This document shows, piece after piece, positions 1 through 29,864 of a stretch of DNA of 29,864 bases; the first letter of the stretch is position 1; each line of letters starts with the position of its first letter. Source of the DNA: a virus. Position numbers and translations under genes: made by a program. A model generated the notes under the pieces. The model had not been told where the DNA came from and did no database searches. It saw only the letters and a program-made list of their open reading frames with translations. Location: IMG/VR virus record IMGVR_UViG_3300035158_000510, positions 1 to 29,864 of that record. One strand, written 5' to 3'.

Positions 1-19
1 AATGAACCGTTCATTAAAA

Positions 20-130
20 CCTACAAAAATCTGTAGTCTAAAATGTTCGAGCCACTAATCCACTCTCTGCCGTTTTACGCAGAAAGCCTTAACGGATTAA
101 CGACCACTGGCCTTGCGGCAAGGCTCCTAT
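20..130 (-). ncRNA. Candidate omega (guide) RNA region at the tnpB 3' end
   Basis: In TnpB elements the guide RNA usually overlaps the 3' end of tnpB and runs into the right end of the element. Here that region, read on the minus strand, contains a 6-bp hairpin (GCCTTG, loop, CAAGGC at 110-124) inside the last codons and a second 5-bp hairpin at 21-36 beyond the stop codon. This is position plus hairpins only; no covariance support is available and the boundaries are guesses. Confidence 0.3.
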
Positions 131-1235
131 CCCCTAATTGTTGTTCAGGGATTACTTTTCGCCCTATATTAAGACTGCCATTTATGTCAGCATTAAACCT
201 GAAACCATCCTTGCTGACGTAAAGACCTCGTTTTGCTCTCCTCCCACTAAATGTAGGCTCTGGAGCATCTTTCTCCCAAACTGGAAGTGGATCACCATCA
301 AAGTAAGACGCCTTCGAGGTATAAGATTCTTCAGTAAATACAACACTAATGCTAACTGCTTCTGCTTTATACTTAATCTTCTCTAACAACTTCCAAAATG
401 GTACAAACTGGAAGTTCTGTTTCTGAGGCTTCCTCATCTTTATTCTCTGCTTCCACCCATCGTTCTTACCAATAATAATAGTGCCTATCTTGCGGTCAAT
501 AGCATTTTGCACAACAAAATTAGCTACATGGTGGAAGTAGTTCTCAATTCTCCAGTACCTCTTACGAGCACGTTTCTTACAAGGACGTTTGTTGTACCAC
601 TGATTGATTGACTTCAATATGCGACCATTAACCAATAATGGGCGATGTTGGTTTGAAGTTATCGCACACAGATTATTCAATCCAATATCTATGGCACAAA
701 AACGTTTCTTCTTGACCTTGGCTTTGGGTTTAGCAGGAGCTTCATAAGAAACCTCAACAACAAAACCAAACGTTTGTGGGGTGATTACCACTTGTTTATA
801 CGGCTTATCAAAAGGAACTGAAAAACAGTCATTATTTGCAGTCAGATGTGTTAGATGTTTGCTTGATTGACCTCCTTTGATGGTTTCGCTATAGAACACG
901 ACCTGAGCCAACTTCTTTTTGTAGTACGGTGGTTTAGGTCTTCGCAAGAACTTATCTGGGGTTTTCTTAAAAGCATTACGAGCCTTTTTGAAATTAGTCC
1001 AGTCTGTTAGCACACGGCGAATAGTCTGTTTTGCAGTTTTGGTGTTTCCAAACTGTTTGAAACAATCCAAATCCTTTGTCTCCGCTATAAGAATGCTGAT
1101 GTTAGGAAGTGGTTGACGACCAAACCACGCTTTTCTCATTAGGTAGTTGCACTTATTGTACAACTCTTTTGAGAGTGAGCAGAGATTGATAATTTCTGGA
1201 GTTGGTTTGATATTATGTCGTTCTACCATAATCAT
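75..1235 (-). CDS. tnpB: TnpB-like RuvC nuclease, IS605 OrfB family
   Basis: A 386-residue TnpB/OrfB homologue. Family members are RNA-guided DNA nucleases encoded by IS200/IS605 elements that help keep the element in place. The RuvC-I aspartate is in AIDIGLNN (about residue 182) and the RuvC-III aspartate is in NADINGSLN (about 348). Where most TnpBs have the RuvC-II glutamate, this one reads IIIGKNDGWKQ (about 252) with no acidic residue at the usual place. An alternative glutamate lies in FTEESYTSKAS (about 302). The four cysteines of the usual C-terminal zinc finger are missing. The protein may use a rearranged active site or be inactive. The ATG at 1235 is followed two codons later by another ATG (1229), so either could be the start. 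A TATAAT box ends only 5 bases before the first ATG, which would give a nearly leaderless mRNA. Confidence 0.9.
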   Translation of the reverse strand: MIMVERHNIKPTPEIINLCSLSKELYNKCNYLMRKAWFGRQPLPNISILIAETKDLDCFKQFGNTKTAKQTIRRVLTDWTNFKKARNAFKKTPDKFLRRPKPPYYKKKLAQVVFYSETIKGGQSSKHLTHLTANNDCFSVPFDKPYKQVVITPQTFGFVVEVSYEAPAKPKAKVKKKRFCAIDIGLNNLCAITSNQHRPLLVNGRILKSINQWYNKRPCKKRARKRYWRIENYFHHVANFVVQNAIDRKIGTIIIGKNDGWKQRIKMRKPQKQNFQFVPFWKLLEKIKYKAEAVSISVVFTEESYTSKASYFDGDPLPVWEKDAPEPTFSGRRAKRGLYVSKDGFRFNADINGSLNIGRKVIPEQQLGDRSLAARPVVVNPLRLSA

Positions 1236-1240
1236 GCACT

Positions 1241-1246
1241 ATTATA
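1241..1246 (-). promoter_or_regulatory. Candidate -10 box for tnpB
   Basis: On the minus strand a perfect TATAAT lies 5 bases before the first ATG of tnpB. No good -35 box is visible 16-18 bases upstream. Transcription from it would begin at or near the start codon. The surrounding bases (CAGGACTA...ACCC...TATAAT.GTG) resemble those before the next minus-strand gene at about 1950-1975. Confidence 0.35.
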
Positions 1247-1301
1247 CATAGGGTTAGTCCTGAGTTCATTTAAGAATTTTGGAATTATTGAGAAATATTT
1301 C

Positions 1302-1493
1302 TTATAGCTTCTGGTAGATTTCCTTAGATTTTTCGGAACAGTTCAGGTACCCTTTGACATCTTTGCGGCCCCACACGCCGGTCGTAACCATCGTAGAGGC
1401 ATCTTCAGCAACCATGTCTTTGGCTTCTTCTATTGATTCTCCAAGCTGTTGCACTCTAGTAGCAACCGCTCTTGAAAAGAGCCCAGTTGCCTC
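1302..1493 (-). pseudogene. C-terminal remainder of the 1918 gene in the -1 frame
   Basis: On the minus strand, immediately after the break near 1490-1495, the -1 frame reads EATGLFSRAVATRVQQLGES, then IEEAKDMVAEDAS, then VWGRKDVKGYLNC, and ends at a TAA at 1302-1304. It is about 63 codons long, amphipathic and charge-balanced, and has no start codon or ribosome site of its own, so it reads as the natural C-terminus of the gene that begins at 1918. Full length would be about 205 residues. Causes could be a 2-base AG duplication or a 1-base loss, a sequence error, or -1 frameshifting; no canonical slippery heptamer is seen here. Confidence 0.55.
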
Positions 1494-1918
1494 TCATCCC
1501 ATCGGTTGGTTGTCAATTTGGGACTTAGGCCATTCACTAGAGGCCCATTCACTCCAGGTTCTTCAGAATAGGTCAGTCCATCAACGTCTAAGCTTCGTTT
1601 GATAGCATCGCCGACATTGGATTTCGCGAAATCCTTTTGTAACAGGAACTTCCAAGTTTCATCCCAGTTTGCGAATTGCAGTTCATCATTATCCCGAACT
1701 GCGGCAAATATTTCCTGATCTAAATCGTTGACAGAAACTTCGGTAATGATGGGTTCAAGGGTTAGAACTCCAGGTAGTTGCGCGAATAATTGATTGAACA
1801 TACGCAGCAGGCTGGCAGCGGTCTCGGCTTGCGGGGTTTCGCGTAATCCTAGAAGGAACTCCATGGTAAGAGGATTAGCCTGTTGAGCCACCTTTACTGA
1901 GCGAAATAACCAGTTCAT
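1430..1918 (-). CDS. Unknown phage protein, N-terminal part of a frameshifted gene
   Basis: A 162-residue reading frame of unknown function. It opens with MNWLFRSVKVAQQANPL, matching the N-terminal signature of virion-block proteins later in the window (MNWLVRFAQ at 14370, MNWLKKTAL at 25080). The body is mixed helical and acidic (residues about 30-110). The last residues after about TTNRWDE look unnatural, and the -1 frame continues with a well-formed, stop-free sequence to 1302. The frame was therefore probably interrupted near 1490-1495 (motif GAGAGG on the minus strand). An AAGG Shine-Dalgarno-like site sits 8 bases before the ATG, and a TATAAT box lies at 1952-1957. This gene and tnpB are the only ones on the minus strand. 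Confidence 0.6.
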   Translation of the reverse strand: MNWLFRSVKVAQQANPLTMEFLLGLRETPQAETAASLLRMFNQLFAQLPGVLTLEPIITEVSVNDLDQEIFAAVRDNDELQFANWDETWKFLLQKDFAKSNVGDAIKRSLDVDGLTYSEEPGVNGPLVNGLSPKLTTNRWDERQLGSFQERLLLECNSLENQ

Positions 1919-1951
1919 ATTTGTGCCTTGTAGTCCGAAAATAATTACACC

Positions 1952-1957
1952 ATTATA
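1952..1957 (-). promoter_or_regulatory. Candidate -10 box for the minus-strand gene at 1918
   Basis: A TATAAT on the minus strand lies 33 bases before the ATG at 1918. The context CAGGACTA..ACCC.TATAATGGTG closely resembles the region in front of tnpB. No convincing -35 box is visible. Confidence 0.35.
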
Positions 1958-2051
1958 GGGTGGTAGTCCTGCTAACTTCTTTACGGCCCTTGAAATGGAA
2001 ATTCCTTGCCTTAGTAGCGGTCAATTCAAATACTAGATGAAGGAGGTTTCT

Positions 2052-2678
2052 ATGTGGATTGCTTCGATAATGGCTTGGAGTGCCTTTACTCTTGCGTCTA
2101 CAAGTGGGCAAGGTAGCGTCACGGTCTCGTCCGAAGTATACGACGAAGGCACGACCGTCCAACTAACGGCAAATGCCGCCTTTGGCTGGCATTTTGACCA
2201 TTGGGAGGGTGATCTAAGCGGAAGCACCAACCCCACATCGTTGGTAATGGATTACAATAAAAGCGTTATGGCCGTGTTCGTTGAAAACGAATATACGGTT
2301 TATAACCCTGACCACGGAACCATAGTAGTCACTGGCAGCATAGCTACTTATGCTCCGCAGTCAGGTTACACAGGACTTGACAGTGCTTATATCGGAAGGG
2401 AAAACGACATTCTCAGCTTAGATCTGATGGTTCATCCTCAGATAGTCAACATCATGGGGCAGTTCTCTATAGAAGACCCGAATACCGGTGAACTCACTCC
2501 CGGTATCCCCGATGGCCTTGTTATGCAATTCCGTGGTGAATACCAGGGACGACCATACAACTTCGATGCCGTATTTGAAAACAACGAAGTTGTTCTCATA
2601 GTTCCGGTAGAACCAACAACTGCTGAAGAAATCCAGGGTTATGATCCGATGCTGATTCAGGGGCATCCAGACAGATAG
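2052..2678 (+). CDS. Secreted protein with an InlB/Listeria-Bacteroides-type repeat domain
   Basis: A 208-residue protein. The start at 2052 is chosen because AAGGAGG at 2040-2046 lies 5 bases before it; an in-frame ATG at 2037 lies too close to that site. The first about 20 residues (MWIASIMAWSAFTLAS) are hydrophobic and look like a signal peptide. Residues about 21-75 match the divergent InlB B-repeat pattern: GSVTVSS, then a YDEGTTVQLTA strand, GWHFDHWEGDLSG, and an SVMAVFVE end. Such domains are found on bacterial surface proteins. The rest (YTVYNPDHG onwards) is beta-rich and unrecognised, ending in an acidic tail. With the two genes that follow it forms a set of exported proteins, perhaps a cargo (moron) module acting on the host envelope. 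The domain is fairly clear; the role is unknown. Confidence 0.7.
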   Translation: MWIASIMAWSAFTLASTSGQGSVTVSSEVYDEGTTVQLTANAAFGWHFDHWEGDLSGSTNPTSLVMDYNKSVMAVFVENEYTVYNPDHGTIVVTGSIATYAPQSGYTGLDSAYIGRENDILSLDLMVHPQIVNIMGQFSIEDPNTGELTPGIPDGLVMQFRGEYQGRPYNFDAVFENNEVVLIVPVEPTTAEEIQGYDPMLIQGHPDR

Positions 2679-2696
2679 TCATTTGAGGTGGCACTA

Positions 2697-3809
2697 ATGA
2701 GAAAACGCAGGAAAAGAAATCGCCGTCCAGCCTATTTGCCTCCAGTAGAGTCCAGAGAGCCCAATCGGCCAAAGAAAATGCATTGGGCCTGGTGGGCGTC
2801 TGGGATTATTGCGCCTTTGGTAGCTCTCGTTATTGTAGCTTGCACTCAGTCGAAAACAAACGATACTAACGTGTTTAGGCCAATGAACGCTCCCGAAGAT
2901 GTATCAGAAGATGCCACAATGGAAGCAATGGCTTTTGGAGACCATCCATATGACTACCTGTTTGATCCTATGCCATTGCGTGTTGGAACAGTCGGGGCAC
3001 AATATTATCACCGACCTTTCTCTCCCACGGCTCAGCGGTCGCTTGTAACGCATGGAGCAGCCAAGCGCATCAACTGGTATAGCATTGATGAAATCCCCAG
3101 CAACCGCATTCCGGCTCCTGATAGCATGGCTGAACATTTCCCAGCCCCAGAAGACCCGGCTGAGTTCGTCGTGGGCGAGACTCATACTTGCGTATCTAGA
3201 GACTACTCGGTGCCTACTGCACTTGAGCCCGGTTATACCATCTGTCGCTGGTCGGGACGAATCGCAATAGCTGTTGATCCCGTGAATTGTTCTAATGGAA
3301 CGCTGACTACTCCCGAAGATACCGAACTGCCCATGCAGTTGATTTACTTCAATGCGATTCCGTCAGGCAACGGCGATGCGACCGGCGATGGAAATGTTGA
3401 CGATGATGACTTCCCCTATCTCGTGGCCTGTTACTCGGGTGATGGTGAAGAAGGAACACGTAACTGCAAGAATTGCTTCGATTACGATGGCGATAACGAC
3501 ATTGATATTGACGATTTCCAAGCATGGTTTTCTGAAAAAGGTGAAGGAAACAGGGTATGGATGGCTCAAAACTACCCTTCGGCTGTTGAGGTACCAGTAA
3601 AACGCTACCCATTGCGGGTTGCAATGGAAGGCTCAAACCTGTATCATCAGCCTAACTGCCCGGCTGTGCTACGGTCAAGAGATACCCACGGGTGGCATAA
3701 GTTCATCGAGTTTTATACTCGTGAAGCTATCGAGAATTCTGGCAAGTCGCCTGATACTCGTGGATCGCCGCACGGCTGTGATGCCACCCTACAAGAGTGG
3801 GAGCTATAG
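2697..3809 (+). CDS. Membrane-anchored protein with dockerin-like Ca-binding loops and a duplicated YHxPxCP domain
   Basis: A 370-residue protein. The ATG at 2697 has GAGG 8 bases upstream; an in-frame GTG at 2688 overlaps that site and is less likely. A basic N-terminus (RKRRKRNRRP) is followed by one hydrophobic segment (about residues 30-49, WASGIIAPLVALVIVAC) ending in a cysteine. Two EF-hand-like loops (GDATGDGNVDDDDF and YDGDNDIDIDDF, about residues 224-275) resemble a type I dockerin. A domain occurs twice: PLRVGTVGAQYYHRPFSP (from about 91) and PLRVAMEGSNLYHQPNCP (from about 304), each followed by RS..THG. The second copy has C and PHGC, so it may bind metal; the first copy has lost these cysteines. 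The gene follows the InlB-repeat protein by 18 bases. Function unknown, probably at the cell envelope. Confidence 0.65.
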   Translation: MRKRRKRNRRPAYLPPVESREPNRPKKMHWAWWASGIIAPLVALVIVACTQSKTNDTNVFRPMNAPEDVSEDATMEAMAFGDHPYDYLFDPMPLRVGTVGAQYYHRPFSPTAQRSLVTHGAAKRINWYSIDEIPSNRIPAPDSMAEHFPAPEDPAEFVVGETHTCVSRDYSVPTALEPGYTICRWSGRIAIAVDPVNCSNGTLTTPEDTELPMQLIYFNAIPSGNGDATGDGNVDDDDFPYLVACYSGDGEEGTRNCKNCFDYDGDNDIDIDDFQAWFSEKGEGNRVWMAQNYPSAVEVPVKRYPLRVAMEGSNLYHQPNCPAVLRSRDTHGWHKFIEFYTREAIENSGKSPDTRGSPHGCDATLQEWEL

Positions 3810-3869
3810 TTGAGAACAGCTAAACTCTGGGCCTTATTGGCACTCATGTTTCTCACGGGTTGCCTGTAA
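3810..3869 (+). CDS. Tiny lipoprotein peptide (19 residues)
   Basis: Starting at a TTG that directly abuts the previous stop codon, this ORF encodes MRTAKLWALLALMFLTGCL. It has the full layout of a lipoprotein signal: basic n-region, hydrophobic core and an LTGC lipobox, with just one residue after the cysteine. A GGGAG motif lies a suitable distance before the TTG, inside the end of the preceding gene. Peptides of this type (compare entericidins and colicin lysis proteins) can act on the envelope after processing. The size makes the call uncertain, but the lipobox and the terminator just after it support a real gene at the end of this operon. Confidence 0.5.
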   Translation: MRTAKLWALLALMFLTGCL

Positions 3870-3879
3870 GCGACAAGAA

Positions 3880-3912
3880 GGGGCGGCGAAATGCCGCCCC
3901 TGGCTTTGTTCT
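3880..3912 (+). terminator. Rho-independent terminator after the exported-protein operon
   Basis: A perfect 8-bp GC stem (GGGGCGGC at 3880-3887 and GCCGCCCC at 3893-3900) with a GAAAT loop, followed by an interrupted T-rich stretch (TGGCTTTGTTCT). It separates the lipoprotein peptide from the promoter of the RNA-ligase operon. Confidence 0.75.
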
Positions 3913-3923
3913 GGGGAAATCTC

Positions 3924-3952
3924 TTGACAATCTCACAGTGATGTGTTAACGT
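3924..3952 (+). promoter_or_regulatory. Sigma70-like promoter for the RNA-repair operon
   Basis: A perfect -35 box TTGACA (3924-3929), a 17-base spacer, and TAACGT (3947-3952) as a weak -10 box. It lies just after the terminator and 18 bases before the RNA ligase ATG, which has its own GGAG site 7 bases upstream. Confidence 0.55.
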
Positions 3953-3970
3953 GCAGGATGGAGCGAAGTC

Positions 3971-4759
3971 ATGAAAGACTTCTATAAATATCCCCGGACT
4001 CATCACCTTGAGGGTTCTCGCCTTCAACAAGGAGACGAAGACCTGACGCAGGTTCTGTTCGCGGACGTGAAAGGTCGTCATGTTGTCGTTGAAGAGAAAC
4101 TCGATGGGGCGAACTGCGCTATCAGCTTCCGCAGCCAAGGAAACATGATGTTGCAAAGTCGAGGCCACGCTTTACGCGGAGGCCCGAGGGAACGTCATTT
4201 TACCATGCTGAAAGCATGGGCTCCCTGCCACACAGAAGACTTTTGGCAAGTGCTTGGTTTGCGTTACATCATGTATGGTGAATGGATGCAAGCGAAGCAT
4301 ACCGAATTTTATGATCAGCTTCCGCATCTTTTCATGGAGTTCGATATCTTTGATACGGAAACTGAAACGTTTCTTGATACTCCGCGACGACGTGAGATGT
4401 TGAGTGGCTTGCCGGTTGTGTCTGTTCCTGTTCTTTGGTCAGGCATAGCAGAAGACTACGAGGCTATTGTGGCTTTAGTCGGAACATCGCTCTACAAAAG
4501 TGAAGAATGGAAATTGGCTTTAGAGTTAGCCACCGAAGCTGCCAACTACGATGTCGCCAAAGCCAAGGAAGAGACGGACATGAGCAGGCTCTCTGAGGGC
4601 TTGTATATCAAAGTGGAAGAGGACGGCGTTGTTGCGGAGCGGTTGAAGTTTGTGCGACGTGATTTCGTGCAACAACTCATCGATTCGGGCTCCCATTGGA
4701 TGGAGCGCCCAATCGTTGAAAATCAGTTGGCTGCGGGAGTGGACATATGGGCAGGATAA
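3971..4759 (+). CDS. ATP-dependent RNA ligase (Rnl2-like fold)
   Basis: A 262-residue RNA ligase, which joins 3'-OH and 5'-phosphate RNA ends through a ligase-AMP intermediate. Motif I is EEKLDGAN with the nucleotide-accepting lysine at residue 43. Motif III/IIIa candidates are YGEWM and LFMEFDIFD (about 95-130), motif IV is EGLYIKVE (about 215) and motif V is RLKFVR (about 230). The N-terminus KYPRTHHLEGSRL is typical of ligases paired with end-healing enzymes. No C-terminal add-on domain is present. It is the first gene of an operon: the E1-like gene starts 13 bases before its stop, and HD-Pnk follows. In phages, such ligases repair tRNAs cut by host anticodon nucleases; that role is inferred here from the neighbours. 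Confidence 0.9.
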   Translation: MKDFYKYPRTHHLEGSRLQQGDEDLTQVLFADVKGRHVVVEEKLDGANCAISFRSQGNMMLQSRGHALRGGPRERHFTMLKAWAPCHTEDFWQVLGLRYIMYGEWMQAKHTEFYDQLPHLFMEFDIFDTETETFLDTPRRREMLSGLPVVSVPVLWSGIAEDYEAIVALVGTSLYKSEEWKLALELATEAANYDVAKAKEETDMSRLSEGLYIKVEEDGVVAERLKFVRRDFVQQLIDSGSHWMERPIVENQLAAGVDIWAG

Positions 4760-5478
4760 CCGAAGACCGCTATACCCGACAGATATCTGTTCTTGGCCTT
4801 GAGAACCATAAAAAACTCCGCGAAAAACGAGTGGCTATCGTGGGCTGCGGCGGAATGGGTTGCGTTGTTGGCTCTTCGTTAGCACGGTCAGGTGTCAATC
4901 TGACGTTGATAGATGACGACCGAGTTGAGCCCAGCAACCTGCAACGCCAAGAACTGTTTTCCACGCCGGATGTTGGTGAATTCAAAGTGGCTCGTGCAGG
5001 GGTGCGTCTGCTGCGGATCAACCCCGGCATTCGGCTCCGTCTAGAGTCGAAACGATTGACGCATGAAAATGCAGAACAACTATTAGCGGAAGCAGATGTA
5101 ATCGCTGATTGTACCGACAACATGGCCAGTCGTTTCATAATCAACGAGTGGGCCATCAAGCTCGGTAAGCCCTGGGTATACGGGGGCGTCACCGAAACAG
5201 AAGGCAGAGTTTGGGGTATCATCCCCGGTCAAACGCCATGCTTTTTCTGCATAATGGAATTGAGCATTTGCGGAACACCTGATGTCGAACGCGGAGTTCT
5301 GGGAGCCGCAGTTGGCATGGTCGGCAGTATGCAGGCCCTGGAAGTAATCAAACTGCTGACCGGGAACTACGGAGCTTTGAGCGGTTATCTAGCAATCGAT
5401 TGCTGGACTTCACAGATTAGGAGAATCGAAGTCAAAAAGAACGAAAAGTGCAGATGCAATGTTACTCGACCCACATAA
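4747..5478 (+). CDS. E1/ThiF/MoeB-like adenylyltransferase
   Basis: A 243-residue E1-superfamily enzyme; the family adenylates the C-terminus of ubiquitin-like proteins (MoeB, ThiF) or the t6A base of tRNA (TcdA). It has the RYTRQISV start (residues 8-15), the Rossmann loop VGCGGMG (32-38), DDDRVEPSNLQRQ (about 58-70), DCTDN...R (about 118-127) and VYGGV. Cysteine pairs CFFC (about 164) and CRC at the very C-terminus probably bind zinc. Its length fits MoeB/HesA. It overlaps the RNA ligase by 13 bases and HD-Pnk by 20, so it is translated within the RNA-repair operon. No ubiquitin-like partner, E2 or rhodanese gene is visible nearby. A tRNA-directed role like that of TcdA fits the context best but is inference. 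Confidence 0.85.
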   Translation: MGRITEDRYTRQISVLGLENHKKLREKRVAIVGCGGMGCVVGSSLARSGVNLTLIDDDRVEPSNLQRQELFSTPDVGEFKVARAGVRLLRINPGIRLRLESKRLTHENAEQLLAEADVIADCTDNMASRFIINEWAIKLGKPWVYGGVTETEGRVWGIIPGQTPCFFCIMELSICGTPDVERGVLGAAVGMVGSMQALEVIKLLTGNYGALSGYLAIDCWTSQIRRIEVKKNEKCRCNVTRPT

Positions 5479-6496
5479 ACTGGATACGCCTTGGGTTGAG
5501 GCCATGCGTCAATGTGAGCAGAGTCCCATCTATCATGGTGAAGGTGATGTTTGGACTCATACCTTACTGGTATGCTCGGCCTTACAGGGACTCCGCGCCT
5601 ATCAGGGGCAGCCTCCAGAGATACAGGACATTCTGCATACAGCAGCGATCTTTCACGATTGTGCCAAACCCGATACCTTCGCAATAGATGACGGGCGCAT
5701 CACCAGCAAAAACCACGCTCCCAAAGGGGCTATAAAAGCTCGACGTATCCTGTGGGAAATGGGAGTTCCGTTTCAAACCCGAGAAGCCGTCTGCAATCTG
5801 GTCAGATATCACATGCGACCTTTTCATTTGTTGGATTCATCCGACATGGAAAGTTATGTGGCTCAGATTAGTCTGTGTTGCCGAACTGATTTGCTGGCCA
5901 TTTTAGCCGAAGCAGATGCTTTAGGGCGTTCAACTCCTAAACCAGATTCTGCCAGTGTTGAGCGAGTTCATCTCTTCGGTGAATTTTGTCAAGAGATTGG
6001 ATGCTGGGGAGTGCCATACCCATTCGCATCCGATCATGCTCGCGTAGCTCACTTCAATCTTGGGCAAGATATTCGCAGTCAAGCTCGGCCTCCCTTGAGT
6101 CCGACAGTTACAGTCATGGCAGGCTTGCCGGGCTCTGGCAAAGATTACTACATTCAGAATAGGACGAATGGCGAGCCAGTCATTTCATTGGATGAAATCC
6201 GAAAAGAAATGAAGATTCGTCCGGAAGACAATCAAGGGCCTGTGCTTGATCGGGCCAAAACGAGAGCCCGGGAGCTATTGGCTGCCAGAAAGGATTTCAT
6301 CTGGAATGCTACGAACGTAAGCAAGTTTGTTCGAGGTAAGTGTCTTTCATTGCTACGCCGTTATAACGCCAGGATTTGCATTGTGTATGTCGAAACTGGT
6401 TACGAAGATTTGTGGCGTCAAAACAAAGACCGAAAAAACCTGTGCCCGAGCCCGTCATTCAGAGGTTGCTTGAGAAGTGGGAAATACCAGACCTAA
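5459..6496 (+). CDS. HD-Pnk: HD phosphoesterase fused to a 5'-OH polynucleotide kinase (shifted C-terminus)
   Basis: A 345-residue frame with two domains. The HD domain has H34, H66-D67 (AIFHDCAKPDT), a YH..P histidine and EADALGR (about 155). The P-loop kinase has GLPGSGKD (about 222-229), VISLDE, an arginine-rich helix and WNATNVSK. HD-Pnk enzymes, as characterised in Runella slithyformis, remove 2',3'-cyclic phosphates and phosphorylate 5'-OH ends, giving ligase-ready RNA. After about residue 326 the frame becomes unnatural (NLCPSPSFRGC). The -1 frame instead gives PVPEPVIQRLLEKWEIPDLT and ends in DVTHVTV at a TAA (6529-6531), which is the expected kinase C-terminus. The shift point is an in-phase A AAA AAC (6433-6439). 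Full-length product would be about 357 residues. It overlaps the E1-like gene by 20 bases. Confidence 0.88.
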   Translation: MLLDPHKLDTPWVEAMRQCEQSPIYHGEGDVWTHTLLVCSALQGLRAYQGQPPEIQDILHTAAIFHDCAKPDTFAIDDGRITSKNHAPKGAIKARRILWEMGVPFQTREAVCNLVRYHMRPFHLLDSSDMESYVAQISLCCRTDLLAILAEADALGRSTPKPDSASVERVHLFGEFCQEIGCWGVPYPFASDHARVAHFNLGQDIRSQARPPLSPTVTVMAGLPGSGKDYYIQNRTNGEPVISLDEIRKEMKIRPEDNQGPVLDRAKTRARELLAARKDFIWNATNVSKFVRGKCLSLLRRYNARICIVYVETGYEDLWRQNKDRKNLCPSPSFRGCLRSGKYQT

Positions 6497-6531
6497 CGGA
6501 AGCCCATGATGTAACCCACGTTACTGTATAA
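6433..6531 (+). other. -1 frameshift site and true C-terminal coding end of HD-Pnk
   Basis: The heptamer A AAA AAC (6433-6439) lies in the zero frame of HD-Pnk (CGA AAA AAC), exactly as in canonical -1 programmed frameshift sites. Moving to the -1 frame opens 30 codons (6439-6528) with a sequence typical of the kinase C-terminus, ending at TAA 6529-6531. Loss of one A from the 6-A run would look the same, so this is either programmed frameshifting, a recent mutation or a homopolymer error. Confidence 0.6.
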
Positions 6532-6532
6532 T
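6521..6532 (+). promoter_or_regulatory. Candidate -10 element before the 6553 gene
   Basis: TTACTG followed by TATAAT (6527-6532) lies 20 bases before the ATG at 6553. A very similar GTTAC-TATAAT is found at 8886-8896. No clear -35 box is seen, so it could be an extended -10 promoter or chance. Confidence 0.3.
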
Positions 6533-6552
6533 TGTCAAAGGAATCTTCGATC

Positions 6553-6957
6553 ATGGCTGTCTATATACTTGAACCATCTTTGACGGACGATTTCATCGTC
6601 ACGATTTTTACCAACCTGGTTCGGTGGGAAACCAAAAAGTTGATTGGTTTAGACATGGAACATCAGGAGGGATGTCAAACTGGCTATCTCGAATGTTTGG
6701 CCGACCTATTTGGTGAAGCGAACGATGACGACGTGAATGCAGCCTTTGACAAAGGGGAAACTTGGCTGCAAGTGGTTAACACTATTATGGACATAGATGA
6801 TCTTAAGAACCTGGTTAACAGTATGTCGGAACAAGCTCGCAACGAAGGCTTAGAAGCAGTTGATTTGGAGGGAATCGAAGAGACTGTGGAAATAGTTGTA
6901 GATGACTTTCTGGTAACCAACATGGATATTGCTCGCAAAGCCGTCCGCAATATCTAA
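6553..6957 (+). CDS. Small acidic protein of unknown function
   Basis: A 134-residue protein that I do not recognise. It is strongly acidic (EANDDDVN, MDIDDLKN, VDLEGIEETVEIVVDD) and seems mostly helical, with no signal peptide or membrane segment. The ATG at 6553 is chosen because AAAGGA lies 10 bases upstream; an in-frame TTG at 6532 would add seven residues but has no ribosome site. It lies between the RNA-repair operon and the DHH phosphoesterase, 12 bases before the latter, so it may be cotranscribed with one or both. Acidic phage proteins of this size are often inhibitors or DNA mimics, but nothing here proves that. Confidence 0.6.
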   Translation: MAVYILEPSLTDDFIVTIFTNLVRWETKKLIGLDMEHQEGCQTGYLECLADLFGEANDDDVNAAFDKGETWLQVVNTIMDIDDLKNLVNSMSEQARNEGLEAVDLEGIEETVEIVVDDFLVTNMDIARKAVRNI

Positions 6958-6969
6958 GAAAGATTTCCT

Positions 6970-8094
6970 ATGCCCGATACCGAACAAGAGCAAGTGCATC
7001 TTATACCACCGATTGGCAACAAAAAGGTAAAAGCCAGAAAAGAAGCCTTCTGTAAGTTTATAAACGAGAACAAACAGAAGCCATTCATAATCTGCGCCCA
7101 CGATAATCCCGATCCAGATGCTCTTGCTTCTGCCTATGGTGTGTATCGCATCCTGTCGTTCTTGGGAGTGGATTCAATTCAAATGTTCTATTGCGGAGAG
7201 ATTTCTCATCCGCAGAACCGGGCCATGAAGACGGTTTTGAAAATACCCATCAACGTCTGGACGAAGCCCATTGAAAATGAGTTCATCAATGCGAATGAAA
7301 AACCTATTTTCGTGTTTGTGGATTGCGTGGGCAATCAGAAAAACATGAGCATACCGTTTGACCCGCAGATTGTGATTGACCATCACAAAACAATCCCCGG
7401 GAAGGGAATCCTGGCCATTCACGATGAAATCGGAGCGTGTTCAACTTTAGTTGTTGATCTGATGCTCTCTCTTTCTTTGCAGGAAGATGATATTAAAGTT
7501 CCGTGTTTTGATCCTGATACAGACGATATGAAGGAAATTGCGACAGCTTTAGCAGTGGGTATCAAAACAGACACGCTGGACTTTCTGACCGAGACCACTA
7601 CAGATGAGGATTTCCAGGCATACAAGATTCTGAGTCGCCATTTTAGCGACGAGAAGTTCCATAAAATCGTGAATTATGAGCTACCTCCTTACGTTTTTGA
7701 TGCCGAACAAACGGCATGGGAGAATAAGAACTATCAGCCGCCGAATCTAATAGCTGGATTGGGTTTTCTGGATGATTCGAAGAGTGATTGCATCCCTTAT
7801 TTGGCCGATAAGTTCATGAGATTGCAGGGAATCCAGACCGTTGTGGTGTATGCTATTGTAGATGGTGCAGTGCGAGGTAGTGTTCGAACTTCAAGTTCAA
7901 CCTTGGATGCCCAGAACCTGCTTGATGAACTATTTGGCCAGGGCAACGGCGGTGCGAAGCATGGCATCGGCGGAGCCAAAGTCCATATAAATGTCTTCGA
8001 CGTACCATCGATGCCAGAGGATGAAATGACGGGACTCTGGGATTTGGTAAAAACGAACATCCAACGAAAATTCCAGAAAATTACCGAAAAATGA
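6970..8094 (+). CDS. DHH/DHHA1 phosphoesterase, NrnA/RecJ-like
   Basis: A 374-residue DHH-superfamily phosphoesterase. Bacterial relatives include NrnA (nanoRNase/pAp phosphatase), cyclic-dinucleotide phosphodiesterases and RecJ. Manganese-binding motifs are AHDNPDPDALASAYG (about 43-57), FVDC (about 116), VIDHHKT (about 136-142) and GIKTDTLDF (about 197-205). A C-terminal DHHA1 domain contains GSVRTSS and a glycine/histidine patch (GGAKHGIGGAK, about 325-335) in place of the usual GGGH. The length and two-domain form fit NrnA-like enzymes rather than the longer RecJ. The first about 30 residues are an extra basic extension. Possible jobs are recycling of short RNAs or breaking down signalling nucleotides used by host defences; the sequence cannot tell which. 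Confidence 0.85.
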   Translation: MPDTEQEQVHLIPPIGNKKVKARKEAFCKFINENKQKPFIICAHDNPDPDALASAYGVYRILSFLGVDSIQMFYCGEISHPQNRAMKTVLKIPINVWTKPIENEFINANEKPIFVFVDCVGNQKNMSIPFDPQIVIDHHKTIPGKGILAIHDEIGACSTLVVDLMLSLSLQEDDIKVPCFDPDTDDMKEIATALAVGIKTDTLDFLTETTTDEDFQAYKILSRHFSDEKFHKIVNYELPPYVFDAEQTAWENKNYQPPNLIAGLGFLDDSKSDCIPYLADKFMRLQGIQTVVVYAIVDGAVRGSVRTSSSTLDAQNLLDELFGQGNGGAKHGIGGAKVHINVFDVPSMPEDEMTGLWDLVKTNIQRKFQKITEK

Positions 8095-8096
8095 GG

Positions 8097-8111
8097 TTGA
8101 CAGAGGCACTG
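8097..8111 (+). repeat. Left copy of a 15-bp near-perfect direct repeat
   Basis: TTGACAGAGGCACTG (8097-8111) matches TTAACTGAGGCACTG (8870-8884) at 13 of 15 positions. The two copies flank the Vsr-like nuclease gene. The left copy contains a perfect -35-like TTGACA but has no -10 box at the right distance. Confidence 0.6.
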
Positions 8112-8163
8112 GAATAAAAGCAGGATATTTGGTTCTCCCGACGAATAGTATTGGGGAGAAACC

Positions 8164-8877
8164 ATGATTGTTGCTTGTGACATATGTGGAACAGAGTTTG
8201 AGAAATCAGAGTATCGCATAAGCATTACCAAAAATAACTACTGTTCGCAAAATTGCTCTCATGAGTCCCAGAAACGGAAAGTGATTCTAAAATGTTCTGT
8301 ATGTGGAATCCAATTCGAAAGACGGGCAAGCAGGCCCAAGGTAGATAGACCTGTATGTTCTCATGCTTGTTTAGGCAAACTTCAATGGGACAGAGAGACA
8401 ATAGCCTGTGAATACTGTGGCCGTTCTTTCGAGAGATGGCCTGCGAGTGTGCGGGCTGGCAGACATAACTACTGTTCGCGTAATTGCTACTTCAAAGGGA
8501 AGTCGGCGGACAATTTTGTTGAAAAAGAGTTTGAACAACTTTTGATAAAGAATGATATTGAATATCTCAGGAACGACCGCACGATACTTGCGGACGAGTT
8601 GGATGCACGAAGGTCATTGGAGATTGATTTTTATATTCCGCACATAAAGATGGCGGTTGAAATCAACGGTTCGACCCATTACTTGCCTGTTTATGGGCCT
8701 AAAGCGTTGAAGGCGATACAAGCCAGAGACCGAAGAAAAAGAAAGAAGTGTAAAGAACTTGGAATCCGATTTCGGAGCGTTAAGCCAGGAAATTGCCGTC
8801 GAGAGACATATCTCCCTCGATATAAACGGGTGATTTGGGAGATAAAAAAAATGGAGAAAAGTCTTGCGTTTAACTGA
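8164..8877 (+). CDS. Zinc-finger, Vsr-like (PD-(D/E)xK) endonuclease, probably a free-standing homing nuclease
   Basis: A 237-residue protein. The N-terminal half holds three CxxC...CxxxC zinc modules (C5/C8/C27/C31, C44/C47/C65/C69, C82/C85/C104/C108), each with an F-E pair after the first knuckle. The C-terminal half (about 113-230) is a Vsr/DUF559-like nuclease: EKEFEQLL, LEIDFYIP (catalytic Asp about 153), VEINGSTHY (about 166-174), then QARDRRKRKKCKELGI. Similar nucleases (the I-Bth0305I type) act as phage homing enzymes. GGGGAGA lies just upstream of the ATG and decides the start. The gene is flanked by the 15-bp direct repeat, and its stop lies inside the right copy, consistent with an inserted selfish gene. 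Confidence 0.82.
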   Translation: MIVACDICGTEFEKSEYRISITKNNYCSQNCSHESQKRKVILKCSVCGIQFERRASRPKVDRPVCSHACLGKLQWDRETIACEYCGRSFERWPASVRAGRHNYCSRNCYFKGKSADNFVEKEFEQLLIKNDIEYLRNDRTILADELDARRSLEIDFYIPHIKMAVEINGSTHYLPVYGPKALKAIQARDRRKRKKCKELGIRFRSVKPGNCRRETYLPRYKRVIWEIKKMEKSLAFN

Positions 8878-8896
8878 GGCACTGTGTTACTATAAT
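8869..8896 (+). promoter_or_regulatory. Candidate promoter for the HNH operon
   Basis: A perfect -10 box TATAAT (8891-8896) with a weak -35 (TTTAAC, 8869-8874) 16 bases upstream. Joined to the left repeat copy instead, it would have a perfect TTGACA at a 15-base spacing, hinting that the nuclease gene was inserted into an older promoter. Confidence 0.45.
8870..8884 (+). repeat. Right copy of the 15-bp direct repeat
   Basis: TTAACTGAGGCACTG, 13 of 15 identical to 8097-8111. It overlaps the last codons and the stop of the Vsr-like nuclease gene and lies just upstream of a perfect TATAAT (8891-8896). Confidence 0.6.
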
Positions 8897-8923
8897 GCTG
8901 AGATAGCTCCCTCCGAGGCGTGG

Positions 8924-9052
8924 ATGAGGCTGCATTTTACGCATTTCTCCCCCACTACTGCGGATACGAAAGCCAGGGAGGCGTATCGGAAACGGCTCCA
9001 GGCTAAGAGTTTAGGGAGGAAACGCAAGAAAACGATGGAGGTCTACGAGTGA
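8924..9052 (+). CDS. Small basic protein of unknown function
   Basis: A 42-residue basic ORF starting MRLHFTHFSPTTADTK, with a Lys/Arg-rich C-terminal half (KRLQAKSLGRKRKKTMEVYE). The ATG at 8924 has GAGG 5 bases upstream and lies 27 bases after the TATAAT box. A longer frame from TTG 8864 would begin inside the previous gene and run through that promoter, so it is less likely. It ends 9 bases before the HNH gene, whose ribosome site overlaps its stop. Real but unidentified, or possibly a translated leader. Confidence 0.45.
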   Translation: MRLHFTHFSPTTADTKAREAYRKRLQAKSLGRKRKKTMEVYE

Positions 9053-9061
9053 GGTGATGCC

Positions 9062-9751
9062 ATGGTAGCGACTTTAGAGACAACTGCCCTAAATAGTCCG
9101 GTTCTTGTTCTGAATAAGGGCTGGGTCGCAATCGACGCAACGAGTGCGCGTGAAGCTATTACAGATGTAATGGCTGAGAAAGCGCAAGTGGTTCATCCAC
9201 GCTCGTTTACGTTGCATGGTATCGATAGCTGGATGGAACAGGACATCCTCGACGGTGACCGTTTCATCCAAGCGGCTCGTCAGCGGATTCTGGTGCCCGA
9301 GGTTGTTGTCAATCACTACGAGAAGATTCCTCGTCGCACGGTGGTCTTCTCTCGACGCAACCTTTGGAAGCGAGACCGTTTCCGTTGTCAATACTGCGGT
9401 AAGCGTCCGCGGGCCGATGAGATATCGGTAGACCACGTTGTCCCGAAGGCCATCTGGAATCGACAGAATCACGAGAAGAGCGTGACCTGCTTCGAGAACT
9501 GCGTTTTGGCTTGCACGGATTGCAACAAGAAGAAGGACAACCGGACTTCTGAGCAGGCAGGTATGCGCCTGCGTCGGATGGTCGAGAAAAACGGCGTATT
9601 ACGCCCTCAACACTACGACCGCCCGAAGGCTCCTAGCTGGAGTCCAATCTACGCTATTCGACGTTTCAGCAAGTTCCCCGAGTCTTGGGCTCAGTTCCTC
9701 AAGACACAGAACGACGAGCTATACTGGAACGTAGAACTAGAAGAAGCTTAG
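9062..9751 (+). CDS. HNH endonuclease
   Basis: A 229-residue HNH nuclease. The core (about residues 107-165) has CQYCGKRPRADEISVDHVVPK, with the first zinc knuckle and the catalytic Asp-His pair, then LACTDCNKKKDNRT with the second knuckle and the HNH Asn. The N-terminus, SPVLVLNKGWVAIDATSARE, is shared by a widespread family of HNH proteins in bacteria and phages that start with VLVLN..W. The C-terminal part (about 185-229) is basic, then aromatic. GAGGTGATG just before the ATG provides the ribosome site. Phage HNH proteins act in homing, packaging or host DNA breakdown; distance from the terminase argues against a packaging partner. It is the last gene before a strong terminator. Confidence 0.88.
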   Translation: MVATLETTALNSPVLVLNKGWVAIDATSAREAITDVMAEKAQVVHPRSFTLHGIDSWMEQDILDGDRFIQAARQRILVPEVVVNHYEKIPRRTVVFSRRNLWKRDRFRCQYCGKRPRADEISVDHVVPKAIWNRQNHEKSVTCFENCVLACTDCNKKKDNRTSEQAGMRLRRMVEKNGVLRPQHYDRPKAPSWSPIYAIRRFSKFPESWAQFLKTQNDELYWNVELEEA

Positions 9752-9758
9752 ACCAGAG

Positions 9759-9792
9759 CCAGCCTCGCTATCGGCGGGGCTGGTTTCTTTTT
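9759..9792 (+). terminator. Strong rho-independent terminator after the HNH gene
   Basis: A 10-bp stem (CCAGCCTCGC at 9759-9768 with GCGGGGCTGG at 9774-9783, one T-G wobble), a TATCG loop, and a TTTCTTTTT tail. It lies directly between the HNH stop and the ribosome site of the next gene, so any longer frame read through it is not real. Confidence 0.9.
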
Positions 9793-9801
9793 GGAGGGGC
9801 C

Positions 9802-10011
9802 ATGGTTAATGAACTTATCGAATATTTAGCATCTCATAAGGTTGTGTTAGTAGGGGCTGCTGGCACTCTGGGTGAATTGCTGGTTATCGCATTCAATACG
9901 TATCGCCGTATCAGAGCCAGCAAAAAGGCCATCGTTGCCATGGACGCTAAGCCCAAGAGTAACTCGTTTCTTTGGGTCATCAATCCCATAAACGTATTTC
10001 GCAAAGCTTAG
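9802..10011 (+). CDS. Small single-pass membrane protein
   Basis: A 69-residue protein. The start at 9802 is fixed by GGAGGGG (9793-9799) just upstream; a longer frame beginning inside the HNH gene would cross the terminator and is rejected. Residues about 12-30 (KVVLVGAAGTLGELLVIAF) form one hydrophobic helix, followed by a basic patch (YRRIRASKKA) that would stay in the cytoplasm, and a C-terminal FLWVINPINVF stretch that may lie on the membrane. It could be a holin-like or envelope-modifying protein, but one helix and no lysis gene nearby leave that unproven. It lies between a terminator and the deformylase gene. Confidence 0.6.
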   Translation: MVNELIEYLASHKVVLVGAAGTLGELLVIAFNTYRRIRASKKAIVAMDAKPKSNSFLWVINPINVFRKA

Positions 10012-10023
10012 TCGTTGTATAAT
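10011..10023 (+). promoter_or_regulatory. Candidate -10 element before the deformylase gene
   Basis: GTCGTTG followed by a perfect TATAAT (10018-10023), 20 bases before the ATG at 10044. No recognisable -35 box. It overlaps the end of the membrane-protein gene. Confidence 0.35.
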
Positions 10024-10043
10024 AGCTCTCTAGAGGGTTACCT

Positions 10044-10775
10044 ATGGCTAAGCGAACTATAACCACCGACAAAGATATTCTGCATCAAAAATCCGAACCT
10101 GTCGATCCAGCCAATCACGTAGAAATTACTGATCTTCTTGAAGATCTGCATGATTCTCTTCCCAATAAGCAACTAGGCTTATCCGCACCACAAATTAACA
10201 CACTAAAACGTGTCTTCATAGCGTGGCTCCCTGCTCTTGGCCATAGATATGGTTTTGTGAATCCTCGCTTTATAGAAAAAGCCGAGACAAAGACACCTTC
10301 CACAGAGGGCTGTCTTTCACTTCCCTATGTCATAAAAACGGTTGAAAGGTGTGCTCACGTCGTTATTGATGCTGATCGGATCGTTAAAGTGGGACGAGAT
10401 GAAGTCAGTTTTTTCGCAGAAGAAGTCCAAGGGCCTTTGACTCTGACCTGGTTGGAAGCGTTCGTCGTTCAACACGAATACGACCATTTGGAGGGCGTTC
10501 TGATCACAGATTTGGAAGCTGTCCAATCAACTGAAGAAAAGTTGCAGGAACGTAACGATAAGCGGAAGGCCAAAATCAAAGCCAAGAGGCAAGCAAAGAA
10601 ACGCTTACAGGCAGATCGGCAAACTCAAATCAGTGCAAAGAAGCCAAAAACGAAACAGGCGGCCAAGAAAGAAAAACAACGGGCAAGAAAAGCCAGGAAG
10701 CGCGAACAAAAACGTGTCGAGATCGAGGAGACATTCAAAGCCAAACAAGATGGCCTCTTCGATCCAACTGCATAA
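10044..10775 (+). CDS. def: Peptide deformylase with a long basic C-terminal tail
   Basis: A 243-residue protein. Residues 1 to about 165 are a peptide deformylase, the metalloenzyme that removes the formyl group from new N-termini. All three motifs are present: GLSAPQ (45-50, usually GLAAPQ), EGCLSLP (88-94) with the metal-binding Cys, and QHEYDHLEG (143-151) with the two His ligands and the catalytic Glu. From about residue 170 there is an extra Lys/Arg/Ala-rich, probably helical or coiled tail (KRKAKIKAKRQAKKRL, then KEKQRARKARKREQKR), absent from ordinary deformylases. It may bind ribosomal RNA or other nucleic acid. Phage deformylases are known, for example in cyanophages. GAGGG lies just upstream of the ATG. 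Confidence 0.93.
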   Translation: MAKRTITTDKDILHQKSEPVDPANHVEITDLLEDLHDSLPNKQLGLSAPQINTLKRVFIAWLPALGHRYGFVNPRFIEKAETKTPSTEGCLSLPYVIKTVERCAHVVIDADRIVKVGRDEVSFFAEEVQGPLTLTWLEAFVVQHEYDHLEGVLITDLEAVQSTEEKLQERNDKRKAKIKAKRQAKKRLQADRQTQISAKKPKTKQAAKKEKQRARKARKREQKRVEIEETFKAKQDGLFDPTA

Positions 10776-10832
10776 CCACGCTCTCTATCTCCCGTGAAAA
10801 TCCGCGAAGGAACTGAAACTGAATCTGCGAAT

Positions 10833-10850
10833 ATTTCCTTCACCGGAAAT
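10833..10850 (+). other. Small hairpin in the RNR leader
   Basis: ATTTCC (10833-10838) and GGAAAT (10845-10850) form a 6-bp stem with a TTCACC loop, 30 bases before the RNR start. A GAAGGAA (10806-10812) could compete by pairing with TTCCTTC (10835-10841). No NrdR box or cobalamin riboswitch was seen in this short leader (10776-10879). Whether the hairpin regulates anything is unknown. Confidence 0.25.
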
Positions 10851-10879
10851 CAGGATATGGAATTGAGGAGAGTTCAAAC

Positions 10880-13800
10880 ATGGGAAAAGAGTGTCCACTT
10901 AATGCTGTGGCTCGCAATGTCGCAGCTAAGAGATATTACCGCAAAGATGAAGACGGGAACAACATTGAAGATTGGGACGGGCTAGTAAAGAGAGTAACAA
11001 AAGCAGTTTGTGGCCACGAGCCTCCTCAATTCCAGAAGAAGATTTCGAAACTAATATATAGCACAAAGTTCCTACCGAATTCACCCTGTTTGGTGAACGC
11101 AGGCAACGTAGTCGGCGGATTATTGGCATGTTTTGTCACAAAGAGCCCAGAAGATAGCTGGGTCGGCATGTGTGAAAACATCGCTAACTTTGGTCACATT
11201 GCCCGTCGTGGTGGTGGATGTGGAGTAGATTTCTCTCAAATTCGACCTTCAGGGGATCGAGTATTCGGTTCAACTCACTACAAAGCCTGCGGCCCTGTCA
11301 ACCACATGATTGTTGTCTCAGAAGCTATGAATTCAATCACGCAAGCGGGCTTCCGAGGCATGGCGAACATGGGCGTATTGCGGGTGGATCATCCCGATAT
11401 AGAAAAGTTCGTTCTATGCAAACAACGTGAATTCGCCCTTAAGTATCTACTCAAAGAAGATTTCTTCAATCACTTTGAAAAGTTGAATGGGCATACTCAC
11501 GAACATGCAAATATCTTGCTAGATAAGTTCATATCAAACTTTAACATTTCCGTTCTGACAACTGATGAATTCATGCAGGCAGTTGAGAAGAACGATTCAT
11601 TTGAATTACGGTTCAAGGAAACATCATATGGCCAGATAAAAGCTCGTAAGCTATTTGATACCATTGTGGATAACGCCTGGAACAATGGAGACCCGGGTCT
11701 GATTTTCTATGATACGATGAACAGAGGGCCTTATGCGTATAGCGGTCAAATAGTAACAGCTACCAATCCTTGCGTCGTGGCGGGATCGCTAGTTGCAACC
11801 CAAAAAGGATGGATACCTGTTGAGGATGTTCATGAAGGCGATTTGATTTGGTCTCGCAATTCTTTATATCCAGTGAAAACTAAAGAGATCAACCATGGCT
11901 GTCGAGTTTATAGGGTGGAATTCACGGATGGAGATCATATTGATGTCACGGCTGCTCATCGATTCAAATGTGTAGTATCAAAGAAATACGAATATAGAAG
12001 GCTGGATGAGCTATGTGAAGGCTCCAAAGTTCTTGTGGAACCTATCGACTTGTCCCGTATGGTTCGGAATGACATTTATGAAACAATATCTCAAAAAGAT
12101 TTCGAGATATTAGAACAAAAGGGAATAAAGGAACATTTAATTCTTGGGGGGCATACAGGAAATCAGAGAGATCTTGGTCTTATTCTCGGGGCTGTTATTG
12201 GTGATGGTTGTTTTACGGAAGGTTCAAACAGATACAATGTTAAAGTCGCATTTGGTCATCACGAAGCAGCATGGCAGTCTAAGTTCAAGCAGAAGCTTGA
12301 TAGATATTTGATCAAAAATAGTCTAGAAACAGGCGAATCTTCGAATAGGATCACTTCGAATGCTTTGGGTTGGCTGCTTGAAGTATTCGGACTCAAACGC
12401 AATAAAGCTCCTGATAAGACTATCCCTGAGAACATTTTACAGTCGAACAATAGGGATCTGCTTGTCGGTTTACTTGATGGTCTATTTAGCACCGATGGCA
12501 ACATGTATCTCAAAGAAGATAATCCCATGTTGCGATTTACAAGCGCCAGCCATGAGCTGTGCAAACAAATACGTAGGATTCTACTTGCGTTTGGTATACA
12601 TGCAAGGATTTACAAAACCGATAGAAAACAGCATATATACTGCGATCCTAAATATGGTGCTAGAAAAATTTCCTCGGAGAACCCCAAGTATGATGTTGTT
12701 ATTATGAACAAAGGGATTGCTCAATTCCATCATGCTGTTTCTCTGACAAACCCTGATAAGGAGGATAAAATAAGCAAGTGCGTTGCCACTTATCATTATG
12801 TGGGAACATCATGGACTGCTACAATAAAGTCCATAACCCCTCTGGATGGCGAACATACAGTTTATGATCTCTATAATGAAGAAACTGATGAATGGAATGT
12901 AAATGGTTACGTGCAGCAAGGATGCGGTGAACAGATGCTGCCGCAATGGGGTTCTTGCAATCTCGGTTCTATCGATGTATCTAAGTTCTACAATGCGAAT
13001 AGTAATGATGTAGATTGGGACGAACTGCGTGATGCTATCCGCACTGCTTTTCAATTCCTTGACAATGTGATAGACCGCAACAAATTCCCCACGGCTGAAT
13101 TTGAGAAGTGGGCCGAGGATAACCGCCCGGTAGGATTGGGAATCATGGGCTGGGCTGATCTTCTTCTAAAGAAGAAGGTTGCTTATGGCGATGAAGAATC
13201 GCTGGCTTATGCTGAGAAGTTATCCAAGTTCTTCAAAGACGTTGCTCATGAAAAATCTGTCGAGTTAGCAGAAGAAAGAGGAACGCCAAAATCATGTCAA
13301 TATCGCGAACTAGATTATCGTCGCAATGTAACAACATTGTCGATTGCTCCTACAGGTTCTATTGCTCTGATTGCGGGATGTAACGGCTCTATTGAACCTT
13401 TTTATGCTCCAACCACTTTCCGTTCTGATAATACTGGTTCTTACAAAATGGAGCATCCGGAAGCAAATGAAGAATACTTCCGTTGTGCTGTAGACAAAGA
13501 AAACGATGGGAGACGAGAAGTCCATTGGCAACAGCATATCGATATGCAAGCAGCTTTCCAGAAGAATGTTGATTCAGGTATCTCTAAGACTATTAACATG
13601 CCAACTAGTGCCACTATAGAAGATGTGGCCAATGCTTATTTCCGGGCTTGGAAGAATGGATGTAAGGGCATTACCATCTATCGAGATGAATGTAAGACCA
13701 CCCAGGTTCTCACTTCTGATGACAAGACCAGCACAAACTACGGATCTAGTTCTGCCAACTCCAGGCCCAAGAGCATTGACTGTGATATCTACAAGACTTC

Positions 13801-14284
13801 AGCCGAGGGAATGCAGTGGCATATTATCGTAGGGCTTCTGAATGGCCAGCCCTATGAGATTTTTGCGGTGAATGGGGGTTTCGAGGAGTTGCCATCACAA
13901 GGTCAGGTCGTAAAGAAGAAGAAACGGCATTATTCTCTGCTGGATGAATCCGATGGCGTTCTTATTGATAATCTAAACGAAGTTGAGGAAGAGATCGATC
14001 CAAGACTTGGCCTGGAAACCCGACGATTCAGCCTGGAGTTGCGTCACGGCATACCTCCCAAATACATCGTTCAGCAGATCGATAAAAGTAGTGACAAGCT
14101 TACCAGCTTCTCGAAGGCTGTCGGGCGTATTCTAAAGAAACACTATCTCACCGTAGAAGAAATTGTAGCTGTCTCTGACGATAAATACTGTGAAAAATGT
14201 GCCCAAAAGGGCAAGAAAACTGAGATGCAGCCGGAATCAGGCTGTCTGAAGTGTCCTGATTGTTTTCATTCGCGTTGTGGATAA
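10880..14284 (+). CDS. nrdJ: Class II (adenosylcobalamin-type) ribonucleotide reductase interrupted by an intein
   Basis: A 1134-residue precursor: 297 residues of N-extein, a 384-residue intein, then 453 of C-extein, giving a 750-residue reductase that converts ribonucleotides to deoxyribonucleotides for phage DNA synthesis. Reductase landmarks are PCLVNAGN and GGLLACFV (first redox Cys), RRGGGCGVDFS, NFNISV, TNP|CGEQ split by the intein, GSCNLGSI (radical Cys), and APTGSIALIAGCNGSIEP. The C-terminal CEKC...GCLKCPDCFHSRC cysteine cluster resembles the tail of NrdJ enzymes. No N-terminal ATP cone is apparent. A stretch at about 190-225 (FALKYLLKEDFFNHFEKLNG) looks like an insertion before NFNISV. 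The strong GAGGAGAG site fixes the start. No small subunit or activase gene follows, in line with class II. A strong terminator ends the unit. Confidence 0.9.
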   Translation: MGKECPLNAVARNVAAKRYYRKDEDGNNIEDWDGLVKRVTKAVCGHEPPQFQKKISKLIYSTKFLPNSPCLVNAGNVVGGLLACFVTKSPEDSWVGMCENIANFGHIARRGGGCGVDFSQIRPSGDRVFGSTHYKACGPVNHMIVVSEAMNSITQAGFRGMANMGVLRVDHPDIEKFVLCKQREFALKYLLKEDFFNHFEKLNGHTHEHANILLDKFISNFNISVLTTDEFMQAVEKNDSFELRFKETSYGQIKARKLFDTIVDNAWNNGDPGLIFYDTMNRGPYAYSGQIVTATNPCVVAGSLVATQKGWIPVEDVHEGDLIWSRNSLYPVKTKEINHGCRVYRVEFTDGDHIDVTAAHRFKCVVSKKYEYRRLDELCEGSKVLVEPIDLSRMVRNDIYETISQKDFEILEQKGIKEHLILGGHTGNQRDLGLILGAVIGDGCFTEGSNRYNVKVAFGHHEAAWQSKFKQKLDRYLIKNSLETGESSNRITSNALGWLLEVFGLKRNKAPDKTIPENILQSNNRDLLVGLLDGLFSTDGNMYLKEDNPMLRFTSASHELCKQIRRILLAFGIHARIYKTDRKQHIYCDPKYGARKISSENPKYDVVIMNKGIAQFHHAVSLTNPDKEDKISKCVATYHYVGTSWTATIKSITPLDGEHTVYDLYNEETDEWNVNGYVQQGCGEQMLPQWGSCNLGSIDVSKFYNANSNDVDWDELRDAIRTAFQFLDNVIDRNKFPTAEFEKWAEDNRPVGLGIMGWADLLLKKKVAYGDEESLAYAEKLSKFFKDVAHEKSVELAEERGTPKSCQYRELDYRRNVTTLSIAPTGSIALIAGCNGSIEPFYAPTTFRSDNTGSYKMEHPEANEEYFRCAVDKENDGRREVHWQQHIDMQAAFQKNVDSGISKTINMPTSATIEDVANAYFRAWKNGCKGITIYRDECKTTQVLTSDDKTSTNYGSSSANSRPKSIDCDIYKTSAEGMQWHIIVGLLNGQPYEIFAVNGGFEELPSQGQVVKKKKRHYSLLDESDGVLIDNLNEVEEEIDPRLGLETRRFSLELRHGIPPKYIVQQIDKSSDKLTSFSKAVGRILKKHYLTVEEIVAVSDDKYCEKCAQKGKKTEMQPESGCLKCPDCFHSRCG
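11771..12922 (+). mobile_element. LAGLIDADG-type intein in the RNR active site
   Basis: A 384-residue in-frame insert (precursor residues 298-681) between TNP and CGEQ of the reductase, a highly conserved site used by many RNR inteins. It begins with Cys (CVVAGSLVATQKGW), has block B with T..H (VTAAHRF), two LAGLIDADG helices (LGLILGAVIGDG and LLVGLLDGLFSTDG, acidic residues kept), and block F (HTVYDLYNEETDEW). Block G reads NGYVQQG before the extein Cys, so the last intein residue is Gly, where Asn (or Gln/Asp) is needed for cyclisation, and the penultimate residue is Gln rather than His. Splicing may therefore be impaired or unusual. The nuclease domain looks intact. Confidence 0.9.
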
Positions 14285-14304
14285 CATCCACGGCCTCTGA
14301 AATG

Positions 14305-14337
14305 AGCCCCCTTTCCGCAAGGACAGGGGGCTTTTTT
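14305..14337 (+). terminator. Rho-independent terminator after the RNR gene
   Basis: An 8-bp stem AGCCCCCT (14305-14312) and AGGGGGCT (14325-14332) with a 12-base loop, running into six T residues. It separates nucleotide metabolism from the virion-like block that begins at 14370. Confidence 0.9.
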
Positions 14338-14369
14338 CGTGTAAAAGATAGGGTAGCTTGAGGCTACCT

Positions 14370-16655
14370 ATGAACTGGCTGGTTAGATTTGCACAACATA
14401 TAGTTCCTTTATCCGTCAACGGCTTACAGCAAATCCTTGCCACCGCTCCGGACATGGAAGGTCAGGGATATCTGTTTGAAGGCCCGGGAACGGCGGATCT
14501 GCGTCAAATGCGGGCTGCCGCCAGATTCAAAGATACTGTCAACACTGCTCTAAACTACTTTCATTCCATCTTTGAATCTATGGCTGATGATATTCGAGTG
14601 GATGCGAATTATACAAGGGTTCCTGTGCGTGGCCCGGATGGCCAGCCCAAGAGAGACGAGCATGGCAACATAGTTACCGTGCAAGAACGCCAGAACTATC
14701 CTGAACCGACATATGATTACGACGAACAACGACTTGAAGAGGAAATAGGACAATACGCCGACATGTATGTGGCCGACTTGGATTTTACGCATGTTGGCGA
14801 TGACGACTGGGAGAATTTCCTTCAGCATCTGGATGATGGAGAACAACTTCCTCGTCTCTTCAAGGATTACTATGAGCAAATACTTGGAAGATTCAATGTT
14901 CCTGAGATAGAATCTGTTCAACCCATTTGGAAAGAAATCCAGGAATACGCAGAAATTTTTGCTTCTGAAGGCGTGTCTTTGCGGAACTCGATGGACAACA
15001 TACAAGCTGCATACCAGGCTGCGTCAGAAGACCCAGATGATGTTGCTTTGCTAGAAGAATTCTATCAAAGCATGGGCGAAATCAGCGCCGAAATGCTCTC
15101 AGAAATCATGGCTAACAACGAACGTTTATCGTGGATAACTACGCCCGCTGATAGACGAAAAGATTTGCCAGGGACTCTGGAATGGATAGACGACAAAAAG
15201 TTCCAAGAGCAAGCGAACGACACTTTTGATAATGATTCGACTGTATCCGAATGGTATGCCGAATACCACAAAGACAGCTTGCGTAACAGCGCCGAAGAAA
15301 GTATGGCAGAATCCGATTCAGAATATGCTAGAGAACATGCACGAGAGATGTATCACCGGTTTGGATTCAATCCTTATGACCTATTCACGGAGGACTACTA
15401 TCGAGAGCCGATTGAAGACGATGATGATGAACGTAAAGATATAGAGATCTCTAGTTTGCTGGAAATCATAGAGAAGATGCGAGAGATTGGGGGCGTTTCG
15501 CCGGGCGTTTGGAATACAAGCGGGACTGCTGCAATGTATATCCAGGGTATTCGAGAAGTGCTCAGTCAGCATGACGCCCTGAAAGATATGTTCTCTAACG
15601 AACTGAATCGCACAGCACCTGAATCTAGAATGATATTGGATGGCATCGAGTCCAATCTAGAACATCCAGAGCAAATTCCAGGCGAGCTAAGAGCCAACGA
15701 CGCCATTCAACAAATTATCTTACAACGAGAGATGGATAGAGATCGTCAAGAGGAGGCTCGTCGTCTTTTCGAAGAACAACAACGTTTACAACAAGAAGAG
15801 CAAGGGAAATTCCATCATATGCTTCGTCCCGGCCAGGGCAAACTGACCCCTGAGGAATTGGCTAAACTGAAAGAACTAGGATTAGCCAATAGGCCGTTTC
15901 CTCATGCCTACAGTCTGCAACGGGGATCTTATCCTGGTTCTGGATATGGGGCCATGCCGAAGTATTTAGAGCCGTTCCAAATTTCGGTCTCTCCAACATC
16001 AGATATGGTGAGGATGCCTCCCGGCAGACGAAATCGCTCCAGGGAAGAAGACAAAGATCGGATTCCTTATAACTTAATGACAGGTCTCCCATTTCATACG
16101 GTTGAGCAGGTGGAAGGCGTCCCTACGTTGGGCTGGGTGGGCGGCTACGCTGATTACGCTGAGAAGGTGTTTTACATCACTGAAGTTCAAAGCGATATTA
16201 TGCAACGAACGCCGTATATGCGAGATCCGGGCAAGGCTCATAAGTTCTGGGAGAACGAAGTCGCCCGACTAGAAAGAAGAATACAAGAATACAAAGCCAA
16301 CGCTCAGCAGCCTCAATTAAGTCCCAGAGAACGAATTCAACAGAAGATAGATTCCATCATGCAAGAGCAGCAAAAGCTATTGTATATGGAACGTATGGGG
16401 CATCCGCAAACTGCTAAATATCAGAACAACGAAGCGTTGCTACAGAAACTACAGCAGCAACTGCAACGCGCTCCCGCCGAGGTGGCCCCTAATCGGTCGG
16501 GACAGCAACTGGCAGAATTGCAGCGGCAATTGCAAACAGCCAAAGATCGTCTTGGAAGACAATCACAAACCGACGAGCTATATGGAACTGAAAACAAAGA
16601 CCCGAGAAAATGGCATGATTGGCGTTCTCGCGTGGAAAACCGATTCAAAGATTGA
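14370..16655 (+). CDS. Large EVQSD-motif protein, N-terminal part up to an in-frame TGA
   Basis: A 761-residue frame. The ATG at 14370 has TTGAGG 6 bases upstream; an in-frame TTG at 14358 is that same site and not a start. It opens with MNWLVRFAQHI, the signature shared with other virion-block proteins. Residues about 20-480 are acidic and helical (many Asp/Glu/Tyr). A long Gln/Glu/Arg coiled coil lies around 450-490, and another Gln-rich coil around 630-740. Near 600, GWVGGYADYAEKVFYITEVQ with SD after it carries the EVQSD motif found in large phage and plasmid proteins, including polyvalent proteins. It stops at a TGA (16653-16655) right after KWHDWRSRVENRFKD. The same frame then continues with a natural extension, so this is probably the front of a roughly 1110-residue protein. 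Likely a virion or ejected protein. Confidence 0.7.
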   Translation: MNWLVRFAQHIVPLSVNGLQQILATAPDMEGQGYLFEGPGTADLRQMRAAARFKDTVNTALNYFHSIFESMADDIRVDANYTRVPVRGPDGQPKRDEHGNIVTVQERQNYPEPTYDYDEQRLEEEIGQYADMYVADLDFTHVGDDDWENFLQHLDDGEQLPRLFKDYYEQILGRFNVPEIESVQPIWKEIQEYAEIFASEGVSLRNSMDNIQAAYQAASEDPDDVALLEEFYQSMGEISAEMLSEIMANNERLSWITTPADRRKDLPGTLEWIDDKKFQEQANDTFDNDSTVSEWYAEYHKDSLRNSAEESMAESDSEYAREHAREMYHRFGFNPYDLFTEDYYREPIEDDDDERKDIEISSLLEIIEKMREIGGVSPGVWNTSGTAAMYIQGIREVLSQHDALKDMFSNELNRTAPESRMILDGIESNLEHPEQIPGELRANDAIQQIILQREMDRDRQEEARRLFEEQQRLQQEEQGKFHHMLRPGQGKLTPEELAKLKELGLANRPFPHAYSLQRGSYPGSGYGAMPKYLEPFQISVSPTSDMVRMPPGRRNRSREEDKDRIPYNLMTGLPFHTVEQVEGVPTLGWVGGYADYAEKVFYITEVQSDIMQRTPYMRDPGKAHKFWENEVARLERRIQEYKANAQQPQLSPRERIQQKIDSIMQEQQKLLYMERMGHPQTAKYQNNEALLQKLQQQLQRAPAEVAPNRSGQQLAELQRQLQTAKDRLGRQSQTDELYGTENKDPRKWHDWRSRVENRFKD
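16653..16655 (+). other. In-frame TGA splitting a conserved domain
   Basis: The frame before (ENRFKD) and after (VPVFFNVAVREAKRREFAKV) this TGA reads as one conserved stretch, and the usual residue here in related EVQSD proteins as I recall them is Trp. A single TGG to TGA change would explain it. TGA is used as an ordinary stop by many genes in this window, so genome-wide recoding is unlikely. Confidence 0.5.
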
Positions 16656-16673
16656 GTTCCTGTTTTCTTCAAC

Positions 16674-17702
16674 GTGGCTGTGCGAGAGGCCAAAAGGAGA
16701 GAATTCGCAAAAGTGCGAATTATTACAGCAGATGAGCTTATGAAAATCTGGGCTTCTTTTGGAGGGCCAGAAAAGAGACAGCTTTTTGAACGGATATATA
16801 ACAGAACCGCAGAACGCTACGGAGCTACGATAGTTCGAGCTTACGACCGGCAATGGTATGAGATCGATCTTGGCACCGAAGATTTGCGTTATGCGTCAAG
16901 GAGACCGGACGTGAATAACTGGGTCAAACGAGCTTTTGTGAAAGAAGCCAGCGAGTGGGAGGGCATCTCGCCTGTAGATCGTCGGCCAATATGGCAGAGC
17001 GCTCTGGACGCCTATGTTGAAGAATTCAGGAACGAAGGTGACCTCAGTGACGATGAGATAATTCAGAAGTTTATACAGCACGCTCGTTCTAAGATGAGCC
17101 CCGGATATGAGCCCAGAGTCAGGGCATATGCTGCGGAGAAATTCAATATTGTTCCGGGAGAACCTGCTATGGATGCTGGTTATGCTGTAGATGATGTTAA
17201 CGCTATTCCAGGATACAGCGCGGCTCAAGACCAAAGCATTCGACTGACTACTCACTTAGATAGATTCTTCGATGTAATGAGAAGAGAAAGTCCAGAATTG
17301 CAAGGGCCTGAATTTGAAACCGCAAACGAGGGATGGGAACAAGAAGAGAATAACAGGCTGATTTTCGCTGAGTGGATGAGAAATGCGGTGCATGATCTCC
17401 CATTTTTATTCGATGAGACAGGCGAGCTAACACCCCAGGCCAGAGAAGCTGTCAAGCAGCATGTTATTCAAACACAAGGATTCGACCCATTTGACGATGA
17501 GCAAGGAGAAGGAGCTGAACTTGAACCACGAGATCCAGATGAAAGTGACGATACAGGTGATGTCTCTTTAGAGGCTCTGAACAATATGTTTTCTGATTCG
17601 GTGTATGATCCGGGCGCTGCGGAAGAACGTCATCGCAGCAGGACTGATGAAGAGGATGTTCAACCACCTTCTCCTGCTGAATTAGAGCAATGGTGGCGGT
17701 AA
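16674..17702 (+). CDS. C-terminal part of the split EVQSD-motif protein
   Basis: A 342-residue frame in phase with the gene before the TGA at 16653. The first available start is GTG 16674 without a ribosome site; ATG 16740 is the next, also weak. This supports a once-continuous protein. The N-terminal part, VREAKRREFAKVRIITADEL, followed by W, YNRTAERYGA and WYEIDL, matches the usual second half of the EVQSD domain, which suggests a nucleotide- or substrate-handling pocket. After about residue 80 it is helical and acidic with no recognised domain, and the tail (from about 280) is very acidic (DEQGEGAELEPRDPDESDD) and probably disordered. Its stop is separated by 2 bases from the next gene. 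Translation without readthrough or recoding is doubtful. Confidence 0.6.
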   Translation: MAVREAKRREFAKVRIITADELMKIWASFGGPEKRQLFERIYNRTAERYGATIVRAYDRQWYEIDLGTEDLRYASRRPDVNNWVKRAFVKEASEWEGISPVDRRPIWQSALDAYVEEFRNEGDLSDDEIIQKFIQHARSKMSPGYEPRVRAYAAEKFNIVPGEPAMDAGYAVDDVNAIPGYSAAQDQSIRLTTHLDRFFDVMRRESPELQGPEFETANEGWEQEENNRLIFAEWMRNAVHDLPFLFDETGELTPQAREAVKQHVIQTQGFDPFDDEQGEGAELEPRDPDESDDTGDVSLEALNNMFSDSVYDPGAAEERHRSRTDEEDVQPPSPAELEQWWR

Positions 17703-17704
17703 TA

Positions 17705-19558
17705 ATGCCTATTTCTACTGAATACCTGACCGTCCAACACAATATCACGCCCGACCGAGTAGTCTTCGCCTATCGGCAAGGGGATGCCGATTCCCTTGAA
17801 GTGGCTGAATACTATAGAGATGTGCGAGGTGTGCCGAACAACCATTTAATTGCACTTCCATGTGCAGCAGATGAAGTCATCGCTTACGAAGATTATGTAT
17901 CCACAATCGAAGAGCCTTTACTGACTGCAATCAGCGCCTTAGATGGAGGTTTAGGCTCATCCGGCGAACGAGAGATTTGGGTCATTATCTTGGGATATAA
18001 CGTTCCTGTAGCTTATCTGACTGAAGACCCCTACGATCCTTACTATACAACCGATACTAAAGCGATAGCTAGCCGTCTTCATCGGCTGGGCTTCACCGAG
18101 GAAGATCAATACGCCAACTATCTCTATGACCGACGTATCTTCAAATATTTCGATGGTGAAGATGCCGCTGGGCTTTACATCACGGCAGTTATCAATGGCC
18201 CATCTAAAGAAGCCGCTTTAGCTCTTATCAATCGTTCTATTGATGTAGACAACCAGCAGTTTGTATCTGGTAAGGTGTATGTTGACCCCTATGGATTGGA
18301 TGATACCGCGGATCAAGAGACCTATCGGGATGATATACTGGATTTTGTGAGCAATGGTCTGTCAGACTTGGGGCTGGAATGGGAAGTTACTGTTGAACCT
18401 CTTGGAGGAGGAGATCCGTTAGTCGGATACTTCCGACATGACTCTTTCTATTGGGGCTGGTTTACCCCTCGTTATACTTCCAGCCTATTTTTGAACCAAA
18501 ATGAACGTCGAGTTTTCCTATATAACGCTGATGAGGATGGGGCGTCCTCTATAACATCGACTCTGGGGACGCAGGGCAGCGATCCATGGTGCAATATCGC
18601 TATCAATGTAACTCCGGGTTACGCCTGTTGCGCGGGAGCCGTTGACAGCCCCGGTGAAGTTAATTACTTGCGTCCTAGACCTTTCTTTGCGGCTCTGCAT
18701 CAAGGAGCACCTATCGGCGAGGCATTCCTCTATTCATCTCCAGTGGTGGATTGGCGAATCATCCTGATAGGCGATCCTTTGATGGTCGTTAACTTCCCGG
18801 TGGACATACCTAGCGATGAAGATCCCAGCTATTCGTTGATTTCCAACGATGAAGGAATCCGCTTAGCTAAAGAAGCTATCGAAGAAGCACTAGGATATGC
18901 TATGCGTCAATCTCGTCTCGCCGGTGACCTTTTGAATTTCGCTTATCTACGAGAAGAGGTGTGGGAGGAAGCCGATCTGCTCTACCCCATTAACCAATGG
19001 CGTAACTATAGAAGCGACCAATCCCAGTATAGCTTGTTTACGTCTGCTGTGCAAGCTCTGGTTCGATATATCCCTTTGACTACAGGGCTGGAATTTGCGG
19101 CCTGGCTTGAGGCTCATGGAGAGAAGACGACTGAGTTTATACAAGATTTGATTGCCGCCGGGATTCCGACAACTCCTATCACAGACGATTTGATTCACGA
19201 GGAAGGCAGTTGGCAATATGACTTTGTTTACATTCACCCGAGACAGAGATATGAGAACGTTTTCTTTGAGTTACAAGTAGATACCGAGAACTCGTTTAGC
19301 AGTCCCGTGGTAGATGTATCCAGCCTGACAGACAACACTGGCTGGAAATACGAGCAAGAAACCAACCAGTTCGTCCAGTTGATCAGTGAAGGATTCCCAT
19401 CAAGTTTCAGTGGGCGCCGGGTTAGGTATGAAGCTCCTGCGGTCAATTATCTATTAAGAACCGAAACGTATTTTATCCGATGGAGATCGGTGGATTCTTT
19501 GGGCTCTCCTATAAGGAATTGGACTGAAGATTCCCGTAAGTTATTGATTAAGAGGTAA
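17705..19558 (+). CDS. TIGR03790-like protein in the virion block
   Basis: A 617-residue protein. The N-terminal about 370 residues match the TIGR03790 pattern known from Planctomycetes, Acidobacteria and similar bacteria: VVFAYRQGDADSLEVAEYYR, then RGVPNNHLIALPC, YEDYVSTIEEPL, EIWVIILGYNVPVAY, and near 355 FLYSSPVVDWRIILIGDPLM. The biochemical function of the family is unknown; the fold may be related to caspase-like peptidases, but I see no clear His/Cys dyad. The C-terminal half (about 400-617) is helical, then beta-rich with a fibronectin-like feel (SWQYDFVYIHPRQRYENVFF, ending RWRSVDSLGSPIRNW). No signal peptide is present, unlike many bacterial members. It is placed among virion-type genes just before terminase, so it may be a tail or baseplate protein. 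The ATG follows the previous stop by 2 bases with only a weak ribosome site. Confidence 0.55.
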   Translation: MPISTEYLTVQHNITPDRVVFAYRQGDADSLEVAEYYRDVRGVPNNHLIALPCAADEVIAYEDYVSTIEEPLLTAISALDGGLGSSGEREIWVIILGYNVPVAYLTEDPYDPYYTTDTKAIASRLHRLGFTEEDQYANYLYDRRIFKYFDGEDAAGLYITAVINGPSKEAALALINRSIDVDNQQFVSGKVYVDPYGLDDTADQETYRDDILDFVSNGLSDLGLEWEVTVEPLGGGDPLVGYFRHDSFYWGWFTPRYTSSLFLNQNERRVFLYNADEDGASSITSTLGTQGSDPWCNIAINVTPGYACCAGAVDSPGEVNYLRPRPFFAALHQGAPIGEAFLYSSPVVDWRIILIGDPLMVVNFPVDIPSDEDPSYSLISNDEGIRLAKEAIEEALGYAMRQSRLAGDLLNFAYLREEVWEEADLLYPINQWRNYRSDQSQYSLFTSAVQALVRYIPLTTGLEFAAWLEAHGEKTTEFIQDLIAAGIPTTPITDDLIHEEGSWQYDFVYIHPRQRYENVFFELQVDTENSFSSPVVDVSSLTDNTGWKYEQETNQFVQLISEGFPSSFSGRRVRYEAPAVNYLLRTETYFIRWRSVDSLGSPIRNWTEDSRKLLIKR

Positions 19559-19560
19559 CC

Positions 19561-19980
19561 GTGCTAAATACATGTGACTTTACATTCTACGCCGATTACT
19601 ACGCTTATGTTGCCCGAGCAGGGATTGACGCAGCTCAGTCTCTGTTCTTGGCTATTGCTCCTATACAGCAGATAGATATTTACACTTTCGATGTCTTCGA
19701 TGATGCCTTAACAGCACGGGATGACTTGGACTTCAATATACGAACTTCATACGAAACAGTATTTACCAACATGTATTCTACCAATCCTATGGAAGTTCCA
19801 TTCGTATCCCTGTCGCAGCATATCAAAAATATTGAGGGCTACAACAGCGTGAACGCTTTTGTCACAGCCTTCGGCATTAAAGTGCTTCCTGCATATGCGT
19901 CTCTGTCAAGTATTTTTGGACAACCCATCGAGAGCGCTAACATTCGAGATTACGGCGATGCAGTAACTTGCACTGCGTAG
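19561..19980 (+). CDS. Unknown protein between the TIGR03790-like gene and terminase
   Basis: A 139-residue protein starting at GTG 19561, 2 bases after the previous stop, with AAGAGG 6 bases before. I do not recognise it. It is rich in Tyr, Phe and Ala (YADYYAYVARAGIDAAQSLF, then TFDVFDDALTARDDLDFN), has no signal peptide or cysteine motif, and looks compact and globular. It is probably a small structural protein (for example a neck or tail component) that works with the preceding gene, judging only from the tight spacing. A 63-base gap with a good CAGGAG site separates it from terminase. Confidence 0.6.
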   Translation: MLNTCDFTFYADYYAYVARAGIDAAQSLFLAIAPIQQIDIYTFDVFDDALTARDDLDFNIRTSYETVFTNMYSTNPMEVPFVSLSQHIKNIEGYNSVNAFVTAFGIKVLPAYASLSSIFGQPIESANIRDYGDAVTCTA

Positions 19981-20043
19981 AAGGATTCTGTGTCCAAAAA
20001 GGTGAAGACACTGAATTGGAACTAAAGTCACAGGAGACTGAAA

Positions 20044-21948
20044 ATGCCGAAAGAAGAGAACGCAATTAGCATAAGCGACGTGGTATCCCAGATTAAGGAG
20101 AAAGTAGCGCTTTCTTCTGCTGATACCACAGAACCCTACATCCCTGATATCCTTGAGTTCTGCAACTCGAAAAAATATTTGAATATGAAAGCCATTGGCA
20201 AGGTGGGAGTTAAGCCAATCAACCTCTTTCCAATGCAGCAGATCATCTTGAAGAGTTTTTATCGGGGACACACTGGTAATGAGCATGTCAAATTAACACC
20301 AGAAGAGATTGAGCTACTGTTCAATAACAAAATGCAGAAAGTCTTGGATAAATATCATTCCGATTCTCTCTTTAGAGAGTTGGTTTTGGTATTGGGGCGG
20401 AGATCCGGAAAAGACTTCATGACATCTCTGATTGCTCTGTATGAATGTATGAAGTTGCTCGAATGTCCCAGTGGAAGTCCATTTGGTTATTATGGTTTAG
20501 CACCAGGTAACCCTATCTACATCATCACGGTTGCTACTTCCGCCGACCAGGCTCGTATTCTATATAACGAAATCAAACAACGAATGCAGAGTTCCGAATA
20601 TTTCAAGAATAAAATAGGCAAAGTTGAAGCAGACCGTATATGGTTGTTAACTCCCGAAGACAAGAAGAACAATAAGGATCTTGTAAAGCAGGGTCTTCTT
20701 AACGCTCAAACGCCCGGCTCGGTCTGCATTATGTCAGGCCACTCAAACAGTGAGGGTTTATTGGGTAAGCGTATCTATTGTTTGCTGCTTGATGAGGTGG
20801 CTTCTTTCAAGGCTACAGGAGGAGCGACATCGGGTGATCGTATTTATTCGGCTCTGAGCCCGGCCACGGCAGACTTTAAGCATCCCTGGAAGACATATAT
20901 TGACTCTGAGGGCAAAGAGTTACCGTTGCTAGATAGCAAAATCATTAGCATCTCTTCGCCTCGTGGTGAAGAAGGTATGCTTTTCCACCTATATAATACG
21001 GAAACCGAGAATCCTAACCGCTTAGCCTTCCGTCTGCCAACCTGGAAAGTGAATCTCGCTTTTACAGAGGCAATGCTCAGAACTGAATTCAAATTCATGA
21101 ACCCAAATGAGTTCATGATGGAGTTTGGCGCGGAATTCTCAGGAACGGCTGGAGAGAAGTTCATACCTGATATTTATGTGGAGGAAGCCGTAGAAATGGG
21201 CCGACGCCTAGGTCTTAGCCAGCGTGTAACAGGCACCCCTGGGCAAGTTTATTTCGCCCACTTAGACCCGGCAGCCACATCCCACAATTATGCTTTAATT
21301 GTTCTCCACGTAGAAGAGCGTGTCCGGATTAAAGACAGTGAAGTCGGGCCTCCTAAGAAAGAGAAGTTTAAGCTTTTTGTTGTTGACCATATCAAAGTAT
21401 GGCATCCGCAAGTCGAACGATCTGTTAGTGTGCATGAGGTTGATGAATACATCATCGACTTGGCGAGACGGTTTAGATTTGCACTTGTAACCTATGATAG
21501 TTGGAACTCTATGGCCAGTATCCAGAAGTTACGCACCAAAGGAATTCCGACCCGAATGACGCCTTTCCGCAAGCAATATAAAATCCAGATTTACAACCAT
21601 CTGGAGCATCTGTTGGTTAACCACCAGCTTGCACTTCCTTATAAAGGCAGTGATGCTGAGTTAGCGGCCATGGAACTTAAGTGTCTGAAGCGTATTTATG
21701 GGCCTATGGGATTCAAAATCAAACCTGATGAAGAAGCCCTAGTTACAACGGATGACTGTTGTGACGCTCTGGCAGGAGCATGTGGAGTTGCTATGGAGCG
21801 ACATTATGCTGGCTACGCTAAAGGAGGTGTGGTGAATATGCCGCAAAGTAGAGATGCGGCACTTGGTCAAAGCTGGAATATTGGCAGAGGGCAATACGCT
21901 CCTCAACAATGGCAGTTCTTAAACAGGAAGTTCGGCAAATTCGGGTAG
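20044..21948 (+). CDS. terL: Terminase large subunit (DNA-packaging ATPase/nuclease)
   Basis: A 634-residue TerL, the motor that cuts phage DNA and pumps it into the prohead. The ATPase half has a Walker A-like GRRSGKD (about 117-123), Walker B CLLLDEVA (about 246-253) with the catalytic Glu, and a coupling motif ISISSPRGEEG (about 300). The nuclease half has AHLDPAATSHNYALIVLH (Asp about 409), LVTYDSWNS (about 482) and TDDCCDALAGA (about 570-580), the usual RNase H-like acidic triad. The last about 40 residues are a Gly/Gln-rich tail. CAGGAGA lies 7 bases before the ATG. No small subunit is recognised beside it; the short unknown genes on either side are candidates. This gene is the firmest evidence that the window is from a tailed phage. 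Confidence 0.95.
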   Translation: MPKEENAISISDVVSQIKEKVALSSADTTEPYIPDILEFCNSKKYLNMKAIGKVGVKPINLFPMQQIILKSFYRGHTGNEHVKLTPEEIELLFNNKMQKVLDKYHSDSLFRELVLVLGRRSGKDFMTSLIALYECMKLLECPSGSPFGYYGLAPGNPIYIITVATSADQARILYNEIKQRMQSSEYFKNKIGKVEADRIWLLTPEDKKNNKDLVKQGLLNAQTPGSVCIMSGHSNSEGLLGKRIYCLLLDEVASFKATGGATSGDRIYSALSPATADFKHPWKTYIDSEGKELPLLDSKIISISSPRGEEGMLFHLYNTETENPNRLAFRLPTWKVNLAFTEAMLRTEFKFMNPNEFMMEFGAEFSGTAGEKFIPDIYVEEAVEMGRRLGLSQRVTGTPGQVYFAHLDPAATSHNYALIVLHVEERVRIKDSEVGPPKKEKFKLFVVDHIKVWHPQVERSVSVHEVDEYIIDLARRFRFALVTYDSWNSMASIQKLRTKGIPTRMTPFRKQYKIQIYNHLEHLLVNHQLALPYKGSDAELAAMELKCLKRIYGPMGFKIKPDEEALVTTDDCCDALAGACGVAMERHYAGYAKGGVVNMPQSRDAALGQSWNIGRGQYAPQQWQFLNRKFGKFG

Positions 21949-21999
21949 GAGTTGCAAGTCGATTTCTTGTATAAATCTTTGCAAACGGAGACAAAAACG

Positions 22000-22701
22000 A
22001 TGTATAACTGGAAAAAAACACAGAAGATAGCCGTTAAACCCCAGCAGAAGTATCTGCGGGATGAGACTGTCGGCCCCAAAGGTGGTGATGATAACGAGCC
22101 TATTCATGAGAAGAGGCTGCCTCACCGCGATGGGTTCGAACAGACCACAACTGAAGATCAAATGGGCACTCGGGCTTCAGGTGATGCTCCCATTATTGAA
22201 AAAGTTTTGAATGAAGCCAACGGTAAATACATCGATCACCGCAGCGACACAACCTGGCTCAGTGTTCCTCCGATTGCAGCTTTGGTAGAAAAGATGCGAC
22301 AAGCTCGTTTTGATAAGGACTGGGAAGTAATGAAGAAGCCGCATTGGAGCCAAGGATCAGAGCATAAAACTCAACAAGGCTCTTTGCCCAAGTGGCCCAA
22401 GAACGCTCCGCAACATAACAAAATAGTTCTTGAGAATGACCCGAGTCGTTTTAGCAGTCTAGATGCTAACGAAACACAATTGACGGGAGGCAACGTGAAA
22501 CCTCTGATTGGAGACATTACTACCGCAGATATTGACCGAGTGGCCTATGGTATCAAAACCGGTGAAGCCATTGATTTTGATACGGCCATCGTTGCTATTC
22601 TAAAACAAGCAGATTCCGAGAAGCGCGAATTGTCATCAATTGAACGAAAGGCTGTCGCCGATTTGAAACTTGCAAGAACAAAAAACCTGCTGTCAAAATG
22701 A
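22000..22701 (+). CDS. Unknown protein after terminase
   Basis: A 233-residue protein. The ATG at 22000 is supported by GGAGA 8 bases upstream; a TTG at 21952 would be a poor alternative. It begins MYNWKKTQKIAVKPQQKY, close to the MNW..K..AQ signature of other genes in this block. The body is hydrophilic and low in hydrophobic residues (GPKGGDDNEPIHEKRLPHRD, then KWPKNAPQHNK), with a helical C-terminal third (from about 160, TTADIDRVAYGIKTGEAIDF). No known domain recognised. Being directly after TerL, it could be a portal-adjacent or scaffolding protein, but it is too small for a portal. It shares an ATGA overlap with the next gene. Confidence 0.6.
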   Translation: MYNWKKTQKIAVKPQQKYLRDETVGPKGGDDNEPIHEKRLPHRDGFEQTTTEDQMGTRASGDAPIIEKVLNEANGKYIDHRSDTTWLSVPPIAALVEKMRQARFDKDWEVMKKPHWSQGSEHKTQQGSLPKWPKNAPQHNKIVLENDPSRFSSLDANETQLTGGNVKPLIGDITTADIDRVAYGIKTGEAIDFDTAIVAILKQADSEKRELSSIERKAVADLKLARTKNLLSK

Positions 22702-23195
22702 AGCGAATAGTTAGTTCACAAATCAAAACTGCTCTTTGGCCCGGTGGCCAGTTGCTTCAGGATTATGAATGGAAGCGGCTGGAGGAAGGGCTTTGGGGTG
22801 GCAAACCTCACTCTCGCCTAAGAGAGGATAGTGGCTCTCCACGCAAAAACGTCATGTTGTATCCTGGCCTTGGCTCTCAGTGGCGGGAAAACAACCCTGG
22901 TGCTGGCATGGGGCCAGAAGAGAAAAAGCAAGAAGAACCCCGCAGAGGAATAGGTTCCGGGTATAATGATGGGAGTGCAGCGGTCTATCAGGATGCTATC
23001 GAAGCGGGGCCTGGGCATTCACCGAAATTGCCCGAGCCATATTCGGGGCATCATAACGAACTGTTTTTGGACTTGGATATCAAAAACCCGACAGAAAGTA
23101 AATTCCGTGATAAACTGATTCGTGATCATCTGAGAAGAACAATGAATCAAAAGCCCGCTCGAATTCATAAGCGGTATTCTGTAGACAGAAGCTGA
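22698..23195 (+). CDS. Unknown hydrophilic protein, virion block
   Basis: A 165-residue protein overlapping the previous gene by 4 bases (ATGA), so translationally coupled. It starts MKRIVSSQIKTALWPGGQL, again with basic residues and a Q/A near position 8-12. The centre (about 40-110) is Gly/Pro/Glu-rich and probably disordered (GMGPEEKKQEEPRRGIGSGY), and the C-terminus is basic and helical (FRDKLIRDHLRRTMNQKPAR). No known domain recognised. A minor structural or assembly protein is the simplest reading of its position. Confidence 0.6.
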   Translation: MKRIVSSQIKTALWPGGQLLQDYEWKRLEEGLWGGKPHSRLREDSGSPRKNVMLYPGLGSQWRENNPGAGMGPEEKKQEEPRRGIGSGYNDGSAAVYQDAIEAGPGHSPKLPEPYSGHHNELFLDLDIKNPTESKFRDKLIRDHLRRTMNQKPARIHKRYSVDRS

Positions 23196-23209
23196 TTAAG
23201 GAGCCTGAA

Positions 23210-24166
23210 ATGATTATCAAAGGAACACCTCGCATTCGAGGTATGCTAGATCTCCCTAACATCAAAAAGCAGATCGGCAGAAACGATAGCATCCCAGTAA
23301 GCGATGTCGAATTTTGGAGTTCAGACGTTCAAATCGCTCTGAAGATGGGATATCTTACCGCTGTCGGAAATGTCGAACGATATCCTGATGCAAAAGGTGA
23401 AGTTGAAAGAGTTATCAAGCTGGTCAACAGACATAAGTCCCCATTGAATATACCAAGTCAAACGAACGCCATCCCGCCCGGAGCGCAGTTTACATTGCGT
23501 GAATCCGAATTGCAGAATGCTGATATTCGCACCGCCATCTCCAGAGGTATTATTGGCGTGGTTAACACTGTCGATGTTGATAACGCCAGCGAAGGCTTTG
23601 TGAAACTTGGCAAAAACAAGCCAGCAGTGCCTCAGAAATCCGCAGTGCCCGAGGCACCACAGGCTCCGGAAGCTCCACAGCCGCCAGAAGAGGTAGTGCA
23701 AAATCTTAGTTCTGCTCAAAGGGCATTATTAGAGGCCGCACGGAAAAGCCAAGAAGCCAAGCAAAAGGCTCAGAAGGTCTTGGATACCAACGAAGAGATT
23801 TCTACGGCCCCAAAGGTTATCGAGGATAAACCTGCTACTGCCGCTGTAGAGCCAGCCAATGTGATTAATACGGAGAATCCCGCCCCGATACAGCCCAAGG
23901 ATGCTCTTGGCAAATCTGTGGTTTTCAATCCGACTGGCGACAAGCCACTCCGAATCATGAAAAACGCATCAGTGGTCAAGCAGAAGAAAGAAGGGATTAC
24001 ATTTGTAGATAAAGAACAACAAGAAGAAAGGGTTCAAAGTCACCCCACTCTCAAACCTCAGAAAGAGGAAGAGTTTGAGCTTTTGGATCTCGAAGATGTC
24101 GGCAGGAAGCGGAATCCCAACCTGCCTCCACAAACGGAAACCAACGAGGTAGAACCGGTTGAATAA
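23210..24166 (+). CDS. Virion-block protein with a duplicated N-terminal domain and a Pro/Ala/Glu-rich tail
   Basis: A 318-residue protein with AAGGAG upstream of the ATG. Two similar segments are visible: residues about 32-53 (SDVEFWSSDVQIALKMGYLT) and about 97-118 (ESELQNADIRTAISRGIIGV), both with the pattern E-two-residues-x-D-[VI]-x-x-A-[LI]-x-x-G, suggesting a tandem fold. After about 130 the chain becomes low-complexity (PEAPQAPEAPQPPEE), followed by a helical Ala/Lys segment (SAQRALLEAARKSQEAKQKA) and a charged, probably disordered tail. The layout (compact head plus long flexible tail) suits a capsid- or tail-associated linker protein. No known family recognised. Its stop overlaps the start of the next small ORF. 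Confidence 0.6.
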   Translation: MIIKGTPRIRGMLDLPNIKKQIGRNDSIPVSDVEFWSSDVQIALKMGYLTAVGNVERYPDAKGEVERVIKLVNRHKSPLNIPSQTNAIPPGAQFTLRESELQNADIRTAISRGIIGVVNTVDVDNASEGFVKLGKNKPAVPQKSAVPEAPQAPEAPQPPEEVVQNLSSAQRALLEAARKSQEAKQKAQKVLDTNEEISTAPKVIEDKPATAAVEPANVINTENPAPIQPKDALGKSVVFNPTGDKPLRIMKNASVVKQKKEGITFVDKEQQEERVQSHPTLKPQKEEEFELLDLEDVGRKRNPNLPPQTETNEVEPVE

Positions 24167-24350
24167 ACTGATTTCATTGTCTGATTCGCATTGGGTCTGT
24201 CTCTACGCCAGCTTGTCCCCTGAAAATGAGAGGACTTTGAAGGGGTATTTCAGAAGTATATACCCCAGGGAGTATGTGCGAAAGCTCGTAGCTGCGTTAG
24301 AGGACTCAAATGTTCAACATAGTAAAGTCTCAGGCAAACGAACTCAATAA
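24159..24350 (+). CDS. Small unknown protein
   Basis: A 63-residue ORF from TTG 24159, overlapping the previous stop by 8 bases, with GAGG 9 bases upstream. It reads MNKLISLSDSHWVCLYASLS, then a basic-aromatic segment (RTLKGYFRSIYPREYVRKLV) and a polar end. No known domain. It also overlaps the next gene (24310) by 41 bases, which is long for this window, so its last residues may be fortuitous. The amino-acid pattern looks natural, but without homologues the call is tentative. Confidence 0.45.
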   Translation: MNKLISLSDSHWVCLYASLSPENERTLKGYFRSIYPREYVRKLVAALEDSNVQHSKVSGKRTQ

Positions 24351-25080
24351 AGCTTCACCGCAAGACCTGCTTCTACAAGAGCTTAAAGTCCTCGATATTC
24401 AGCCACAGGCTGATGAATGGTTTATGGACATTGGGGATGAGCAAATCTCATCTTCCTCAGGTGAGTGCTCCGAGCATATCAAAGCTGCCATACATGAGCT
24501 TAAGGAACATTTGTGGCAAGCCTGGATTGACCTAGGTCATTTGGCTGTCGTGATTGTCGAGAATGGAGCCGGGAATAACGGCGGGATTGATAATCTACTG
24601 TTCCTAAACGCAGTCAAAAAGTCATACCTATTCTCTCGAAACTTCAGCGACTTGGAGGAGATCACTGACGACCTTCAAGCGCTTTTTCATATAGACGCGG
24701 CTGAGGTGCATGAGAACCTGATATCGAAATTCAATGCCAAGTATCTGGGAATCCGGTTGATTCATCATCTCATCATGCGGGAGATTTATCGGTCAAAGGT
24801 TCTAAAGCGATACATGCAACTACATAAGAGCGCCCAGATATCAGGCCCATGGGCCAATCTGGACTTACCCATGAAAGAGCGGGTATGGGAGTGGGAAGAG
24901 GATGAAGAGTATTTCGACATGCGTGGTCGAGCCCGGCGGAATCAGACCCGTTATAACCCGGAATACGATGCTCAGGGATTTTACTATATCTGGCAGGATC
25001 TAACTCGTGACCCATATACGTTTGAGGACTTCAAGAAAGATTCGCCATACAAGTCTCGGCATCTGATAACGATACCATAA
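24310..25080 (+). CDS. Unknown protein, virion block
   Basis: A 256-residue protein with AGAGG shortly before the ATG. It starts MFNIVKSQANELNKAS, a variant of the shared N-terminal signature. Residues about 55-175 appear helical (HIKAAIHELKEHLWQAWIDL, later NAKYLGIRLIHHLIMREIYR), and the C-terminal part has many Trp, Tyr, Glu and Arg residues (WEWEEDEEYFDMRGRARRNQ). No recognised domain and no membrane segment. Its stop codon overlaps the start of the next gene in TAATG, pointing to coupled translation with the ADP-ribosyltransferase-like protein. Confidence 0.6.
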   Translation: MFNIVKSQANELNKASPQDLLLQELKVLDIQPQADEWFMDIGDEQISSSSGECSEHIKAAIHELKEHLWQAWIDLGHLAVVIVENGAGNNGGIDNLLFLNAVKKSYLFSRNFSDLEEITDDLQALFHIDAAEVHENLISKFNAKYLGIRLIHHLIMREIYRSKVLKRYMQLHKSAQISGPWANLDLPMKERVWEWEEDEEYFDMRGRARRNQTRYNPEYDAQGFYYIWQDLTRDPYTFEDFKKDSPYKSRHLITIP

Positions 25081-25553
25081 TGAACTGGTTAAAGAAAACA
25101 GCCCTGTCGCACGTTGATTTATTGAAGTCATATGGCGTCCAGATCGAGAACGGTTTGGCCATCGTATATCGTGGGACGGATGTCCCGAACCAGGTTCAGG
25201 AAGACTTGCGTTATGGCGATTTTTTGTCAGCCGCAGAACATGGGACTGACGTGACAGGTAACCTGGCGGCAGATTCGTATGGTCAATATGTCTACCGATT
25301 TGAGATTCGACCTGAATATCTCAAGATTACCAACGGAGAACTTCAGTATATTGGCCCGTCTTACAGTGTTCAAGGAGAGAAGTATCCAGGCGAGATTTAC
25401 AGAGCCTTCAACGATGCCCTGGGTAGCAACTATACATCCGATGAGATTGACGCAATGCCCGAAGGAGAAATAGCCCGCACCGCTCGTATGGCTTTGTTGG
25501 GTGGTAAAGAAGAGTTTGAGACTCTAATGCGGAGACACCGTGGGATAGCATGA
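25080..25553 (+). CDS. Possible ADP-ribosyltransferase-fold protein
   Basis: A 157-residue protein starting MNWLKKTALSHVDLLKSYG, the shared signature, with a TAATG overlap to the previous gene. The body reads AIVYRGTDVP, then LRYGDFLSAAEHGTD, SYGQYVYRFEI, and LKITNGELQYIG. The order YRG, a GD-F-L-S strand, then later strands ending in an acidic residue resembles the small ADP-ribosyltransferase-like proteins common in phages. The expected R-S-E triad could be R31 (YRG), S in FLS, and the Glu in NGELQY, but this is my reading and not proven. If correct it might modify a host protein, or act inside the virion as an ejected effector. Otherwise unknown. Confidence 0.4.
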   Translation: MNWLKKTALSHVDLLKSYGVQIENGLAIVYRGTDVPNQVQEDLRYGDFLSAAEHGTDVTGNLAADSYGQYVYRFEIRPEYLKITNGELQYIGPSYSVQGEKYPGEIYRAFNDALGSNYTSDEIDAMPEGEIARTARMALLGGKEEFETLMRRHRGIA

Positions 25554-26386
25554 CTAAAGAAGAAATCGTCAACCGAGAGTTACTCATAGATGAAGTGATT
25601 GCTCATCTTCGACACTTCACTCAGTTGTATGGTATAGACTCTCTTTTTGTGGTTGGTGGATATTGCCGAGCATTAGCGATGGGTCGCCGATGGGAGGCTA
25701 ATGATATCGATGTCGCTTCTGCTTATCACGAGCAAGCGATTCAACTGGGCGGGCTTTTTGCGTCTGAAGAGCTGAATATGATGCCGAAGTTCTATCAACG
25801 CACCGGAACAGCAGCAATCGAATATAAGTCAGAAAATGGTTCTATCAAAGTTGAATTTCAAGGAAAGAGCGCTCAGTCTTACATGCATAACCAGGAAGTT
25901 AAGGACTATTTGCACCAGTCCAATGTGGATGACGTTCCTTTGATGAACAACCTGTATGGACGTGATTTCACTATTAACACTCTGGTTTATTCGCCAGTCA
26001 AGGATGAGCTTTACGATCCCTTAGATAAAGCCGTCAGAGATCTAAAACGTAAACGCATTATTTCTGTTCTTCCGCCGGATATGCTGACGAAGTATAACCC
26101 ACTGGCCATTCTGAGAGCTATTCGGTTCGCTGTGACATATGACTTCTTCATCGAAGCGAATTTACGTAAAGAGATGAAAAGGAATCTACATCTGCTTCCA
26201 GAGATGATTACCCATGAGAGGATTGTCAAGGAAATGGTTCGTATCTTGAAGATAGATGCAGTAAAAGCGTTAGATATGTTCAAGCGATTTGGGCTCGGGA
26301 AGTTGTTGATAGACGAGGAAATAGAGCATTTTCTAGAGTTAGGAGCTAAGGATGATGACAAAGAAAAAAGCACAGTCGCTGCTTGA
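25550..26386 (+). CDS. CCA-adding enzyme / poly(A)-polymerase-like nucleotidyltransferase (class II)
   Basis: A 278-residue nucleotidyltransferase. The head domain has VVGGYCRALAMGRRW (GG at 36-37, R40) and NDIDVA with the two metal-binding aspartates (D52, D54). Further on are GRDFTINTLVY (about 137-147, usually RRDFTINAL), DPLDKAVRDLKRKRI, and NPLAILRAIRFA (about 184-195), the neck motif. Bacterial members add CCA to tRNA 3' ends or A tails to RNA. At 278 residues it is shorter than typical bacterial enzymes (near 400), lacking much of the tail domain that binds the tRNA elbow. It starts in an ATGA overlap with the previous gene. Among virion-type genes its place is unusual; tRNA 3'-end repair would complement the RNA ligase and HD-Pnk upstream. 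Confidence 0.87.
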   Translation: MTKEEIVNRELLIDEVIAHLRHFTQLYGIDSLFVVGGYCRALAMGRRWEANDIDVASAYHEQAIQLGGLFASEELNMMPKFYQRTGTAAIEYKSENGSIKVEFQGKSAQSYMHNQEVKDYLHQSNVDDVPLMNNLYGRDFTINTLVYSPVKDELYDPLDKAVRDLKRKRIISVLPPDMLTKYNPLAILRAIRFAVTYDFFIEANLRKEMKRNLHLLPEMITHERIVKEMVRILKIDAVKALDMFKRFGLGKLLIDEEIEHFLELGAKDDDKEKSTVAA

Positions 26387-26837
26387 TTTCATTAACGTTT
26401 TGCCTTTTCAGGCAATCCAGATTATCCCTCGTTCTCCTATCACCAATAAAGAGGCCAAGGCTCTTTTCTCTATTTGGAACAGTGAAAAAGACCCATCCGG
26501 TTACCAAACTGTCCCCGAAGATGTTGATCCTATGGTCGTAGCAGCCTTGACCACCAAAGGAATGGTCAACAACAAACCGCTCAGTAGAATTGGAGAGAGC
26601 GGAAACCCCGTTAGGACTGTAGAGATAACTGGCAAAGGCAAGACTATCATCCGCAATATCATTTTGCACGCTGAGAAGTCATCGTTTGAAAATAACGACT
26701 TTGACTTCAACTACGAGTTTATACACAGGGCATCTGACAATAGTCAGGGCAAAATAGCATCTGTGGTCAACCAGACATGTGCCAACTGGGTACAACGAGC
26801 ATTCAGACATGGAATTACTCCTGAGAGCGACAAATAA
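26352..26837 (+). CDS. Unknown protein, virion block
   Basis: A 161-residue protein starting inside the end of the nucleotidyltransferase gene (35-base overlap), with AGGAG 7 bases before the ATG at 26352. It begins MMTKKKAQSLLDFINVLPFQ. There is a central part that looks like a small winged-helix or mixed fold (PMVVAALTTKGMVNNKPLSR followed by VRTVEITGKGKTIIRNIILH), then a polar C-terminus (NYEFIHRASDNSQ). The TTKG...EITGKG pattern recalls marR-like wings, but the match is too weak to name. A 58-base gap without features follows. Confidence 0.55.
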   Translation: MMTKKKAQSLLDFINVLPFQAIQIIPRSPITNKEAKALFSIWNSEKDPSGYQTVPEDVDPMVVAALTTKGMVNNKPLSRIGESGNPVRTVEITGKGKTIIRNIILHAEKSSFENNDFDFNYEFIHRASDNSQGKIASVVNQTCANWVQRAFRHGITPESDK

Positions 26838-26895
26838 AAGGGTTAGAAGAAAAGTAGAGCGGGACTTTCAGTGGTATGACACTTACTAAGGTCAA

Positions 26896-27162
26896 ATGCT
26901 GCATGGCCGCGGCGGAGAGATGAGGTTCAAATACGTTCCCAAGCTCAAAAGAAGCATTCCCTACATCGTTGATGCAGAGGAATGGGTCACAGAAAACAAC
27001 TATGATGAGATAGCCGAGTGGGTTAAAAAGAACGGATTTCCAGTGGTTGAATCTGCTCCTAGATACTTCATTACCGTCGAAATCCCGGCAAGTGATTTCG
27101 ATGATACCACAAGGGAACTTTACAATAAAAAAATTCTTTTCGACTGGGAGACTAACGGATGA
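26896..27162 (+). CDS. Small unknown protein
   Basis: An 88-residue protein. The ATG at 26896 has AAGG 4 bases upstream; an internal ATG at 26920 lies too close (2 bases) to a GGAG, so the first start is kept, but MRFKYVPKL from 26920 is possible. The sequence is compact and globular, with DAEEWVTENNYDEIAEWVKK (helical) and APRYFITVEIPASDFDD (strand). No recognised family. It ends in an ATGA overlap with the DUF192 gene, so the two may function together. Confidence 0.6.
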   Translation: MLHGRGGEMRFKYVPKLKRSIPYIVDAEEWVTENNYDEIAEWVKKNGFPVVESAPRYFITVEIPASDFDDTTRELYNKKILFDWETNG

Positions 27163-27530
27163 CTAAGCTTTCACTAGAGGTTGCGGATACACCTGCTGCC
27201 CTTGCTCAGGGACTAATGTTTCGAAAAGATCTGCCTAAGAACCAAGGAATGCTTTTCAAGTTTCCTAGGATTCTAGAGGCTAATTTCTGGGGAAAGAACA
27301 CATACATTCCGCTGGACATTGCCTTTATTGACGATAGAAATGTGATTACTGCAATCAAACCTATCACCCCTATGTCTACAAAGATGGTCAGAAGCGATGG
27401 TGACTGTGTGATGGCCGTTGAAGCCCACGCTGGCTTTTTTGATAAGAACAATATCTTTCCGGGGCATATAATTGACTTCATCAAAGATAAGGAAGGCAAA
27501 GAGATAGAGGCAGTTTTCAAGGTAGACTAA
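27159..27530 (+). CDS. DUF192-family protein
   Basis: A 123-residue protein that matches the DUF192 pattern along its whole length: LEVADTPAALAQGLMFRKDL (GLM-x-R), GMLFKFP, FWGKNTYIPLDIAFID (usually FWMKNT..PLDI.FID), a middle TAIKPITPMS, and a VMAVEAHAGFF region followed by GHIIDF. DUF192 proteins are small beta-barrel proteins, often exported, of unknown biochemical role, and appear in some phages. This one has no signal peptide. The ATGA overlap joins it to the gene before, and the next gene's ATG directly follows its stop. Confidence 0.85.
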   Translation: MTKLSLEVADTPAALAQGLMFRKDLPKNQGMLFKFPRILEANFWGKNTYIPLDIAFIDDRNVITAIKPITPMSTKMVRSDGDCVMAVEAHAGFFDKNNIFPGHIIDFIKDKEGKEIEAVFKVD

Positions 27531-28091
27531 ATGCTCAAAGTGTGCAGTTCACAACTCTCGAAGATCGCTCAGGATTGGATGGACGAGATCCGGGATGTGG
27601 ACTGGGGTGATGATGAGCCAGATGCTCCCGGGATTGTCAATGAGGAGAATCTGGATGATTATCTCGTAGATGAAATAGAAGACGATACGGAACAGCCTCC
27701 ACCAACCCCACCTGGCAGACATCCGGTTCCCACGGAAGTGGATGAAATACGAGAGGAAATCCCCACCGCTAACGAACTGCTTGGTATCCCAGAAGGAACA
27801 AAAGAAATTCCATATAGGTCACCTCAGCAGCTATTGTATGACGCCATGGACGCTGCTGAGGTGGTCTCTTTTGAATATACGAACAGACACGGCAATTATG
27901 CCGGATTACGAACTGTAGAGCCCCATTACGCCTTTGTCGCTCAAACTACAGGCAACGAGGTGGTGGTGACCTTAGATAGAGACGTGAATGACATCCGTGC
28001 CTTTATCATAGGAAATATCCATCCAGGGGGCGTAAGGTATGAAGGCATAAACTTCTCGCCTCGTGCAGAGATAATGAGAGGGGTTGCATAG
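27531..28091 (+). CDS. Unknown protein with a WYL-like C-terminal domain
   Basis: A 186-residue protein starting directly after the previous stop. The N-terminus, MLKVCSSQLSKIAQDWMDEI, again has a basic stretch then AQ near residue 14. Residues about 20-80 are acidic and proline-rich (DDTEQPPPTPPGRHPVPTEV), probably disordered. From about 97, LLYDAMDAAEVVSFEYTNRH, followed by GLRTVEPHYAFVAQ and DIRAFIIGNIHPGG, resembles a WYL domain (V.F.Y strand, R.VEP, then R.F...I), a ligand-binding module of bacterial regulators and phage-defence proteins. There is no DNA-binding domain with it. The WYL reading is a pattern impression and needs a profile search. Confidence 0.45.
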   Translation: MLKVCSSQLSKIAQDWMDEIRDVDWGDDEPDAPGIVNEENLDDYLVDEIEDDTEQPPPTPPGRHPVPTEVDEIREEIPTANELLGIPEGTKEIPYRSPQQLLYDAMDAAEVVSFEYTNRHGNYAGLRTVEPHYAFVAQTTGNEVVVTLDRDVNDIRAFIIGNIHPGGVRYEGINFSPRAEIMRGVA

Positions 28092-28100
28092 GAGAATAAA

Positions 28101-29849
28101 ATGGATAGTTTGCAGGGCTATTTACTTGAACTATCCGACCGACTTGACAAGCAGGGCAAACTAGCTTGTGCGGATGCTGTCGATGATCTAATCAAAACAG
28201 CATCCTTGCAGAAATTAGCCCAGTATGTCGGAGTTATCGGATACGTTCTGAAGCAAAATCGAGCTATGGGTAACTGTATTCGCAAAAAGCGAGCAGCCTC
28301 AAAAGCTCCGATGCAAGAAGTTGTTCTTGACTGCCTGAAAGAATATCAAGATGGACAGGATTACCATGATACTGAGTGGACTTCAAAATACGCTCAGGTC
28401 ATCCAACAGGAGCCACAAAAGTTTGATGTGGCCCATCTATTTTTCCTGTCAACAGTAGGAGAGAACGACAATATCAACGATCACATTGATAAAGTCGAAA
28501 AAGTAGCTGTGATGCTCGAAGAGAACGGCATTCAAGAGGAAGTCTTTTCCTCAATGCTGGGTCACATTGGGACTTTGAGTAATATCTTATCGAAAGATTC
28601 AGCGACCCACGCAAATTTTAAGTTAGCCGCGTCCCCAAGAGGATGGTGGTCGCGCTTCTGGAACCCGAGCGGAGTAAGCTTCAATCCGAGATCGTGGTCT
28701 AGAAGCGTTCGGGAACGCGGCCAAGATTTAGACGCCATCCAAGAGCTAGATGCGATACTGGATAATTTGACTTCCGTTACTCGTATCACACAGCAAATCA
28801 AAACACGAATTCATCGTCTACAAGCTGAATCTACTGGCTATACAGCCGGATCCGGCAAAGAGCTAGACTGGACTAGACAGCCTGCACAAGAAGATATTGA
28901 TGTAATTCAAACATTGACCAGGAAGATAGGGGAACTTCAGCCAGAGGATTGGAACCGCAGTCTTTTAGCCCTGCAACAGCTTAATCATTTGCTTGAAAAT
29001 ACTCCTGTTCATAATGAATACAACCAGCAAATCTTCAGCCGAGCCAAAAAGGCCATTGCCCCAATCTTTGCCTCCATGGAGACAGTCTACGAGAGCATAA
29101 GCTCCATACAAGAAGATATGCAAAGCTTGCGAACACGGGCGCCCATCTTAGGCAGAGCATCGGGCCTGACAGATGAAGGGCGGCGCAATCCCTTCGGGCA
29201 GGTCTCACCTGCCGAAGAATATGCTGTGCTCCAAGAAGTGTTAGAACGTTTGTATGAGAACCCTATGAATTCTAAAGCTCAATGGTATGCCCAAAAGGCC
29301 CATGGTCGGCTATGGGATAAGCTGCGTTACATTGAGAGAGGTTCTGATACAGGTATGGAAAGTTGGTTGCAAACCCCGACAATGCCAAACGATTATGGGG
29401 ATACATATGAAGATGAAACCCGTGAAACACCGGAGACATCAGGGACTCCTGTAGCAGAGGAGTCAGTGGATAACGAAGGGGTTGAGCGGCTATACAACGA
29501 GATTGACACTGAAGCAGTAGACAGGGTTTTGGCTGACCCAAATACATATTCGAGCATCCTCTATCTATTGGGCATGTTGAGTGACGCTCTTCAGGGCAAT
29601 GCGCGACAGGTCATCTCAGAGTTTAGAGAAGCCCTCAAGCAATGGAAAGAAGTAGGAAGAAGCGAAAATAACGATGAAAGTAACCCTGGCGATCATGTTG
29701 ACAGCTTACTCAATGATCTAACTGCTGAAAGTTCAAAATTTGGGTTGGATAAAAGCGTCATCCAGGTAAGCGACCTGGTAAAAGCTGCCGATTTGATTGA
29801 CGAAATAGACGAAAACGTAGCTGATATACTAGATGAGTTCATTAAATAA
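28101..29849 (+). CDS. Large helical virion-block protein of unknown function
   Basis: A 582-residue protein with AGGAG before the ATG. It begins MDSLQGYLLELSDRLDKQGK, then LACADAVDDLIKTASLQKLA, a helical start often seen in proteins of large phages. Two helical regions flank a basic-aromatic patch (about 178-200, RGWWSRFWNPSGVSFNPRSW). Residues about 205-345 look like long helices or coiled coil (LDAIQELDAILDNLTSVTRI, then LRTRAPILGRASG), and about 430-470 is acidic and disordered (DYGDTYEDETRETPETSGTP). It ends in a helical, acidic tail. No enzyme motif is visible. Given its size and position it may be a structural or internal virion protein. It is complete: the stop is 15 bases before the window edge. 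Confidence 0.6.
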   Translation: MDSLQGYLLELSDRLDKQGKLACADAVDDLIKTASLQKLAQYVGVIGYVLKQNRAMGNCIRKKRAASKAPMQEVVLDCLKEYQDGQDYHDTEWTSKYAQVIQQEPQKFDVAHLFFLSTVGENDNINDHIDKVEKVAVMLEENGIQEEVFSSMLGHIGTLSNILSKDSATHANFKLAASPRGWWSRFWNPSGVSFNPRSWSRSVRERGQDLDAIQELDAILDNLTSVTRITQQIKTRIHRLQAESTGYTAGSGKELDWTRQPAQEDIDVIQTLTRKIGELQPEDWNRSLLALQQLNHLLENTPVHNEYNQQIFSRAKKAIAPIFASMETVYESISSIQEDMQSLRTRAPILGRASGLTDEGRRNPFGQVSPAEEYAVLQEVLERLYENPMNSKAQWYAQKAHGRLWDKLRYIERGSDTGMESWLQTPTMPNDYGDTYEDETRETPETSGTPVAEESVDNEGVERLYNEIDTEAVDRVLADPNTYSSILYLLGMLSDALQGNARQVISEFREALKQWKEVGRSENNDESNPGDHVDSLLNDLTAESSKFGLDKSVIQVSDLVKAADLIDEIDENVADILDEFIK

Positions 29850-29864
29850 TACAAAAAACAAAAA

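Follow-up and report, generated by a model that had tools for sequence, protein, structure and literature searches.

An in-frame TGA in the EVQSD gene

We found that a gene coding for a long phage protein, the EVQSD protein, is interrupted by an in-frame TGA (positions 16653 to 16655, plus strand) that is very probably a nonsense lesion at a normal TGG codon of an otherwise intact, once-continuous gene, either a recent mutation or an error in the metagenome consensus. The sequence analyzed (the window hereafter, 29,864 bases in full) is a fragment of a tailed-phage genome, whose genes include TerL, an intein-bearing ribonucleotide reductase and a peptide deformylase. The EVQSD gene occupies positions 14370 to 17702 of the plus strand, about 1,110 codons including the stop position, and is a single gene in relatives; the open reading frame (ORF) is listed as 14358 to 16655, with its first ATG at 14370. 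As the initial annotation had stated, the TGA lies within this frame, which beyond it (16656 to 17702) stays open for 348 codons, up to a TAA at 17700 to 17702, and encodes the conserved end of the protein. Codon preference is alike before and after the TGA (0.254 and 0.257 bits per codon, with negative values in the other frames), so both parts are coding to an equal degree. The gene contains 20 TGG codons and a single one is broken, which is compatible with any single event.

An uninterrupted form of the gene is seen in G003 (contig IMGVR_UViG_3300009702_000365, 48 kb), where the EVQSD gene is a single ORF of 1,053 amino acids (L173:4207-7368) with Trp at the site of the TGA. This protein (L136/L173) aligns with the whole window protein (33% identity, 761 residues, E 3e-97), and around the site the window reads FKD-stop-VPVFFNVAVREAKRREFAKVRII and G003 reads FKDWVPIFFNVAIREAKRREFNKVRII. 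Both contigs share the gene order ribonucleotide reductase, EVQSD protein, 615-amino-acid protein, 136-amino-acid protein and TerL, the last being 64 to 65% identical between them. The ribonucleotide reductases (window 10880 to 14284; L173:93-3815) both carry an intein-like insert, at distinct positions, and their overall identity is about 25 to 31%, unlike that of the neighboring TerL (64%). An MNWL-type N terminus recurs in the window at 14370, 25080 and 1918 (the latter on the minus strand) and in L173 (MNWLTKISQ), and may represent a shared leader or a signal for packaging. At the left end of the window, a TnpB/IS605 OrfB-like gene identified by Pfam (75 to 1235, minus strand) adjoins the MNWL-type ORF at 1430 to 1918 (minus strand).

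Homologues across the stop

We aligned the window protein with seven distinct homologues from six contigs (alignment A1: L136, L172 twice, L132, L119, L169 and L144), leaving out L153, a repeat of the L132 protein. Also excluded from the count was L009/L010, a distant homologue whose Trp sits in a similar place. Among the matches listed, the column of the TGA is Trp in all seven distinct homologues of the subfamily, the residue that had been expected there, and none of the seven is split into two genes. The set was picked by a motif of the first half only, so a split homologue could have appeared in it. A profile of 74 columns across the stop, built from the seven homologues with the window excluded, scored the window at 72.7 bits with X at the stop and 81.1 with W. 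The halves reached 12.2 and 44.4 bits when scored separately, which bears out the proposal that both sides of the TGA belong to one conserved segment.

In a wider sample, degenerate motif scans of viral_contigs gave at least 165 ORFs with the EVQSD motif, 132 of which were recovered by an iterated profile. The matching column is Tyr in 59, Trp in 57, Gln in 11, His in 2 and another residue in 3, that is, Tyr or Trp in 116 of the 132; these ORFs are stop-free by construction, and the count says nothing about the absence of stops. For some 25 further ORFs outside the subfamily of the window, among the matches listed, no second half was detected, which may reflect contig ends or divergence.

Closer relatives were sought in several ways. 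Exact peptide words of both EVQSD halves and of TerL recovered no close relatives from viral_contigs, the read-through protein found none among phages at E 0.01, shorter EVQSD cores gave only chance-level matches at E 10, and blastn of the whole gene against phages returned no result. The two-sequence alignments A2 and A3 found no relative in genome_contigs, and A2 recovered only an already known contig from viral_contigs. Ribonucleotide reductase relatives were present there at four loci (27 to 33% identity), which lack an EVQSD homologue as judged by motif. The PHROGs family phrog_23994, a weak match of a distant homologue, did not match the window.

A predicted fold cut by the stop

An AlphaFold2 model of window positions 15855 to 17003, with the TGA read as Trp, had a mean pLDDT of 72.6. 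It has strands, the EVQSD residues lying at the end of one of them, and a coiled-coil insert; next come a helix that starts at the Trp, one strand, another helix and a final pair of strands. A GNAT-like fold is predicted from this model (residues 15 to 340, window 15897 to 16874, plus strand), as it is from that of a sister protein, and the TGA cuts it at the start of a helix (residues 267 to 281); the predicted coiled-coil insert (residues 124 to 236, window 16224 to 16562, plus strand) separates the EVQSD strand from the Trp helix. When the window model was compared by VIA-align, the rows spanning the region outside the coiled coil were GNAT acetyltransferases (e.g., 1y9k, Z 7.6, 118 residues aligned, 3.6 A), and many other rows matched the coiled-coil insert alone. 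The homologue L119, modeled separately (mean pLDDT 67.6), also had GNATs as its top rows, namely 3lod (Z 10.3, 117 aligned, 2.7 A) and SpeG 5wif (Z 10.2, 125 aligned, 3.1 A). Foldseek alone gave no significant PDB match (E <= 0.001) for either model. The topology of a GNAT is thus seen in predicted models only, and on their evidence the EVQSD segment of these phage proteins probably adopts a GNAT-like fold with a coiled-coil insert.

GNAT enzymes usually bind acetyl-CoA through the motif Q/R-x-x-G-x-G/A at the start of helix 3, and this motif is not among the invariant columns of A1. The invariant residues of the EVQSD segment (window 15897 to 16874; L119:9789-10706) are E, Q, S, D, S, E, N and W, which differ from the usual GNAT motif. 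No Pfam family matched the EVQSD region, either in the window protein or in any of nine homologous proteins or domains. Reading the gene as a whole brings to light this probable GNAT-like fold and its coiled-coil insert, which would be missed if the two halves were annotated apart.

Translation at and beyond the TGA

If the TGA is real, translation would stop after about 761 residues, and the protein would lose the conserved tail and the second half of the GNAT-like fold; considering that the TGA lies inside that fold, the short product would, if the prediction is right, retain only its first half, and we infer a loss of function. The remainder would then be made only through the low natural leakage of UGA or a weak restart. 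For the latter, the assertion of the initial annotation that the downstream part has no ribosome site was too strong, since AAAAGGAG (16692 to 16699) stands 13 nucleotides ahead of an in-frame GTG (16713 to 16715), a weak possible restart spanning 16692 to 16715 on the plus strand. However, AAAAGGAG lies within the coding sequence, and a start at GTG 16713 would skip conserved residues, including the Trp helix.

A short form and some full-length form could be made on purpose, by programmed readthrough or restart, and besides this site the hairpin-rich RNA that follows the stop (-32.1 kcal/mol, z -1.18) could be cited in favor. That structure does not seem unusual, however, as 23 of 200 shuffled sequences folded at least as well, and the TGA interrupts a single conserved segment and a single predicted fold; it marks neither a domain border nor the completion of a protein or domain. 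The stop is absent from all seven distinct homologues among the matches listed, on which ground programmed readthrough was rejected, and this account as a whole seems very improbable indeed. The same observations bear on a true gene fission, by which the lineage of the window would have two separate working genes. The coding character kept in both parts would agree with it, but the cut is inside the conserved segment and predicted fold, the second part lacks a well-placed ribosome site with a start ahead of the conserved residues, and no split homologue occurs among the matches listed; we regard fission as extremely improbable.

For a lesion at a TGG codon, the state of the tail gives an indication of age. 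In simulations of 2,000 trials, the tail was kept open in 10.7% after 50 random substitutions and in 3.8% after 80. A tail so rarely left open under random substitution implies that the stop, if real and if the tail is untranslated, is young.

TGA usage, tRNAs and recoding

UGA could instead be read as Trp, by a suppressor tRNA of the phage or host or by a host that reads UGA in this way, and the exact placement of the TGA at a Trp column is what such decoding would produce. However, TGA is the stop of seven other genes of the window, five of which have a G003 counterpart aligned to nearly the same end. Of 94 columns at which G003 proteins have Trp, the window shows TGG in 54, TGA in 1, TAG in 2 (one just upstream of the EVQSD gene start and one in a spurious upstream extension) and other residues in 37; counting only the shared Trp positions with either TGG or TGA, TGG is used at 54 of 55. 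A genome-wide code change with TGA as Trp was rejected on these counts. ARAGORN found no tRNA in the 29.9-kb window, a fragment, or in any G003 piece, and hence no UCA anticodon there; the known gene set is that of a fragment, and a tRNA may lie outside it. Selenocysteine was also rejected: Rfam detected no family at the gathering score in the window and no SECIS, and the relatives have Trp at the column, not Cys or Sec.

All seven TGA-ended genes of the window (ends at 8094, 8877, 22701, 23195, 25553, 26386 and 27162) have a TAA or TAG at most 17 codons behind, compared with 6 of the 13 TAA- or TAG-ended genes without an in-frame neighbor (Fisher p 0.044; out-of-frame rate 0.42 to 0.44), a pattern that was spotted after the fact and is statistically weak. 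With another stop so close behind each TGA, leakage of UGA would be cheap. One could imagine a host in which UGA is leaky, or is read as Trp late in infection; the TGA in this late gene would then be tolerated and would limit the amount of full-length protein, and the TGA stops with a second stop behind them would belong to the same adaptation. We consider this very unlikely. The TGA-ended ORFs of G003 continue for 0, 3, 13, 44 and 47 codons, and for 0 in one further ORF, before a TAA or TAG, and the two long extensions speak against UGA as Trp. So do a TAA break and a frame break in the same contig, described below, which are beyond repair by UGA suppression. Trp decoding of UGA is accordingly very improbable in our view.

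Further breaks in the contig

The tail at the end of the HD/kinase gene (5459 to 6496) is not that of its family; the family tail is found in the -1 frame after an A-run (6433 to 6438). A homologue of 373 amino acids in LR756500.1, a single ORF, matches its body in frame 2 (E 6.8e-58) and its tail in frame 1 (E 6.7e-4). Taken over positions 5459 to 6525, this HD/polynucleotide-kinase-like gene changes frame at the A-run near 6433 to 6438. We interpret the break as a lesion or an error; less likely is a -1 frameshift on a slippery site, A AAA AAC, that lies in register.

The other break is a TAA (26887 to 26889) in a small late gene (26809 to 27162), at a point where the frame continues uninterrupted in G003. 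The part ahead of this TAA is homologous to G003 (24 amino acids, 46% identity, E 1.8e-4), and the TAA could be a real difference between lineages, translation restarting at ATG 26896.

A TGA, a TAA and a frame change within 29.9 kb, each a different kind of break, are explained better by a consensus error or by damage to the genome than by a mechanism specific to UGA. A random substitution in these codons creates a stop in about 4.5% of cases, and two stop-making substitutions would therefore imply some 45 in all, or about 0.2% of the coding sequence, which would fit a thinly covered consensus. Given the two additional ORF breaks of other kinds, we infer a cause that leans slightly toward consensus error or general damage over a recent mutation in the sampled phage. 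Of the options that the initial annotation had left for the TGA, nonsense mutation and sequence error remain; readthrough and suppression are not supported, considering the seven other TGA-ended genes, the single TGA against 54 TGG, the lack of tRNAs in the window and its 48-kb relative, a stop conserved nowhere among the homologues and the two breaks of other kinds.

Comparison with known systems

A review (PMC11210395) describes phages that are predicted to use code 4, in which TGA encodes Trp. As in those phages, the TGA of the window stands at a Trp column; in contrast to them, TGA is a normal stop in seven genes, only one Trp column is concerned, and no suppressor tRNA was seen in the window or G003. 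Insertion of Trp at leaky TGA codons in E. coli and Salmonella is reported in a study of in-frame stops, with possible leakage, in prokaryotic genes (PMC7918605), which also describes an over-representation of mobilome genes. The window similarly has a single TGA within a conserved gene, but its stop is not conserved, and the relatives are about 33% identical.

The EVQSD protein resembles the phage proteins with a large polyvalent-protein-associated domain (LPD; PMC5512222) in being a long phage protein, and three of its four best BFVD matches (prob 0.97 to 0.99) have either no function beyond the name LPD or none; it differs from them in the EVQSD region, which has no Pfam match. A further comparison is with genes of metagenome contigs that are interrupted by a point nonsense mutation or a consensus error: the window has, as they do, a substitution-type stop in an open homologous frame together with other breaks, and no tested feature differs. 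The case calls mostly for caution, since an in-frame TGA at a conserved Trp is here not a sign of recoding.
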